DNA of 64,000 nt, from assembly GCF_004364865.1 (NCBI RefSeq), contig NZ_SOAU01000001.1:1116001-1180000 (forward strand), read 5' to 3'. The notes under the pieces were generated by a model. The model worked only from the letters and a program-made list of their open reading frames with translations. It was not told where the DNA came from and did no database searches. Every line of letters starts with the position of its first letter. The stretch's first letter is position 1. The position numbers and the translations under genes are program-made. This document shows, in pieces, positions 1 through 64,000 of the stretch. This DNA is from Ilumatobacter fluminis (GTDB taxonomy: Bacteria > Actinomycetota > Acidimicrobiia > Acidimicrobiales > Ilumatobacteraceae).

Positions 1-1
1 G

Positions 2-3000
2 GTCGCTCGCGCCGACGGCGCACCGAGCGATCGCAGCGGACAGATCGAGTTCAGCGCGTTCGAGCCCCGAGACCTCGTCATCACGATCGACAACGCCGGG
101 AGCCGCTACGCCCCGGCCGCCAGCGTCGTCGTCGCCGAGATCGTGTTCCGCGACGGCGACGACGTCGCGGCCACAGGCCCCTCGTGGGACTGCGACACCG
201 GATCGGTTCCTCCCGGTGGCACGATTCGTTGCCTCCACGTGCTGGACGACGACCTCCAACCCGGTGAGTCCCTCGGGCTCCCGCTCGCACTCGCCCCGGC
301 CGGGCCGGGCGCCTCGACGATCTCGATCAGTGCCACCACCGGAGACGACGACATCAGCGACGACCACACCGTCGACGCGCACCTCGTGACCGTGGCCGAC
401 GGCCCGGTGCTCACGGTCGCCTTCGACGCCGCAGAACGACCGCGTCCGGGCCTGACCACCGAGATCTCGATGGCGATCGCCAACGAGGGCGGCGCCGCCG
501 CATCGGAACAGTTCGTCGTGGTCGAGACCCCACCCGGCGCCGACCTCGTCGGTGCCTCCGGCGACGGCTGGACCTGCACGATGACCGATCTCGGTGTCGC
601 CTACGGAACCACCGTGTGCGCTCGGACTGAGACGCTCGACCCGGGGAGTTCGTCGACGATCACCCTGGCGTTGGAGCTGATCGGCGACCCGGCACCGGGC
701 GCCGAACTGTGGGCGTGGACCGACGCACCCGGACAGCGCCACACGAGCGGCGTGCGCGACGGCTTCCGCTACCCGCTGGATCCCGGTGCGGAGGCGACCG
801 TGTCGGCCGGGCCCGACGTCTCCGTCATTTCGCCCGTTCGGCGATCCGACGGCACCGTCGGTCCCGCCGTCGTCACCCTCCACGGTGAGGTCGACCTCAC
901 GAGCCGGGCGGACGTGACGTGGCGCCAACGGTGCGTCGCAGGTCTGTCCGACACCATCGGCGACGAGTGCGATGTCGAGACCGATCCGGTCGAGTGGCTC
1001 GACGACCCCGTCCGATCGGTCGACGATCCCACCGTCCGGTTCCGACTGCCGGAGCTTCCCGTCGACCTCGACGCCCCCGTGCCGTTCGTGTTCGAACTGA
1101 GCGCCGGCCCGGCGGCCGACACCGTGACGGTCTTCGTGTCGTCGCCGGCGACCGACGACGACGATCGAACCTCCGACGACTCCGGCGACTCGGACGACTC
1201 GTCCGACGACCGCAGCGACGACAGCGACGATGGCGGAGCCGATGGAGACGACACCCGTCCCGACGACACGACGCCCGACACAACACCCGAAACGCAGGAC
1301 TGGGCCGATGTCATCGCCCCGCCCCAGCTGTACATCAGCAACCCCGACGGCGACGTCGCCTCTCGCGACCGTGTCACGATCTGGGCCGGCGGCAGCAGCA
1401 CCCAGCCGCTCACGTACGAGTGGGAGCAACTCGCCGGGCCGACGATCGAGCTGGACGGCGAGCCCGACTCGGCCACCCGGACCTTCACCGTGCCCGACCT
1501 CGCCCCCGGACAAGACGCCGACGTCCTCGAACTCCGGCTGACTGCGACGGACGACCATGGCCAAACGGCCACGGCCGATGTCTCGTACCGCATCGTGTGG
1601 CCCGACGACGGTCTCTCGGTCGACGTCGCCGACGGCGCACCCGTGCTCCTGGCCCAGGTCGCCCATCCCGTCTCCATCGGCGCGGTCGCCGAGTCGGCCG
1701 GCGCCCCGTATCAATGGGCATGGTCCGACGACGGTTCCGGATTGCTGGCCGGGACGGACGTCGATCAAGGGTCCGTGACGTTCGATGCGCCGCCGCAGCC
1801 CGGTGAAGCGACCGTGTCGGTCACGGTGACCGACGACTTCGGTCGCACGGTGTCGTCGTCCGTCGTCGTCCGGTTCACGGCGTACGACCCGTCGCAGCTC
1901 CCCGACGACCTGTGTGACGCGATCGACGCACTCGCCGCAGGTGGCCAAGCCACCCTGACCAACCCCGACGCCACCTTCGTGCTGACGCTCGCGAACGTTT
2001 CGGGAGTCGGCCCGTGCGACGAGACCATCGACATCACCTTCTCCGACGCGACTGCGCGCTTGCCCGGCGGGCCGTCGCTGACGGGCGCCTCGGGCCGCAT
2101 CACCGCCGTCGGTCTCACCCTCGACGCCGGACAGGTCGAGTTCCCCGGCCCCTGGGGTGTCGCCCCGACGCCGCTCGACTCCCCGTTGGGCGTGTCGTTC
2201 GCAGCCGACGCAGCACTCGGGGCCGTCACCGGCAGCATCGCCGTCGGTGGTCTTCCCTACGCCGGGCTCGGGGGGTGGCCCGGATCCGCGACCGTGCTGT
2301 ACGGCGCGCTGGAGCCCGCCGAGCCGGTCGGTCTCCGTGTGGCGCCGCCGACGGACACGACCGACACGGCCATCCCGCCCGACACGACGGTGCCGCCGGA
2401 CACGACGGTGCCGGAATCGGGCGACGACGTCGAGCCGCTGGAGCCGCTCGACCCCGAACCCGAACCGGTCAACCCGCCGCACCCGCAACAGTCGGTCGTC
2501 CTGCACGGGGCGGCCGACGCTCCCGATGGCCGAACGGGCCGGATCGAACTGCACGGTCGGATCGCACCGGACGGATCGGCCGACCTCGTCGTGGCCGCGG
2601 ACGGGGTCGCCCGCATCGCCGATGTCGACGTCCCGCTCGTCGGCACCGTTCGCTCGGCGTCCGACTCGGTCGGGCAATGGCAGGTCGCCGGCGCACTCGG
2701 AGCGAGCCGATCACTGGCGCCCGGCCTCCGCCTCGACCGACTCGACGTCACGTGGGACGGCGCCGGCGTCACGGGCAGCGGCACCGCCACCGTCATCGCC
2801 GAGACCCTGACGCCGGCCCGCATCGACGATCCGGCCCCCGGTGAGCCGGTCGATGGTCCGAGCCTCGCGCTCGACATCGTGTTCCCGCCGACCACGGCGC
2901 CCTCGGCCGTCGTCTCGTCGGACCGACCGTGGACGTTCACCGATGGTGCCCCGGCCGTCTCGTTCGAGGGAACTGCCTCCGGGGTTGGCGACGCATTCGC

Positions 3001-6000
3001 CCTCACCGCCACGGGCGCGCTCGACAGTTGGCAGCTCGCTCGCGACCTCGTCGTCGACGACCTGAACGTCGACGTCACGGTCGGGTGCTCCGGCGGATGC
3101 GGCTCGTCGATCGACCTCACCGCACGTGCGACCGTGCTCGACGCAGCCGACGTCGCCCTCGCCGGACGCTTCGACCTGACCTCCGGGCTCTGGCGACTCG
3201 ACGGTGGCGCCCCGTCGCTCTCGCTCACCCCGGCCGTCACCCTCGACGACGTCGACCTCTCGATCGCGATCGACACCGACCGGGTCGTGTCGGCAACCGG
3301 AGCCGCATCTGCCGACCTGCTCGGTGAACGACACGAGGTCGACCTCGACTTCGGCCCCGCGGCGACCGTCGCGACCACACCCCTCGGTGACCGCGAGCCG
3401 AGCCCCGGGTGGGTGTTCGAGGACACGGTTCTGGCCATCGCGACCGCCGACACCGAGTACGACCCGCTCGCGTTCGACGGCGACGTCACCGTGCCGCTCA
3501 CCGCCGACGTGGTCACCGGCATCGCCGAGTTCTCGCTGCCGGAGCGGTACCGACGCTCCGGACGCCTCCCCGACGAGGTCACTCGCGGCCTCGCCACGTT
3601 CGACGTCGCCGCCGACGGTTCGCTCGACGACACGGTGTACACCCTCGACGTCGCAGCGCCCGACGGCTGGTTCGTCCACGGAGACGACGACGCCGCGGTG
3701 AGCGTCGAGATCGTCGACGTCGGGTACGACCTGACCCTCGATGGATCGGTGGTCACGGCGCACGTGCGTGGCACGGCGGTCCTGTCGACGGCGTCGGTCG
3801 GAAGCGGCCCCGCCGGCTCGGTCGAACTCGACCTGTCCGGCTCGCTCGGCGCAGCGACGATCGACGACGACGCGGTCATCCTCTCCGCCGAACTGACGCC
3901 GACCGATGACGCAGGCGCACTCGTCGACGTGTTCGGTCTGGCGGGTGTCGACGCCGATGACCTCGCCGTCGAACTCACGGTCGCCACCGACCACGACGAG
4001 TTACGACTCGTGGCGACCGCGACGCTCCCACAGCACCTCGCCGACGGACTCGGGCTGGCGGGCACGACCTACCCGTTGGCCATGCGCCTGCGCGACGCCG
4101 TCCCCTGTGCGACGATCGACCTCGACGCCGACGACCCCGACCGACCGGCCGTCGACATCGGCGGACGCGGCCTCGTCATGTTCGAGCACGCCGCCATCGT
4201 GATCGCCCCCGACGACTGCACGACGCCGGACGGGGACCGCCCCCGCGGCGCGTGGTTCGTCGCTGCCGACGCCGATCACGATCCGCTCGTGACCGCGATG
4301 GGCGTCGATCCGCTCGAGATCGTCGGTTCGACATCGGCCGACGCCGCCTGGTTCGGCGACGTGAGGCTCGACGACGTGACGTTCGAGTTCGACGTGACCG
4401 TCGACGACTGGTCGACCGCGATCACCGGAACGACCACCATCGCCGATCAGCCCGTCGAGGTCGCTGCGCACGTCGGCGCCGACTCGGGCGACTCGATCGA
4501 GTTCACCGGCGACGTCGCGTCGCTCCCGCTCGGCGATCGAACCGTCGACGATGCGACGGTCACGATCACGGTGACCGCCGGTGACGACACGGACACCACG
4601 TTCACCGTGAGGGGGCGACTCGACATCCTCGGAACGCCGACCGACGTCGAACTCACCGGCTGGTACACGAACGGCGAGGTCACCCAGCTCTGGGGAGACC
4701 TCGACGAGCGCTCGTTCCCCCTCCACGGCGACGACCGCCTCGACGACACCCTGGTGTTCGTCCGGTACGACGGGACGAGCGAGGAGCCGTTCTCGATCCG
4801 ATTCGCCGGGGGCACGCTGCACGTGACCTGGGACGACGAGCCACTCGACGCCGCGATGACCGGCGCGGTCGCCGAGGAGTCGGCACTGGTCGCGACGATC
4901 GCGATCTCGACACCGTTCGACGGCGAGCCCAGCGCAGCGCTGTCGGGCGAGTACCACCTCGGCGGTGGCGAACACGTCGCCGGCGATCTCGAGTTCGCGA
5001 CCGGCGACGGCTCGACGGCAACGCTCCAGCCGACGCTCGCCGGGCTCCCGGTCACGGCGTCGCTCGGGATCGAACGCATCGGCGGCGTCCCCGAAGGCAC
5101 CGTCGACGGCAACGTCACGCTCGGCATCGGCGACTCCAGCGCCGCGGTGAAGCTCACCGGCGAGTTCGATCCGGCAGCGAGGGAGTCCGAACTCGGGGCA
5201 ACCGTCGAGGCGTTCGCGATGCGCGGACTGCGCGGGTCGCTCTCGGTCAGGTTCGAACCCCTGACCGGCGAGTCGGGCGAAACCGGCGAGAGCAGCGACC
5301 CGGTCCACAGCTCGGGTGAGGGCGACACGAGCAGCACCGACCTCGTCGAGCTGAATCGACTGTTCGGTGCCGAGGTCGAGTTCGCCACGACCGCCGTGAC
5401 GTGCGCACTGTTCTGGCAGCAACCGCCGACGCTCCACGGCGAGATCTACCGAACCGGCGACGACAACACGTGGTACGAGCTCGAGGGCAAGGTCGTGCCG
5501 ATGCTGCCCGACGGCATCGAGGCCGCCGTCGATGCGATCTCGGGCAACGACAACACTCGACAGATCGAACTCACGAACATCGTGACCGAGCACGGAGAGC
5601 CCGAGGACGAGTTCGAGGAGCACCTCGGGCACGGCCTCGAGCTCGAGCTCGGCATCGACTTCCAGTTCCTCGCCGCATCGATCGGATTCGCCTACTACCC
5701 GGCTGGTTGCGGATTCTCGGCGCACGGCTTCGTGATGGTGAGCAGCGAGGGCGGTGGCGACGCCGGCTTCGGAGCCCTTCAAGGAGGCGGCGCCACACTC
5801 GATCTCACGTCGTTCCTCGGCAGCGAGTTGTCGTCGGGGGAGCGGTTGGCCGTCGCTCATGCCCTCGAGACCCACAGTCGCGAACACCGCTACGAACACG
5901 CGTCGCACGAAGCGGAGCAGCGTCGCGACGCCGCCCAGCAGCGAGCCGACGACGCGACCCGCCGTCGACAGGACGCCGAGGACCGCGCACGCGAGAGCTT

Positions 6001-6754
6001 CGACGACTTCGACCGAGCGCTCGCCGAACGGGATGCGGCCGAGGCCTTCCACGACCAGTTCCAAGCCCAACTCGACGTCCAGCGTGCGATCGTCGAGCAC
6101 GACGAAGCGACGCGATCCATCGACCGCGCCACCTCGGAGGCCCAGGTCGCCGACGCCGAGGCAACGCAGGCGGCTCGTGAGACCGAGGAGAACGAAGCGG
6201 CCGCCGAGGAGGTCAAGAAGGCCAAGCAGGTCTACTTCCGACTCGGATTCACCTACTGCGGGACGTGTGACTCCCAGGCGAGGATCGAGATCGGTGGGTC
6301 CGTGACCGTGCCGATCGCCGGACCGTTGTCGGCCACGCTCGGCGTGTCGGCCTCGATCGACGTGCGAGTGGAACCCACGGCGGAAGTCACCGACTTCGAA
6401 CTCGGGCTCCGTGGTGCGGTCGGCGTCGGCTTCCACAAGGGTCTCAGCGCCGGCGGGTTCGGTGTGGCGATCTCCGCCGACTTCGAGGTGTTCGTTGCGC
6501 TCGACCTCGGCTTCCACGGTCCGGAACGGCCGAACACGATCGCCATCACGATCGGCTTCGAGGCCAAGGTGGCCGTTTCGGCGAGCGCGGTGGTGGTGCA
6601 CCTCCATGCGACGCTCGCGTCGGTCGAGGGGACGGCCAAGCTGCAGTTCGAGCAGATCGGCACCAGCGACCTGTACGAGGGGCACGTCTACCTCGAGTTC
6701 AGGTTCACCGCCTTCGGCTTCCTCCACCTCGGTCCGTTCCATGCCAAGTGGTAG
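2..6754 (+). CDS. Giant secreted-type repetitive protein, 5' end outside window
   Basis: The frame is open from the first bases, so the true start lies upstream and 2250 residues are visible. I do not recognise a catalytic domain. The N-terminal part looks like immunoglobulin-like repeats. An Asp/Ser/Thr linker lies at about 1150-1305. A PKD/REJ-like domain (YEWEQLAGP, then a DDHGQTATA strand) lies at about 1318-1608. A Thr/Pro/Glu linker lies at about 2350-2490. Roughly 3 kb of Asp- and Gly-rich beta-type repeats follow. A charged Ala/Glu/Arg coiled coil lies at about 5865-6230, and a Gly/Ala/Phe-rich beta domain ends in FHAKW. No sortase motif or C-terminal membrane anchor is visible. The composition suggests a surface or extracellular structural protein; that is inference. 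The next gene follows after 46 bp. Confidence 0.82.
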   Translation, partial: VARADGAPSDRSGQIEFSAFEPRDLVITIDNAGSRYAPAASVVVAEIVFRDGDDVAATGPSWDCDTGSVPPGGTIRCLHVLDDDLQPGESLGLPLALAPAGPGASTISISATTGDDDISDDHTVDAHLVTVADGPVLTVAFDAAERPRPGLTTEISMAIANEGGAAASEQFVVVETPPGADLVGASGDGWTCTMTDLGVAYGTTVCARTETLDPGSSSTITLALELIGDPAPGAELWAWTDAPGQRHTSGVRDGFRYPLDPGAEATVSAGPDVSVISPVRRSDGTVGPAVVTLHGEVDLTSRADVTWRQRCVAGLSDTIGDECDVETDPVEWLDDPVRSVDDPTVRFRLPELPVDLDAPVPFVFELSAGPAADTVTVFVSSPATDDDDRTSDDSGDSDDSSDDRSDDSDDGGADGDDTRPDDTTPDTTPETQDWADVIAPPQLYISNPDGDVASRDRVTIWAGGSSTQPLTYEWEQLAGPTIELDGEPDSATRTFTVPDLAPGQDADVLELRLTATDDHGQTATADVSYRIVWPDDGLSVDVADGAPVLLAQVAHPVSIGAVAESAGAPYQWAWSDDGSGLLAGTDVDQGSVTFDAPPQPGEATVSVTVTDDFGRTVSSSVVVRFTAYDPSQLPDDLCDAIDALAAGGQATLTNPDATFVLTLANVSGVGPCDETIDITFSDATARLPGGPSLTGASGRITAVGLTLDAGQVEFPGPWGVAPTPLDSPLGVSFAADAALGAVTGSIAVGGLPYAGLGGWPGSATVLYGALEPAEPVGLRVAPPTDTTDTAIPPDTTVPPDTTVPESGDDVEPLEPLDPEPEPVNPPHPQQSVVLHGAADAPDGRTGRIELHGRIAPDGSADLVVAADGVARIADVDVPLVGTVRSASDSVGQWQVAGALGASRSLAPGLRLDRLDVTWDGAGVTGSGTATVIAETLTPARIDDPAPGEPVDGPSLALDIVFPPTTAPSAVVSSDRPWTFTDGAPAVSFEGTASGVGDAFALTATGALDSWQLARDLVVDDLNVDVTVGCSGGCGSSIDLTARATVLDAADVALAGRFDLTSGLWRLDGGAPSLSLTPAVTLDDVDLSIAIDTDRVVSATGAASADLLGERHEVDLDFGPAATVATTPLGDREPSPGWVFEDTVLAIATADTEYDPLAFDGDVTVPLTADVVTGIAEFSLPERYRRSGRLPDEVTRGLATFDVAADGSLDDTVYTLDVAAPDGWFVHGDDDAAVSVEIVDVGYDLTLDGSVVTAHVRGTAVLSTASVGSGPAGSVELDLSGSLGAATIDDDAVILSAELTPTDDAGALVDVFGLAGVDADDLAVELTVATDHDELRLVATATLPQHLADGLGLAGTTYPLAMRLRDAVPCATIDLDADDPDRPAVDIGGRGLVMFEHAAIVIAPDDCTTPDGDRPRGAWFVAADADHDPLVTAMGVDPLEIVGSTSADAAWFGDVRLDDVTFEFDVTVDDWSTAITGTTTIADQPVEVAAHVGADSGDSIEFTGDVASLPLGDRTVDDATVTITVTAGDDTDTTFTVRGRLDILGTPTDVELTGWYTNGEVTQLWGDLDERSFPLHGDDRLDDTLVFVRYDGTSEEPFSIRFAGGTLHVTWDDEPLDAAMTGAVAEESALVATIAISTPFDGEPSAALSGEYHLGGGEHVAGDLEFATGDGSTATLQPTLAGLPVTASLGIERIGGVPEGTVDGNVTLGIGDSSAAVKLTGEFDPAARESELGATVEAFAMRGLRGSLSVRFEPLTGESGETGESSDPVHSSGEGDTSSTDLVELNRLFGAEVEFATTAVTCALFWQQPPTLHGEIYRTGDDNTWYELEGKVVPMLPDGIEAAVDAISGNDNTRQIELTNIVTEHGEPEDEFEEHLGHGLELELGIDFQFLAASIGFAYYPAGCGFSAHGFVMVSSEGGGDAGFGALQGGGATLDLTSFLGSELSSGERLAVAHALETHSREHRYEHASHEAEQRRDAAQQRADDATRRRQDAEDRARESFDDFDRALAERDAAEAFHDQFQAQLDVQRAIVEHDEATRSIDRATSEAQVADAEATQAARETEENEAAAEEVKKAKQVYFRLGFTYCGTCDSQARIEIGGSVTVPIAGPLSATLGVSASIDVRVEPTAEVTDFELGLRGAVGVGFHKGLSAGGFGVAISADFEVFVALDLGFHGPERPNTIAITIGFEAKVAVSASAVVVHLHATLASVEGTAKLQFEQIGTSDLYEGHVYLEFRFTAFGFLHLGPFHAKW

Positions 6755-6800
6755 CGACGATGATCGAACGACCAGCGAACTCACCCCGGAGTCTTCATTC

Positions 6801-7316
6801 ATGAGCAACGACAACCACGACGATCAGCCCGACGGAGACGCCGTCGTGGACGCTCAGTCGCCCAGGCGCCGGGTCGGCTACGGGATCGGCGCGGGTGTCG
6901 CGGCGGTGGCGCTCGTCGGCGGTGTGGTCGCCTGGTCCGGCGGGGGAGACGAGGCCGACGACGCCGACGCCTCGGTGGTCACGACGGTCCCGGCGGAGTA
7001 CGACGCCGCAGCGTTCTGCGATGCCGTCACCGACCTGCCCCGGGTCTCCGATGCGCTCGACGACATGGGCACCCCTGCAACCGGGTTCCGTGCCTACGCG
7101 GACGGCCTCGACGACGTGGCTGCCGTCGCCGACGCCGACACCGCCCGCGCAGCCACCCTGCTCGCCGACCGGTATCGCTCCATGGCGGCTGCCGTCGAGG
7201 CCGATGCCGAGACGGCCCCGGGCGATGCGCTCGCCGCAGCAGCCGAGATCGACGCCGACGCCGACGGGGCCGCGGCGATCGAGACGCTGCGCTCAGCAGT
7301 CGACACCGACTGCTGA
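6801..7316 (+). CDS. Small single-span membrane-anchored protein
   Basis: The 171-residue product has a short acidic cytoplasmic N-terminus and a basic patch (PRRR). One hydrophobic segment follows at about residues 27-46, and then an Ala/Asp-rich, probably helical, extracytoplasmic domain ending in Cys. ATG 6801 was chosen because a GGAG-like ribosome binding site lies about 10 bases upstream and the hydrophobic segment begins soon after it. The longer open frame upstream only shadows the preceding giant gene. It lies 46 bp after that gene in the same direction, so it may be co-transcribed and help anchor or process it (inference). No family is recognised. Confidence 0.7.
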   Translation: MSNDNHDDQPDGDAVVDAQSPRRRVGYGIGAGVAAVALVGGVVAWSGGGDEADDADASVVTTVPAEYDAAAFCDAVTDLPRVSDALDDMGTPATGFRAYADGLDDVAAVADADTARAATLLADRYRSMAAAVEADAETAPGDALAAAAEIDADADGAAAIETLRSAVDTDC

Positions 7317-7337
7317 TCTCGTCGTCCGCTCCTGCGA

Positions 7338-7343
7338 TACCGT
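7338..7343 (+). promoter_or_regulatory. Candidate -10 for leaderless lipoprotein gene
   Basis: TACCGT ends six bases before the GTG at 7350 and no Shine-Dalgarno sequence is visible. This fits a leaderless transcript starting at the initiation codon. Confidence 0.45.
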
Positions 7344-7349
7344 CGCAGT

Positions 7350-8285
7350 GTGACGAACCGGCGGTGGGTTCTGGCGGTGGGGTCAGCGCTCGCATGCGCA
7401 GCCGTGTCGGCGTCGTGTGCGCGCACCGACATGCCGTCCGTTGTCGTCACTGCCGACCCGCGGCCGCCGGAGGCGACGGCGGTGTCGCCGACGAGCGTGC
7501 TGACCGCCGACCCGTTGATCGGCGGGGGAGTGCCGATCGACGTCGAGATGTTCTTCGACTACCCGAGGTATCTCTGGCACGTCCGGCGCCTGAGCGTCGC
7601 GACGACGAACCTCGGTGACGAGCCGATCACGATCTCGTCGATCGCCGTACGAGCTGACCACTTCGAACCGCTGGCTGCCGAGTCGAAGCGCACGGTGATC
7701 GCGCCCGGCCAGCGGGTCGACGTGCAGGTCGACTTCGGCGCGCTGGTTGCATGCTCCTCGAGCGACGACCTGGCCGCTGCCGTCGCCGTGACATTCACCA
7801 AAGGTGACGGACCACCTGTCGAGCACCTGGTTCGCCTCGACCCGGCGCCGCTCGACGAGATCCGAGATCGGGAATGCGCAGAGCAGCGCGTCGAGGACGC
7901 GGCTTCGATCGCCGTGTCGGCGCAGCGTTCGATCGACGGGCCGACGATGGAGACGTCGATCGAGATCGTCCGTCGACGGGGGGTTCCGGTCATCGAGGTC
8001 TCGTCGCTCAGCGGCAGCGTCATCCTGGCGCTCGTCCCGGTGGCCGACAGCGAGCCGCTTCTCCGGATCGATCCTGACCGGACCCGCGCTGATCTGCCGA
8101 TCCGCATCGAGGTCACCCGATGCGACCCTCATGTCGTCAGTCAGAGCTCACGCACGTTCGATCTCGCCGTTTTCGTGAGCGTCGACGATGCCGAGGCGCA
8201 CCGATACCAGCTCGAGATCGACCCGCGCTTGCAGTCTGATCTCCAGTCGTTGATCGACGCCTGCCAAGCCCTCGTCGCCGACTGA
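7350..8285 (+). CDS. Putative lipoprotein of unknown function
   Basis: The 311-residue product begins with a basic n-region, a hydrophobic stretch and a lipobox-like VSASC (Cys23), so it is probably a lipid-anchored extracytoplasmic protein. The mature part is beta-rich, with a segment (TTNLGDEPITISSIAVR) typical of uncharacterised actinobacterial envelope proteins in which repeated Ig-like strands bind nothing known. Paired Cys residues (C-x about 46-C) could form a disulfide. The GTG start fits both the signal peptide and the -10-like TACCGT six bases upstream. No specific function can be assigned. Confidence 0.75.
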   Translation: MTNRRWVLAVGSALACAAVSASCARTDMPSVVVTADPRPPEATAVSPTSVLTADPLIGGGVPIDVEMFFDYPRYLWHVRRLSVATTNLGDEPITISSIAVRADHFEPLAAESKRTVIAPGQRVDVQVDFGALVACSSSDDLAAAVAVTFTKGDGPPVEHLVRLDPAPLDEIRDRECAEQRVEDAASIAVSAQRSIDGPTMETSIEIVRRRGVPVIEVSSLSGSVILALVPVADSEPLLRIDPDRTRADLPIRIEVTRCDPHVVSQSSRTFDLAVFVSVDDAEAHRYQLEIDPRLQSDLQSLIDACQALVAD

Positions 8286-8308
8286 GTGACCCCGATCGCC
8301 CCGTGGGG

Positions 8309-8350
8309 TTGACCGCAAGCGCACGCCATGATTATTTTGTCAGTGAATAA
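8309..8350 (+). promoter_or_regulatory. Promoter and candidate ROK-repressor operator of the alpha-glucoside operon
   Basis: TTGACC (8309-8314) and TATTTT (8333-8338), 18 bp apart, form a plausible promoter. The sequence TTATTTTGTCAGTGAATAA (8332-8350) overlaps the -10 and has inverted TTATT/AATAA arms. It resembles the AT-rich operators of the ROK repressors Mlc and NagC and is conspicuous in this GC-rich DNA. The operon ends at the ROK gene at 15022, which makes autogenous control the simplest reading. Confidence 0.6.
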
Positions 8351-8380
8351 AGTAGCGAGCGCATCTGAGGGGGTGACGGC

Positions 8381-9262
8381 ATGGTCGGAATGACCGGGTG
8401 GAAGAAGTTCGGGGTCGTGTCGATGTTCCTCGCGCCGAGCCTGATCGCTCTGCTCGCCTTCTCGATCGGGCCGATGTTCGGCACCCTCTGGGTCAGCGTC
8501 CAAGACTGGAATCTCATCCGACCGGCAGAGTTCATCGGCGCCGACAACTACCGCGAACTGTGGTCGGACGACGATTTCCGCCGGGCGCTGCTGAACACGC
8601 TCTACTACCTCGTCGGCTACCTGCCGCTCGTGATCGTCGGCGGGCTCGCCCTCGCGGTGCTCGTCAACCGCAAGCTGAAGGGCATCGCCGTGTTCCGAGC
8701 GATCTACTTCCTGCCGGTCGTGACCAGTTGGGTCGTCGTCGCCCTGCTCTGGAAGTGGCTCCTCAACCCGAGCGACGGGCTCGTCAACTGGGGGCTCGGG
8801 CTGGTCGGCATCGAGGGGCCGGGCTGGTGGACCTCGCGAACGTGGGCGATGCCGTCGGTGATCATCGCCTCGGCGTGGAAAGACCTCGGCTTCGTGATGA
8901 TCATCCTGCTCGCAGGTCTCCAGGCCATCGACGAGACCCTGTACGAGGCGGCTCGGATCGACGGCGCCAGCGGCTGGCGTCAGCTCCGCTCGATCACCTT
9001 GCCGCTCCTCACCCCGTCGCTGTTCTTCGTCGTCGTGATCTCCCTGATCAACGGCTTCCAGGTGTTCGACCAGGTGTGGGTCATGACCGAGGGCGGACCC
9101 GCCGGCTCGTCGACGGTGGTGGTCGAACAGATCGTGAAGAACACGTTCTCGTACGGTCGCGCCGGCTACGCCGCAGCCCAGAGCGTGGTGCTGTTCGTCA
9201 TCATCTTGCTGGTCACGGCGATCCAGATGCGGCTCCAGAAGCGGTGGGTCTTCTATGGCTGA
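8381..9262 (+). CDS. Sugar ABC transporter permease, MalF type
   Basis: The 293-residue integral membrane protein is the first permease of a CUT1-type carbohydrate ABC importer. It shows about six hydrophobic spans, beginning with MFLAPSLIALLAFSIGP. The cytoplasmic EAA loop reads EAARIDGASGWRQLRSITLP, the site that contacts the ATPase. ATG 8381 has a strong GGGGGTGA ribosome binding site. The gene overlaps the second permease by 8 bp. Binding protein, glucosidases and ROK regulator follow in the same direction, so the substrate is probably a maltose- or isomaltose-like alpha-glucoside. No ATPase gene is present in the cluster, so a shared MsmK/MsmX-type ATPase elsewhere would be needed (inference). 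Confidence 0.93.
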   Translation: MVGMTGWKKFGVVSMFLAPSLIALLAFSIGPMFGTLWVSVQDWNLIRPAEFIGADNYRELWSDDDFRRALLNTLYYLVGYLPLVIVGGLALAVLVNRKLKGIAVFRAIYFLPVVTSWVVVALLWKWLLNPSDGLVNWGLGLVGIEGPGWWTSRTWAMPSVIIASAWKDLGFVMIILLAGLQAIDETLYEAARIDGASGWRQLRSITLPLLTPSLFFVVVISLINGFQVFDQVWVMTEGGPAGSSTVVVEQIVKNTFSYGRAGYAAAQSVVLFVIILLVTAIQMRLQKRWVFYG

Positions 9263-10163
9263 GACCGTGCACCTGGGCGGCGACACAGCGACCGCCACCG
9301 ACGCCTCGACCGTCGACACGCCTCCGGCACGCCAGCGCCCGAACCGCCGGCGAGCCCGATCATTCGCCCGCTACGCCGTGCTCGTCGCCTGCGCCGTCGT
9401 GATGGTCGGCCCATTCGTGTGGATGGTGCTGGCCTCGTTGAAGACCGACGCCGACATCCGCGCGGTCCCGCCGACGTTGATCCCCGACCCGGTCACCGGC
9501 GACAACTACGCCAGCGTGCTCGAGGCGTTCGACTTTTGGCGCTTCACGCTCAACAGCATCGGGATCGCGATCGCGTCGACCCTGCTGCAACTGTTCACGG
9601 CGTCGACGGCGGCGTACGCCTTCGCCCGGATCGAGTTCCGAGGGCGCGGTCTCCTCTTCGGCCTCTATCTCGCCACCATGATGATCCCGCTCCAGGTCGT
9701 GGTCGTGCCGCTCTTCATCGAGATGCGCAACCTGGGGCTCGTCGACACCTATGCCGGTCTGCTCCTCCCGACCGTCGTGTCGAGCTTCGGTGTGTTCCTG
9801 ATGCGGCAGGCGTTCCTCGCGCTGCCGAAAGAACTCGACGAGGCAGCCGTCATCGACGGTGCCAATCACCTGCAGATCTTCTGGCGAATCCTGTTGCCGC
9901 TCGTCAAGCCGGCGCTCGCGACGTTCGCAGTCTTCGCATTCATGTCGACGTGGAACTCGTTCCTCTGGCCGCTCGTCATCACCCAGGCCTCCGACCAACA
10001 CGTCACCCTGCCCGTCGGGCTCTCGCGGCTCAACGGGCGGTTCTCGACCGACTGGAACGTCGTCATGGCCGGATCGGTCATGAGCGTCGCGCCGATCGTC
10101 GTCTTCTATCTCTTCACCCAGCGATGGGTGATCCGCAGCGTCGCCTACACGGGCATGAAGTGA
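9255..10163 (+). CDS. Sugar ABC transporter permease, MalG type
   Basis: The 302-residue second permease forms the heterodimeric channel with the preceding gene product. It has a basic, probably cytoplasmic, N-terminal extension of about 35 residues, six predicted membrane spans, and the EAA motif (DEAAVIDGANHLQIFWRILLP) typical of CUT1 MalG-family proteins. The start lies inside the end of the upstream gene (ATGGCTGA overlap), indicating translational coupling. It is followed after 64 bp by the solute-binding lipoprotein gene. Confidence 0.93.
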   Translation: MAETVHLGGDTATATDASTVDTPPARQRPNRRRARSFARYAVLVACAVVMVGPFVWMVLASLKTDADIRAVPPTLIPDPVTGDNYASVLEAFDFWRFTLNSIGIAIASTLLQLFTASTAAYAFARIEFRGRGLLFGLYLATMMIPLQVVVVPLFIEMRNLGLVDTYAGLLLPTVVSSFGVFLMRQAFLALPKELDEAAVIDGANHLQIFWRILLPLVKPALATFAVFAFMSTWNSFLWPLVITQASDQHVTLPVGLSRLNGRFSTDWNVVMAGSVMSVAPIVVFYLFTQRWVIRSVAYTGMK

Positions 10164-10227
10164 TGCGACGCGTCCCGATCTCAGTTCCGGCGGGTTCGCC
10201 CGCCACGACACAGGGGGAGACCCGACC

Positions 10228-11607
10228 ATGACAACACGTAGGACCCGATCGGTGGTGGCGACGCTCGCCGCTGCGACGCTCGTGCTCGCCGCTTGCGGTA
10301 GCGACGACGAGTCGAGCGACGAACCGGCCGAGAGCGACGACGCCGCCGAGGAACCATCGGACGAGACGTCGGACGAACCAGCCGACGACGGCGACGAGCC
10401 GGCAGGCGACGAGTCGTCCGGCGACGAACCTGCCGACGCGATGGAACCCGCCACCATCGACTACTTCACCTTCTCGGCGGCGCCCGACCACCTCGAGGAT
10501 CTCGACGCGATCATCGCTGCGTTCAACGAGGAGTACCCCGACATCACGATCGAGGTGCAGACCGCCTCGTACGACGACTACTTCACCAGCTTGCAGACCC
10601 AGGTCGCCGGCGGTGCCGCACCCGACACCTTCGAGCTCAACTACGAGAACTTCGTGACCTATGCCCGCTCGGGCGCCCTGCTCGATCTCGGTCCGTACCT
10701 CGGCGACGGCGGGATCGACGCCGCCCGCTACTACCCGCTCGCGCTGGAGGGCTTCACCGACGGCGGCACCCAGTACGGCCTGCCCGCCACCTTCTCCGAC
10801 GTCGTCCTGATCTACAACAAGACGATGTTCGACGAGGCGGGCCTCGACTACCCGACCGCCGACTGGACCTGGGACGACGAGATGGCCGCCGCGCAGGCGC
10901 TCACCGACGCCGACGCCGGCGTGTACGGCTCGTACCAGCCGGTCAGCTTCTTCGAGTTCTACAAGGCGCTCGGACAAGCCGGTGGGAGCTTCTTCGATGC
11001 CGACGGCAACGCGACGTTCAACAGCCCCGAAGGCGTCGCCGCGGCGGAGTGGCTGACGGGCAAGCCCGGGACGGTCATGCCGACGCTCGCCGACATCGGC
11101 GGCACACCCGACTTCGACACCAACCTGTTCCAGTCCGGGAAGCTCGCCATGTGGCACAACGGCATCTGGCAGTTCAACGGCCTCAACGAGTCCGGCGTCG
11201 ACTACGACATCGTCGTCGAACCCGGACAGGCCCAGAAGGCCAACGCGGTGTTCATGAACGGAGCCGTCGCCTCGGCGGGCACCGATCACCCCGAAGCCGC
11301 CGCCGCATGGATCGCGTTCCTCACCGGCTCGCCGACGACCGTCGACGTCCGTCTGGCGTCGAGCTGGGAGCTGCCGGCCGTCGACGACGAAGCAGCCTTC
11401 GCGACCTACCTCGAGATCACCCCGCCGGAAAACCGCCAGGCGGTCTTCGACGCGCTCGACGACATCGCCCTGCCGCCGGTCATCGAACGTCAGGCCGAGA
11501 TGCAGGACATCGTCGGTCAGGCCCTCGAGCGGATCGTGCTCGACGGGGCCGACCCGCAGGAGGTCCTCGACGAGGCGGCGGCCGAGGTCGACGCCATCGC
11601 CGGCTGA
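10228..11607 (+). CDS. Sugar ABC transporter solute-binding lipoprotein
   Basis: The 459-residue extracellular binding protein has a lipoprotein signal peptide with lipobox VLAAC (lipidated Cys23). An unusually long Asp/Glu/Ser-rich tether of about 50 residues follows, then a family 1 extracellular solute-binding fold (YFTFSAAPDHLEDLDAIIAAFNEEYPDI and later GIWQFNGLNE). A GGGGGAG ribosome binding site precedes ATG 10228. It works with the two upstream permeases to capture an oligosaccharide, most likely an alpha-glucoside given the two glucosidase genes directly downstream. The acidic tether resembles those of other lipoproteins in the window. Confidence 0.92.
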   Translation: MTTRRTRSVVATLAAATLVLAACGSDDESSDEPAESDDAAEEPSDETSDEPADDGDEPAGDESSGDEPADAMEPATIDYFTFSAAPDHLEDLDAIIAAFNEEYPDITIEVQTASYDDYFTSLQTQVAGGAAPDTFELNYENFVTYARSGALLDLGPYLGDGGIDAARYYPLALEGFTDGGTQYGLPATFSDVVLIYNKTMFDEAGLDYPTADWTWDDEMAAAQALTDADAGVYGSYQPVSFFEFYKALGQAGGSFFDADGNATFNSPEGVAAAEWLTGKPGTVMPTLADIGGTPDFDTNLFQSGKLAMWHNGIWQFNGLNESGVDYDIVVEPGQAQKANAVFMNGAVASAGTDHPEAAAAWIAFLTGSPTTVDVRLASSWELPAVDDEAAFATYLEITPPENRQAVFDALDDIALPPVIERQAEMQDIVGQALERIVLDGADPQEVLDEAAAEVDAIAG

Positions 11608-11618
11608 ACGGAGACCTC

Positions 11619-12752
11619 ATGACCAACGATGACCAGCTGCGTCACCTCGTGACGCGAAGCGTCCAGGTCATCGCCGAACACCAGGACGTCGGCGGCGCGT
11701 ACCTCGCGTCGCCGACGTTCCCGGTGTACCGCTTCTCGTGGTTGCGAGACGGTGCGTTCATCGCCGACGCGATGAGTCGCGTCGGCGAAACCGGGTCGGC
11801 AGAACGCTTCTTCGACTGGTGCGCCCGCACCCTGCTCGACCGACAGGACCACATCCGTTCCCTCGTGCGCCGAGCCGATCGCGGCGAGCCGGTGCCGCAG
11901 GGCGACCATCCGCCGACCCGATTCACGGTCGACGGTGCCGATTCGGGCGAGGAGTGGTGGGACTTCCAGCTCGACGGGTACGGCACCTGGATGTGGGCGC
12001 TCGGTGAGCACCGGCGCCGCCACGGCCGGGGCCGCCTCGACGGCGATCTCCTCGCAGCCGTCGAACTGTGCGTCGAGTACCTCGCAGCGTTCTGGGCCCA
12101 GCCGTGTTTCGACTGGTGGGAGGAACACGCCGACCGAGTGCACACGTCGACGCTCGCGTCGATCGGCGCCGGTGTGCGCGCCGCGACCGAACTCGGCGTC
12201 GGATCCGACACCGAGTCGACGGCAGCCACCATGCTCGCCGATCTCGACGAGACGATCCTCGAACGCTGTGTCGGCGACGGCAGGCTGGCGAAGATGATCG
12301 GCGACGCTCGCGTCGACGCGAGCCTGATCGCCGCGTGTGGCCCGTTCCGAACGCTCGACGGGCAGGACGACATCGCCGAGGCGACCTATGACCGGATCGT
12401 CGCCGACCTCGCGCCCGACGGCGTGCACCGCTATCTGGGCGACACGTACTTCGGCGGTGGACGCTGGGTCGTCCTCGCCGGCTTCGTCGGTTGGTACGAG
12501 GCGACGACCGGCCGCGACGATCGCGCTCGCGACCGCCTGGAGTGGATGTGCGCGCAGGCGACCGCCGACGGCTTGCTCCCCGAGCAGACCACCGATCACG
12601 TCCTCGACCCGAACTTCATTTCGGTCTGGGTCGACAAGTGGGGGCCGGTCGCCACCCCGCTGCTCTGGTCACACGCCATGTACATCACGCTCGCCGACGC
12701 ACTCGGCCTCGCCGACCACCACCACCCACTCGACTCGGAAGTCCCGTCATGA
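11619..12752 (+). CDS. GH15-like glucoamylase-family hydrolase
   Basis: The 377-residue protein matches the catalytic (alpha/alpha)6 barrel of glycoside hydrolase family 15 in its start (FSWLRDGAFIADAM, the WxRD substrate-binding region) and in its GYGTWMWAL and QTTDHVLDPNFISVWVDKWGP segments. It is shorter than typical bacterial glucoamylases (about 600 residues) and lacks the N-terminal beta-sandwich. It has no signal peptide, so it should act in the cytoplasm on imported oligosaccharides and release glucose. ATG 11619 has a GGAG site 6 bases upstream. The longer frame upstream only shadows the binding-protein gene. The stop overlaps the next start (ATGA). The trehalase-like GH15 specificity seen in some actinobacteria is an alternative. 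Confidence 0.8.
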   Translation: MTNDDQLRHLVTRSVQVIAEHQDVGGAYLASPTFPVYRFSWLRDGAFIADAMSRVGETGSAERFFDWCARTLLDRQDHIRSLVRRADRGEPVPQGDHPPTRFTVDGADSGEEWWDFQLDGYGTWMWALGEHRRRHGRGRLDGDLLAAVELCVEYLAAFWAQPCFDWWEEHADRVHTSTLASIGAGVRAATELGVGSDTESTAATMLADLDETILERCVGDGRLAKMIGDARVDASLIAACGPFRTLDGQDDIAEATYDRIVADLAPDGVHRYLGDTYFGGGRWVVLAGFVGWYEATTGRDDRARDRLEWMCAQATADGLLPEQTTDHVLDPNFISVWVDKWGPVATPLLWSHAMYITLADALGLADHHHPLDSEVPS

Positions 12753-14953
12753 CCCTCACCCACCGACCGCTCGGATCCGGTCACCCCTATCGAATCGATC
12801 CCGACCAGCGGCACCCCGTCCAACCAGTGGCGGGGGAGCCGCTCGAGATCCGTGTCACGACCGACCCCTCGGCGTCGTCGGCACGGCTCCACCTCGTCGA
12901 CCTCGCCGGCGCGGAACTCGGTTCTCACGACCTCGTCGATGTCGATCCGGACGAGTTGTACGGCGACGGCGAGACCGGCGACGGGCACCTCGCCGCCGCC
13001 AGTGGCGCTCGTCCCGACATCGGCGACCGGGTCGTTCGACGGGCGGTTCTGACGACGCCCGACGTGCCGTTCCTCTACCGGTTCACCGTCGACGGGATCT
13101 CGTTCGACGGCGACAGGACCGCGCCCGGGCAGTGGGTCGCTGCCGCAGCCGACGAGGTGCTTGCAGTGACGGGAACCGACCGCGTCGTGGCCGACTCGGT
13201 CTCGGTCCTCACCACGGCCGACGGACCTCGCCGTGTCCGATTCGCACTGCCGCTCGACGCCGCCGAGCGGGTCGTCGGTTTCGGTGAACGGTTCGACGCT
13301 CTCGACCAGCGCGGGAACACCCTCGACACCACCGTCTTCGAGCAGTACAAGCAGCAGGGCAACCGCACCTACCTCCCGTCGCCGTTCGCAATGGTGATCG
13401 GTGGCGCCGGGTGGGGTTTCCACGTGGCGACCACCCGCCGCGTCTGGTTCGACGTCGGCGACACCGACAACGGCCGCCTCTGGATCGAGACGACGATCGA
13501 CGACGACCGACCCGTCGTTGCGCTCCACATCCCCGACGGAACGCCCGCCGAACTCCTCGACCGGCACCTCGACCGCATCGGACGGCCGGTTCGTCCGCCG
13601 GACTGGGTGTTCCGCCCGTGGATGAGCGGCAACGAGTGGAACACACAGGAGCGCGTGCTCGCCGAGGTCGAACGCAGCGTCGAACTCGACATTCCGGTCG
13701 GAGCGGTCGTGATCGAAGCCTGGAGTGACGAGTCGACGTTCGTCGCGTTCAACGACGCCGAGTACGACGTGCACCCAGACGGAGCACCCCACCGCCTCGA
13801 CGACTTCACCTTCCCGGCGGATGGTCGCTGGCCCGACCCGGTCGCGATGGTCGACCGACTCCACGAACTCGACGTGAAGGTGCTCTTGTGGCAGATCCCG
13901 CTGGTCCCGACCGATCGCGGCGACACCGGTCAAGTCGCAGCGGACGCCGAGACCATGGTCGCCAACGGCTGGTGCGTCCAGGAAGCCGACGGTTCGCCGT
14001 ACCGGAACCGAGGCTGGTGGTTCACCGACGCGTTGTTGCCCGACTGGACGAACCCGGACGCGGTCGAATGGTGGCTCGCGAAACGGCGCTACCTGCTCGA
14101 CGAGGTCGGCATCGACGGCTTCAAGACCGACGGCGGCGAGCACGCATGGGGCGACGAGCTTCGCTACCACGACGGCAGCCGCGGCGTCGACGCCAACAAC
14201 CTGTTCGCGAATCGGTACGCCGCTGCCTACCACCGTTTGCTCACCGATCGTGGCGTGGACGGCACCACGTTCAGCCGGGCCGGCTTCACCGGTGCCGGGT
14301 CGGTGCCGTGCCACTGGGCCGGCGACGAGGACTCGACGTGGGAGGCGTTCCGCGCCTCGATCCTCGCCGGGCTCAACGCCGGGCTGAGCGGCGTCCCGTT
14401 CTGGGGGTGGGATCTCGCCGGCTTCTCCGGCGAGATCCCATCGGTCGAACTGTTCGCCCGCTCGACTGCCATGGCGGCGTTCTGCCCGATCATGCAGTAC
14501 CACGCAGAGTTCAACCACGGGCGGCTGCCGAATCGCGACCGCACGCCATGGAACCTCGCCGAGCGGCACGACGACCCGGCGCCGATCGAGATCTACCGTC
14601 ACTACGCACACCTCCGCGAACGGCTGCTGCCGTATCTCGCCGCAGAAGCCGACCACGCCGTCGAACGCGGCGTGCCCATGATGCGGCCGGTGTGGTTCGA
14701 CGATCCGGCCGACGAGCAGGCGTGGTCAGAACCGCTGCACTACCTCTTCGGGCGCGGCCTGTTCGTCGCTCCCGTGTGCGAACCGGGGACCGAGCAGATG
14801 ACGGTTCGACTGCCGGCCGGCTCGTGGATCGACCCGTCGTCCGGTGAGCGACACGAGGCTCACGCGGTCGTCGAGGTCGCCACGCCGCTCCACCGCATCC
14901 CCGTCTTCGTCCGCTCCGATCACGAGGCTCTGGCCAGGGTGATCCGTGGCTGA
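12749..14953 (+). CDS. GH31 alpha-glucosidase / alpha-xylosidase family enzyme
   Basis: The 734-residue cytoplasmic glycoside hydrolase (no signal peptide) has an N-terminal beta-sandwich and a GH31 barrel. The nucleophile motif is FKTDGGE (Asp461), close to the KTDFGE motif of YicI-type enzymes. The general acid/base motif is HWAGDEDSTW (Asp526). The pre-barrel motif FRPWMSGNEWNTQE and the substrate-loop FWGWDLAGF are also present. The start overlaps the preceding stop by 4 bp, so the two hydrolases are translated together. In the operon it would cleave imported alpha-glucosides or, given the YicI-like signature, alpha-xylosides. The exact substrate cannot be read from sequence. Confidence 0.92.
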   Translation: MTLTHRPLGSGHPYRIDPDQRHPVQPVAGEPLEIRVTTDPSASSARLHLVDLAGAELGSHDLVDVDPDELYGDGETGDGHLAAASGARPDIGDRVVRRAVLTTPDVPFLYRFTVDGISFDGDRTAPGQWVAAAADEVLAVTGTDRVVADSVSVLTTADGPRRVRFALPLDAAERVVGFGERFDALDQRGNTLDTTVFEQYKQQGNRTYLPSPFAMVIGGAGWGFHVATTRRVWFDVGDTDNGRLWIETTIDDDRPVVALHIPDGTPAELLDRHLDRIGRPVRPPDWVFRPWMSGNEWNTQERVLAEVERSVELDIPVGAVVIEAWSDESTFVAFNDAEYDVHPDGAPHRLDDFTFPADGRWPDPVAMVDRLHELDVKVLLWQIPLVPTDRGDTGQVAADAETMVANGWCVQEADGSPYRNRGWWFTDALLPDWTNPDAVEWWLAKRRYLLDEVGIDGFKTDGGEHAWGDELRYHDGSRGVDANNLFANRYAAAYHRLLTDRGVDGTTFSRAGFTGAGSVPCHWAGDEDSTWEAFRASILAGLNAGLSGVPFWGWDLAGFSGEIPSVELFARSTAMAAFCPIMQYHAEFNHGRLPNRDRTPWNLAERHDDPAPIEIYRHYAHLRERLLPYLAAEADHAVERGVPMMRPVWFDDPADEQAWSEPLHYLFGRGLFVAPVCEPGTEQMTVRLPAGSWIDPSSGERHEAHAVVEVATPLHRIPVFVRSDHEALARVIRG

Positions 14954-15021
14954 CTCGCAACGCACGACGTCGAACACCGGCTGGGATAGCGTCCCCGCCG
15001 GGGCGATGGGGTGGTGAGAAC

Positions 15022-16227
15022 GTGCAGGACGTGAGGGCGGGCAGCAAGCAGCTGATCCGCGAGATCAACCAGGCACTCGTCATCGACGCGGTGCGCCGCG
15101 AACGGTCCGTGTCACGCACCGAGATCGCCTCGATGACCGGACTCAGCGCGCCCACGATCTCGGGCATCACGAACGAACTGATCGAACGCGGCCTGCTGTA
15201 CGAGGCGGCGACCGGAGAGTCGGCCGGCGGTCGCAAACCGATCCTGCTCCGACTCAACGCAGGCGCCGGGTTCGTGCTCGGCGTCAAGGTGACCGAGCGC
15301 GAGGCGATCGGCGTCCTCACCGACCTCGACGCCGACATCGTCGGACGTGCCCGTACCAAGCTCGCCGGCGGCTCCGAGCACGACGTCGTCGACGCGATCG
15401 CCCGGCTCGCAGCTCGACTGTCGAAACGGGTGGACGGTCGCCCTGTCTACGGCATCGGCGTCGGGCTCGCAGGCGTCGTCGACCGACGTTCCGGAACGGT
15501 GCGCCATGCCACGTACTTCGACTGGCGCAACGTCGACGTCGCAGGCCTCGTCGCCGAACGGACCGGGCTCCCGGCGGTGATCGACAACGACATCAACGCC
15601 CTGGTCGCCAACGAGCACCTGTTCCGCCACGGCCGTGACGTCGACGACCTGCTCGTCATCTCGCTCGGGCGAGGGATCGGCCTCGGCATGGTGCTCGACG
15701 GACGCATCCATCGGGGGGCGCTGGGCGGTGCCGGTGAGTTCGGCCATGTCACGATCGACCCGGCGGGACCGGACTGTGCGTGTGGCAAGCGCGGGTGTCT
15801 GGAGGCGATCGTTGCCGACCCGGCACTCGAACGGCGATTGATCGAGGTCGGCTCCGACCTCGATCTGCGCACGGCGCTTCGATCGTCGCCCGACGCAGCC
15901 GAGGCCGAGTTCGAGATCTTCCGTGACGCGGCAGCCGTGCTCGGGCGTGCGATCTCCGACCTGGTCAACGTCCTCAACCCCGGCAGGATCGTGCTGACGG
16001 GTGAAGGCGTCGAACTGGTGACCGCCACCGGCGACATCCTGGCCGACAGCCTTCGGGCGGCGGTCTTCGACGGCCTCGCGGACGACCTCGAGACGGTCGT
16101 GCAGCCGTGGAAGGACGAGGACTGGGCCAGAGGAGCAGCAGCGGTCCTGCTGGGGGATCTCTTCCAGCCATCGTTCCGTCGCAACGACGCACTGCGTCCG
16201 ACCCTCGCACTCGCGCCCCCGGGCTAA
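15022..16227 (+). CDS. ROK-family transcriptional repressor
   Basis: The 401-residue protein has an N-terminal winged helix (IREINQALVIDAVRRERSVSRTEIASMTGLSAPTIS, residues about 12-50), followed by a ROK sugar-kinase-like fold. The characteristic zinc motif reads CACGKRGCLE near residue 255. An ATP-site-like DNDINAL segment and a GRGIGLGMVLDG glycine loop are also visible. Such proteins repress sugar operons and release DNA when the sugar binds. GTG 15022 has a GGTGAG site. It closes the alpha-glucoside operon, 68 bp after the GH31 gene, and probably acts at the AT-rich palindrome at 8332-8350. Confidence 0.9.
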   Translation: MQDVRAGSKQLIREINQALVIDAVRRERSVSRTEIASMTGLSAPTISGITNELIERGLLYEAATGESAGGRKPILLRLNAGAGFVLGVKVTEREAIGVLTDLDADIVGRARTKLAGGSEHDVVDAIARLAARLSKRVDGRPVYGIGVGLAGVVDRRSGTVRHATYFDWRNVDVAGLVAERTGLPAVIDNDINALVANEHLFRHGRDVDDLLVISLGRGIGLGMVLDGRIHRGALGGAGEFGHVTIDPAGPDCACGKRGCLEAIVADPALERRLIEVGSDLDLRTALRSSPDAAEAEFEIFRDAAAVLGRAISDLVNVLNPGRIVLTGEGVELVTATGDILADSLRAAVFDGLADDLETVVQPWKDEDWARGAAAVLLGDLFQPSFRRNDALRPTLALAPPG

Positions 16228-16262
16228 CCTCCAGTCGACGTCTCGTCGATGGAGGTTCTTCG

Positions 16263-16613
16263 ATGGCCGCTGGAAGATCAGACCGCTCGACGAGTGAGTC
16301 GGGCGAGACGCCGGTCGTCACCCACGACCCGGACCGCCACCGGTACGTGATCTCGGTCGACGGCGTTCCGCTCGGCACCTCCGTGTACTCCCAGACCGGC
16401 GACCTCAGGATCTTCGTCCACACCGAGATCGCTCCGGCCGGCGAAGGACGAGGTCTCGGCTCGGTGCTCGTCCGCGAGGCGCTCGACGACATCGCCGAGC
16501 GCAACGGACGTATCGTGCCGCTGTGTCCGTTCGTCTCCGGCTGGATCGAGCGGCATCCCGAGTACGAGCGACTCGTCGACGAACAGATGACCGCCGCCTA
16601 CCGCCGCTCCTGA
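16263..16613 (+). CDS. Small GNAT N-acetyltransferase, YjdJ type
   Basis: The 116-residue protein is of the length usual for the compact YjdJ/COG2388 GNAT group. It has the acetyl-CoA pyrophosphate loop GEGRGLGSVLV and a C-terminal half (IVPLCPFVSGWIERHPEY) that is diagnostic of this subgroup. ATG 16263 has a GGAGG site nine bases upstream, and a -10-like TAACCT lies at 16225-16230, so it probably has its own transcript. The biological substrate of these small GNATs is unknown. Confidence 0.88.
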   Translation: MAAGRSDRSTSESGETPVVTHDPDRHRYVISVDGVPLGTSVYSQTGDLRIFVHTEIAPAGEGRGLGSVLVREALDDIAERNGRIVPLCPFVSGWIERHPEYERLVDEQMTAAYRRS

Positions 16614-16617
16614 CGGG

Positions 16618-17952
16618 TCAGCAGAGCAACAGGTCGCTGTCGGCCTGCCACCGGCGCTTGCCCGAGCGCTTGGCACCGAACAGCTCGCGATCGGCTCGCG
16701 CCATGAGCGTGCCGAGGTGCGGACGCTCGGCGTCGTGGGCGACCCCGATGCTGATCCCGACGTCGATGTGCGTGCCGCCGACGTGGGCCGGCTGCGATGC
16801 TTCCTCGACCATTCGCTCAGCGAGGTGCGCCATGTGGCCGGCGTCGACGGGCCTGCCGGCCTCACCGCTCACGATCAGGAACTCGTCGCCGCCGATCCGG
16901 AAGAGCTGATCGTGCGGTCCGAGCAGGTGGTCGAGTCGCGTCGCGATCGTGCGCAGTACCTGATCGCCGACGGCGTGTCCGTGCCGATCGTTGATCGCCT
17001 TGAAGTCGTCGATGTCGATGTACAGGACTCCCGACGGTGCCAGTCCGTCGTCGATCGCCTGAGCGAGTCGGGCACGATTCCCGACGCCGGTCAGGTGGTC
17101 GCGTTGCGCCGCTTCGGCCAGATGCGTTCGGTGATCGTGTTGGGAGTAGGCCAGCGCTGCGACGGCGAGCGCTTCGTCGATGTGCCGACGCTGGTTCGGG
17201 GTCGGCGGCGGACACATCCGTCGCCACATCACCAGCACGCCGCGCCGCCGCCCGTCGACGTCGATCCCTGCGGTCCACACAGCGTTGACACCGGCGCGTC
17301 GTGCCGCCTCGCGCCACTGCGGCGGGAGCTCACCGATGCCGATCTCGCCACCGTCACCGTGTGTGGCGATCGCCGCCCACGGTGTGCCGTCCATCCGGTC
17401 GGCCGGTGCGAGGTCGAGCGGCCAGGTGCCGGCCACGCCGAGGACGTTCGTGTCGTCCATCGCCAGGATCGCAGAGGTCGCGACGACCGGGAACTTCTCG
17501 AGCGATTGCGCGATCTCGCCGAGCGAGGTGCACAACTCGACACCGGAGGCAATGCCTCGCATGGCGGTGTTGAGGCCGTCGCTGACCGACTCGCCGGTCA
17601 GGGTGACGACGTGACCGGCGAAGCCGACCGATGGTGGGGCCTCGTACGCCCAGCACTCCGACCAATGGGTCGAGCCGTCGCGAGCGATGTACCGCAAGCG
17701 GAACGGTCCGAGCACGACACCGGAGAAGTCGACGTTGCGGTCCATGCCGGCCATCACGAACGCCAGATCGTCGTCGACGATGAAGTCGAACACCGTGCGC
17801 CCGGCGACCTCGTCGATCGAACTCCAACCGGTCATCAGGAGCGCCCGCTCGTTCGCCATGCGGACATCGCCGAGGTCGTCGATGACCAACACGCCGAGTG
17901 GCAGGTGGTCCCACAGGTCTCGGGCGACCTCGAGTTCGGTGATTCGTCGCAT
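16618..17952 (-). CDS. PAS-GAF-like-GGDEF diguanylate cyclase
   Basis: The 444-residue protein appears cytosolic, with no membrane spans. A PAS sensor is at about residues 10-125 (LGVLVIDDLGDVRMANERALLMTGW). A GAF-like region is at about 135-270. A C-terminal GGDEF domain is at about 285-440, with substrate loop DIDDFKAINDRHGHAVGD and an intact RIGGDEF active site. The inhibitory I-site RxxD before the motif is absent (GPHD), so simple product inhibition is unlikely. ATG 17952 was chosen because of a GAGG site about 10 bases upstream. The longer frame runs backwards through the tRNA gene and is spurious. It would make cyclic di-GMP, a regulator of pili and adhesion. A link to the pilin operons nearby is only inference. 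Confidence 0.9.
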   Translation of the reverse strand: MRRITELEVARDLWDHLPLGVLVIDDLGDVRMANERALLMTGWSSIDEVAGRTVFDFIVDDDLAFVMAGMDRNVDFSGVVLGPFRLRYIARDGSTHWSECWAYEAPPSVGFAGHVVTLTGESVSDGLNTAMRGIASGVELCTSLGEIAQSLEKFPVVATSAILAMDDTNVLGVAGTWPLDLAPADRMDGTPWAAIATHGDGGEIGIGELPPQWREAARRAGVNAVWTAGIDVDGRRRGVLVMWRRMCPPPTPNQRRHIDEALAVAALAYSQHDHRTHLAEAAQRDHLTGVGNRARLAQAIDDGLAPSGVLYIDIDDFKAINDRHGHAVGDQVLRTIATRLDHLLGPHDQLFRIGGDEFLIVSGEAGRPVDAGHMAHLAERMVEEASQPAHVGGTHIDVGISIGVAHDAERPHLGTLMARADRELFGAKRSGKRRWQADSDLLLC

Positions 17953-18101
17953 GCTCGGCCTCGAAATTCCATCGACGTGACGGACCGAGCGATCGAGTCC
18001 GGACGTTCGAATCAGACGAGAACTTGACGATCCGGTCACCGTCCGTGGTGGGATAACGGACGTCCAGACGCGGAACGGGCCGCCCCGTCGGCGGCCGTTC
18101 G

Positions 18102-18177
18102 TGGCGCCCTCGGCAGGATTCGAACCTGCGACACCTTGCTCCGGAGGCAAGTGCTCTATCCCCTGAGCTACGAGGGC
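18102..18177 (-). tRNA. tRNA-Arg (anticodon CCG), CCA encoded
   Basis: The minus strand gives a full cloverleaf of 76 nt: acceptor GCCCTCG pairing with CGAGGGC, a D-arm beginning AGCTC, anticodon stem CTTGC/GCAAG around loop CTCCGGA (anticodon CCG), and a T-arm GCAGG-TTCGAAT-CCTGC. The 3' CCA is encoded at 18102-18104. It decodes CGG, a frequent Arg codon in this GC-rich genome. It lies 1.1 kb from argS. Confidence 0.97.
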
Positions 18178-18230
18178 GGGGTCTGCTCCCGGCGAACAGG
18201 CGCAGCACGGCGAATCTAGCGGGTCCGCGC

Positions 18231-18236
18231 GAGAAT
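18231..18236 (+). promoter_or_regulatory. Candidate -10 for leaderless phosphoribosyltransferase gene
   Basis: GAGAAT ends six bases before GTG 18243 and no ribosome binding site is visible, which fits leaderless translation. Confidence 0.4.
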
Positions 18237-18242
18237 CGCCCG

Positions 18243-18776
18243 GTGATCGACCGCGCAACCGCCCGCGCCGCTGTCCTGGCCGGGTTCCCGCTGGTGAACG
18301 ATCACCCCGACGTCGCCGGTGTGCTCCGGCGCCCCGATCTGCTCGCCGAACTCGGCCCGGCCCTCGCCGCGCCCTACGCCGACGCGGATGTGTCGGTCGT
18401 GTGTGCCCCCGAAGCCCGCGGCCCGATCCTCGGGGCGCTCGTCGCCGTCGAGCTCGGCGCCGGGCTCGTGCTGGTCCGCAAGGACGACCGCAATCACCCC
18501 GGCGCCGACCGGCGGGTCGTGTCGTCGCCGACGTGGCGGGGCGCCAGCGAGTCGTTCCAGACCCGTTCGTGGGACATCGAGCCGGCGGACCGGGTGCTCG
18601 TCGTCGACGACTGGGTCACCACCGGCAGTTCTCTCCGTGCCGTCCGATCGCTCGTGCTCGACGCCGGAGCCAGGTACGTCGGAGCGTCCGTGCTGGTCCG
18701 CAAGGCCGACGACGAGACGATCGACGACCTCGCCGTCGAGTGGCTCGTCCACTTCGACGAGATCGTCGGCCGATAG
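18243..18776 (+). CDS. Phosphoribosyltransferase, adenine-PRT-like
   Basis: The 177-residue type I phosphoribosyltransferase has the 13-residue PRPP-binding motif VLVVDDWVTTGSS near residue 120 and an APEARGP segment near residue 57, resembling the AEARG of adenine phosphoribosyltransferases. It would join a base to PRPP in purine salvage. Several actinobacterial PRT-family proteins of this type are unassigned, so the base specificity is uncertain. GTG 18243 is the only start compatible with the family N-terminus. It is divergent from the tRNA-Arg gene. Confidence 0.75.
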   Translation: MIDRATARAAVLAGFPLVNDHPDVAGVLRRPDLLAELGPALAAPYADADVSVVCAPEARGPILGALVAVELGAGLVLVRKDDRNHPGADRRVVSSPTWRGASESFQTRSWDIEPADRVLVVDDWVTTGSSLRAVRSLVLDAGARYVGASVLVRKADDETIDDLAVEWLVHFDEIVGR

Positions 18777-18808
18777 CCACCTCGCCGAGGTTGGTGTAGA
18801 AAGGTCGC

Positions 18809-19015
18809 ATGGGGTTCCGGCAGTTCTGGCGTTCGTTTCGAGCCACGAAGGGACAGTCCCGCCCTGCGTCGCCCGAAGACCACATCGCCGACGACGTGCG
18901 CGAGACGATGGGGCCGTTGGCCGGAAGTGGCGGCGGTGGGCACATGACGGGTGAGTCGGTGTACCACTACATCGAGGATCACGAGCAGCAGCCACACCGC
19001 CCCGACGACGACTGA
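18809..19015 (+). CDS. Tiny basic/acidic protein, tandem paralog 1
   Basis: The 68-residue protein has an amphipathic aromatic N-terminus (GFRQFWRSFR), an ADDVRETMG helix, a Gly-rich stretch and a MTGESVYHYIEDHE segment. An AAAGG site precedes ATG 18809. The layout matches the next gene: GFFRQLFRD, AREIRDTSG, TGATTYRHLEDRD. The pair therefore looks like a diverged tandem duplication. No known domain is recognised and no membrane span is present. The N-terminal helix could bind a membrane surface or a partner. Confidence 0.6.
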   Translation: MGFRQFWRSFRATKGQSRPASPEDHIADDVRETMGPLAGSGGGGHMTGESVYHYIEDHEQQPHRPDDD

Positions 19016-19017
19016 CG

Positions 19018-19203
19018 ATGAGCATCCGGGGATTCTTCCGCCAACTGTTCCGGGATGGGCCGAGTCGTCGAGAGCAACCGGCGCAGAACGCCGACCGCCT
19101 CGCCCGCGAGATTCGCGACACCTCCGGGCACTGGACCGGCGCTACGACCTATCGCCACCTCGAAGATCGAGACCGCTCGAACGACTCGAATCCCAAGCCC
19201 TGA
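19018..19203 (+). CDS. Tiny protein, tandem paralog 2
   Basis: The 61-residue protein begins two bases after the stop of its paralog, with no separate ribosome binding site, so it is probably translated by re-initiation. It shares the order aromatic-basic N-terminal helix, charged REIRDTSG helix and TGxxxYxxxED box with its neighbour, although identity is modest. No function is known. The co-conserved T-G-x(2)-x-Y-x(2)-x-E-D box is the most likely functional element. Confidence 0.55.
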   Translation: MSIRGFFRQLFRDGPSRREQPAQNADRLAREIRDTSGHWTGATTYRHLEDRDRSNDSNPKP

Positions 19204-19260
19204 TCGAGCCTCGGTGACCGCGCCGGCGGAAGACATGCGGTGACGAGCGGCAATCTTCGG

Positions 19261-19266
19261 CAGACT
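19261..19266 (+). promoter_or_regulatory. Candidate -10 for leaderless argS
   Basis: CAGACT lies seven bases before GTG 19274 and no Shine-Dalgarno sequence is present. Confidence 0.4.
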
Positions 19267-19273
19267 GTGGGAC

Positions 19274-21001
19274 GTGGCCGACCCGCTTTCGCTCGTCAAC
19301 GACCTGCTCGCACCCGTGTTCGCCGACATCGCCGGCGCGCCCGCCGATCCGGTGGTGCGACCGAGCGACCGTGCCGACGCCCAGGTGAACGGCGCACTGC
19401 CGCTCGCCAAGCAGCTCGGCACGAACCCGCGTGAGATCGCCCAGCGGGTCGTCGACTCCGGGGCGCTGCAGACGGTGTGCACCGACGTCGAGATCGCCGG
19501 TCCCGGCTTCATCAACCTGACGTTCGACGACGCATTCCTCGCCGCCGAACTGGGCGCCATCGCCGTCGGCGACCGCCTCGGCATCGTCGCCGACCCACAC
19601 CCGCGCACCGTCGTCATCGACTACTCGGCGCCCAACGTCGCCAAGGAGATGCACGCCGGCCACCTCCGCACCACCGTCATCGGCGATGCCCTCGTCCGGA
19701 TGCTCGAGTTCGCCGGTCACACCGTCATCCGCGAGAACCACATCGGCGACTGGGGTCGCCCGTTCGGCATGCTCATCGAGCACCTCCTCGACATCGGCGA
19801 AGACGTCGCTGCCGAAGGGATGCAGCAGGGTGATCTCGACGGCTTCTACAAGGCCGCCAACGCCAAGTTCGCCGACGACGAGGAGTTCCAGGCCCGGTCA
19901 CGCGACCGGGTGGTCAAGCTGCAGAGCTACGACCCCGAGACGATTGCGCTCTGGGAACGGCTCGTCGAGATGTCGACGGCCTACTTCAACCAGGTCTACG
20001 ACAAACTCGACGTGCTGCTGACCGACGACGACCTGATGGGGGAGAGCGTCTACCAGCCGAAGATGCAGGAGACGATCGACCGGCTCCGCAGCGCAGAACT
20101 GCTCGAGGAGAGCGACGGCGCGACCGTCGTGTTCCCGCCCGGGTTCACCAACCGTGACAACGAGCCGCTCCCGCTGATCGTCCAGGCTCGCACCGGCGGC
20201 TTCAACTACGCCACGAGCGACCTCACGTGCGTGATCGATCGCGTCGAACGGCTCGGAGCCGATCTGCTGCTGTACGTGGTCGGCGCGCCGCAGGCCCAGC
20301 ATCTCCAGATGGTCTTCGAGGTCGCCAAGATGGCCGGCTGGCTCGAACCCCCGGCCGAGGCGGTCCACGTGTCGTTCGGATCCGTGCTCGGCGAGGATCG
20401 CAAGATGCTGCGGAGTCGCTCGGGCGACGCCGTCAAGCTCGTCGAGTTGCTGGACGAGGCGGTCGAGCGCGCCGCCGCTGCCGTGGCGGAGAAGAACCCC
20501 GACCTCGACGACGCCGAGCGCGACGAGGTCGCTCGCACGATCGGCATCGGTGCGGTGAAGTACGCCGACCTGTCGACCGACCGCATCAAGGACTACGTGT
20601 TCGATTGGGATCGGATGCTCGCGTTCGAGGGCAACACGGCGCCGTACCTGCAGTACGCGCACGCCCGCATCTGCTCGATCTTCCGGCGGGCCGAGGTCGA
20701 TCGCACCAGCGTCCGGTCGACCGAGATCGCACTCGGCGAGCCGCCCGAGCGCGAGCTCGCGAAGCGTCTTCTGGCCTACCCGTCGGCGCTCGACGACACG
20801 CTGGCGACCTACTCGCCCCACAAGCTCTGCACGTACCTGTTCGACCTTGCGCAGGACTTCATGAGCTTCTACGAACACTGCCCCGTCATGAAGGCCGACG
20901 AGCCGGTTCGGAGCAGTCGCTTGGCGTTGAGCGACCTGACGGCGCGCACCCTCGAGCACGGCCTGGGCTTGCTCGGCATCACGGCGCCTGAGGCGATGTA
21001 G
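19274..21001 (+). CDS. argS: Arginyl-tRNA synthetase
   Basis: The 575-residue class I synthetase charges tRNA-Arg with arginine. It has an N-terminal additional domain at about residues 1-95. The active-site start APNVAKEMHAGHLRTT contains the HIGH-equivalent HAGH. The catalytic core contains GDWGRPFGM and YVVGAPQAQH. The C-terminal DALR anticodon-binding domain ends in GITAPEAM, close to the family's usual GITAPERM. The GTG start gives the normal N-terminus. It is the first gene of the syntenic block argS-lysA-hom-thrC-rho, which here is interrupted. Confidence 0.97.
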   Translation: MADPLSLVNDLLAPVFADIAGAPADPVVRPSDRADAQVNGALPLAKQLGTNPREIAQRVVDSGALQTVCTDVEIAGPGFINLTFDDAFLAAELGAIAVGDRLGIVADPHPRTVVIDYSAPNVAKEMHAGHLRTTVIGDALVRMLEFAGHTVIRENHIGDWGRPFGMLIEHLLDIGEDVAAEGMQQGDLDGFYKAANAKFADDEEFQARSRDRVVKLQSYDPETIALWERLVEMSTAYFNQVYDKLDVLLTDDDLMGESVYQPKMQETIDRLRSAELLEESDGATVVFPPGFTNRDNEPLPLIVQARTGGFNYATSDLTCVIDRVERLGADLLLYVVGAPQAQHLQMVFEVAKMAGWLEPPAEAVHVSFGSVLGEDRKMLRSRSGDAVKLVELLDEAVERAAAAVAEKNPDLDDAERDEVARTIGIGAVKYADLSTDRIKDYVFDWDRMLAFEGNTAPYLQYAHARICSIFRRAEVDRTSVRSTEIALGEPPERELAKRLLAYPSALDDTLATYSPHKLCTYLFDLAQDFMSFYEHCPVMKADEPVRSSRLALSDLTARTLEHGLGLLGITAPEAM

Positions 21002-21016
21002 CCCGATCTGAACGTT

Positions 21017-21036
21017 GCGTGGTGTTGCTGCCACGC
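21017..21036 (+). terminator. Weak hairpin after argS
   Basis: GCGTGG and CCACGC form a six-base-pair stem around an eight-base loop 15 bp after the argS stop. No T-run follows, so it may be a weak or Rho-assisted terminator, or chance. Confidence 0.3.
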
Positions 21037-21145
21037 GGTGTGGTCGATACTCCTGATGCTTGCGCGAATCTGAAGCCCGCTCTGTCAGAAATCTCTGTAC
21101 GATCACATCGTTGTGTCAACTCGACGCAAAGTTCAGTGAACAGAG

Positions 21146-21688
21146 ATGCAGCAGCTTCCACTCGATCCACCACAACAGCTCGGCACGGGCCATGACGTCG
21201 GCGCGACCTTCATCGAGGTGCTCGTCTCGATCGTCCTGCTCGGAACCGCGGGAATCGCTGTGCTGTCGGCGCTGGCGGCATCGGCGACCGGCGCCGCCGT
21301 GCAGCGAGAGGTCTCGACTGCGCAAGCGGCCCTCGCCAGCGCCGCCGATGCGGTCATCGACGTCGACGCTGCCGACGACAACTACGCGCTGTGCGCATCA
21401 CCGCACTCCTACGATCCGCTCGTCGCCGGTTCCTCGCCCGACGCAACAGTGTCCGTGACTCGGGTGGAGTTCTGGAACTCGACGACGCAGACGTATCAGC
21501 CCTCGTGCGTGTCGGGCGAAGCCGACCGGCTCCAACGGATCACGCTGACCGCCACCGACGGCGACCACACCGCCAGCCTGGCGGTCGTCAAGCGTCGCGC
21601 TGGATCTCCCACCCTCAATACCGTCCCCGCCGCCCCGAACGCCGGTGATGGCGGCATGGTGACGCCGACCCCTCACTCGGGACTCTGA
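21146..21688 (+). CDS. PilV-like minor prepilin (operon A, gene 1)
   Basis: The 180-residue protein is a type IV prepilin. It has a hydrophilic leader ending in Gly, then the processed N-terminus ATFIEVLVSIVLLGTAG, with the conserved Glu at mature position 5 and a hydrophobic assembly helix. The globular part has two Cys that may be bridged. It is clearly paralogous to the gene at 25738 (IEVLVxxVLLGTAGxAVL, then a WLAS/ALAS helix), but lacks that protein's Thr linker and CBM2 domain. Prepilin peptidase and pilus motor genes are not in the window. It is followed after 4 bp by the second pilin gene. A short palindrome GTTCAGTGAAC (21131-21141) sits just before the start. Confidence 0.83.
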   Translation: MQQLPLDPPQQLGTGHDVGATFIEVLVSIVLLGTAGIAVLSALAASATGAAVQREVSTAQAALASAADAVIDVDAADDNYALCASPHSYDPLVAGSSPDATVSVTRVEFWNSTTQTYQPSCVSGEADRLQRITLTATDGDHTASLAVVKRRAGSPTLNTVPAAPNAGDGGMVTPTPHSGL

Positions 21689-21692
21689 GATC

Positions 21693-23219
21693 ATGAATCG
21701 AACTTCTTCTGCCTCGCGTCGTGACGTCGGTATGACGTTGCCCGAAGTCGTGATCGTCATTGCCCTGCTCGGCATCATCACGGCGGTCGTCGTCGGCGCC
21801 GTCACCGTGGTGTTTCGCAGCGAGGACGGCATTGCCAATACCGTCGCCGAGACCCACGACGTGCAACAGGCAGTGAACTACTTCCCGCTCGACGTGCAGT
21901 CCGGCCCGATCGAGGTCGCTGCCTACGAGACGGCACCGAACGCCATCGAAGCCGGTTGTGGAGATGCATCGGCGACGAATGTGGTGTCGTTCGAGAGTGG
22001 CGACCGGCGGATTGCCTATCTCTCGACGACGGAGGGCACGGTCGCATCACTCGATCGGTTCGAGTGCGAGCCGTCGGGCTCCGGGTGGACCGTCGCCTCG
22101 TCCGCGAACATCGCTGACTCGCTGGACGCATCGAACGGCTCGCCGGTCGAGGTCACGATCGTCCCAGAGTCGTCTGACGCCTCGATCGTCGACGAGGTCG
22201 TGATGCGCTTCACGCAGGACGTCGATACCCCCGCTGTGATCGCGAGTCCGAACGCGGACGTCCTGCTCGACCCGGAGGTGCTCAGCGGGACGTGCGCGAC
22301 CGACAATCCGGTCGCCGCGGCATACGACTTCGGGGCGTTCGTCGAGACCGACGTCCACATCGCAGGCGGCATGATCGAGGGACCGCTGGCCACCGGTGGC
22401 ACCCTCACCTGGACGCCGAATACGACCGTGGCCCAGGCGAAGGCCAATGCGAAGTACCACGGCGTCGGGCTGTATGTCGGTTCGATCGGCTGGGGCACCT
22501 CGGCGACGAAGCTCGCAGTGTTCAAGGGGGACATCGTGATCGGCGGCCCGGCCTACGAGTCGAGCAAGAAGGTCTACCGAGACGCTTCGACTGCAGGCCA
22601 ATACGTCGAGATGAACGGCGGCGCCAAGTTCGTGCCGCTTTCCTCATATGCCAACCCGCTCGACTTCACGGCGGCGTTCGACGAGCTTCGCGCATGCTCG
22701 GGCGCGATCGCGTCGCTGCCTGCGTCGTGCACGAACTGCGCCCACGAAGTGACGATTCTCGACCCTGACCGGCCATCCCCGAACAACCAGTACGTGCCCG
22801 GCTCAAGCTCCAAGATGAAGCTCGACATCTCGGGGCCAGGGGGCAACATCCTCAACCTGCCCGAGAGCTACATCTCGTCCAGCACCGTCCAGGAGTTCAG
22901 CCACCAAGGTGGACTCTCCCAGTCCAAGCCGCTCATCGTGAACGTGATCGATGACGGTGACGGCGTGGTCAACTTTTCGGTTCCGAGTTCGTCGTGGCAG
23001 AACCTGGGGAGTCAGAAGAACGTGCTCGTCAACTTCCCGAACGCAACAACGGTGAACTTCACCAACCGGTTCAACGGCGCCGTCCTGGCCCCGTTCGCCG
23101 ATGTCACCACCGGCCAGGAATTCTCCGGTTCCGTCATCGCCAGCTCGTGGACGCACACCGGCGGCACCGTCCACAACGACAAGGACCCGTTCGATGGAAA
23201 CATCGACTTCGACAGCTGA
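21693..23219 (+). CDS. PilW/J-like prepilin with choice-of-anchor-A-like adhesive region (operon A, gene 2)
   Basis: The 508-residue protein has leader MNRTSSASRRDVG, cleavage after Gly, then MTLPEVVIVIALLG with Glu5. After a pilin stalk region (EDGIANTVAETHDVQQAVNY), the C-terminal 300 residues match the plan of choice-of-anchor-A adhesive domains: an EGPLATGGTL start, an LDFTAAFDELRACSGAIASLPA helix, VNFPNATTVNF, a GAVLAPFADVT loop and a GSVIASSWTH end. CTNC may form a local disulfide. Such domains occur in surface adhesins, but fusion to a pilin is unusual. Its paralog is at 26877. Confidence 0.82.
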   Translation: MNRTSSASRRDVGMTLPEVVIVIALLGIITAVVVGAVTVVFRSEDGIANTVAETHDVQQAVNYFPLDVQSGPIEVAAYETAPNAIEAGCGDASATNVVSFESGDRRIAYLSTTEGTVASLDRFECEPSGSGWTVASSANIADSLDASNGSPVEVTIVPESSDASIVDEVVMRFTQDVDTPAVIASPNADVLLDPEVLSGTCATDNPVAAAYDFGAFVETDVHIAGGMIEGPLATGGTLTWTPNTTVAQAKANAKYHGVGLYVGSIGWGTSATKLAVFKGDIVIGGPAYESSKKVYRDASTAGQYVEMNGGAKFVPLSSYANPLDFTAAFDELRACSGAIASLPASCTNCAHEVTILDPDRPSPNNQYVPGSSSKMKLDISGPGGNILNLPESYISSSTVQEFSHQGGLSQSKPLIVNVIDDGDGVVNFSVPSSSWQNLGSQKNVLVNFPNATTVNFTNRFNGAVLAPFADVTTGQEFSGSVIASSWTHTGGTVHNDKDPFDGNIDFDS

Positions 23220-24174
23220 ACCCACCGCCGGCCGCGACGGTGGCATGGTCCTCGTCCTGACGTTGCTGCTCACGATCGTGCTCGCCGTGATCGTGTTGGC
23301 ACTCGCCACCTACGCCGCAACGGCGTTGCGGACGTCGAGGGTCACTGATGGTCGCAACGAGAGCAATGTGAACGCCTCAGCGGGTCTCGACTGGACCATC
23401 GAACGGCTCGCCGAGAAGCAGCTCGCACCCGCCGACTGCGACGGTTCTGACGTCGGTGTTCCCGTTGCGGTCTTGCCGCAGGCCGGAACCATCGCGGTGG
23501 CGTGCACCAACGTGGCCGAGGTCAATGGCAACCCGACCGTTCACCTCGTGGCGACCGCGACGCTTCCCGATGGCACGTTCCGACGGATCGACGCCCTCGT
23601 CCAGGTCCCCGCAGCGAGCCACGTCGCCAACGTCACCCAGTGGAGCACCGACGCTCCCTTGAGCCCGGCGGCAGCCTCGGCCACGACGACCGCGGCTCCA
23701 GCCGGCACGACCACGACGACCGCGGCTCTAGCCGGCACGACCACGACGACCGCGGCTCCAGCCGGTACGACGACTACGACGGCTCCGGTCGCGACGACCA
23801 CGACGACCACAGCTCCGACGACGACCACCACCACGGTCACGCCGAGCGGCACAGTCACGTGCCAGCTGCGCATCACGAGCCAGAGCGGGGCGAACTACTG
23901 GGCCAAGCTCGACATCGTAAACGGTCGTTCGACGGCGATCTCAGCGTGGGATGTTCGCATCGAACTGGGGCCTGGCACCTCCGTCGACAGTGCTTACAAC
24001 TGGGACGGCGGGACGCCCACGCCCGACAAGGACGGCGTGATCACCAACAGCGACCTGGGTTGGAACGGCACGGTTGCGGCATCGACCACTCGCGCCGATG
24101 TCTCTGGGGGCCAGTTCAAGTGGAAGGGCAACGACCGGACCGTGCCGACCTGCACGGTCACATCGTTCTCGTAG
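23194..24174 (+). CDS. PilX-like prepilin with Thr linker and CBM2-like domain (operon A, gene 3)
   Basis: The 326-residue protein has an N-terminal hydrophobic helix after GRDGG (MVLVLTLLLTIVLAVIVLAL) and a following PilX-like region that is paralogous to the gene at 28418. A Thr/Ala-rich linker (about residues 160-218) built of 10-residue repeats follows. The C-terminal roughly 105-residue domain resembles carbohydrate-binding module family 2: an outer Cys pair, NYWAKLDIVN, SAWDVRIELG, YNWDGG and DLGWNGTVAA. The three Trp are placed like the cellulose-binding Trp of CBM2a. ATG 23194 overlaps the preceding gene by 26 bp and has an AAGGA site. The domain should be displayed on a pilus tip. 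Confidence 0.8.
   Translation: METSTSTAEPTAGRDGGMVLVLTLLLTIVLAVIVLALATYAATALRTSRVTDGRNESNVNASAGLDWTIERLAEKQLAPADCDGSDVGVPVAVLPQAGTIAVACTNVAEVNGNPTVHLVATATLPDGTFRRIDALVQVPAASHVANVTQWSTDAPLSPAAASATTTAAPAGTTTTTAALAGTTTTTAAPAGTTTTTAPVATTTTTTAPTTTTTTVTPSGTVTCQLRITSQSGANYWAKLDIVNGRSTAISAWDVRIELGPGTSVDSAYNWDGGTPTPDKDGVITNSDLGWNGTVAASTTRADVSGGQFKWKGNDRTVPTCTVTSFS
23681..23770 (+). repeat. Three 30-bp tandem repeats encoding the Thr/Ala linker
   Basis: Nearly identical 30-bp units start at 23681, 23711 and 23741 and encode a TTTAAPAGTT-type decapeptide three times. Only single-base differences separate the copies, which indicates recent expansion or homogenisation. Such linkers are commonly O-glycosylated or flexible spacers in secreted actinobacterial enzymes. 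Confidence 0.85.
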
Positions 24175-24202
24175 CCAGTTCGGGCCCTTGTCGCCCAGCC
24201 GG

Positions 24203-24208
24203 TACCGT
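24203..24208 (+). promoter_or_regulatory. Candidate -10 for leaderless lysA
   Basis: TACCGT lies eight bases before GTG 24217 with no ribosome binding site, which supports this start and a leaderless mRNA separate from the pilin operon. Confidence 0.5.
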
Positions 24209-24216
24209 GGCTCGGC

Positions 24217-25497
24217 GTGAGCGTGTTGCCCCGCCATCTGTTGCCCGATAACGCTGCGGTCGCCGACGACGGCTGGCTCACGATCGGCGGCTGCTCGGTC
24301 CGTGACCTCGCCGCCGAGTTCGGCACCCCGCTGTTCGTCTACGACGAGGAGCATCTGAGAGCCCGCTGCCGTGAAGCGGTCGAGGCGTTCGGCCACGGCA
24401 ACGCCTACTACGCCTCGAAGGCGTTTCTCTGCAAGGCCATGGCCCGGCTCGCGTACGACGAGGGGATGAAGCTCGATGTCGCCACCGGCGGTGAGCTGCA
24501 CATCGCGATCTCGGCCGGTGTGCCCGCCCCGGCCTGCGCCTTGCACGGCAACAACAAGAGCGTGGCCGAACTCCGCATGGCGATCGAACACCGCGTCGGC
24601 CACATCGTCGTCGACAGCTTCGACGAACTCGACCGCATCGATGCCCTGATGGCGGAGGAGGTCGGACCGACGCCGAAGGTCCTCCTCCGCATCACGCCCG
24701 GTGTCGAGGCGCACACCCACGAGTTCATCTCGACCGGGCAGGACGACTCGAAGTTCGGGTTCAACCTCGCCAACGGCGACGCATTGCGGGCCGTCGAGCG
24801 TGCCCGCCGCTCGTCGAGTGTCGAGCTCGTCGGCCTGCACTGCCACATCGGCTCCAACGTGTTCGTGGCGTCGAGCTTCGGCAAGGCCGCCGAGGTGATG
24901 GCCAACTTCGCCGCACCGTTCGACCTGCCCGAACTCGTCCTCGGCGGCGGTCTCGGCGTTCCCTACGTCGAGGGTGAGGAAGCGCCGACGTTGACACAGT
25001 GGGGCAACGTGCTGCGCGACGCGTGCGATGCGCTCGGGGTGCGGTCTCGAGTCGGTGTCGAACCGGGCCGGTCGATCGTCGCAGTGGCGGCGATCACGGT
25101 GTACACGCTCGGGACGATCAAGCCGATCCCCGGTGTTCGCACCTACTACTCCGTCGACGGAGGCATGAGCGACAACCCCCGCCCCGTCCTGTACGGATCG
25201 GGCTACGAGTCGTTCCTGCCCCGAGCGCCGTTCGCCGACCGAACCGCCGAAGGCCGGCTGGTCGGCAAGCACTGCGAGTCGGGCGACGTACTGCTCCGCG
25301 AGGCGCGGCTGCCCGCCGATGCAGCCGTCGGCGATCTGGTCGCCACCCCGGTCACCGGCGCCTACGGCCGATCGATGGGGTCCAACTACAACCAGATCAC
25401 CCGCCCGCCTGTCGTGTTCGTGCGCGACGGCGATGCCCGGCTGGTCATCCGCCGCGAGACCTTCGACGACCTCCTCGCCACTGACGTCGGTCACTGA
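24217..25497 (+). CDS. lysA: Diaminopimelate decarboxylase
   Basis: The 426-residue PLP enzyme converts meso-diaminopimelate to lysine, the last step of the lysine pathway. It is a fold-type III decarboxylase with PLP lysine Lys68 in YYASKAFLC, the HCHIGSN phosphate-binding region, the EPGRSIV motif, and the C-terminal CESGDVL (active-site Cys) and GAYGRSMGSNYN segments. The GTG start is supported by the -10-like element eight bases upstream. lysA belongs to the block argS-lysA-hom-thrC-rho, but in this genome it is flanked on both sides by paralogous pilin operons. Confidence 0.97.
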   Translation: MSVLPRHLLPDNAAVADDGWLTIGGCSVRDLAAEFGTPLFVYDEEHLRARCREAVEAFGHGNAYYASKAFLCKAMARLAYDEGMKLDVATGGELHIAISAGVPAPACALHGNNKSVAELRMAIEHRVGHIVVDSFDELDRIDALMAEEVGPTPKVLLRITPGVEAHTHEFISTGQDDSKFGFNLANGDALRAVERARRSSSVELVGLHCHIGSNVFVASSFGKAAEVMANFAAPFDLPELVLGGGLGVPYVEGEEAPTLTQWGNVLRDACDALGVRSRVGVEPGRSIVAVAAITVYTLGTIKPIPGVRTYYSVDGGMSDNPRPVLYGSGYESFLPRAPFADRTAEGRLVGKHCESGDVLLREARLPADAAVGDLVATPVTGAYGRSMGSNYNQITRPPVVFVRDGDARLVIRRETFDDLLATDVGH

Positions 25498-25649
25498 CCT
25501 GGTTCCGGTCACCGATCGCGGTCGGTGGTGACGGTTTCCTCAAGTCTTCGTCTTTCCGGTAACGAACTTGCTCGGCGCGCTCGCCTTCCGCCAGCCGGCT
25601 GCCGATAGGTGCAATAACGGTGTGCGGTTCCCTCGATCTTCGAATCACT

Positions 25650-25661
25650 GGAAGCGCTTCC
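25650..25661 (+). promoter_or_regulatory. LacI/CelR-like palindromic operator upstream of pilin operon B
   Basis: GGAAGCGCTTCC is a perfect 12-bp palindrome (with the preceding T, TGGAAGCGCTTCCG) 76 bp before the first pilin start. Its core resembles LacI-family operators and the cellulose-responsive CelR/CebR site (TGGGAGCGCTCCCA). The gene downstream carries a cellulose-binding-type module, which makes sugar-responsive control plausible. Confidence 0.5.
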
Positions 25662-25737
25662 GAACGAGGAAACAATCAGGTACATCACTGCAGGTCGCCG
25701 TACGAGTCGGCGACGCCAGACATCACCGGAGGCGGGA

Positions 25738-26880
25738 ATGAGCAGGATCAGCAGGGGACGGGAGCGGCCCGCGCGCGGACGACGACGAGATCGTGGAGCC
25801 TCGCTGATCGAGGTCCTGGTGGCGGTCGTGCTGCTCGGCACGGCCGGTGTAGCGGTCCTGCTGGCAATGGCGACCACTACGATCGGTGCCCGGACCCACG
25901 ACGAGATCGCAACCGTCCAGATGTGGTTGGCGTCGACCGGCGATCGTCTCATGGCATCGGCGAACGACGAGAGCGTCTACGCAGCGACCAACTCCGAAGT
26001 GCCGGGGTACGTTCCCTGCTCCGAGGCGTCGAACCAGGAGATCATCGCGGAGTATCAGACGCAGGTCGATGCGCTGCTCTCCGGTAGCGAGGGAGCGCCG
26101 AACGTGCACGTCGACGCCGTGCAGTACTGGAACGGCACCGGCTTCGGTACCGAATGCCGCTGGAATCAGAACCATCGACTCCAGCAGATCGTGCTCTCGG
26201 CAGCGGTGGCCGGCGACGACCGCGAGACGTTCGTGGTCCTCCGTCGCCCGTTCACCGAGGACGAGGTGCCGACCGCCGCTCACGAACCCGACAGCGACGG
26301 CGACGGTCATCCTGATGCCGTCGCCGTCGACGAGAACCCATGGATTCACGGACCCACCACGTCGACGTCAACGACGACAACGACGTCGTCGACGACCACG
26401 ACGACGGTTGCCGGCCCGGCCGCCACGAGCACGACGACCACCGTGGTGGGCCCGGGGCCGACGTCGACCACGTCCAGCTCCACGAGCACGACCAGCTCCA
26501 CGTCCACGACCAGCTCCACGACCGTTCCTGCCACGACGACGACGGTCGTGCCGACGACGACGGTCGCGAGCGGGTTGCGCTGCACTGCGACGGTCGCCGG
26601 CAACTGGAACAGCGGTTATCAGATCAACGGAACAGTGACCCACTTCGGCGGCGGCTCGACCAATGGCTGGACCGTCAAGATCACCTATCCGAACAAGGCG
26701 AAGGTCAACCATTCGTGGAACGTTTCGGTGTCGACGAGCGGCAACAGCGCCTTCGGCTCGTCGATGAGCTACAACGGCAACCTGTCGAACGGCGCCAGTG
26801 TGACGTTCGGTATCCAGGGGCCGAAGAACGAGGACCTCCCCGCCGAGGGGAACCCGGTCCCCTGTGAGGTGGTCTCATGA
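25738..26880 (+). CDS. PilV-like prepilin with Thr linker and CBM2-like domain (operon B, gene 1)
   Basis: The 380-residue protein has a strongly basic 20-residue leader ending in Gly and a mature start ASLIEVLVAVVLLGTAG (Glu5). A globular pilin domain paralogous to the gene at 21146 follows. Next comes a long Thr/Ser/Val linker (about residues 205-280) and a C-terminal CBM2-like domain with an outer Cys pair, AGNWNSGYQINGTV, NGWTVKITY, HSWNVSV and SYNGNLSNGASVTFGIQG. A strong GGAGG site lies six bases before ATG 25738. In operon A the carbohydrate-binding module sits on the third gene instead. It overlaps the next gene by ATGA. Confidence 0.83.
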   Translation: MSRISRGRERPARGRRRDRGASLIEVLVAVVLLGTAGVAVLLAMATTTIGARTHDEIATVQMWLASTGDRLMASANDESVYAATNSEVPGYVPCSEASNQEIIAEYQTQVDALLSGSEGAPNVHVDAVQYWNGTGFGTECRWNQNHRLQQIVLSAAVAGDDRETFVVLRRPFTEDEVPTAAHEPDSDGDGHPDAVAVDENPWIHGPTTSTSTTTTTSSTTTTTVAGPAATSTTTTVVGPGPTSTTSSSTSTTSSTSTTSSTTVPATTTTVVPTTTVASGLRCTATVAGNWNSGYQINGTVTHFGGGSTNGWTVKITYPNKAKVNHSWNVSVSTSGNSAFGSSMSYNGNLSNGASVTFGIQGPKNEDLPAEGNPVPCEVVS

Positions 26881-28421
26881 GCATTCGACCCGTTCGTGAC
26901 CGCGGATCGAACCTGATCGAGATCGTCGTCACGATCGGCCTGATCGGCATTCTCTCGGTGAGCCTGCTCGCGGCCATCGGCGTGATCTTCCGCACGGAGG
27001 ACGGTGTGGCGACGATGGTGACCGAGTCGCACGACGTGCAACAGGCGGTCAACTACGTCGCCCGCGACATCCAGTCCGGCCCCGCCTCGCCGCTCGCGTA
27101 TCGCACCGCCGCCCACCTCGACGTCGGGAGCGGCTGCTCCGCGAGCGGCACCGACAACATCTTGCGCATCGACTACGGAACCACGTTCGTGGCGTATCGC
27201 GTCGAGAACACGACCGACACGAACGCCCGACTCGACCGATACGAATGCAACAGTGACGGATCGGTCCGCGAGGTCATCAACATCGCCGATCACCTCGTGG
27301 ACGACGGAACGGTGTCGCCGGCCTCGGCGAACCTGCTGGTGAAGGGGGTTCCGGCCGGAGCGCCCGAGGTCGACCGTGTCGTCATCGAGCTGCAGCAGTC
27401 GGGCGGCCCCCAGCGGCTGTCTGGTTCCCCTCGGGCCGAGAACCAGCTCGCCGATGCCGTCGTGGCGGGTGACTGCACCGCCGACCCGCTCGAGGAGACG
27501 CTCGGCTTCTCGACCTTCATCAAGGGCGACGTGCGCTTCACGAACGGCCCCCAGATCAAGTGGACGTCGGGGATCGGCGGCAGCCTCTCGTTCACCGGCG
27601 GCGTGAACGTCGGCCAGAACATCAACAGCGACGACGAGCTGCCGTCGATCGAGCCGTTCGGCACCGCCCTGTACGTGCATCGCGTCGACTGGGCCTCGAC
27701 GACCGGCACGCTCACCATGCACTCGAATAAGGACATGGTGATCGACGATCGTTCGAACACCTACATCCCGGGCAGCGCCAAGTCGGCCTACCAGCTCAAC
27801 GGGTCTCCCTCGAACGGAGAGATCCGTGCCAATGGCCAGAGCAGGATCTTCCCGATCGACGACGAGATCGACTTCGACAATGCTTTCGAGGTGCTGCGGT
27901 CGTGCTCGATCGCCCTGGCCCACCTCCCCGACACGTCCTGCTCGAACTGCGCGGTACACCTCGAGATCCTCGACCAGAACGGCTCCGGCCCCTACCCGGG
28001 CGTGTCGGCCGGAACGAACATGAAGCTCCGGATGGTCCCCGGCAAGGTCAACGTCTTGAACGTGGCGGCCGCCGACTTCGTACGAATGAAGAACATGAGC
28101 TTCATCGGGACGTCGCCCGGTCCGAACGAGCCACTCATCGTGAACATCACCGACTCGGGTGTCGTCACCCTCGACGACTATCCGGGCCAGGGCGGAATCG
28201 GCTCGTGGGTCACCTCGACGCTCTGGAACTTCCCGAATGCGAGTGAGGTCCACCTGCTCTCGAACAACGACGACGTCTGGGGGACGATCTTCGCACCCCT
28301 CGCCCACGTCCACTCCGAGGTGAAGATCGAAGGCGGCGTCGTCGCCCGGTCGTGGACGCACGACAGCCGCGAAGTCAACGGACCTCGCGTCTTCTCCGGA
28401 ACCATCGATTGGGACTCATGA
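26877..28421 (+). CDS. PilW/J-like prepilin with choice-of-anchor-A-like adhesive region (operon B, gene 2)
   Basis: The 514-residue protein has leader MSIRPVRDRG, then SNLIEIVVTIGLIGIL with Glu5, and the stalk motif TEDGVATMVTESHDVQQAVNY shared with its paralog at 21693. The C-terminal 300 residues repeat the adhesive-domain plan: IDFDNAFEVLRSCSIALAHLPD, CSNC, PLIVNITDSG, LWNFPNASEVHL, GTIFAPLAHVHSE and GGVVARSWTHD. Start and stop both overlap neighbours by four bases, so the three genes are co-translated. The ligand of the adhesive region is unknown. Confidence 0.82.
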   Translation: MSIRPVRDRGSNLIEIVVTIGLIGILSVSLLAAIGVIFRTEDGVATMVTESHDVQQAVNYVARDIQSGPASPLAYRTAAHLDVGSGCSASGTDNILRIDYGTTFVAYRVENTTDTNARLDRYECNSDGSVREVINIADHLVDDGTVSPASANLLVKGVPAGAPEVDRVVIELQQSGGPQRLSGSPRAENQLADAVVAGDCTADPLEETLGFSTFIKGDVRFTNGPQIKWTSGIGGSLSFTGGVNVGQNINSDDELPSIEPFGTALYVHRVDWASTTGTLTMHSNKDMVIDDRSNTYIPGSAKSAYQLNGSPSNGEIRANGQSRIFPIDDEIDFDNAFEVLRSCSIALAHLPDTSCSNCAVHLEILDQNGSGPYPGVSAGTNMKLRMVPGKVNVLNVAAADFVRMKNMSFIGTSPGPNEPLIVNITDSGVVTLDDYPGQGGIGSWVTSTLWNFPNASEVHLLSNNDDVWGTIFAPLAHVHSEVKIEGGVVARSWTHDSREVNGPRVFSGTIDWDS

Positions 28422-28870
28422 TGGAACAACCCACATCTCGCTCCTCCGACCGCGGCTCGATCCTGATCCTGACGCTGGTGCTGACGATGGTGCTGTCGCT
28501 CATCGTGGTCGGCCTCGCCCGCTACACGATGGCCGGGCTCGCCACGTCCGACGTGAGCACCGAACGGACCGAACGAACGGCGGCCGCGACCGCCGGGATC
28601 TACTTCGTCGTCGAGCAACTGTCGGTGAGTGCTCCGGCCGGCTGCCCGGCGCAGCAGGTGCTGGCGAGTTCGGTCGTCCCCGGCGATGTCGCAGTGTCGG
28701 TCGCGTGCAGCAAGGTCACCACGACGGAGTCGCCGGCGATCTACGAACTCGTGGCGCGCACCACGGACGGCCACATCGCCGGACAGATCTCGGTCTCGGT
28801 GCAGGTCCGCACCGAGATGTCGTCACCGCGGAGCGTCCGGGTCGTCGAGTGGGACGGCAACGACGTCTGA
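28418..28870 (+). CDS. PilX-like minor prepilin (operon B, gene 3)
   Basis: The 150-residue protein has a short leader ending SSDRG and a hydrophobic helix SILILTLVLTMVLSLIVVGLARY without the canonical Glu5, as in PilX-like proteins. A small domain with a Cys pair matches the N-terminal half of the protein at 23194 but lacks the linker and CBM2 module. Two ATG codons are adjacent (28418, 28421). The first gives an ATGA overlap with the preceding stop and was preferred. It closes operon B and converges with the next gene. Confidence 0.78.
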   Translation: MMEQPTSRSSDRGSILILTLVLTMVLSLIVVGLARYTMAGLATSDVSTERTERTAAATAGIYFVVEQLSVSAPAGCPAQQVLASSVVPGDVAVSVACSKVTTTESPAIYELVARTTDGHIAGQISVSVQVRTEMSSPRSVRVVEWDGNDV

Positions 28871-28894
28871 GCGGGTCGATTCAGTGTCGAGCGC

Positions 28895-29683
28895 TCAGGA
28901 TCCGCCGCGACGGCGGAGATAGCTCCGGCTGAACTCGACCGACTCCGGGTCGGCCATGGCCGAGATGAGGACGTCTGCCTCGGAGGTGCTGCGCCCCAGA
29001 CCGGCGATCTCGTCCATGACGGCGTTGACGTGCTGTTTGGTCTGCCTGATCGAGAACCACGGCTTCTCGGCCAACTCGGCCGCCATCCGGTCGGCTGTCG
29101 CCACCAGTTCGTCGGTCGGCACCACCCGGTTCACGAACCGGATGTCGCGGGCCTCGACGGCGTCGAACGGCCGACACGTGAGCACCAGTTCCTTCGTCAG
29201 CGCCGGGCCGATCTCGCGGACGAGACGAGGGATGCCGCCCCACGCCAGCGGGATGCCGAGATCGACCTCGGGGATCAGGAAACGGGCGTCGTCGCCGGCG
29301 AGCCGGAGATCGCACGCCGACGTCAGCACGACGCCGCCACCGACGCAGTGGCCGTGGATGGCGGCGATCGTGAGCGGTCGGACGTCGGCGAGCGCATTGG
29401 TCGCCCGCCGACCGAGGTCGGCCTGATCGCGCTGTGCGGCCGGGCCGAGTGGCTCACCGAAGGCGCCGAGATCGAAGCCGGCGCAGAACGCCCGGCCCGC
29501 TCCGCGCATGACGACGACCCGGACGTCGTCCGCACCGTTCAACCAGTCGCACGCCGCGATGACCTCGTTCAGGAGCTGCGGTGTCAGCGCGTTCAGCTTG
29601 TCGGGCCGGTCGAGGAGCAGCGTGGCGACCGGTGCGCCGGGCTCGTGGCGCAGCTCGATCGTCGAGAGCGGGGGCGTGTCCAT
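28895..29683 (-). CDS. Enoyl-CoA hydratase/isomerase family protein
   Basis: The 262-residue crotonase-fold protein has oxyanion-hole segments FCAGFDLG and HGHCVGGGVVLTSACDL. Rat-type enoyl-CoA hydratases have two catalytic Glu. Here the first (GGGCEL position) is Val, while the second is kept (IPEVDLG). The enzyme may therefore be an isomerase or another crotonase reaction rather than a hydratase. ATG 29683 was chosen because the family N-terminus (TIELRHEPGAPVATLLLDRP) begins there; the longer frame is untypical. A CCGCCG/CGGCGG hairpin in its last codons (28901-28917) may also stop transcripts from pilin operon B. Confidence 0.88.
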   Translation of the reverse strand: MDTPPLSTIELRHEPGAPVATLLLDRPDKLNALTPQLLNEVIAACDWLNGADDVRVVVMRGAGRAFCAGFDLGAFGEPLGPAAQRDQADLGRRATNALADVRPLTIAAIHGHCVGGGVVLTSACDLRLAGDDARFLIPEVDLGIPLAWGGIPRLVREIGPALTKELVLTCRPFDAVEARDIRFVNRVVPTDELVATADRMAAELAEKPWFSIRQTKQHVNAVMDEIAGLGRSTSEADVLISAMADPESVEFSRSYLRRRGGS

Positions 29684-29754
29684 GACAAGAGCCAAACAGA
29701 GCCCGCCCCGAGTCACCGCACCGGACGGCGTGACCGGGTGGGCACGTGGCCACG

Positions 29755-29760
29755 TACGAT
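29755..29760 (+). promoter_or_regulatory. Candidate -10 for leaderless mazF-like gene
   Basis: TACGAT lies eight bases before ATG 29769 with no ribosome binding site. GTGACC at 29730-29735 could be the -35. Confidence 0.5.
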
Positions 29761-29768
29761 GGTCGGCC

Positions 29769-30404
29769 ATGCCCGGCAAGATCGACATCGGCGGCTACTT
29801 CAAGAAGCTCACCAAGCGGGGGAGCGGCGGCCGCCGGCACGACACCGCCGACGACACCGAACCGTCGTCGGACGCCGGCGACGACTCGTCGGGCGGCATC
29901 TCCGGCGCCCTCAAGGACGCGATCGGGAAGAGCAAGTCCGGCGCGAAGCGGGCCGCCGACAAGGTGTCGAGCACGGCTCGTCGGCGCAAGCAGCCCGAAC
30001 TGGCGAGCGAGAGCGTCGTCTCGATCGAGTACAGCCCCCGTCGCGACGGCGATCCCGACCCCGGTGAGGTCGTCTGGGGATGGGTGCCGTTCGAGGAAGA
30101 CCCGAGCCAGGGCAAGGACCGACCCGTCGTCATCATCGGCCGTCGCGGTGCGATGCTGGTCGGTGTGCCGCTCACGACGAAGCGCAACCATCGTGAAGCC
30201 CAGCTGAACATGGGCACCGGTGGGTGGGATCCGAAGCGGCGCACCAGCTACGCACGAATCTGGCGGATGTGCGACATCGACCCCGATCGCTGCCGTCGTG
30301 AAGGTGCCGTCCTCGACGTGCAGCGGTTCGAGTCGCTGGTTCGAGCGGTCGACGAGTACTACGACGTCCGGCTGCCCGACACCGGCAGCGTCGACGACTA
30401 CTGA
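29769..30404 (+). CDS. PemK/MazF-family protein with long disordered N-terminus
   Basis: The 211-residue protein has about 95 N-terminal residues rich in Lys, Ser, Asp and Gly, followed by a MazF-like fold (PDPGEVVWGWVPFEEDPSQGKDRPVVIIGRR, GVPLTTK, SYARIWRMCDIDP). MazF toxins are sequence-specific endoribonucleases. This actinobacterial subgroup is usually annotated as toxin-like. No antitoxin gene is adjacent: the neighbours are the hydratase-family gene and hom. The ATG start is supported by a -10-like TACGAT eight bases upstream. Whether it cuts RNA is untested, and a housekeeping role is possible. Confidence 0.8.
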   Translation: MPGKIDIGGYFKKLTKRGSGGRRHDTADDTEPSSDAGDDSSGGISGALKDAIGKSKSGAKRAADKVSSTARRRKQPELASESVVSIEYSPRRDGDPDPGEVVWGWVPFEEDPSQGKDRPVVIIGRRGAMLVGVPLTTKRNHREAQLNMGTGGWDPKRRTSYARIWRMCDIDPDRCRREGAVLDVQRFESLVRAVDEYYDVRLPDTGSVDDY

Positions 30405-30468
30405 CGTTCGACGCTCGGTTCCCGACCCCGAACTCGGAACGGATCTGCGCGCCCGGCGCCTCGGCCTC

Positions 30469-30474
30469 TAACCT
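30469..30474 (+). promoter_or_regulatory. Candidate -10 for leaderless hom
   Basis: TAACCT lies seven bases before GTG 30482 and no Shine-Dalgarno sequence is visible. Confidence 0.5.
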
Positions 30475-30481
30475 TCCCGCC

Positions 30482-31777
30482 GTGGCGAACGACACGAACA
30501 CCGTCCGGATCGGCCTGCTCGGCTGCGGAAACGTCGGCGGGGCGCTGATCCCGCTCATCGAACAGCAGTCAGATGTCATCGAGGCCCGCACCGGCATCCG
30601 GCTCGAGGTGACCCGGGTCGCCGTCCGCAACGTAGCCCGCGACCGGGGCGTGACACTCGCCGACGGTGTGCTCACCCGTGACGCCATGGCCGTCGTCACC
30701 GACCCCGACATCGATCTGGTGATCGAGGTGATCGGCGGCATCGAGCCCGCCCGCGAGCTGATCACCGCCGCCCTCCGGGCCGGCAAGCCGGTCGTCACCG
30801 GCAACAAGGAGCTGCTCGCCAACGTCGGTCACGAACTGTTCGCGATCGCCGACGAGGCGGGCGTCGACCTCCTCTTCGAGGCCGCCGTCGCCGGCGGCAT
30901 CCCGCTCATCCGTCCGCTCCGCGAGAGCCTGCGTGGCGAACCCGTCACGCGCGTCATGGGCATCCTCAACGGCACCACGAACTTCATCCTCACGAAGATG
31001 ACCGAAGAAGGCGCCGAGTACGCCACGGCGCTCGCCGAGGCACAGGAACTGGGGTACGCCGAGCGTGACCCGACGGCCGACGTCGAGGGATACGACGCCG
31101 GCGCGAAGGCCGCGATCATCGCCTCGATCGCCTACGGATCGCGTGTCGTCGCCGGCGACGTGTACCACGAAGGCATCAGTGCGATCACCGCCGCCGACAT
31201 CGGTGTCGCGTCCCGACTCGGCTACGTCGTCAAGCTGCTCGGCATCGTCGAACAAGATCCCGAGACGGGCGCAGTCGCGGTGCGCGTCCACCCGGCCATG
31301 GTCCCGAAGCACCATCCGCTCGCCAGCGTGCGGGAGAGCTTCAACGCTGTCTTCGTCGAGGGCGACGCCGTCGGCCAGCTCATGTTCTACGGGCGCGGCG
31401 CCGGCGGTGCCCCCACGGCGTCGGCCGTGCTGGGCGACGTCATCGACGCGGCGGTCAACCTCAGCAAGGGCACCCACGCCACGCTCGGGTCGTTCGGTCG
31501 GGCGACGATCATGGGGATCGACGAGACGAGCGCCGAGTACCTGATCAGCCTCGACGTCTCCGACGAACCCGGCGTGCTACACGCCGTCACCGGCGCGTTC
31601 GCCGACAACGGCGTCAGCATCCGGGCCGCCGAGCAGGAGGGCATCGGCCCCGATGCCCGCCTCGTGTTCATCACCCACACCGCCCGCGAGGCCGACGTGC
31701 AGGCGACGGTCCGGAGCCTGCGCGATCTCGACGCCGTCCTCAAGGTCGGCGGCTTCATCCGGGTGATCGGCAGCTGA
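30482..31777 (+). CDS. hom: Homoserine dehydrogenase
   Basis: The 431-residue enzyme reduces aspartate semialdehyde to homoserine with NAD(P)H, the branch point to threonine and methionine. It has an N-terminal Rossmann motif GLLGCGNVGGAL, the catalytic region GGIPLIRPLRESL and GILNGTTNFILTKM, and a C-terminal ACT domain (SLDVSDEPGVLHAVTGAF) for threonine feedback. GTG 30482 is preceded by a -10-like element and no ribosome binding site. thrC follows after 2 bp, so the two are one transcript. Confidence 0.97.
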   Translation: MANDTNTVRIGLLGCGNVGGALIPLIEQQSDVIEARTGIRLEVTRVAVRNVARDRGVTLADGVLTRDAMAVVTDPDIDLVIEVIGGIEPARELITAALRAGKPVVTGNKELLANVGHELFAIADEAGVDLLFEAAVAGGIPLIRPLRESLRGEPVTRVMGILNGTTNFILTKMTEEGAEYATALAEAQELGYAERDPTADVEGYDAGAKAAIIASIAYGSRVVAGDVYHEGISAITAADIGVASRLGYVVKLLGIVEQDPETGAVAVRVHPAMVPKHHPLASVRESFNAVFVEGDAVGQLMFYGRGAGGAPTASAVLGDVIDAAVNLSKGTHATLGSFGRATIMGIDETSAEYLISLDVSDEPGVLHAVTGAFADNGVSIRAAEQEGIGPDARLVFITHTAREADVQATVRSLRDLDAVLKVGGFIRVIGS

Positions 31778-31779
31778 CG

Positions 31780-33153
31780 GTGCGGTTCGTCTCGACCCGC
31801 GGCGACGCCCCGGAGCTCGGCTTCACCGACGTGCTCCTCGCCGGACTGGCCGCCGACGGAGGGCTGTACGTGCCCGAGCGTTGGCCCGAACTCCCCGATC
31901 TGTCGTCGGCGACGTCGTACGTCGACACTGCCGTGGCCGTGATCGAGACCTTCGTCGGTGACGACATCGCCCCCGACGACCTCCGCACCCTGTGCAGCGA
32001 CGCCTACGGCACGTTCCGGCATGCCGCCACCTGCCCGCTCGTCCAGATCGACGACCGGCAGTGGCTGCTCGAGCTGTTCCACGGGCCGACGCTGGCGTTC
32101 AAAGACGTTGCACTCCAACTGGTCGGCCGGATGTTCGACCACGCGCTGGCGCAACGCGGCGAGCGGCTCACGATCGTCGGTGCGACGAGTGGCGACACCG
32201 GTTCGGCGGCGATCGACGGCGTCAAGGGGTGCGACAACGTCGACATCGTGATCCTGTACCCGGCCGGTCGCACCAGCGACGTCCAGCGTCGTCAGATGAC
32301 GACGGTCGACAGCCCGAACGCTCACGCGATCGCCATCGACGGCAACTTCGACGACTGCCAGGACCTCGTCAAGGCGATGTTCAACGACGCCGCGTTCCGC
32401 GACGAGATGCGGCTGTCGGCGGTCAACTCGATCAACTGGGCTCGGGTAATGGCCCAGGTCGTCTACTACGTGACCGCGTCGCGGGCGCTCGACGGCACCT
32501 CGACCTTCTGTGTGCCGACCGGCAACTTCGGCAACGTGCTCGCCGGCTGGATCGCGCAACGGATGGGCGCCCCGATCGCCGACTTCATCGTCGCCTCGAA
32601 CTCGAACGACATCCTCACCCGCTTCATCAACGATGCCGACATGACGGCCCGTGAGGTCGTTCCCACGCTCAGCCCGAGCATGGACATCCAGGTGTCGTCG
32701 AACTTCGAGCGGCTCCTCTTCGAGATGAACGGTCGCGACGGCGGCATCACCGCCGAGCAGCTCGGCCGGTTCCGCAGCAGCGGTCGTCTCGACGTCGAGG
32801 CCGACCAGCGGACCGACTTCATCGACGGCACGTTCCGTGCGGCCCGCTACGACGACGAGGCGACACTCGCCGAGATCGGTCGCATCCACGCCGAGACCGG
32901 CATGCTCGTCGATCCGCACACGGCGACGGGCACCGCTGCCGCCCGTGATCTGGCCGGCGACCGACCCGTCGTGAGTCTCGCGACGGCCCATCCGGCCAAG
33001 TTCCCCGACGCCGTGGAGCGGGCGACCGGTGTCCGGCCGACGCTGCCGCCGCACCTGGCCGACCTGTTCGATCGCCCCGAGCGCACCCAGACGCTGCCGA
33101 ACGATCTCGCGACGGTGCAACAGTTCGTGCGGTCCGTGTCGCGCGCCGGCTGA
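31780..33153 (+). CDS. thrC: Threonine synthase
   Basis: The 457-residue PLP enzyme converts O-phosphohomoserine to threonine. PLP lysine Lys108 lies in GPTLAFKDVALQ. The GATSGDTGSAAIDGVKG phosphate-binding loop and the MRFVSTRG start are typical of the longer (E. coli/yeast-like) threonine synthase class. GTG 31780 lies 2 bp after hom. In many actinobacteria thrB follows thrC. Here the next gene is rho, so homoserine kinase must be encoded elsewhere or replaced. Confidence 0.96.
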   Translation: MRFVSTRGDAPELGFTDVLLAGLAADGGLYVPERWPELPDLSSATSYVDTAVAVIETFVGDDIAPDDLRTLCSDAYGTFRHAATCPLVQIDDRQWLLELFHGPTLAFKDVALQLVGRMFDHALAQRGERLTIVGATSGDTGSAAIDGVKGCDNVDIVILYPAGRTSDVQRRQMTTVDSPNAHAIAIDGNFDDCQDLVKAMFNDAAFRDEMRLSAVNSINWARVMAQVVYYVTASRALDGTSTFCVPTGNFGNVLAGWIAQRMGAPIADFIVASNSNDILTRFINDADMTAREVVPTLSPSMDIQVSSNFERLLFEMNGRDGGITAEQLGRFRSSGRLDVEADQRTDFIDGTFRAARYDDEATLAEIGRIHAETGMLVDPHTATGTAAARDLAGDRPVVSLATAHPAKFPDAVERATGVRPTLPPHLADLFDRPERTQTLPNDLATVQQFVRSVSRAG

Positions 33154-33488
33154 ACGACACCCGCGACGTCGGCGTCCGTCCCAGTATCCGGACACGTGTT
33201 CGCCGGAATGATTGCGTCCGGAGACGTCGGCCGGTTAGAGTGATGCCTGCCCAGGGCTTCCCCCGGGCGGCACCCGGTCCGGTTGGGATCGGCCGGGGCT
33301 CCCTCACCAGGTGTGCTGCAACGACGTGCGTCGCTGTGAACACCGAGCGATGCTCCTCGATCACAACACCGTGTGTTCTCAACACGTCCGACGGCTTCCG
33401 CGCCGTCGGGCGGGCCGCCGTCCCACCAACGTCGGTCGCTCCCTGCTCCCAGCCCCTCCAGGGACCGCCTCGAGAGAAAGTCGTCACC
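33154..33488 (+). promoter_or_regulatory. Promoter and long structured leader of rho
   Basis: No gene is supported in these 335 bp. A weak promoter, TTGCGT (33212-33217) and TAGAGT (33236-33241) with an 18-bp spacer, would give an approximately 240-nt leader. The leader contains two adjacent perfect hairpins: CGTGT/ACACG at 33370-33386 and CCGACGGC/GCCGTCGG with loop TTCCGC at 33388-33409. Leaders of bacterial rho genes are often sites of Rho autoregulation, so these may be part of that control. Confidence 0.45.
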
Positions 33489-35381
33489 GTGACCGCACAG
33501 GCGCTCGAACAATCCGTCCTCAAGTCGAAGGACAAGGCCCAGCTGATCGCCATCGCCGAAGCACTCGGCGTCAAGGCCAACAGCCGAACGAAGAAGGCCG
33601 ACCTCATCGACGAGATCCTCACCAAGACCGGCGGCAACACGTCGGCCGACGCCGCCGCTCCCGCTGCCGCGCCGAAGAACGACGCACCCGCATCGGGTGA
33701 CGACGCCACCGGGTCGGCACCGAAAGCGCCGGCACCGAAGGCGTCGACACCGCCGGCCGAGCCGGCAGACGAGCCGAAAGCCGAATGGGAACTGGCGCTC
33801 GACCTCGACGGCGGCGGCGACGAGCCCGCCGAGTCGAAGCAGAGCGACCGCTCGGGCGATGCGTCGTCCGCATCGACCGACCAGCAGCCCAAGAGCGACG
33901 ATCAGCGCAAGAGCGACGACCGTGGCGGCCGGAACAAGAACGACGGCCAGCAGAACGATCAGCAGTCGAAGAACGACGGCGGCCAGAAGAACGACCGTCC
34001 GAAGGACGACGGCCAGAAGAACGACGGCCAGTCCAGGGGCGACGGTCAGGGCGGCCAGAACAAGAACGACGGCAACAAGAACCGTCAGAACAACCAGAAC
34101 AACCAGCAAGGCAACAACGACGGTGACGGCAGCGGTCGCAGCAAGCGTCGCCGGCGTCGTCGCAAGGGCCGCGGCGGCCAAGACGGCCCGCAGGGCGAAG
34201 ACCGCGACCTGCTCGACGGTGACGACGACAACACGCCGACCAGCAACGAGCCCGTCAAGGTCGAGGGCTACCTCGACATGCGTGACGAGGGCTACGGCTT
34301 CCTCCGGGTCAACAACTACCTCGCCAGCAAGAGCGACTCGTACATCCCGGTCAAGCTCAGCCGCCAGTTCGGCCTCCGCAAGGGCGACCACGTCGTCGGC
34401 ATGTCGCGACCGGCCGGTCGCAACGAGAAGAACCCGGCGATGCTCGAGATCCAGTCGGTCAACGGCCGCCCGCCCGAGCAGGCGAAGAAGCGAGCTCGCT
34501 TCGAGGACCTGACGGCGCTGTTCCCCGATTCGAAGCTCCGCCTCGAAGATCCGTCCGACCCGACGAACATGACGGCGCGCATCATCGACCTGGTGTCGCC
34601 GATCGGCAAGGGCCAGCGTGGCCTCATCGTGTCGCCGCCGAAGGCCGGCAAGACGACCGTGATGAAGACGATCGTGGCGTCGATCGAGAAGAACAATCCG
34701 GAGTGCAAGACGATCGTGCTCCTGATCGACGAGCGGCCCGAGGAGGTCACCGAGTTCAAGCGCAGCGTGCGTGGCGAGGTGATCGCGTCGACGTTCGACA
34801 AGCCGAGCGATCAGCACACCCAGATCGCCGAGATGGCGATCGAGAAGGCTAAGCGCATGGTCGAGTACGGCGACGACGTCGTCATCATCCTCGACGGCAT
34901 CACCCGCCTGTCGCGTGCGTACAACCTCGCCGCTCCGGCGAGTGGCCGCATTCTCTCCGGTGGTATCGACGCCGGTGCGCTCTACCCACCGAAGCGCTTC
35001 TTCGGTGCGGCTCGCAACGTCGAGGAGGGTGGCTCGCTCACCATCCTCGCCACGGCGCTGGTCGAGACGAACAGCCGCATGGACGAGGCCGTGTTCGAGG
35101 AATTCAAGGGCACCGGCAACATGGAGCTTCGCCTCGACCGCAAGCTCGCCGAGCGGCGGATCTACCCGGCGATCGACGTCGACGCCTCGTCGACCCGACA
35201 CGAGGAGCTGCTGTTCGACCGCAAGCAGCTGCAGATGGTGTGGAAGCTGCGTCGTGTGCTCAGCGGTCTCGCCGCCGACGGCAACGCTGCGCCCGGCCTC
35301 GAGCTCTTGGTCGACCGTCTCAAGACGTTCCGAACCAACGACGAGTTCCTCACCGAGATCGCCAAACAACCCGGCATGTGA
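33489..35381 (+). CDS. rho: Transcription termination factor Rho with Asn/Asp/Gly-rich insertion
   Basis: The 630-residue hexameric RNA helicase ends transcription. Residues about 10-45 form the Rho_N helix domain ([19 protein letters not shown]). Residues about 133-237 are a low-complexity tract of repeated KNDGQ-type units ending in an Arg/Lys cluster ([13 protein letters not shown]). The cold-shock RNA-binding domain follows ([18 protein letters not shown]). Then comes the RecA-like ATPase with Walker A PPKAGKTT (Lys388) and the arginine-finger and Q-loop regions to the C-terminus. GTG 33489 was chosen because the Rho_N domain starts directly after it and an AGAAAG site lies upstream. Insertions are common in actinobacterial Rho, but this one is markedly Asn-rich. 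Confidence 0.96.
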
Positions 35382-35385
35382 TCAG

Positions 35386-35455
35386 GGGGTCGGATACGTT
35401 TCGTCGCCAGGTCTGGGTGCTCGACGTCCAGGGTCGACGAAACGTATCCGACCCC
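35386..35455. terminator. Perfect 21-bp inverted repeat between convergent genes
   Basis: Arms 35386-35406 (starting GGGGTCGGATACG) and 35435-35455 (ending CGTATCCGACCCC) are perfect reverse complements around a 28-nt loop. It begins 4 bp after the rho stop and ends 9 bp before the stop of the convergent decarboxylase gene. It can therefore act as a shared bidirectional terminator. The long arms, lack of a T-run and GGGGTC/GACCCC ends also fit a dispersed REP-like repeat. Confidence 0.75.
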
Positions 35456-35464
35456 ATTCGCTCC

Positions 35465-36868
<1,404 letters not shown>

Positions 36869-36874
36869 GAGCCG

Positions 36875-36880
36875 ACGGTA
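36875..36880 (-). promoter_or_regulatory. Candidate -10 for leaderless decarboxylase gene
   Basis: On the minus strand TACCGT lies six bases before GTG 36868. No ribosome binding site is visible, and the element decides the start. Confidence 0.5.
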
Positions 36881-36971
36881 CCGCTCGGCGCACCGCAGTA
36901 TCGGCCTCCGGCCTCCGGGGCGCGGACCTTCGACCCTGTGGCGCCCGCCACGTGCGGCGCACCCTGGACAC

Positions 36972-38201
36972 ATGAGCGGTTTCACCTACTCCGTCGTGGC
37001 GTCGGCGCTCCACGACCCGGCGTCGATCGGTCGCCTCCTCGCACCGGTGGTGATGTCGCTGGAGGAGATCGGCGGTCGACGGGCCACGAGCGTCGACCTC
37101 GAGCTGCACACGCCCCACGTCATCGTGGTCGGCACGGGCGGCACCGAACGCGAGACGCTCCACCTGATCGAACGTCGGCACGCCCACGCCCCGTGGGAAC
37201 CCGTGGTCCTCGTGGCCCACGGCCGCCACAACAGCCTCGCCGCAGCGTTGGAGACGCTCGCCTTCGTCCGTCGAGCGGGCATTCCGGGGCGGGTCGTCCA
37301 GGTTGACGGTCGCGGTGAACCGGCGGCGACGATCACCGATCTGCAGGCCATCCACCACTTCCAGCACGCCCGGATCGGCCTCGTGGGCGAACCCTCCGAC
37401 TGGCTCGTCGCGAGCGTGCCCGACCGGGAGACGTTCCACGCCCGCTGGGGACTCGAGCTGGTCGACGTGCCGGTCGCCGAGGCGATCGTGCACCACGGCG
37501 ACGCCCCCGACGTCGACGTCCAACCCGTAGCCGTTCGCTTCTCGGGCGGCACCACACCGACCGCCGAGACGGTGGCCGCGGCGGCCATGCATCCGACGCT
37601 CACCCGCCTGATCGACGCCCACCGGCTCGATGCCGTCGCGGTGCGCTGCTTCGACTTCATCACGGAGCTGCGGACGTCCGGGTGTATCGCCCTCGCCCAG
37701 CTGAACGACGACGGCATCGTCGCCGGCTGTGAAGGCGACGTCGCCTCCACGGTCGCCATGATGATGGTGCGAGAGGTGCTCGGGATGCCGTCGTGGATCG
37801 CCAATCCGGCTCGGATCGACACCGAGCGCGACGAGCTTGTGTTGGCCCACTGCACGGTTGCTCCGTCGATGGTCGACGACCTCGAGCTCCACACCCACTT
37901 CGAGTCGGGTCTCGGCATCGGCCTCCGCGGGACGTTCCCGCCGGGACCGGTGACGTTGCTCAGACTCGGCGGCGACTCACTCGACCAGGTGTGGCTGTCG
38001 GAGGCCGAGGTCGACCACGGCGAGGCGGAGCGCGACCTGTGCCGCACGCAGGTGGTCCTGCGGAACGTGGAGCGGATCGACGACCTGATCGAGGACCCGC
38101 TCGGGAATCACATCGTCATGGTGCGGGGTCACCACCGGGAGCGTCTGGAACGCTGGTGGCGTCTGGCGTTCGGGGAGCGCCCGACCGCCGTGCCGACCTG
38201 A
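36972..38201 (+). CDS. Fucose isomerase-like protein
   Basis: The 409-residue protein resembles the L-fucose/L-arabinose isomerase-related family (COG2407) in its C-terminal core: RCFDFITELRTSGCIALAQLNDDGIVAGCEGDVAS, then HCTVAPSM. An earlier IGLVGEPSDWLVAS segment also fits. These proteins interconvert aldoses and ketoses or act on related sugars with a metal. No metal-binding set could be confirmed by eye and the N-terminal half is divergent. ATG 36972 has a -10-like CACCCT six bases upstream. Its last 86 bp overlap the convergent small membrane protein gene. Confidence 0.72.
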   Translation: MSGFTYSVVASALHDPASIGRLLAPVVMSLEEIGGRRATSVDLELHTPHVIVVGTGGTERETLHLIERRHAHAPWEPVVLVAHGRHNSLAAALETLAFVRRAGIPGRVVQVDGRGEPAATITDLQAIHHFQHARIGLVGEPSDWLVASVPDRETFHARWGLELVDVPVAEAIVHHGDAPDVDVQPVAVRFSGGTTPTAETVAAAAMHPTLTRLIDAHRLDAVAVRCFDFITELRTSGCIALAQLNDDGIVAGCEGDVASTVAMMMVREVLGMPSWIANPARIDTERDELVLAHCTVAPSMVDDLELHTHFESGLGIGLRGTFPPGPVTLLRLGGDSLDQVWLSEAEVDHGEAERDLCRTQVVLRNVERIDDLIEDPLGNHIVMVRGHHRERLERWWRLAFGERPTAVPT

Positions 38202-38469
38202 CGATCCGCCACCCGATGAAGCCGAGCCCGGCCACGATGGCGAGGGCGATCGAGTACTGGGCCCACCCGCCTCGCGCCTCGCTGCCGCAGTTCGGCCGTG
38301 GCAGCGAGGAGAGGCAGTCGCTCAACGCCTGCTCTTCCGGGTAGAAGACGTTGAAGGTGCTCGGCGGCGGCGTTTCGGGCGGCGTCGGCTCGCCCTGCGC
38401 GGCGACCGTGGCGCCTCCGATCAACACCGCCAGCGACACCAGCAGGATCGAGAACGCGCGCTCCAGCAC
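38116..38469 (-). CDS. Small secreted/membrane protein with C-terminal span
   Basis: The 117-residue product has an N-terminal signal-like helix ([25 protein letters not shown]) and a Pro-rich segment. Two Cys ([12 protein letters not shown]) could form a disulfide. A second membrane span ([19 protein letters not shown]) is followed by a positively charged tail. No family is recognised. GTG 38469 is six bases from TAGACA on the minus strand, which overlaps the guaA -10. The gene converges with and overlaps the preceding gene by 86 bp, which lowers confidence, but the topology is coherent. Confidence 0.6.
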
Positions 38470-38475
38470 GAGGAC

Positions 38476-38485
38476 TGTCTACCAT
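38476..38485. promoter_or_regulatory. Overlapping divergent -10 elements of guaA and the small membrane protein
   Basis: Plus-strand TACCAT (38480-38485) lies seven bases before the guaA TTG. Minus-strand TAGACA (38476-38481) lies six bases before the divergent GTG. The two hexamers share the central TA, and the start codons are only 23 bp apart. Confidence 0.5.
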
Positions 38486-38492
38486 CGAAGTC

Positions 38493-40070
38493 TTGAACAC
38501 CGACGCCGCGCCCGACACCCCCGCCGCAACGCACGACACGGCCCTCGTGGTCGACTTCGGTGCCCAGTACGCCCAGCTGATCGCCCGCCGGGTGCGAGAG
38601 CTGAGCGTGTACTCCGAGATCGTGCCGCATCGCATCTCCGCCGCCGAGGTCGCCGACAAGGCACCGTCGGCCATCATCCTCTCCGGTGGCCCGGCGAGCG
38701 TGAACATCGACGGCACGCCGCGCCTCGATCCGGCCATCTACGAGCTCGGGATCCCGATCCTCGGCATCTGCTACGGCGCACAGCTCATCGCCACCCAGCT
38801 CGGCGGAACCGTCGGGCGGGGCCTGGCGGGGGAGTACGGGCGCGCCCGGGTCACCCGGATGGCGGAGTCGTCGCTCGTCCCCGACGAGGTGCCCGACGAG
38901 TACGACGTCTGGATGAGCCACTTCGACGCGATCACCGTGGCGCCGCCCGGGTTCACCCCGACGGCCAGCACGAAGGACGCGCCGGTCGCCGTGCTCGAGA
39001 ACGACACCCGCCGCATCTGGGGAGTGCAGTACCACCCCGAGGTCGTGCACTCGCCGTACGGCATGCGGGTGATGGAGCGGTTCCTGCACGACCTGGCGGG
39101 CTGCAACACCAGCTGGAGCATGGCGTCGGTGATCGACGAGCAGGTGGCGGCGATCCGGCATCGCGTCGGCGACGCCCGGGTGATCTGCGGACTGTCGGGT
39201 GGTGTCGATTCCTCCGTCGCCGCCGCTCTCGTCCACAAGGCGATCGGCGCGCAGCTCACCTGCATCTACGTCGACACCGGCCTCATGCGCAAGGGTGAGA
39301 GCGAGCAGGTCGTCGAGACGTTCCGCCGCAACCTCGGTATCGAACTGATCCATGCCGACGAAGGGCAGCGATTCTTCGACGCACTCGCCGGGGTGACCGA
39401 GCCCGAGGCGAAACGCAAGGCGATCGGCGAACAGTTCATCCGGGTGTTCGAGCGCCACACCGGTGGCGTGTCCGACGCCGAGTTCCTGGTGCAGGGCACG
39501 CTCTATCCCGACCTGATCGAGAGTGGCGGCACCGACGGCACCGCATCGGTGATCAAGAGCCACCACAACGTCGGCGGGCTCCCCGACGACATGGAACTCG
39601 AACTGATCGAGCCGCTGCGCGACTTGTTCAAGGACGAGGTCCGCGCGCTCGGCACCGAGCTGGGGCTGCCCGACGAGATGGTGTGGCGGCAGCCGTTCCC
39701 CGGACCGGGGCTCGGCGTGCGCATCATCGGCGAGGTCACGCCGGAACGCGTGGCGCTGCTGCAGGAGGCCGACGCCATCGTGCGCGAAGAACTCGCTCGG
39801 GCCGGCCTCGAGCGCGAGATCTGGCAGTCGTACGCCGCGCTGCTGTCCGACGTTCGTTCGGTCGGCGTGATGGGCGACGAGCGCACGTACGGCCACCCCA
39901 TCGTCGTCCGTGCCGTGACCAGCGACGATGCGATGACCGCCGACTGGGCGCGGATTCCGTACGAGGTGCTCGAGACGATGTCCCAGCGCATCATCAACGA
40001 GGTCACCGGCGTCAACCGGGTCGTCTACGACATCACGTCGAAGCCGCCCGGCACCATCGAATGGGAGTGA
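38493..40070 (+). CDS. guaA: GMP synthase (glutamine-hydrolysing)
   Basis: The 525-residue enzyme aminates XMP to GMP. The class I glutamine amidotransferase domain has the nucleophile in GICYGAQL, with His/Glu in GVQYHPEV. The ATP pyrophosphatase domain has P-loop [10 protein letters not shown]. The dimerisation domain runs to [15 protein letters not shown], the invariant C-terminus. The start is TTG at 38493: it gives the normal N-terminus ([20 protein letters not shown] soon after), and no ribosome binding site is present. The mRNA is probably leaderless, from TACCAT seven bases upstream, an unusual combination with TTG. Confidence 0.96.
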
Positions 40071-40156
40071 CCGCGCCGTCTCCGTCCCGTCGGCCGGCGT
40101 GACACACGTCGCCCCTGCCGATCCCGCCCGCTGACGTCCGGATCACGGCGTCTCGC

Positions 40157-40202
40157 AATACACTCGCCGTATTCGCAACGCGTTCGTAATACTCGTTACA
40201 CT
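40157..40202 (+). promoter_or_regulatory. AT-rich symmetrical promoter region of the NlpC/P60 gene
   Basis: AATAC/GTATT arms (40157-40161 and 40169-40173) and an imperfect GTAAT-ACTC-GTTAC palindrome (40186-40199) sit just before a -10-like TACACT (40197-40202). The AT content stands out locally. These may be regulator sites for cell-wall hydrolase expression. No regulator can be named from sequence. Confidence 0.35.
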
Positions 40203-40217
40203 CTCTCGCTGACCCGT

Positions 40218-41462
40218 ATGAAGCTCCGTCGTCACCTCTCCCGCACCGCCGTCGCCGCCGCCACGATCCTGCTCGCCGCCCCCGCTGTCTTCCCCGAAGT
40301 CGCCTCCGCCGCTGTCGGCGAGGCCGAAGCCGAGGTGCAGCGCATCGTCGACGAACTCGAGCGCCTTCAGACCCAGGCCGACATCCTCGCCGAGGACTAC
40401 GCCGAGGCCGTCGACCAGAAGGGCCAGCTCGACGTCGAGGTGGTCGAGGCCGAGCAGCGAGTCGCCGCCAAGCAGGCCGAACTCAACGAGCTGCGAGGCG
40501 ACCTCTCCGAGGTGGCCATCCGCTCGTTCACCGGCTCGGGCGCCGACGTGCTCGGCCCGCTGTTCTCGAGCCCGACCCAGTACGGCGAAGGCTTGCAGCG
40601 CGATCAGTACAGCCGGGTCGCCCTGTCGGTCGGCACCACCACCACCGACGACCTCGACGAACTGATCGCCGACCTCGATCAGGAGAAGGCCGACCTCGAG
40701 TCGAAGCGTGCCCAGGTCGAAGCGCTCACCCAGACGATCTCCGAGAAGCAGGAACAGACCGAGCAGCTCACGGCGCAGTACGTCGAGGCTCGCGTCGATG
40801 CCGAGGCTCGCCTCGGTGAGGAGATCCGCAAGGAGGAAGAGCGACGCGCCGCCGAGGCGTACGCAGCCCTCCAGGCCGAACTCGCCGCCCAGCAACAGGC
40901 TGCGGCCAACACCAGCTCCAACGGCGGTGGCGGCGGCGGTGGTGGCGACACCAGCAACTCCGGCGGCACGTCGAACTCGAACAGCGGTGGCTCGAACGAC
41001 TCGGGCACCAGCAACTCGGGAAACAGCTCCGGCAACTCCGGCAGCAGCAACTCGGGGAGCTCCGGCAGCTCGGGGAGCTCCGGCGGCGGTTCGAGCGCCC
41101 CGGCCGTGTCCGGTCTCGCCGGCATCGCCGTTCAGGCCGCCTACGGCCAGCTCGGCGTCCCGTACCGCTACGCGACGAGCCTGCCGGGCGTGTCGTTCGA
41201 CTGCTCCGGTCTGACGCACTACGCCTGGGGTCAGGCCGGTGTGTACCTGCCCCGCAACTCGCGTGCCCAGGCTGCCGCCACGCCCCGCGTGTCGCCGGCC
41301 GCCGCACAGCCCGGCGACCTGATCTTCTACTACTCGCCGATCAGCCACGTCGGCATCTACGTCGGTGGCGGTCAGCTCGTCCACGCCCCCAACTCGGGCA
41401 CCGTGGTCAAGGTGGCGAGCGTGAGCTGGAACAAGGTCACCGCCGTCGGCCGCCCCGGCTGA
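40218..41462 (+). CDS. Secreted NlpC/P60 peptidoglycan endopeptidase, RipA-like
   Basis: The 414-residue protein has a Sec signal peptide (LSRTAVAAATILLAAPAVFPEVASA), a long coiled coil at about residues 33-225, and a Gly/Ser/Asn-rich flexible linker at about 230-290. The C-terminal NlpC/P60 domain has catalytic Cys329 (FDCSGLTHYAWGQAG) and His377 (SHVGIYVGGGQLVHAP). Proteins with this layout cut peptide stems during daughter-cell separation. The coiled coil usually holds the enzyme inactive or docks it to FtsEX-type partners. The gene is a single unit after guaA with its own AT-rich promoter. Confidence 0.94.
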   Translation: MKLRRHLSRTAVAAATILLAAPAVFPEVASAAVGEAEAEVQRIVDELERLQTQADILAEDYAEAVDQKGQLDVEVVEAEQRVAAKQAELNELRGDLSEVAIRSFTGSGADVLGPLFSSPTQYGEGLQRDQYSRVALSVGTTTTDDLDELIADLDQEKADLESKRAQVEALTQTISEKQEQTEQLTAQYVEARVDAEARLGEEIRKEEERRAAEAYAALQAELAAQQQAAANTSSNGGGGGGGGDTSNSGGTSNSNSGGSNDSGTSNSGNSSGNSGSSNSGSSGSSGSSGGGSSAPAVSGLAGIAVQAAYGQLGVPYRYATSLPGVSFDCSGLTHYAWGQAGVYLPRNSRAQAAATPRVSPAAAQPGDLIFYYSPISHVGIYVGGGQLVHAPNSGTVVKVASVSWNKVTAVGRPG

Positions 41463-41507
41463 TCACACCGCAGCCGCCACGATCTCTCCTCCGGGCGCCG
41501 GGTTCGC

Positions 41508-41513
41508 TACCGT
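41508..41513 (+). promoter_or_regulatory. Candidate -10 for leaderless APH-family gene
   Basis: TACCGT lies seven bases before GTG 41521 and no ribosome binding site is present. Confidence 0.5.
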
Positions 41514-41520
41514 CGCCGCC

Positions 41521-42546
41521 GTGCAGGGCATCAACCACGACCGCGTCTCCGCCTGGCTCGCCGATCACATCGACGGCGCCCAGCCTCCCTTCGAGTTCTC
41601 GCTGATCACCGGTGGTCGGTCGAACCTGACCTTCGCCGTGGTCGACGGCAACGGCCGCAAGCTCGTGCTGCGCCGACCGCCGACCGGCCACGTGCTCGCC
41701 ACCGCCCACGACATGGCACGCGAGCATCGCATCATCTCCGCCGTCGGCAAGTCCGGCGTGCCGGTGCCCACGACGCTCGGGCTGTGCACCGACGAGTCCG
41801 TGAACGACGCTCCGTTCTACGTGATGGACTATGTCGACGGTCAGGTGCTCGACTCGCCCGAAAAGGCCGATCTGCTGCCCGTCGAGCTGCGGGAACCGGC
41901 CAGCCACCATCTCATCGACGTGCTCGCCGACCTGCACGCCGTCGACATCGACGAGATCGGCCTGGGCGATCTGGCCCGCCGCGAGGGGTACATCGAGCGC
42001 CAGCTCAAGCGGTGGTCGACGCAGTGGGCGAACTCGAAGACCCGGGACCTCCCGGTGGTCGACGAGGTGGCGACCCGGCTCGCCGCCGACGTGCCCGAAC
42101 AGCAGGGCGTGTCGATCGCCCACGGCGACTACCGGTTCGGCAACTGCCTGGTCGACACCGCCGCCGGTCGCGTCGCCGCCGTGCTCGACTGGGAGCTGTG
42201 CACCCTCGGTGACCCGCTCGCCGACGTCGGCTACCTCGGCGTCTACTGGGTGAAGGGCGACGGTGAGGGTCGTCACAACGACCCGTCGAGTGCTCCCGGC
42301 TTCCCCGCCTACGAAGACCTCGTCGCCCGCTACGCCGAGCGGACGGGTCGCGACGTCTCCCGAATCGACTACTACGTCGCCTTCTCGCACTGGCGGCTCG
42401 CCGTGATCAGCGAGGGGGTCTACGCCCGGTACCTGCACGGTGCGATGGGCGACCAGGCCGACGAGACCGCCCTCGAGCTCTTCAAGGTGGCCACCGAGGA
42501 CTTGGCGACGAAGGCACGCGACGCCCTCGACCGTCTCGACGCCTGA
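41521..42546 (+). CDS. APH-family phosphotransferase (ACAD10/11-like)
   Basis: The 341-residue kinase-fold protein has the catalytic loop HGDYRFGNCL and metal-binding DWELCTLGDPLADVGY, a pattern typical of the aminoglycoside phosphotransferase superfamily members fused to or associated with acyl-CoA dehydrogenases (ACAD10/11-like). Such enzymes are linked to hydroxy-fatty-acid or small-molecule phosphorylation rather than antibiotic resistance. The GTG start is backed by a leaderless -10. A strong hairpin terminator follows. Confidence 0.88.
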   Translation: MQGINHDRVSAWLADHIDGAQPPFEFSLITGGRSNLTFAVVDGNGRKLVLRRPPTGHVLATAHDMAREHRIISAVGKSGVPVPTTLGLCTDESVNDAPFYVMDYVDGQVLDSPEKADLLPVELREPASHHLIDVLADLHAVDIDEIGLGDLARREGYIERQLKRWSTQWANSKTRDLPVVDEVATRLAADVPEQQGVSIAHGDYRFGNCLVDTAAGRVAAVLDWELCTLGDPLADVGYLGVYWVKGDGEGRHNDPSSAPGFPAYEDLVARYAERTGRDVSRIDYYVAFSHWRLAVISEGVYARYLHGAMGDQADETALELFKVATEDLATKARDALDRLDA

Positions 42547-42551
42547 CACAT

Positions 42552-42568
42552 CCCGCCCGGTGGGCGGG
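42552..42568 (+). terminator. GC-rich hairpin terminator before csoR
   Basis: CCCGCCC and GGGCGGG form a perfect seven-base-pair stem with a three-base loop six bases after the preceding stop. No T-run follows. Confidence 0.55.
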
Positions 42569-42583
42569 GGGTTGCGCGAGATG

Positions 42584-42604
42584 GGGTACCCCCGTAGGGT
42601 ACCC
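42584..42604 (+). promoter_or_regulatory. CsoR operator overlapping a leaderless -10
   Basis: Two GGGTACCC-type half-sites (42584-42591 and 42597-42604) surround CCGTA, the GTACCCC/GGGTAC pattern of CsoR operators. The -10-like TAGGGT (42595-42600) lies inside the operator and six bases before the ATG at 42607. CsoR bound here would directly block RNA polymerase, and the transcript would be leaderless. Confidence 0.7.
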
Positions 42605-42606
42605 GT

Positions 42607-42897
42607 ATGGCCAATCCCGGATACCACGACGACAAGGCGAAGATCCTCGCCCGACTGAAGCGTGTCGAAGGACAAGTCCGCGGACTCCAGCGGATGGTCG
42701 AGAACGACACGTATTGCATCGACGTCCTCACCCAGGTGTCCGCGGCCACACGCGCCCTGCAGTCGGTCGCCGTCGAACTCGTCGACGACCACCTCCGCCA
42801 CTGCGTGAGCAATGCCGTGCAGTCCGACGATCCCGGTGAAGCCGACCGCATCATCACCGAAGCAACCAACGCCATCGAAAGGCTGGTCAAGTCATGA
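42607..42897 (+). CDS. csoR: Copper-sensing repressor CsoR
   Basis: The 96-residue all-helical DUF156 repressor has the full Cu(I) ligand set Cys37, His62 and Cys66, matching the C-H-C of Mycobacterium CsoR. DNA-contact Arg/Lys residues lie in helix 1 (LARLKRVEGQVRGLQRMV). It represses its own operon until Cu(I) binds, through the GGGTACCC-type operator that abuts the start. The ATG follows that operator with no room for a ribosome binding site. It overlaps copZ by four bases. Confidence 0.95.
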   Translation: MANPGYHDDKAKILARLKRVEGQVRGLQRMVENDTYCIDVLTQVSAATRALQSVAVELVDDHLRHCVSNAVQSDDPGEADRIITEATNAIERLVKS

Positions 42898-43097
42898 GCG
42901 CCACCCTCACCTTCAACGTCCCCGGCATGACCTGCGGCCACTGCGAAACGGCCGTCAAGAACGAGGTCGGACACGTTCCGGGCGTCACGGCGGTCGCCGT
43001 CGACCTCGATACCAAGGACGTCACCGTGACTGGCACCGATCTCGACCGCGACGCGATCGTCGCCGCCATCGATGAAGCCGGCTACGACGTCGCCTGA
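42894..43097 (+). CDS. copZ: CopZ-type copper chaperone
   Basis: The 67-residue heavy-metal-associated domain has the GMTCGHC motif (Cys14, Cys17) that binds Cu(I) and passes it to the ATPase encoded next. It has the usual beta-alpha-beta-beta-alpha-beta length. Its start overlaps csoR (ATGA), and its end overlaps copA by 26 bp, so the three genes are tightly coupled. Confidence 0.94.
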   Translation: MSATLTFNVPGMTCGHCETAVKNEVGHVPGVTAVAVDLDTKDVTVTGTDLDRDAIVAAIDEAGYDVA

Positions 43098-45276
43098 TCG
43101 GCCCGCCGCCGAGACGTCCGCCGATACCGGCGCCGTCGACCTCGACGTGACCGGCATGACGTGCGCCGCCTGTGCGGCGCGCATCGAGCGCAAGCTCAAC
43201 AAGCTCGACGGTGTCAGCGCCTCGGTCAACTACGCGACCGAGCGTGCACACATCACCCTCGCCGATCGCTCGGTCGACGTGGCCGAACTGATCGCCACCA
43301 TCGAGGCGACCGGATACGGTGCCCACGAACCCGACCCGGCGGCCGACGAACCCGACCGCGCGGCCGAACTCCGCCGTCGGCTGGTCGTCGCGGTCGTGCT
43401 CGGACTGCCGGTGCTGCTGCTCTCGATGATCCCGGCGCTGCAGTTCGACGGCTGGCAGTGGGTCGCCCTCGTGCTCGCGACGCCGGTCGCCACGTGGTCG
43501 GCGTGGCCGTTCCACCGGGCGATGGCGCTCAATCTCCGCCATCGCAGCGCCACGATGGACACGCTGGTGTCGATCGGCGTGATCGCCGCGTACCTCTGGT
43601 CGCTCTGGGCGCTCCTCTTCACCTCAGCCGGCGAGATCGGCATGGAGATGTCGATGTCGATGGACGTCGGTGCCACCGGTGAACCCCACATCTATCTCGA
43701 GGTCGCCTCCACGGTCGTCGCATTCATCCTGGCGGGTCGCTACTTCGAGGCGAGGGCGAAGCGCCGCTCAGGCGACGCGCTCCGTGCCCTGCTCGACCTC
43801 GGCGCCAAGGATGTCGCGGTCCTCGACGACGGTGTGGAGCGTCGCATCCCGGTCGAGCAGCTGGCCGTCGGCGACCGGTTCGTCGTGCGCCCCGGCGAGA
43901 AGGTGGCGACCGACGGTGTGATCGTCGAGGGCGCATCAGCGATCGACCGATCGCTCGTCACCGGCGAGAGCCTGCCCGTCGACGTGGTCGTCGGCGACGC
44001 CGTCACCGGGGCGACCGTCAACACCGACGGACGACTCGTCGTCGAGGCCACCCGTGTCGGCAGTGACACCCAACTCGCCCAGATGGCGAAGCTGGTCGAA
44101 GACGCTCAATCGGGCAAGGCGCCCGTCCAACGGCTGGCCGACCGCGTCTCGGCCGTGTTCGTGCCGATCGTGGTCGTGCTCGCGATCGCGACGCTCGTCG
44201 TCTGGCTGATCGCCACCGGCGACGCCGAGCGGTCGTTCGCCGCCGCCGTGTCGGTGCTCATCATCGCCTGTCCGTGTGCGCTCGGGTTGGCGACGCCGAC
44301 GGCGTTGCTGGTGGGTACCGGCCGCGGCGCCCAGCTCGGGATCCTGATCAAGGGACCGGAGATCCTCGAGCAGACGCGACAGGTCGACACGATCGTGCTC
44401 GACAAGACCGGCACCGTCACGACCGGGGAGATGACCCTCGTCGACGTTCGCCCGGCGACCGACGTGTCGCCCCAGGCGCTGCTCGAGGTGGCGGCGGCCC
44501 TCGAGTCGGCCAGCGAGCACCCGATCGCCCGGGCCATCGTCGCCGGGGCCGCCCAGCGCGACACGACCGTCGCGTCGGTCGACGACTTCGTGAACCTGCC
44601 CGGTTCCGGCGTGACCGGCTCGGTCGACGGTGTCCGGTACGAGATCGGCCGTCCGTCGGTCGACGTCGAGATCGGTGCCGGACAGACCGTCGTCGAGCTC
44701 CGGCGTGGCGCCGAGGTACTCGGCCACCTCGCCGTGGCCGATGCTCCCAAGGCGACGTCGGCGGCCGCTGTGGCCCGGTTCCGCGACCTCGGGCTCGAAC
44801 CGGTGCTGCTCACGGGCGACAACGCGGCGACGGCCCGGTCGGTCGCCGACGAGGTCGGCATCGACGAGGTGCGGGCCGAGGTCCTCCCCGCCGACAAGGT
44901 CGCAGTCGTGTCCGAATTGCAGGGCGCAGGCCGAACCGTCGCCATGGTCGGTGACGGTGTCAACGACGCGGCGGCCCTTGCCCAGGCCGATCTCGGCATC
45001 TCGATGGGCAGTGGCACCGACGTCGCCATCGAGGCGAGCGACCTCACCCTGGTCCGCGACGATCTGACCGCCGCAGCCGACGCCATCCGCCTCTCACGCC
45101 GCACCCTCGCCACCATCAAGGGCAACCTGTTCTGGGCATTCGCCTACAACGTCATCGCGATCCCGGTCGCCATGTCGGGCCGCCTGTCGCCCGCCATCGC
45201 CGGTGCCGCCATGGCCTTCTCCAGCGTGTTCGTCGTCACCAACAGCCTCCGCCTCCGCCGCTTCGAGCCAGCCTGA
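43072..45276 (+). CDS. copA: Copper-exporting P1B-type ATPase
   Basis: The 734-residue membrane pump exports Cu(I). One N-terminal metal-binding domain has GMTCAAC (Cys31, Cys34). Eight membrane spans include the transport motif CPC (residues 400-402, IIACPCALGLATPTA). Phosphorylated Asp444 lies in DKTGT. The nucleotide-binding SEHPIA motif and the hinge GDGVNDAAAL are also present. ATG 43072 lies inside the end of copZ and gives a normal N-terminus. A Met-rich loop (GMEMSMSMDV) between early spans may bind copper outside the cell. Confidence 0.96.
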   Translation: MKPATTSPDRPAAETSADTGAVDLDVTGMTCAACAARIERKLNKLDGVSASVNYATERAHITLADRSVDVAELIATIEATGYGAHEPDPAADEPDRAAELRRRLVVAVVLGLPVLLLSMIPALQFDGWQWVALVLATPVATWSAWPFHRAMALNLRHRSATMDTLVSIGVIAAYLWSLWALLFTSAGEIGMEMSMSMDVGATGEPHIYLEVASTVVAFILAGRYFEARAKRRSGDALRALLDLGAKDVAVLDDGVERRIPVEQLAVGDRFVVRPGEKVATDGVIVEGASAIDRSLVTGESLPVDVVVGDAVTGATVNTDGRLVVEATRVGSDTQLAQMAKLVEDAQSGKAPVQRLADRVSAVFVPIVVVLAIATLVVWLIATGDAERSFAAAVSVLIIACPCALGLATPTALLVGTGRGAQLGILIKGPEILEQTRQVDTIVLDKTGTVTTGEMTLVDVRPATDVSPQALLEVAAALESASEHPIARAIVAGAAQRDTTVASVDDFVNLPGSGVTGSVDGVRYEIGRPSVDVEIGAGQTVVELRRGAEVLGHLAVADAPKATSAAAVARFRDLGLEPVLLTGDNAATARSVADEVGIDEVRAEVLPADKVAVVSELQGAGRTVAMVGDGVNDAAALAQADLGISMGSGTDVAIEASDLTLVRDDLTAAADAIRLSRRTLATIKGNLFWAFAYNVIAIPVAMSGRLSPAIAGAAMAFSSVFVVTNSLRLRRFEPA

Positions 45277-45290
45277 CGCACACCATCTGT

Positions 45291-45677
45291 TCAGCGAGGG
45301 CGGTGGGTGGTGCCGTCGCCCCAGGTGATGATGACGAGGCGGGCCGGGCCCATGGCGTCGGCGGTGTGCCACACGCCGGTCGGGACGATCACGTACTCCG
45401 GCGCCTCGACCACCAGTTCTGCGACGGTGGCGTCGTCGTCGAGGCGGAAGCGGACTTTGCCCTCGGTGACCAGGATCAACTCGTCGCCCTTCGGGTGCAT
45501 CTCCCACACGTCCCAGTCGGCGTTCATCTCGAACGAGGTGACGAGTCGGCCGGTGTGCAGCTCGGGTCGGTCGTCGATCGTGGCCCAGAAGTCGGGCCCG
45601 ACGTCGATGAGCGTCAGGTCCGGTCCCGCCGCCAGGTGTGGGTACGTCCGGTCCGGATGATGTGAGCGAGCCTCCAT
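45291..45677 (-). CDS. Single-domain cupin
   Basis: The 128-residue cupin has the two signature motifs, EMHPKGDELILVTEGKVRF and YVIVPTGVWHTAD, with metal-type ligands His, Glu and His. The barrel probably binds a divalent metal, but the reaction is unknown. It faces copA from the opposite strand. A few bases separate the stops, so it is not part of the copper operon. Confidence 0.82.
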   Translation of the reverse strand: MEARSHHPDRTYPHLAAGPDLTLIDVGPDFWATIDDRPELHTGRLVTSFEMNADWDVWEMHPKGDELILVTEGKVRFRLDDDATVAELVVEAPEYVIVPTGVWHTADAMGPARLVIITWGDGTTHRPR

Positions 45678-45763
45678 ACCGGACCCATCGTCGCGCGAGC
45701 AGGAACTCCCTCGCGCCGTCGGGTCGACGGTGGGTGGTGGTCGTTGTCGGGTAGACAGGGGGT

Positions 45764-46528
45764 GTGGCCGTGCGTGACCGGGCTGAGCAGAAGGCGAACG
45801 AGTGGGTGAACCGGCTCGTCAACAAGCTCGGGCCCGCCGAGTCGCTGCGGATCGCCACCAACATGTTGTCGACCATCGACGATGTGTCGGCCAACCGCTG
45901 GGAAGCCGCCAAGGAGCGCGCCGAATCGATGGACGGCCTGCTCCGGCCCGAGAAGATCGACCTGCTCACCCGCAGCATGGCTCGCGAGCTCGCGGCCACC
46001 GGTGCCGCTGCCGGTGCCGCCGCGGCGGCGCCAACCGTCGGTACCTCCGCCACCCTCGTCGCCACCCTGAGCGAGCTCGTGTGGTTCACCGGCCGAGTCG
46101 GCGACCTGGTCTTGACGATCGCGGCCATCCACGGTCGCGAAGAACCGAGCGTCGACGAGCGTCGCGCCTGGGTGCTCGCCGTCCTCATCTACGGCAGCTC
46201 CGCCCGTGACGGCTTCTCGCGAGCCGTGAACGAGGCGACGATCGGCAAGTCGGTCGCCGCCGATGGCCGAGTGCCGATCACCACGATCCAGATGGCCAAC
46301 CGGTTCATGTCGAAGGCGCTGCTCCGCACCTACGGCTCACGCCGGGGTCTGGCAGCGATCGGCCGGCTCCTCCCGGCCGGCATCGGGGCGGCGGTCGGGG
46401 GAACGACGAACTATCTCGCCGTGCGGGCCCTCGCCCGGAACGCCGACCAGTTCTTCGCTCGCCTGCCGTACTCGGCGATCGACGCCGAGTCGACCGACAT
46501 CACCGGCCGTCAGCTCAGCGCCGGCTGA
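45764..46528 (+). CDS. EcsC-like protein
   Basis: The 254-residue protein has an Ala-rich hydrophobic middle ([26 protein letters not shown]) and a C-terminal glycine-rich segment (LLPAGIGAAVGGTTNYLAVRAL) like that of EcsC-family proteins (PF12787). EcsC proteins are associated with secretion or ABC transporters but lack a firm molecular role. GTG 45764 is the likely start. The last 19 bp overlap the convergent P-type ATPase gene. The EcsC assignment is moderate and rests on this C-terminal pattern. Confidence 0.5.
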   Translation: MAVRDRAEQKANEWVNRLVNKLGPAESLRIATNMLSTIDDVSANRWEAAKERAESMDGLLRPEKIDLLTRSMARELAATGAAAGAAAAAPTVGTSATLVATLSELVWFTGRVGDLVLTIAAIHGREEPSVDERRAWVLAVLIYGSSARDGFSRAVNEATIGKSVAADGRVPITTIQMANRFMSKALLRTYGSRRGLAAIGRLLPAGIGAAVGGTTNYLAVRALARNADQFFARLPYSAIDAESTDITGRQLSAG

Positions 46529-49227
46529 CGACGCATCGCCGCTCGGGTGAACACCTTGCGGATCTCGCCGGCGGCAAGGACCACGGCGGCAAGGGCGCAG
46601 CAGACGGCCCAACGCTCGGCGTCGAGCGGCACCGTGTCGAACGCATCGTTCAGGAACGGCAGGTGCACCACCGCGACCTGCAAGAGCACCGTGACGGCCA
46701 CGGCGAGCCAGAGCAGGCGGTTCTCGAACGGCCGAACGAAGGCGCTGACCACGTCGCTGCGCGAGTTGAAGGCGTTGCCGACCTGTGCGATCACGAGCGT
46801 CGTGAACACCATCGTGCGTGCCGTGGTGATGTCGCCATCGCCCTCGATGAACCCGCCCGGCATCTCGAGGTCGAACGCGAGCAGCGCCACGAAGGACGAC
46901 ACGAGTCCGATCAGCCCGATCGTGACCATCATCGGCTTGTCGATCACCCGGTCCTCCATGCCCCGGGGTGGGCGAGACATCACCTCGTCGACAGCGGGGT
47001 CGACGCCGAGTGCCATCGCGAGGGCGCTGTCGGTCAGGAGGTTGATCCACAAGATCTGCGTGGCGAGGAGCGGCACCGCCAGCTCGCCCTCGACGGCGTC
47101 GAGCCCGATCAGGCCGGCGCCCAGCACGCCGAACAGCATCACGAGCACCTCGCCGGTGTTTGACGCCAGCAGGTAGCGGATGACCTTCTGCAGGTCGGCG
47201 AAGATCTCCCGGCCCTCGCGGACCGCCCGCAGGATGGTCGAGAAGTTGTCGTCGGTCAGGATCACGTCGGCGGCCTCCTTCGAGACCTCGGTGCCGGTGA
47301 TCCCCATCGCCACGCCGATGTCGGCGGTTCGCAACGCCGGAGCGTCGTTGACGCCGTCGCCCGTCATCGAGACGACGTTGCCGTCGGCCTGCAGCTCCGC
47401 GACGATGCGCAGCTTGTCGTCGGGTTCGACGCGGGCGTGAACGGCGTCGACGTCGAGCTGATCGGCGATCCGTTGCGCCGTGCGCGGATGATCGCCGGTG
47501 ATCATGACGACCTGGATGCCGGCTTCGTGTGCCTCACGGATCGAGTCGGCGACCTCGTCGCGCGGCGGGTCGACGATGCCGACCACGCCCAGCCAGACCA
47601 TGTCCTCCTCGTGGTCGGGGCCGATCGTGGTCGCCCCCCGCTCGACCTCTCGGTAGGCGACCGCCAAGGTCCGCAGCGCCCGGTCGGCCAGGCCGTCGAC
47701 CGTGGCGAGGAGCGCCGCTCGGCGCTCGTCGTCGAGGGGGAGGTCGTCGCCGTCTCGTCGTTCGCGGGTGCACCGGTCGAGGAGGACGTCGGGCGCTCCC
47801 TTCGAGATCATCAGCATGCGCTCGTCGTCGCCATCGCGCTGCAACGTGGTCATCATCTTCCGCTCGGACGTGAACGGCACGACGTCGAGCCGGTCGAAGC
47901 GGGCCTCACGGGCGGCGACGTCTGCGACCTTGTGCTCGGCGACGAGGAAGGCGATCTCGGTCGGGTCGCCACGCACGTCCCACTGATCGTCGCCGTCGGA
48001 CTCGATCGCGGCGTCGCTCGCCAGCGCTCCGGCCGCGAGCAGATACCGCAGCTCGGCGGCGATGGGCCCGCTCTGGAGCCGTTCGCCGTTCAGCACCGCA
48101 TCGCCGATCGGTCGGTAGCCGACACCCGTGATCTCGATTTCGACGTCGCCGACGACGGCGGCCACGACCGTCATCTCGTTGCGGGTGAGGGTGCCCGTCT
48201 TGTCGGTGCAGATCACCGAGGCCGAACCGAGCGTCTCGACCGACGAGAGCCGTTTGACGATCGCGCCGTGCTCCGCCATCCGCTGCACCCCGAGCGCCAG
48301 GACGATCGACATGATCGCCAGGAGCCCTTCCGGCACTGCTGCGACCGCCAGCGAGACGCCGACGACGAGGGCGTCGATCACGCCGGTGAACGAGCGGTCG
48401 TCCGAGGTCAGCAGGACCGATCCGACCACCACGACCGAGAGGCAGACGACGAGGATGCCGAGCATCTTGCCGAGCCACGAGATCTGACGCTGGAGTGGTG
48501 TCTCACCGGAGTCGGCGGCGCCGAGCAGTTCGGCGATCTTGCCGATCTCGGTGCGCATGCCGGTCGCCACGACGACAGCGCGTCCGCGGCCGCGCGTGAC
48601 TGCGGTGCCGCTGTAGACCATGTTGGTGCGGTCGGCGAGCGCAGTGTCGGTCGCGAGCGGATCGGTGGTCTTGGTGACCGGTTGGCTCTCGCCGGTGAGC
48701 GGTGCCTCGGCGACGTCGAGGCCGGCACTGTCGACCATGCGGCAATCGGCGCTCACGGCGTCGCCCTCCTCGAGGGCGAGCACGTCGCCGACGACGAGCT
48801 CGGACGAGAGGATCTCGACGACGCGTCCGTTCCGGATCACGAGCGCGTGCGGCGACGTCATGTCCTTCAACGCGGCGACCGCCTGCTCGGTGCGCATCTC
48901 CTGCCACAGGCCGAGCGCGGCGTTCAGGATCACGATCGTCGCGATCACGACCGGCTCGATCGGGAAGCCCTCGGCCCCTTCCGCGATCCAGGCGATGAGC
49001 GAGATCACGATCGCCGCCAGGAGGAGGGCGACGAGCGGGTCCTTGAACTGGGCGACGACCCGTTCCGAGAACGGCACGGGCGGTGCCTCGACCAACTCGT
49101 TCGGGCCGTCGCGTTCGAGCCGGCCGGACGCCTGTGCATCGTCGAGGCCTCGAACGATGTCGCTGTCGAGCGCGGCGACGACCTCGTCACCAGTGATGGT
49201 CCACGGGGCGGATGCAGGTGCGTTCAT
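46510..49227 (-). CDS. P2A-type (Ca2+-family) cation-transporting ATPase
   Basis: The 905-residue P-type ATPase resembles SERCA/PMR1. It has an actuator TGES motif ([10 protein letters not shown]), the M4 ion-binding AVPEGLLA, phosphorylated Asp342 in [12 protein letters not shown], a nucleotide-binding SKGAPDVLL, the hinge [12 protein letters not shown], and ten membrane spans including the extended C-terminal four. Residues in M4 and M6 point to Ca2+ (or Mn2+) export. It is divergent from a CaCA exchanger gene 79 bp away. Confidence 0.93.
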
Positions 49228-49306
49228 ACGGCGGGCTCATGCTCCCACCTTTTCGGCCGGTCGTTCGACCCTTGTGCCGGAAGTCCCGCAGCGTCAGGAT
49301 CGAAAC

Positions 49307-50233
49307 GTGGTCGTGGTCTGGATCGTCGCGCTGATCGGCGGTGTCGTCCTCGCCGCGGTCGGCAGCCGTCGAGCCGTCACGTCGGCGCTCGTCGTGTCGG
49401 ACCGATTGGGCGTGAGCGCCGGCCTGGTCGGGGTGACGGTGCTCGCCGTCGGCACCGACCTTCCCGAGATCGCCAACTCGATCAGTGCCTCGGTGACCGG
49501 TCACGGCGACCTCAACGTCGGCAACGCGACCGGATCGGCGCTGACCCAGATCACGCTCGTCCTCGCGCTGCTGATCGCGGCGAGCGGGTTCCGGCTCGAC
49601 CTCCGGGAGCGTCTCGACGTGGTGGTGACGACCGGGGTCGCCACGGTGATCGGCCTGGTCCTCCTGCTGGTGCTGGTGAGCGACGGCACGTTGAGCCGAC
49701 TCGACGGCCTGCTCCTCGTGACACTCTGGCTCGCCAGCATCCTCCTGCTCCGCCAGTCCGAGCCGACCCCGCTGCGGCCCCGGGGTGGCTCGGGCGTGGG
49801 CCTCGAGGTCGGCACGACGCTGCTGTGGTTGGCGATCGTGGCCGGAGCGGCGACCGTGGTGGTGTACTCGTTCGTCGAGCTGGCGGACCGGTTCGGGGTC
49901 CCGGAGTTCGTCGCCAGCGCACTCGTGCTCTCGCTCGGCACCTCGCTCCCGGAACTCGTCGTCGACTGGACCGCGGTCCGCCGGGGCGCCGGGATGCTGG
50001 CGATCGGCGACCTGTTCGGCTCGTCGCTGGTCGACGCCACGCTCGCGGCCGGCATCGGACCGCTGATCCGTTCGATCTCCGTGTCCGACACGGCGATCGC
50101 CGGGACGATCGTCATCGCCGTGGGCTGCGCCGCTGCCACGCTCGTGGTGGCGACGGTGAGGCACCCGCCGGTCGCTGCGACCCTCCTGCTCGGGGTCTAC
50201 GCCGCTGCCGTGCTCGTGGTCGTGTTGGTGTGA
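49307..50233 (+). CDS. CaCA-family sodium/calcium exchanger-like protein
   Basis: The 308-residue, about ten-span antiporter has two inverted alpha-repeats, GTDLPEIANSISASVTGHGDLNVGNATGSALTQ and GTSLPELVVDWTAVRRGAGMLAIGDLFGSSLVDATL. Their acidic residues form the cation site in Ca2+/cation antiporters. The second repeat has the characteristic GS, but the first has NATGS in place of the usual NVLGSN. GTG 49307 has an AGGA site eight bases upstream. Paired with the divergent P2A ATPase it suggests a calcium-homeostasis locus. Confidence 0.85.
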   Translation: MVVVWIVALIGGVVLAAVGSRRAVTSALVVSDRLGVSAGLVGVTVLAVGTDLPEIANSISASVTGHGDLNVGNATGSALTQITLVLALLIAASGFRLDLRERLDVVVTTGVATVIGLVLLLVLVSDGTLSRLDGLLLVTLWLASILLLRQSEPTPLRPRGGSGVGLEVGTTLLWLAIVAGAATVVVYSFVELADRFGVPEFVASALVLSLGTSLPELVVDWTAVRRGAGMLAIGDLFGSSLVDATLAAGIGPLIRSISVSDTAIAGTIVIAVGCAAATLVVATVRHPPVAATLLLGVYAAAVLVVVLV

Positions 50234-50258
50234 CGCTCCGGCGGCGTCGGATTGCTCG

Positions 50259-50678
50259 CTAGCGCTCGGTGAGGACGAGGGTGCTGTCGCCCTGGATGGT
50301 GAGGGTGTCGCCGTCGAGGGTGACCGACGGTGACGACGACAGCAGCACGACGATCCGGTCGTCCTGTGCCATCAGCGCGTCGTCGCACGCCATCATCGTG
50401 CTCGTCATGGTGTCGACCTGGAGGTTGCCGTCGTCGACCGAGTAGCCGCCGTTCTGGACGTTGCAGCCGGCGTTGGCCGACAGACCACCCCCGGCGAAGT
50501 CGATGGTGATCTCCGAACCTTCGACGATGCCGTCGGGCTCGAACGAGGTGGCGACGAACGTGCGACCGTCGAGGTCGTCGGTCGTCACGCCGCTGTCGTC
50601 GTCACCGCCGCAGGCGGCGACGAGTGGGGTCAGGAGTGCGGCCGCGAGGGCCAGGGTCGAGAGGCGTCGAGTGTGCAT
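50259..50678 (-). CDS. META-domain lipoprotein (HslJ-like)
   Basis: The 139-residue protein has lipoprotein signal MHTRRLSTLALAAALLTPL with lipobox VAAC (Cys23), an acidic linker, and a META domain (DLDGRTFVATSFEPDG, ANAGCNVQNGGYSVDDG, MMACDDALMAQD) of the HslJ type. META domains stabilise surfaces or inhibit proteases in other bacteria. The role here is unknown. ATG 50678 is nine bases from TACAGT. Confidence 0.85.
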   Translation of the reverse strand: MHTRRLSTLALAAALLTPLVAACGGDDDSGVTTDDLDGRTFVATSFEPDGIVEGSEITIDFAGGGLSANAGCNVQNGGYSVDDGNLQVDTMTSTMMACDDALMAQDDRIVVLLSSSPSVTLDGDTLTIQGDSTLVLTER

Positions 50679-50687
50679 CGAACGCGA

Positions 50688-50693
50688 ACTGTA
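50688..50693 (-). promoter_or_regulatory. Candidate -10 for META lipoprotein
   Basis: Minus-strand TACAGT lies nine bases before ATG 50678 with no clear ribosome binding site. Confidence 0.4.
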
Positions 50694-50726
50694 CGCCGTC
50701 GCATGGGCAGCGAGTGCGCGACCCGG

Positions 50727-52976
50727 TCAGCTCGGCGAGACGGTCACCGGGACCCCGTTGAGGGCGATGTTGCCGCTGATCTCGTCGTAGAACAGCTCGT
50801 CGGTCAGCACGTTCGTGTTGACACCTCGGTACTCCTGCGCGACCCGCAGCTGGACGCCGGGCAGGTTCTGGCCGAAGCCGTGCGGGATGCTGACGACACC
50901 CGGACGGATGCCGTCGGTGACCTCGACGTCGATCGACACCTCGCCGACACGGGACTGCACCGTGGCGGGAGCACCGTCACGCAAGCCGAGTCGGTCGGCG
51001 TCGTCGGGGTGTACCTGCAGGGTGCACCGGTTGCGACCTTTGGTCAGCACGCGCACGTTGTGCATCCACGAGTTGTTCGACCGGACGTGACGCCGTCCGA
51101 CGAGCACCATGTCGTCTGCCTCGCGGTCGAGCGACGCGGTGAAGCGATCCATGTCGGCTCGCATCGCGTCGGGGAACGCCTCGATCTTCCCCGATGGGGT
51201 GCGCAACACGTCGGGCACCCGATCGGCTTCGAGCGCGCCCAGGTCGACCCCGTGCGGGTTGGCTTCGAGGACCGCCAGCGACAGCCCGTCGGGATCGGTG
51301 CCGAAGCCGTCGCCGTACGGACCGGTGCGGAGCATGATGTCGAGGAGTCGCTCCGGTCCCCGGCGACCGTCGAGTTGCTCGTTCAGTTCGGCCGGGTCGC
51401 GCCCGTGGATCGACGAGTGCTCGTCGCGAACGGCCGACCCGAGTACGGCTGCCGCGATCTGATCGTCGACTGCGTCGATGTCAGTGTTCGCCCCGCCGCC
51501 GCCGAGGAGTCCGGCGAGGCGCAGGATGATCTCCCATTCCTCGGGCTGGTCGTCGGGCGCATCGATGACGGCGGGGGAGTAGTTGGCCACGTTGTGGACC
51601 GCGAAGTTGAGCAGCGCGATGTCGTAGTGGCTCTTCTCGAGCGCGGACGGCGGCGGCAGGATCACGTCGGCGTGGCGGGTCGTCTCGTTGATGTACGGGT
51701 CGATCGACACCATGAACTCGAGCGATCCGAGCGCTGCGTCGAGACGCTCCGAGTTGGGGTTCGACGACACCGGGTTGCCGGCAACGGTGATGAGCGCCCG
51801 CACCTGGCCGTCGCCCGGCGTCTCGATCTCCTCCGGGAGTGCGGTCACCGGGAACTCGCCGAGCGACTCCGGCCTCCCTCCGGCACGACTCGTCACGCGA
51901 CCGATCCGGATGCCGCGACCGGTGCCCGGAGCGCCCTTCGTCGACGGCTGGCCGACGGCGCCCTTGGCGAACATCGCGCCGCCGACCCGGTCGAGGTTGC
52001 CGCTCAGCAGGTTGACGATGTCGACGAGCCACGAGGCGAGCGTGCCGAACTCCTGCGTGCACGTGCCGATTCGGCCGTACACCGCGGCAGTGGGTGCGGC
52101 CGCCACATCGTGTGCGAGGGTGCGAATCGTGTCGGCGTCGAGTCCGGTCGCCGTTTCGACCCGTTCGGGCGTGAACGGACCGAGCGCGTCGACCACGTCG
52201 TCGAGCGCGTTCGTGTGTTCGGCGAGTCGGCCGACATCGGCGAGCCCGTCGGTGACGAGCACGTTGGCGATCGCGGCGAGCAGGTGTGCATCGCCACCGG
52301 GTCGGATCGCGAGGTGTCGGTCGGCCCGTTCGGCCGTCTCGCTGCGTCGCGGGTCGACGACGACGATCGTGCCGCCGCGTTCCTGGATCCGATCGAGGCG
52401 CCCCGGGAAGTCGGGTGCGGTGCACAGCGAACCGTTGGAGGCGTGGGGGTTGGCGCCGAGCATCAGGAGGAAGTCGGTCCGGTCGAGGTCGGGCACCGGC
52501 ACGCTCACCGAACCGAACATCAGGCCGGCGGACAATTCCTTCGGTCGTTGGTCGACCGTCGAGGCGGAGAATCGATTGCGGCTCCCGAGCGCCGTGATGA
52601 GGCTGCGGTTGTACAGCATCGGGCCGAGGCTGTGTGCGCCGGGGTTGCCGAGGTAGATCGCACACGAGTCCCGGCCGTGCTCCTGGAGCAGCGGCATCAG
52701 ACCCGCCTCGATCGTGGCGAACGCCTCGTCCCACGACACAGCGACGAACTCGCCGTCACGCCGCACGACCGGCTGCCGCAGGCGGTCGGGATCATCGTGG
52801 AGGTGGCCGAGCGTCGAACCCTTCGGGCAGATGTAGCCGCCCGAGAACACGTCGTCCCGGTCGCCGCGGATGCGCTTTACCGCCTCGGTGCCGTCGTCGC
52901 CGGTGGTGAGGGTGATCTCGAGGCCGCACCCGGCCTCGCACAGCGGACACGTGCGAACAGCGATGCGCTCACTCAT
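50727..52976 (-). CDS. Molybdopterin oxidoreductase with N-terminal [4Fe-4S] site
   Basis: The 749-residue DMSO-reductase-family protein has an N-terminal iron-sulfur motif CPLCEAGC then Cys50 (C-x2-C-x3-C-x32-C, Cys10/13/17/50). MoCo-binding segments include MLGANPHASNGSLC, GNPVSSNPNSERL and the C-terminal RSNNSWMHN and GINxALNG-like NIALNGVPVTV. The loop that normally carries the Mo/W ligand (Cys, SeCys, Ser or Asp) reads STVDQRPKELSAG. If the alignment is right, Asp would be the ligand or none is present. No electron-transfer subunit lies nearby. The ATG is backed by TAGCCT six bases upstream. Confidence 0.87.
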   Translation of the reverse strand: MSERIAVRTCPLCEAGCGLEITLTTGDDGTEAVKRIRGDRDDVFSGGYICPKGSTLGHLHDDPDRLRQPVVRRDGEFVAVSWDEAFATIEAGLMPLLQEHGRDSCAIYLGNPGAHSLGPMLYNRSLITALGSRNRFSASTVDQRPKELSAGLMFGSVSVPVPDLDRTDFLLMLGANPHASNGSLCTAPDFPGRLDRIQERGGTIVVVDPRRSETAERADRHLAIRPGGDAHLLAAIANVLVTDGLADVGRLAEHTNALDDVVDALGPFTPERVETATGLDADTIRTLAHDVAAAPTAAVYGRIGTCTQEFGTLASWLVDIVNLLSGNLDRVGGAMFAKGAVGQPSTKGAPGTGRGIRIGRVTSRAGGRPESLGEFPVTALPEEIETPGDGQVRALITVAGNPVSSNPNSERLDAALGSLEFMVSIDPYINETTRHADVILPPPSALEKSHYDIALLNFAVHNVANYSPAVIDAPDDQPEEWEIILRLAGLLGGGGANTDIDAVDDQIAAAVLGSAVRDEHSSIHGRDPAELNEQLDGRRGPERLLDIMLRTGPYGDGFGTDPDGLSLAVLEANPHGVDLGALEADRVPDVLRTPSGKIEAFPDAMRADMDRFTASLDREADDMVLVGRRHVRSNNSWMHNVRVLTKGRNRCTLQVHPDDADRLGLRDGAPATVQSRVGEVSIDVEVTDGIRPGVVSIPHGFGQNLPGVQLRVAQEYRGVNTNVLTDELFYDEISGNIALNGVPVTVSPS

Positions 52977-52982
52977 GCGCCG

Positions 52983-52988
52983 AGGCTA
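52983..52988 (-). promoter_or_regulatory. Candidate -10 for leaderless molybdoenzyme gene
   Basis: Minus-strand TAGCCT lies six bases before ATG 52976 and no ribosome binding site is seen. Confidence 0.5.
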
Positions 52989-53033
52989 GAACGTCCCCGT
53001 CGCGCACCCGCTGTCGGAGTCGAAGGCGCTCAA

Positions 53034-53117
53034 GTCGGTTGAGGTCAGACCCCAACCGACGGGGTGACTCGGACCACGCCCTGCTGGGCGGTCGGTTGGG
53101 GTCTGACCTCAACCGAC
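53034..53117. repeat. Perfect 27-bp inverted repeat with hairpins inside each arm
   Basis: Arms 53034-53060 and 53091-53117 are perfect reverse complements around a 30-nt loop. Each arm is itself bounded by GTCGGTTG and CAACCGAC, so each can fold into an eight-base-pair hairpin, and the whole can form a cruciform. It lies just after the DUF368 gene and before the molybdoenzyme gene, both on the minus strand. It could end the DUF368 transcript or be a mobile REP-type element. Confidence 0.85.
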
Positions 53118-53127
53118 GGGTCTGGAC

Positions 53128-54042
53128 TCAGGCGATGGGGTCGGCCTTGTCGAGGCGGGTGGCGACGAGTTCGACGCCGATCACGAGGACGGCGCCGGCG
53201 ACGGCGAGCAGGATCGGCACGAGCACGTCGCCCGAGGGCGAACCGAGCTCGGTCGTCGCGGTGCCGCCGGGCCATGCCCACAGCACGCGCAGCGACCCGA
53301 GCATCAACCCGATCATCGCCGACATCACGAGATCGTGATGGTGCTCGAGCGCCCAGTTGAGCCCGGTGGAGAACAGTGCCAAGCCGATCACGCAGCCGAT
53401 GCCGAAGGCGGCGAGCGAGGTGAAGTCGCGATCGTTCACGGCGCCCAGCACCTCGGTGTACATGCCGAGCATGACGAGGATGAACGAGCCGGAGATGCCG
53501 GGCAGGATCATGGCGCAGATCGCGATCGCTCCGGCGCCGAGGAAGATCCACGGCGAACGGGTGACGACTTCGGCGGCGTCGTCGGCGACCTCGGTGTTGT
53601 TGCGCAGTCCGAGCACGAGGAACAGCACGAGGCCGACCACGAGCATCACGGAGAACTCGCGAGGCGACTTCTGGCGGACCAGTCGCCACGCCACCGTGAT
53701 CGAGCCGACGACGAGGCCGAAGAACAGCCCGGCCATGCGAACGGGCTGCTCGTGCAGCAGGGTCTCGATGATCGACGACAGGGCGGCGATCGCCACCAGG
53801 ATCCCGGCGAGCAGCGACAACAGCCAGACCCACTCGACCTTGCGCAGCGACGGCACCACTTCGGAGAACCGGCCTCGCAGGACCTCCTTCAGCACGTGCG
53901 CGCCGGCGTGGACGTTGCGGATCAGGCGCTCGTAGATCCCGAGCACCAGCGCCACCGTGCCACCGGAGACGCCCGGCACGATGTCGGCAGCACCCATCGC
54001 GAAACCGCGACCGGCTTGAGCGAGAGGCGTCGGGATCGGCAC
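53128..54042 (-). CDS. popT: DUF368 polyprenyl-phosphate transporter, PopT type
   Basis: The 304-residue polytopic membrane protein begins GFAMGAADIVPGVSGGTVALVLGIYERLI and has the second ILPGISGSFILVMLGMYTEVLGAV repeat, both diagnostic of DUF368. Members named PopT recycle undecaprenyl phosphate, the lipid carrier for cell-wall precursors, across the membrane. GTG 54042 is eight bases from TAGCCT. A long inverted repeat follows the gene. Confidence 0.92.
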   Translation of the reverse strand: MPIPTPLAQAGRGFAMGAADIVPGVSGGTVALVLGIYERLIRNVHAGAHVLKEVLRGRFSEVVPSLRKVEWVWLLSLLAGILVAIAALSSIIETLLHEQPVRMAGLFFGLVVGSITVAWRLVRQKSPREFSVMLVVGLVLFLVLGLRNNTEVADDAAEVVTRSPWIFLGAGAIAICAMILPGISGSFILVMLGMYTEVLGAVNDRDFTSLAAFGIGCVIGLALFSTGLNWALEHHHDLVMSAMIGLMLGSLRVLWAWPGGTATTELGSPSGDVLVPILLAVAGAVLVIGVELVATRLDKADPIA

Positions 54043-54050
54043 GATCGGTG

Positions 54051-54056
54051 AGGCTA
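54051..54056 (-). promoter_or_regulatory. Candidate -10 for leaderless popT
   Basis: Minus-strand TAGCCT lies eight bases before GTG 54042 and there is no ribosome binding site. Confidence 0.5.
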
Positions 54057-54063
54057 TCCGACG

Positions 54064-55122
54064 CTACGACGGGCCGGCCGGGATCGTCACCACGAGCAGC
54101 AGGCAGTCGTCGGACGGGTCGAGGAAGCGGTGCGGCAGCCCAGACGGCACGGCGACGCTGCTCCCGGCGGTGAGGAGGACGGCGGGCCGTCCCTCGATCG
54201 CGAACCGCAGGCTCCCGTCGAGCACTACGATCAGCGCGAACTGTGTGTCGAACGCGAGGAGTTCGTCGGGAATGTCGCCGGTGCCGGACGGACGCACGAG
54301 GCGAACGCCGGCGTAGCCGTTCGTGCCGGTCGCCACGCCGGTATCGCATGCCTCCCAGCCGGGGATCCGCCCGGGCTCCCACCGGGCGTCGGCGTGGACG
54401 TGTCGGACGAATCGTTGGCCGTCCCACTGGTGTTCGGCAGGCAGCAGTTCGTCGGGGAGCGGATGCTCCCAATCGGCGATCGTCTCGTGTTCGGCGGGAC
54501 AGCCGACCTCGACCACCTCGAGCCCGGGTGATGCCTCGAGAACCCGGTGACGGATGCCGGGCGGCTGGGTCACGACGTCGCCGGGGTGCATGACGAATGG
54601 TTCACCCTGGCCCTCGTAGACGACCTTCACCCACCCGGTCTTCACGGCGATCATCTGGAACCGCACCCGGTGGTAGTGCACGTAGTCGGGCACCGGCCCG
54701 CCGTCCGGGATGGTGATGATCGACCCGATGTAGCGGCCGCCCCAGCGATCGGGGATCAGGTCGTGGTAGCGCATCCCGGCGCGACCGGCCGGTCCGGAAT
54801 CCTCGTGGTGTCGGATGGTCAACGTCGGATGACATTCCGGCATGTCGATGCCCGAGTCGGGGGTCGTGAACGACACGCGCGTGCCGCCCGGCAACCGGAC
54901 CGGTCCGCGGGGCGCGTCGACGGTCAGGAGGAGTTCGGTCGGTCGGGACGGGACCCCGGCCTCGAGCCGGAGGGTCGCCTCGTCACGCGATACGACCGCC
55001 GTGGTGGGCGCGTCGGCGGGAAAGATCTGCTCGACACGAAACCCGTAGTCGTCGAGCAGCGCCGCCAGATCGTCCTCGAAGCGGTCGGTCGTGACGACCA
55101 CCTGCGTCCCTCGTTCCCCCAT
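54064..55122 (-). CDS. Two-domain cupin protein
   Basis: The 352-residue protein is probably a bicupin. An N-terminal Rossmann-like or linker part of about 100 residues precedes a first barrel (DYVHYHRVRFQMIAVKTGWVKVVYEGQG, then PGDVVTQPPGIRHRV, with paired His and Glu) and a second (FDTQFALIVVLDGSLRFAIEG, GSSVAVPSGLPHRFLDP). The reaction is unknown. Metal-dependent dioxygenases and sugar isomerases share this fold. ATG 55122 is supported by TACCAT six bases upstream. Confidence 0.75.
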   Translation of the reverse strand: MGERGTQVVVTTDRFEDDLAALLDDYGFRVEQIFPADAPTTAVVSRDEATLRLEAGVPSRPTELLLTVDAPRGPVRLPGGTRVSFTTPDSGIDMPECHPTLTIRHHEDSGPAGRAGMRYHDLIPDRWGGRYIGSIITIPDGGPVPDYVHYHRVRFQMIAVKTGWVKVVYEGQGEPFVMHPGDVVTQPPGIRHRVLEASPGLEVVEVGCPAEHETIADWEHPLPDELLPAEHQWDGQRFVRHVHADARWEPGRIPGWEACDTGVATGTNGYAGVRLVRPSGTGDIPDELLAFDTQFALIVVLDGSLRFAIEGRPAVLLTAGSSVAVPSGLPHRFLDPSDDCLLLVVTIPAGPS

Positions 55123-55128
55123 GGGCGC

Positions 55129-55134
55129 ATGGTA
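55129..55134 (-). promoter_or_regulatory. Candidate -10 for leaderless bicupin gene
   Basis: Minus-strand TACCAT lies six bases before ATG 55122 and no ribosome binding site is visible. Confidence 0.5.
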
Positions 55135-55170
55135 GGTGAGCGTCGATGTCGCCGACCGGATCGGATCGGC

Positions 55171-55923
55171 TCACGACCACCAGAGGCTGTGTCGCATCGC
55201 GAGGCCCGATGCGACCACGAGCACGGTGCACTCGACGACCTGTTCGATCGCGCCGAGAACGTCGCCGGCGAGACCACCGATCTTGCGAACCGAGAGCACG
55301 ACGACCGCAGCCGTTCCGACGACGGCGCCGCCCACCAACGGCAGCACCCACCATCCGGTCGCGAGCGTCGCGATGCCGACGCCGGTGATGCCGCAGACCA
55401 CGGCTGCGACCGGCGCGAGATCTCGGCCCGCCGACGCCCCGAGGCCGCTCTCGCTGGCCGGCGGTGCTGCCTTCATCGCAACGACGGCTGCTGTGCGGCC
55501 GAGTGTGTGTGCAGCGACGAAGGCGGCGAACACCGATGCCGCGGACACGATCGACGCTGCGGCCACGACTCGCACCACGATCGACGACGCGAGTGCTGCG
55601 ACGCCGTACGTGCCGTGTCGCGAGTCCTTGAGGATCTCGAGCCGGCGTTCGACCGTGACGCCGCCCCCGAAGGCATCAGCGATGTCGGCCAGCCCGTCCT
55701 CGTGGAACGCGCCGGTGATCGACAGGCCGGTCACCACCGCGAGTGCGGCAGCGACGGAGACCGGCACGAGTTCGCCGAGGCCGGCGGCGACTCCACCGAC
55801 GACCACGCCGATGAGGGCGCCCACCACCGGGAACCACGGCAGGACTCGCTCGTGGGGGATGGCCGACGAGGTGCGGACTGGGATCCGGGTGAGGAACTGG
55901 ACGGCTCCGACAAATCCGCTCAT
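55171..55923 (-). CDS. cobS: Adenosylcobinamide-GDP ribazoletransferase (cobalamin synthase)
   Basis: The 250-residue integral membrane enzyme joins alpha-ribazole (phosphate) to adenosylcobinamide-GDP, the last step in cobalamin nucleotide-loop assembly. It has the FLTRIPV start and the catalytic GAFHEDGLADIADAFGGG motif with the SRHGTYG segment that follows, all family signatures. Its start overlaps cobU by four bases in a cobO-cobU-cobS operon. Confidence 0.95.
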   Translation of the reverse strand: MSGFVGAVQFLTRIPVRTSSAIPHERVLPWFPVVGALIGVVVGGVAAGLGELVPVSVAAALAVVTGLSITGAFHEDGLADIADAFGGGVTVERRLEILKDSRHGTYGVAALASSIVVRVVAAASIVSAASVFAAFVAAHTLGRTAAVVAMKAAPPASESGLGASAGRDLAPVAAVVCGITGVGIATLATGWWVLPLVGGAVVGTAAVVVLSVRKIGGLAGDVLGAIEQVVECTVLVVASGLAMRHSLWWS

Positions 55924-56462
55924 GCGAGCTCGTCCGGCTCGTGGAGTGGCAGCGCACGTCCTGCGACGATCAGCAGCGCTCGCTCCGACGCCGACACCCA
56001 GCGCTGGTTCACCCGGCCGAGCGCGTCGCGGTAGGCGCGGCCGAGTTCGGATGGCGGCACGATGCCGAGCCCGACTTCGTTCGTCACCACGATCGTCGCA
56101 CCGTCGCGGGCGAGCGAGGCCTCGACGGCGTCATCGGCGCAGGCGAGCACGTCGGCCTCGCCGTGACCGTGATGCATGAGGTTGCCCACCCACGTGGTGA
56201 TGCAATCGATCACGATCACGCCGCGGTCGATCGCTCGGATCGCTCCGGCGAGGTCGATCTCCTCCTCGACGGTCGACCAGGTGGCGGGTCGGTCGGCTCG
56301 GTGTCGGGCGATGCGTGCCTCCAGGTCGAGGTCGCCGTCGATGCGCGGACTCGTCGCCAGGTACGTCACCGGTTCGCCGCCGACACCGGCGAGCCGCTCG
56401 GCGAACGAGGTCTTGCCGGCGCGCGCCCCGCCGAGCAGGACGGTGATTCGGGCGCCGCTCAC
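55920..56462 (-). CDS. cobU: Adenosylcobinamide kinase / guanylyltransferase
   Basis: The 180-residue bifunctional enzyme phosphorylates adenosylcobinamide and transfers GMP. P-loop GGARAGKTSFAERLA lies at about residues 11-25. The substrate-loop RIARHRADRPATWSTVEE contains the guanylylated His region. The NEVGLGIVPPSELGRAYRDALGRVNQ segment is the family signature. It lies 7 bp after cobO and overlaps cobS. Confidence 0.96.
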   Translation of the reverse strand: MSGARITVLLGGARAGKTSFAERLAGVGGEPVTYLATSPRIDGDLDLEARIARHRADRPATWSTVEEEIDLAGAIRAIDRGVIVIDCITTWVGNLMHHGHGEADVLACADDAVEASLARDGATIVVTNEVGLGIVPPSELGRAYRDALGRVNQRWVSASERALLIVAGRALPLHEPDELA

Positions 56463-56469
56463 CGTGCGC

Positions 56470-57048
56470 TCAGTAGTCGATGCCGCGCTTGGCCCGGATG
56501 CCGGCCTGGTATGCGTGCTTGACCTCGCGCATCTCGGTCACCGTGTCGGCCAACTCGACGATCTCCGCAGGGGCGTCGCGTCCGGTGACGACCACGTTGA
56601 CGTGATCGGGGCGGTTCCGGATCGTGGCGACGACGTCGTCGAGATCGATCCAGCCCCACGAGCACAGATAGGTGAGTTCGTCGAGGAGCACCAGCTTGTA
56701 GTCGCCCGACTCGATCACCGTCTTGGCGGTGTTCCACCCCTCGCGGGCGTGGGCCTTGTCGACCTCGAGGTCGTCGCTGTCCCAGGTGAAGCCGTCGCCG
56801 AACGAATGCCAGTCGACACCGAGCTGTCGGCCGATCTTCTCCTCGCCGACCTTCCAGTCGCCGGACTTGATGAATTGGCAGACGGCGACCGGCCAATCGG
56901 CGGCGAGCGCCCGCATCATCACCCCGAACGCGGCCGAGCTCTTGCCCTTGCCGTTGCCGGTGTTGACGAGCACCAGCGACGGCGCACTGCGCAGGCCGTC
57001 GGGCCGTGGATCGTCGGTGAGCGCGTCGGTCGTCTCGGCGTCTGACAT
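56470..57048 (-). CDS. cobO: Corrinoid adenosyltransferase, CobO type
   Basis: The 192-residue ATP:cob(I)alamin adenosyltransferase attaches the upper ligand. It has P-loop NTGNGKGKSSAAFG at about residues 28-41, the LDELTYLCSWGWID and TGRDAPAEIVELADTVTEM segments of the CobA/CobO family, and a C-terminus ending AKRGIDY. ATG 57048 was chosen because TATGCT lies seven bases before it, which fits a leaderless mRNA. A longer N-terminus from ATG 57060 is possible. It is divergent from the B12 riboswitch and is therefore not under its control. Confidence 0.95.
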   Translation of the reverse strand: MSDAETTDALTDDPRPDGLRSAPSLVLVNTGNGKGKSSAAFGVMMRALAADWPVAVCQFIKSGDWKVGEEKIGRQLGVDWHSFGDGFTWDSDDLEVDKAHAREGWNTAKTVIESGDYKLVLLDELTYLCSWGWIDLDDVVATIRNRPDHVNVVVTGRDAPAEIVELADTVTEMREVKHAYQAGIRAKRGIDY

Positions 57049-57055
57049 GGCTGCG

Positions 57056-57061
57056 AGCATA
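57056..57061 (-). promoter_or_regulatory. Candidate -10 for leaderless cobO
   Basis: Minus-strand TATGCT lies seven bases before ATG 57048. Confidence 0.5.
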
Positions 57062-57070
57062 CGAAGACGG

Positions 57071-57101
57071 TTGCCGACGCGCATCACGTCGCCGCTACAG
57101 T
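57071..57101 (+). promoter_or_regulatory. Candidate promoter of the cobalamin-riboswitch operon
   Basis: TTGCCG (57071-57076) and TACAGT (57096-57101), with a 19-bp spacer, would start transcription just before the aptamer. Confidence 0.4.
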
Positions 57102-57271
57102 GCTGGCTGCACGGTTGGTGCGAAGTCCGGTGGGAGTCCGGCGCTGTCCCGCAACGGTGATGTCGACGAGGCCCGAGAGGGCGTCGATCGAACGAGCCCG
57201 GTCGAACCCTCCCGTCGCGCGAAACCCAGACCCTCGAGGCAAGGGCGGTTCGCAGGCCGGTCACACCGGTC
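57102..57271 (+). promoter_or_regulatory. Cobalamin riboswitch
   Basis: The plus strand has the cobalamin aptamer core: GAAGTCCGGTGGGAGTCCGG, then CGCTGTCCCGCAACGGTGA (the B12-box region) and the downstream GAGCCCGGTCGAACCCTCC and CCAGACC segments. A CCGGT/ACCGG hairpin follows at 57257-57269. It precedes the B12 uptake and late cobalamin genes, which is the expected genomic context. The exact ends are approximate. Confidence 0.85.
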
Positions 57272-57284
57272 GCTGACCCACTTG

Positions 57285-57302
57285 TCCTCCCAACGTGGAG
57301 GA
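57285..57302 (+). promoter_or_regulatory. Hairpin sequestering the btuF ribosome binding site
   Basis: TCCTCC (57285-57290) can pair with GGAGGA (57297-57302) across a CAACGT loop. GGAGG is the btuF ribosome binding site, seven bases before the ATG at 57309. This fits a translational-off expression platform used when B12 is bound. Confidence 0.65.
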
Positions 57303-57308
57303 ACTTCC

Positions 57309-58337
57309 ATGCAACATCGACTGCTGGCCGGCATCGTCGGCCTGTCCCTCGTCGTGGCCGCGTGCGGCGACGACTCGTCGACCGACACCGCCGACACGAC
57401 CGACACCGTCGCCGACTCGACCGTCGCGACGACCGAGGCACCGGCCGACACGACGGTGCCGACGACACCCGACACCACCACCCCGGACACGACCACACCC
57501 GACACGACGCCGGCGACGACGGCTCCGACGCCGGACACGACCGAGCCGTCCGACGACGAACTGCGCCTGCTGTCGCTGTCGCCCGCACTGACCGAGATGG
57601 TCTTCGCGATCGGCGCCGACGACCTGCTGGTTGCCGTCGACTCGTTCTCGAACTACCCGCCCGAGGCGATGGAGCTCCCGAACGAGCTGTCGGCGTACGA
57701 GCCGAACGTCGAAGCGATCGCCGGCTACGAGCCCGACGTCGTCCTGATCTCGGGCGACTTCACCGGTCTCGGCGACCAGCTCGAGCCGCTCGGGATCGAG
57801 GTGTGGGACGGTCCGGCCGCCACCACGCTCGACGACACCTACGCCCAGATCGAGGGGCTCGGTGAGCTCACCGGCAACGAGGACGAGGCCGCTGCGGTCG
57901 TCGCCGACATGCAAGCCGACATCGACGAGATCGTCGCGTCGTTGCCGCCGGCACCCGAGCAACCGCTCACGTACTTCCACGAGCTCGGTCCCGAGCTGTA
58001 CACGGCGACCTCCGACACGTTCATCGGTGCCGTCTACGGCTTGCTCGGTCTCGAGAACGTCGCCGATGCCGCCGCCGACGAGACCTCGTACCCGCAGCTG
58101 AACGCCGAGTTCCTGATCGAGGCGAACCCCGATCTGATCTTCCTCGCCGACACGAAGTGCTGTGGCGAGTCGATCGACACCGTGTCCGAGCGCCCGGGCT
58201 GGGACGCCATCGCAGCGGTCGAGAACGGTGCCGTCATCGAGATGGACGACGACATCGCCTCGCGCTGGGGCCCGCGCATCGTCGAGTACCTGCAGGCGGC
58301 AGCCGACGCCGTCCAGGCGCAGCTCGCAGCGGCCTGA
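57309..58337 (+). CDS. btuF: Vitamin B12 ABC transporter solute-binding lipoprotein
   Basis: The 342-residue protein has a lipoprotein signal and lipobox VAAC (Cys19), then a Thr/Pro/Asp-rich tether of about 60 residues. A class III binding fold follows (LRLLSLSPALTEMVFAIGADDLLVAVDSFSNYPPEA, YEPDVVLISGDF and NPDLIFLADTKCCGE) of the BtuF family. ATG 57309 is set by the GGAGG site that the riboswitch hairpin hides. The longer TTG-started frame would include that site. It binds B12 outside the membrane. Confidence 0.9.
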   Translation: MQHRLLAGIVGLSLVVAACGDDSSTDTADTTDTVADSTVATTEAPADTTVPTTPDTTTPDTTTPDTTPATTAPTPDTTEPSDDELRLLSLSPALTEMVFAIGADDLLVAVDSFSNYPPEAMELPNELSAYEPNVEAIAGYEPDVVLISGDFTGLGDQLEPLGIEVWDGPAATTLDDTYAQIEGLGELTGNEDEAAAVVADMQADIDEIVASLPPAPEQPLTYFHELGPELYTATSDTFIGAVYGLLGLENVADAAADETSYPQLNAEFLIEANPDLIFLADTKCCGESIDTVSERPGWDAIAAVENGAVIEMDDDIASRWGPRIVEYLQAAADAVQAQLAAA

Positions 58338-58345
58338 TCGAACTC

Positions 58346-59389
58346 ATGGCGACGAAGCGACTCGGACCGGTCGGGTGGTACCTGACCGCGGCCGCGTCGC
58401 TCCTCGTCGCGATCATGATCGGCGCGATGGTCGGCCCCGCCGGCCCGCCCGCGTGGCGGGTGCCGCTGGCGTTCATCGACCACCTGCCGTTCATCGACAT
58501 CGACTCCGGCGTCAGCGACTCGGAGTGGGCGATCATCTGGCAGATCCGGATGCCGCGCGTGATCCTCGGCGGTCTCGTCGGAGGCATGCTCGCTGTAGCC
58601 GGGTCGAGCTATCAGGGCGTGTTCCGGAACCCGCTCGTCGACCCGTATCTCCTGGGCGCGGCGTCCGGTGCCGGATTGGGTGCCACGATCGCGCTCACCG
58701 TCGGCCGCAGCGCGACCGAGTCGTGGAGTTTCGACCCGGTGGTCGCGGTCGCCTTCATCGTGTCGGTCGTGACGGTCCTGGTCACCTACCTGGTGGGCGG
58801 TGCGTTCGGCGGCCGAGCCCAGTCGGGCGCCACCCTCGTGTTGGCCGGCGTCGCCGTGGTCAGCTTCACGACGGCGATCCAGACGTTCCTGCTCCAGCGC
58901 AACGTCGATCGGGTCCAGGAGGTCTACTCGTGGATCCTCGGTCGCCTCTCCACCGCCACCTGGGCCGACGTGACGCTCGTGCTCCCGTACGTCGCCATCA
59001 GCGTGCTCGTGCTGATGCTGCATCGTCGCCACCTCGACGTCATGCGAGTCGGTGACGACGAGGCGGCGACGCTCGGCATGAACGTCCGACGGACACGGCT
59101 GATCATCATCGTCGCCGCCACCCTCGGCACCGCGGCCGTGGTCAGTGTGAGCGGGCTGATCGGCTTCGTCGGTCTGATCATCCCGCACATGATCCGGCTC
59201 GCCGCCGGCGTGGGATATCGGCGACTGATCCCGCTCTCGTTGATGATCGGCGGCGCGTTCCTCATCCTGGCCGACGTGCCCGGTCGGGTCCTCACGAGCC
59301 CGGCCGAGACACCGATCGGGGTCGTCACGGCCTTCCTCGGCGCGCCGTTCTTCATCGTGCTGCTCCGCACCCGGAGGATCGGGCCGTGA
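58346..59389 (+). CDS. btuC: B12 ABC transporter permease, FecCD/BtuC family
   Basis: The 347-residue, ten-span permease has IWQIRMPRVILGGLVGGMLAVAGSSYQGVFRNPLVDPYLLGAASGAGLG, the FecCD-family signature, and the ATPase-contact GFVGLIIPHMIRLAAG. It forms the channel for B12 (or another cobalt corrinoid) together with the neighbouring ATPase. The operon and riboswitch favour corrinoid over siderophore. Confidence 0.92.
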   Translation: MATKRLGPVGWYLTAAASLLVAIMIGAMVGPAGPPAWRVPLAFIDHLPFIDIDSGVSDSEWAIIWQIRMPRVILGGLVGGMLAVAGSSYQGVFRNPLVDPYLLGAASGAGLGATIALTVGRSATESWSFDPVVAVAFIVSVVTVLVTYLVGGAFGGRAQSGATLVLAGVAVVSFTTAIQTFLLQRNVDRVQEVYSWILGRLSTATWADVTLVLPYVAISVLVLMLHRRHLDVMRVGDDEAATLGMNVRRTRLIIIVAATLGTAAVVSVSGLIGFVGLIIPHMIRLAAGVGYRRLIPLSLMIGGAFLILADVPGRVLTSPAETPIGVVTAFLGAPFFIVLLRTRRIGP

Positions 59390-60171
59390 GTTCGCTCGAA
59401 CTGCGCGACGTCGCCGTCAGCTATGGCGATCACGACGCCCTCGCCCCGTTCTCCGACCGCATCGCGCCCGGGGAGTGGCTCGGGCTGATCGGCCCCAACG
59501 GAGCAGGCAAGTCGACCCTGCTGCGGGCGATCGTCGGCTTGGTCAAGCGGCGCGGTGAGGTCGTGATCGACGGGGCGTCGGTCGACCTGCACTCGTCCCG
59601 GCGCCGCGCGGCGCTCGTCGCGTACGTGCCGCAGGAGCCGATCCTGCCCGACGACATGACTGCGTTCGAGTACGTGCTCCTCGGCCGCACGCCCTACGTC
59701 GGCTACTTCGCCACCGAGTCGAAGCACGATCGGGCCCTCGCACACGACGTGCTCGATCGGCTCGATCTCGGCGACTTCTCGGAGCGCCGGCTGGGCGAGC
59801 TGTCCGGCGGGGAGCGCCAGCGGATCGCGATCGCCCGTGCCCTCGCGCAGGAGGCGCCGGTGCTGCTCCTCGACGAGCCGACGAGTGCGCTCGACATCGG
59901 TCACCAGCAGCAGGCGCTCGAACTCGTCGAACGGCTCCGGCACGAACACGGCCTCACGGTGGTGTCGGCGATGCACGACCTCACGCTCGCCGGCATGTAC
60001 TCCGACCGACTGGTGCTGTTGCACGGCGGTCGGGTCGTCGCGTCGGGCTCGGCGATCGACGTGCTGTCGGCGGAAACGTTGCGCGAGTTCTACGGCGTCC
60101 GGGTCACCGTCCAGCACGAAGACGACGGCACGGTCGTGGTCATCCCGCGTCGCGACGTGCTCGACACGTGA
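59386..60171 (+). CDS. btuD: B12 ABC transporter ATPase
   Basis: The 261-residue ATP-binding subunit has Walker A GPNGAGKSTLL, Q-loop VPQEP, signature LSGGERQRIAIARAL, Walker B VLLLDEPTSALD and the H-loop (SAMHDLTLA). It powers the BtuC-type permease. Its GTG start overlaps the permease stop by four bases (GTGA), and its own stop overlaps cobC the same way. Confidence 0.94.
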   Translation: MSSLELRDVAVSYGDHDALAPFSDRIAPGEWLGLIGPNGAGKSTLLRAIVGLVKRRGEVVIDGASVDLHSSRRRAALVAYVPQEPILPDDMTAFEYVLLGRTPYVGYFATESKHDRALAHDVLDRLDLGDFSERRLGELSGGERQRIAIARALAQEAPVLLLDEPTSALDIGHQQQALELVERLRHEHGLTVVSAMHDLTLAGMYSDRLVLLHGGRVVASGSAIDVLSAETLREFYGVRVTVQHEDDGTVVVIPRRDVLDT

Positions 60172-61064
60172 ACGACCACGGCGGCCGGGTCGTCGCTGCG
60201 GCGAGAGAGCTCGGTTGCGGCGTCGACGACCTGCTCGACCTGTCGGCGAGCCTCAACCCGTTCGCCCCTGACGTGGCCCCCATCGTGGAGCGGGCTGCTC
60301 GCCGGTCGAGGTGGTATCCCGAGGAACGTGCGGCCACCGCAGCGATGGCCGCTGCACTCGGGGAACCCCCTGAACGCGTCGTTCTCACCAACGGAGCGTC
60401 CGAGGCGATCGCGGTCCTGGCGGCGTTGCACCCGGTCGGTGAGGTCGTCGATCCGGAGTTCTCGCAGTACCGCCGTCATCTGGGAGCGATCGAAGTCGGG
60501 GCGCCGCGGTGGCGGAGCAACCCCTCGGCGCCGTGCGGGCGGCTCGCCGCCACGACGGACGAGGCGTTCGTGTGGGACGAGTCGTTCCACGCGTTGGCGG
60601 CCGGCCGCTGGTCGCGCGGCGACTCGTCGTCGTGGCGGCTCGCGTCGCTCACCAAGACCTGGCGGTGCCCCGGCGTCCGGATCGGGTATGTCGTCGCTCC
60701 GACCGCCGGCGACGCCGAACGGTTCCGCGAATCGCGTCCCGAGTGGTCGGTCGGCGCCGCCGCGTGCGCCGTCGTCGAACAGCTGGCCGGGACGAGCGAC
60801 CTCGTCGGCTGGGCGCGCCGTATCGCCGACGCTCGCCGTCATCTGGCCGACGGGCTCGCGGCGCGCGGCCTCGACGTCCGTGAGACCGACGCCAACTGGG
60901 TGCTCGTGCGCGACGGTGGACACCTCGTCGAGCCGCTGTTCCGCCGGCACGTCCTGGTGCGTGAACTGGGCAGCTACGGGTTGCCTGGATGGCTACGCGT
61001 CGCCGTCGCCGACGACGCCGGAACCGATCGCTTCCTCGCGACCGTCGACGAGGTGCTCCGATGA
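60168..61064 (+). CDS. cobC: L-threonine-O-3-phosphate decarboxylase-like aminotransferase
   Basis: The 298-residue fold-type I PLP protein has the SASLNPFAPD start, VLTNGASEAI, and PLP lysine Lys163 in SLTKTWRCPGVRIGY. It is of the CobC/CobD family that makes (R)-1-amino-2-propanol phosphate for the nucleotide loop. It is shorter than the typical Salmonella CobD (364 residues). GTG 60168 overlaps btuD, and cobQ overlaps its end (ATGA). Confidence 0.9.
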   Translation: MNDHGGRVVAAARELGCGVDDLLDLSASLNPFAPDVAPIVERAARRSRWYPEERAATAAMAAALGEPPERVVLTNGASEAIAVLAALHPVGEVVDPEFSQYRRHLGAIEVGAPRWRSNPSAPCGRLAATTDEAFVWDESFHALAAGRWSRGDSSSWRLASLTKTWRCPGVRIGYVVAPTAGDAERFRESRPEWSVGAAACAVVEQLAGTSDLVGWARRIADARRHLADGLAARGLDVRETDANWVLVRDGGHLVEPLFRRHVLVRELGSYGLPGWLRVAVADDAGTDRFLATVDEVLR

Positions 61065-62431
61065 CCACGCCCCTGATCGTGCTCGGGTGCACGTCGTCGG
61101 CCGGGAAGTCGTTGCTCACCGCAGCGCTGTGCCGGTGGTCGGCCCGGCGTGGCATCGACGTCGTCCCGTTCAAGGCGCAGAACATGTCGAACAACGCGCG
61201 GGTCGTGACGGGCGGGGAGATCGGCGTCGCTCAATGGCTCCAGGCCCGCGCTGCCGGTGTCGAGCCGACCGTGTCGATGAACCCCGTGCTCGTCAAACCG
61301 GAGGCGGACACCCGGAGCCAGGTCGTCGTCCGTGGACGTCGCGACCCGGCGATCAGCGCGCTCGCATGGGACGACCGACACGACCTGATGTGGGAGGCGA
61401 TGCGGGAATCGTTCGACGAACTGAGGCACCGGCACGACCTGATCGTCATCGAGGGGGCAGGGAGCCCGGCGGAGATCAATCTGCGCGATCAGGTGAACAA
61501 TCGGATGGTCGTCCACGCCGACGCTGCGGCGTTGCTGGTCAGCGACATCGACCGGGGCGGTTCGTTCGCCCACCTGTTCGGAACCTGGTCGCTGGTGCCG
61601 GAGGCGACGCGAACGAGGTTGCACGGCTTCGTCCTCAACCGGTTTCGCGGCGACCCGGCGCTGCTCGAGCCGGGACCGACGACACTCACCGACCTCACCG
61701 GCATGGCTCACGCCGGCACGGTACCGATGCTCCGCCACGAGCTACCCGACGAGGAAGGGGCGACCCTCCGCTCGCTCGGGCCGGTCGACGGTGACCGGGT
61801 GGCGATCGTCCGGTTCCCGTACGGTTCGAACCTCGACGAGTTCCGCCTGCTCCCGCTCGCTGCGCGGACGATCTGGACCGATGATCCGGCCGAACTCGAA
61901 CGTGCCGACTGGATCGTGCTCCCCGGATCGAAACACGTCGCCGCCGACCTCGACTGGATGCGTCGACGAGGGCTCGACTCGGCGGTCGCAGCGGCCGCCC
62001 GCTCCGGACGTCGCGTCGTGGGCGTGTGCGGCGGGGCGATGATGCTCGGTCGTCGCATCCACGATCCCGACGGTGTCGAGTCGGACCGTTCCACGATCGA
62101 CGGCATCGGTCTGCTGCCCTACGACACCCACATGGCCGGCGACAAGCTCGTGACGCCGACGACGGTGACCGTGGACGGGCTCGACGTCGACGGCTACGAG
62201 ATCCGCCACGGTCGGCTGGTGGGCGTCGACGGTGCACCGATCGGAACGCTGGTCGAGCAGGGCGGCATCACGGCGACGACCGTGCACGGGGTGTTCGAAG
62301 ACGAGCGGCTGCTCGAGCGGTGGTTCGCCCGGCGGGTCGTCGACCCGCTGCCGGACACGTTCGACCTGCTCGCCGATGCCGTCGACGAGCACCTCGACAC
62401 CGACCTGCTCGAGCGTCTCATCGGATGCTGA
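61061..62431 (+). CDS. cobQ: Adenosylcobyric acid synthase
   Basis: The 456-residue enzyme amidates adenosylcobyrinic acid a,c-diamide at positions b, d, e and g. The P-loop-like GCTSSAGKSLLTAALCRW, PFKAQNMSNNARV, and IEGAGSPAEINLRD lie in the synthetase half. The C-terminal glutamine amidotransferase half has the nucleophile Cys in RRVVGVCGGAMMLG. ATG 61061 overlaps cobC by four bases. The start with the extra Arg-rich leader is a shadow. Confidence 0.96.
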   Translation: MTTPLIVLGCTSSAGKSLLTAALCRWSARRGIDVVPFKAQNMSNNARVVTGGEIGVAQWLQARAAGVEPTVSMNPVLVKPEADTRSQVVVRGRRDPAISALAWDDRHDLMWEAMRESFDELRHRHDLIVIEGAGSPAEINLRDQVNNRMVVHADAAALLVSDIDRGGSFAHLFGTWSLVPEATRTRLHGFVLNRFRGDPALLEPGPTTLTDLTGMAHAGTVPMLRHELPDEEGATLRSLGPVDGDRVAIVRFPYGSNLDEFRLLPLAARTIWTDDPAELERADWIVLPGSKHVAADLDWMRRRGLDSAVAAAARSGRRVVGVCGGAMMLGRRIHDPDGVESDRSTIDGIGLLPYDTHMAGDKLVTPTTVTVDGLDVDGYEIRHGRLVGVDGAPIGTLVEQGGITATTVHGVFEDERLLERWFARRVVDPLPDTFDLLADAVDEHLDTDLLERLIGC

Positions 62432-63342
62432 CCCCGCTCGCCGTGCTCGCCGCCGATCGGGTGGTCGGCGAGCCGCCCGCCCGTTGGCATCCCGTCGTGT
62501 GGTTCGGCCGGGCCGCGCACGAGGCCGAACGTCGGCTGTATCGAGATGGTGTCGCAGCAGGTGTGCTCCACTCCGCCGTTCTCGTCGGCGGCGCAGCCGG
62601 CATCGGGATCGTGATGAACCGCGTGCTCGGTCGTCGCACTGCTGCCGTGGTCGCCGGTGCGATGTCGGTCGCCGGCCGCATGCTCGCCGACGAGGTCACC
62701 TCCGTCGGATCAGCGCTCGCCGCGGATGACCTGGCGCTCGCTCGGCAGCGGGTGAGCCGCATCGTCGGTCGCGAGACGGGTTCGCTCGACGCCGGCGGTG
62801 TGGCGAGGGCAGCGATCGAGTCGCTCGCGGAGAACTCGGTCGATGCGGTCACTGCGCCGTTGTTCTTCGCTGCGGTCGGTGGTGCCCCGGCCGTCTTGGC
62901 GCACCGCGCGGTGAACACCCTCGACGCGATGGTCGGCCACCGCACCGACCGCTACGAACGGTTCGGCAAGTCGGCGGCGCGCATCGACGACGCCATGGCC
63001 TGGCTCCCCGCGCGGCTGACCGCAGCGGTCGTGATGACGGTCCGGCCGCGTCGCGCACGCCAGGTCGTCCTGATCGTTCGGCGCGACGCCCGTGCGCACC
63101 CGTCCCCGAACGGGGGAGTGGTCGAGGCGGCGTTCGCCGCTGCGCTGGGCGTTCGTCTCGGCGGCGTCAACCGCTACGGAACCGAGGTCGACGACCGCGG
63201 CACGCTCGGTGACGGAGGCCCTCCCACGTCGCTCGATGTCGGTCGGGCCGTGCGTCTCGCCCGGCAGACGTGGTGGGCAACCGCCGTGGTGCTGACGCTC
63301 GTCCGGCTCGGGGTGCCCCGCCGGATCAACCCCACACGGTGA
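62425..63342 (+). CDS. cobD: Adenosylcobinamide-phosphate synthase, CbiB/CobD type
   Basis: The 305-residue membrane enzyme attaches the aminopropanol arm to cobyric acid. It has the DRVVGEPPARWHPVVWFGRAAHEAER start, ESLAENSVDAVTAPLFF, the NTLDAMVGHRTDRYERFGKSAARIDDAM signature and HPSPNGGVVEAAFAAALGVRLGG. ATG 62425 overlaps cobQ by 7 bp. It is the last gene of the riboswitch operon and overlaps the convergent EamA gene by 17 bp. Confidence 0.95.
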   Translation: MLTPLAVLAADRVVGEPPARWHPVVWFGRAAHEAERRLYRDGVAAGVLHSAVLVGGAAGIGIVMNRVLGRRTAAVVAGAMSVAGRMLADEVTSVGSALAADDLALARQRVSRIVGRETGSLDAGGVARAAIESLAENSVDAVTAPLFFAAVGGAPAVLAHRAVNTLDAMVGHRTDRYERFGKSAARIDDAMAWLPARLTAAVVMTVRPRRARQVVLIVRRDARAHPSPNGGVVEAAFAAALGVRLGGVNRYGTEVDDRGTLGDGGPPTSLDVGRAVRLARQTWWATAVVLTLVRLGVPRRINPTR

Positions 63343-64000
63343 CGAGGACGACGCCGAGGAGGACGAGCCCACTCGCGAGATGGTCGGCCCGGGTGTGACG
63401 CTCGCCGAGCGTCACACGGGCGAGGACGAACGCGATGATCAGCTCGACCTGGCCGAGCGTCCGCACCTTCGCGGCGCTCTCGAGCGTGAACGCCCACGCC
63501 CACCCGATCGAGCCGAGCAGGCTCAACACGCCCACCGGGATCGCCGGTCGCCACGCGCCGATGGTCCGGGCGATCTGGGAGGGATCGGTGGCCACGAACC
63601 ACCCGGCATTCAGCAGCGTCTGGACCACGAGCAACGCCGTGAGGGTGAGCACGGCGCGATCGAACGAGGGCGCATCGATCAGCGACCGAGAGGCCGATCC
63701 GATGCCGAGCGACGCAGCAGCGAACCCGGCGCCCGCTGCGAGTCCGAGCAGCGCGGCCGGATCGCCGGCCCGTTCCAGCAGGCTGGCCAACGAGCCCTTC
63801 GACGCGAGCCACGCGACGCCGATCGTGACCAGCACGGCACCGAACCAGCCGGCCGGACGGAGTGCGGTCTCGAAGCCGATGGCGCCGAGCGCAGCGACGA
63901 ACAGCACCTCGGACTTCGAGTAGACGGTCCCGACCGCGAAGTCGCGCACCTTGAAGGACTGGAGGAGTGCAACGGTGCCGGCGATCTGTCCGACGGCCCC
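63326..64000 (-). CDS. EamA-family membrane transporter, N-terminus outside window
   Basis: The minus-strand frame stays open to the window edge, so the start lies beyond it. At least 224 residues are visible. The sequence begins with a transmembrane segment followed by QSFKVRDFAVGTVYSKSEVLFVAALGAIGF and ends with a repeated EamA half (WAFTLESAAKVRTLGQVELIIAFVLARVTLGERHTRADHLASGLVLLGVVLV). These drug/metabolite transporters move small molecules. The substrate is unknown. It converges with cobD. Confidence 0.85.
   Translation of the reverse strand, partial: GAVGQIAGTVALLQSFKVRDFAVGTVYSKSEVLFVAALGAIGFETALRPAGWFGAVLVTIGVAWLASKGSLASLLERAGDPAALLGLAAGAGFAAASLGIGSASRSLIDAPSFDRAVLTLTALLVVQTLLNAGWFVATDPSQIARTIGAWRPAIPVGVLSLLGSIGWAWAFTLESAAKVRTLGQVELIIAFVLARVTLGERHTRADHLASGLVLLGVVLVTVWG

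Follow-up and report, generated by a model that had tools for sequence, protein, structure and literature searches.

SpoVM-like small proteins bind membranes via an amphipathic helix, an element that can also pack within protein complexes. The peripheral subunit-binding domain (PSBD; E3_binding, PF02817) has its usual setting within an acyltransferase, and genes as short as those treated here are easily missed in annotation. The family described below resembles the SpoVM-like proteins, as presented in an excerpt of PMC4307972, in its way of working, its members being very small, having an amphipathic helix and, in nearly all cases, lacking a transmembrane segment; it differs in that the helix is N-terminal and is followed by a second helix, a loop and a box, and no sporulation context is seen around the family. 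With the leaderless mycobacterial small proteins (excerpt of PMC4633059) the likeness lies in the short length and in a -10-like box before the start (11 of 30 members here). However, that account describes a mode of expression and not a protein family, and the signals in our set come from sequence alone. Members may be catalogued as unnamed clusters in the global microbial small-ORF catalogue, whose available portion (PMC11364881) contains no family description or function. Open-access literature (print may differ) yielded no description of Ilumatobacter or Acidimicrobiia small proteins, and the general small-ORF papers among the matches listed do not mention Acidimicrobiia in their available passages. 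The family is new, and of a familiar kind.

The window, i.e. the whole stretch of 64,000 nucleotides of Ilumatobacter fluminis DNA that was analysed, holds two consecutive small genes (Table 1), which the initial annotation described as tandem paralogs with no known family, the second starting 2 bp after the first. Both ORFs and their spacing agree with that description, and the two proteins are homologous by BLASTP (30 bits; E 1e-7 as a single comparison, with 31% identity across 58 columns) and by a shuffle test, in which their Smith-Waterman score of 75 was reached by 0/20000 shuffles (maximum 54). When each protein was used as a query against the whole home genome, neither retrieved its neighbour at E<=0.1, and both retrieved a third copy (E 1e-10 and 1.7e-7), a 64-aa ORF at G000:C1:2999309, 1.86 Mb from the pair. 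In both window ORFs GC3 exceeds GC1 and GC1 exceeds GC2 (0.81/0.68/0.49 and 0.76/0.65/0.55), the pattern expected for the coding DNA of a GC-rich genome, which supports coding on the + strand. The aromatic-basic N-terminus and the TGxxxYxxxED box claimed for both proteins are indeed there; the middle motif, given as RExx(D/E)T(S/M)G, is also present but is better written [RD][ED][IV]R[ED]T[SM]G, which accommodates the DDVRETMG of the first protein. The Gly-rich loop typical of relatives is mostly missing from the second protein, and neither protein has a match beyond chance in Pfam or NCBIfam. By reading, a permease-like gene lies to one side of the third copy, and a 66-aa ORF and a map-like gene lie to the other. 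This 66-aa ORF, directly upstream of the third copy (L038 6067-6267, G000), looks by eye like a small helix-turn-helix protein and has no Pfam match.

Table 1. Features of the small gene pair and its immediate neighbours (window coordinates).
Feature	Coordinates	Strand	Basis
Upstream neighbour, phosphoribosyltransferase	18243..18776	+	PF00156
TAGAAA, six bases before the ATG of the first gene, overlapping a weak AAAGG	18797..18808	+	read from sequence
First paralogue, 68 aa	18809..19015	+	ORF
N-terminal amphipathic aromatic/basic helix (predicted), first protein, residues 2-15	18812..18853	+	AF2, hydrophobic moment
TGESVYHYIED box, first protein, residues 47-57	18947..18979	+	alignments
Second paralogue, 61 aa	19018..19203	+	ATG 2 bp past the stop of the first paralogue
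TGATTYRHLED box, second protein, residues 40-50	19135..19167	+	alignments
Downstream neighbour, arginyl-tRNA synthetase (argS)	19274..21001	+	

A profile built from the three home-genome copies led to a clear relative in an Acidimicrobiales assembly (JANQPB010000024.1), whose protein is the same as that of genome G845; the two were taken as one record. Profile searches gave matches in 12 of 221 genomes at the family level (E<=0.05), in 10/397 of the order, 17/345 of the class, 8/39 of the family of G483 and 5/61 relatives (all at 0.01), in 9/138 genomes of another order of the class (0.001) and, with a wider profile, in 12/298 of the order (0.001); these samples overlap, and matches at the cut-offs are not all members. 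Since the multi-genome searches scored 15-43 first-look candidates per genome, out of totals that could exceed 200, absence from a genome is weak evidence. At that same depth no member was found outside the class, the home genome being the sole match (1/296 genomes). The accepted family has 32 members, which are spread over 29 loci and come from 25 genomes in two orders of the class; all of them are ORFs accepted by eye except two found by script. The profile searches did recover homologs with the reading frame kept in relatives. Weaker matches that were not accepted (E 3.5e-5 to 0.1) were partly read and otherwise set aside on E-value alone; the match in G117 (E 3.5e-5) was dropped for lying inside a long arginine-rich ORF and that in G623 (E 1.3e-4) for its internal stops.

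Statistics were calculated on the 30 full-length members, a set that excludes the second G456 copy and the G451 member, which a contig end truncates. In a jackknife each left-out member scored 32-79 bits against the rest, and all 9000 decoys, which were shuffles and not real proteins, stayed below 13 bits; the scores of sibling groups, e.g. L131/L132 and L116/L117, are inflated because siblings were removed for G788 and G004 only. These full-length proteins measure 55-79 aa, with one of 117 aa, and follow a common plan: an amphipathic N-terminal helix, a helix of the DSLAxxxKDA or DxLAxEIRxT kind, a Gly-rich loop and a C-terminal box. The box takes the form TGxx(V,I,T)(Y,F)xx(L,I) in 8/30 members, including both window genes, and 16/30 carry a YxxSF tail; no member has both forms and six have neither. 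Member L115, carrying TSPVYDHIADGAENYAKSF, aligns with both, which suggests that the TG box of the initial annotation is the start of a longer element. The window-type (8) and YxxSF-type (15) subsets align in HHalign with a probability of 97.5% (E 5e-12). In the tree the window type makes up a clade of 10 that is well supported (100/97) and spans both orders. The two window genes are not joined in the tree, and a topology that joins them is not rejected (AU p 0.233). The two AF2 models show three helices at low confidence (pLDDT 61.6 and 60.3, pTM 0.23 and 0.26), and Foldseek returned for the first model a single match (E 5.4), nothing usable.

Across the 30 members, Pfam, NCBIfam and PHROGs gave isolated single-member matches only, the best being phrog_30169 (E 0.0056, one member, no function given). 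For 15 members PADLOC gave 0 matches, and one unnamed PHROG was common to two of them (best E 0.25). Two queries found no match among 50,697 phage and 72,556 plasmid records, and two queries against viral contigs gave no confirmed match. No Pfam, NCBIfam, PHROGs or PADLOC match is thus shared among members, and the absence of a known family holds. Judged by their sequences, the window genes are paralogues belonging to a small-protein family of the class that had not been listed before.

The initial annotation also offered membrane binding as a possibility, and here the N-terminal helix is informative. Its hydrophobic moment averages 0.83 in the 30 members against 0.53 in shuffled sequences, and the amphipathicity is significant at 100 degrees (combined p 2e-19), with no signal at 160 or 60 degrees. 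Singly, 20/30 members reach p<0.05 and 10/30 fail alone. F or W occurs within the first 15 residues of every member, and the first 18 residues carry a mean charge of +3.1 (at least +2 in 25/30, 0 in the least basic member). In the first window protein AF2 places the helix, with low confidence, at residues 3-15. As a set, the family shows the amphipathic cationic helix that characterises SpoVM-type peripheral membrane proteins, and the predicted helix is of membrane type, which agrees with the earlier suggestion; alternatively, such a helix can be read as packing inside a protein complex. The 19-residue hydropathy is <=1.2 in 29/30 members, i.e. no membrane-spanning segment, versus 2.7 in L130, the 117-aa member (G335, L146 8211-8564), which has a C-terminal transmembrane helix; a proV-type gene, for a glycine betaine/proline-type ABC transporter, lies 124 bp downstream of it.

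From the amphipathic, aromatic and basic helix together with the transmembrane segment of L130 we infer a peripheral inner-membrane protein. The explanation that we favour, at a little short of even confidence, is that the window genes are paralogues of a new small-protein family acting as a peripheral inner-membrane adaptor or regulator. The first helix would anchor the protein to the cell membrane from its inner face, and a partner protein would be bound in trans by a surface made up of the Gly-rich loop and the C-terminal box.

A cationic amphipathic peptide might instead disrupt the membranes of its producer or of competitors, as a toxin or antimicrobial does, and the mostly cationic, aromatic and amphipathic N-terminus, the patchy distribution and the tandem copies at several loci would fit this. 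However, the protein is in large part polar and shows conservation, 29/30 members lack a membrane-spanning segment, no export or maturation gene was recognised beside the pair, the two phage and plasmid queries and the PADLOC scan of 15 members were empty, and one copy is kept at the same place in two genera; we therefore regard this possibility as unlikely. The same net positive N-terminus, together with the weakly predicted helices and a function for which a linked partner is unnecessary, would suit a small regulator whose basic helices contact DNA or RNA. Against it, no DNA-binding family match is common to members (an SSB model matches one member at E 0.018, under its cut-off and at chance level), and the F/W hydrophobic face and the transmembrane variant favour membranes, which leaves a nucleic-acid role improbable.

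The C-terminal half raised a further possibility, namely a soluble adaptor that is related to the PSBD or mimics it: helices 2 and 3 and the Gly-rich loop would form a PSBD-like hairpin docking on an enzyme, e.g. a dihydrolipoyl dehydrogenase-type flavoprotein. In the window type a Gly-rich loop is followed, as in the PSBD, by GGR(I/M)TxxxVxxxL (GGRMTGxxVYRHLE resembles the PSBD GGRITxxDVxxxL), and helices flank the loop, if only by weak prediction in the family. In a PDB profile search the best 4 of 10 weak matches were dihydrolipoyl acyltransferase fragments (E 0.17-0.41), which we take to be PSBDs, and column-shuffled controls reached the profile scores in 1/150, 0/150 and 0/150 cases. In addition, the small gene of G516 and G381 stands directly behind a flavoprotein gene, whose scanned G516 copy has MerA and dihydrolipoyl dehydrogenase as best NCBIfam matches, both under their cut-offs. 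However, HHalign assigned probabilities of 7.3%, 3.6% and 1.2%, a PSBD HMM gave the best members 7.1 and 6.7 bits and shuffled decoys up to 10, and the window-type profile alone found no PSBD in PDB. The Pfam E3_binding model matched 0/30 members at E<=0.1 and, within HMMER's filters, 0/8 window-type members at E<=10. The flavoprotein motif is adjacent at 2/28 loci examined, which are orthologous to each other; at L118 a dehydrogenase-like ORF was discounted, being about 2.3 kb away. Unlike the PSBD, the family consists of free-standing ORFs (55-117 aa) that belong to no acyltransferase and have a further helix at the N-terminus. The resemblance stays below significance and may serve as a lead only, and the probability of a PSBD-type adaptor is low. 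Lower still, in our estimate, is that of class-specific autonomous mini-adaptors in which a membrane-binding helix would be fused to a minimal PSBD-like docking hairpin, expressed mostly from their own promoter, duplicated and relocated; if true, this would mean that enzymes or machines are brought to the membrane surface.

We also examined the sequence before the starts. TANNNT occurs 5-8 bases before the start in 11/30 members and 26-32 bases before it in 9 further ones, several with a Shine-Dalgarno by eye, versus a mean of 1.2/30 in 4-base bins further upstream, the second peak (26-32) included; these counts include siblings and are not independent. The starts of L115, L116, L117, L120, L121, L123, L132 and L133 were chosen by hand, some after viewing the upstream sequence, so the promoter count is slightly favoured. 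The TAGAAA of the first window gene is a near-match to the leaderless -10 of its relatives and was excluded from the exact-match count. Upstream of the second window gene we found neither TANNNT nor, by eye, a Shine-Dalgarno, and it is probably translationally coupled to the first. A simple scan around the pair returned no sigma-70 promoter or terminator. Under the peripheral membrane adaptor reading, the protein would be made from its own transcription unit at most loci, and in the window the second copy would be carried on the transcript of the first.

The distribution of copies bears on the suggestion that the two genes are a conserved pair whose products bind each other. In the stretches scanned a single gene is present at 25/29 loci, where a second copy may be missed as some contigs are short. 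Tandem copies occur at 4/29 loci (window, G788, G456 and G006), whose neighbourhoods are unrelated. In G006 (L149 8647-8925) a decayed second copy lies directly behind an intact one. In G456 (L147 7371-7730) the second, open copy lies about 0.55 kb upstream of the first and apparently arose by duplication of a segment that takes in some of the adjacent sequence as well. The tandem copies of G788 are 91% identical. The gene lies between secA and prfB in two genera, represented by G788 and G1124, and as G1124 has a single copy in the same place, the G788 duplication is younger than the split of the two.

For five orthologue pairs dN/dS was 0.34, 0.31, 0.27, 0.38 and 0.30, which shows purifying selection between orthologues, with the frame kept. 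Among paralogues the ratio was 0.49-0.70 in the window genome, 0.56 in G845, 0.69 in G788 and 0.25 in G004, and purifying selection looks weaker there, except in G004; several pairs have a dS close to saturation (as high as 2.0). Given the empty site in G004 and the unequal copy numbers, gain and loss of the gene look frequent, and the two genes do not form a conserved unit. The idea of a conserved pair of interacting proteins is thus not supported: most loci have one gene, the few tandem loci are unrelated, and one of their copies is decayed. A two-gene toxin-antitoxin system or obligate heteromer, to which two cistrons 2 bp apart would point, is likewise highly improbable, because the two genes are paralogues and the tandems are few and scattered; two different genes kept together across genomes, as in type II toxin-antitoxin systems, were not found in the stretches scanned.

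The top NCBIfam matches of the pair's upstream neighbour are adenine phosphoribosyltransferases, under their cut-offs. Of the same-genus genomes, 8 besides the window have an argS match; one of them, G001, is truncated there by a contig end, and among the readable ones only G004 has the same two neighbours; there the phosphoribosyltransferase gene also adjoins argS, across an intergenic stretch of about 110 bp with no small gene. As the pair precedes argS, an argS leader peptide was considered; it was rejected, no argS being recognised by eye in those other family neighbourhoods that were read. A mobile element was also rejected, since no inverted repeats flank the pair, the empty G004 site bears no footprint, and two queries gave no match in phages or plasmids and no confirmed one in viral contigs. 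A structured RNA search returned tRNA only. Further downstream in the window (21146-24174, +) three consecutive ORFs resemble, by eye, pilin-type proteins; the second has an ice-binding-like adhesive domain (PF20597, E 8e-41), and the third combines a Thr-rich repeat region with a CBM_2 match under cut-off (E 3e-4).

Elsewhere, besides orthologous neighbourhoods, the neighbours recurring within 7 kb were members of common gene families. ABC-transporter ATPases occur close to 7 loci, and what looks by eye like a Cys/Met-type enzyme is found at G004b, L121, L123 and L130; several others recur at two or three loci, e.g. a GGDEF-like protein (by eye) at G845a and in the window. None was regarded as linked, and with a patchy distribution and differing neighbourhoods no pathway is implied. 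Just before the small gene of G483 (L095 about 9103-9132) a stretch looks by eye like a tRNA T-arm; ARAGORN found no tRNA in locus L054, which overlaps it.

What began as a curious gene pair is thus now a defined family of 32 members found, for which there are a profile, conserved residues and promoter-like signals, and it occurs in a bacterial class for which no small-protein description was found in open-access literature. Its first helix and its C-terminal box are direct targets for localisation and pull-down work.
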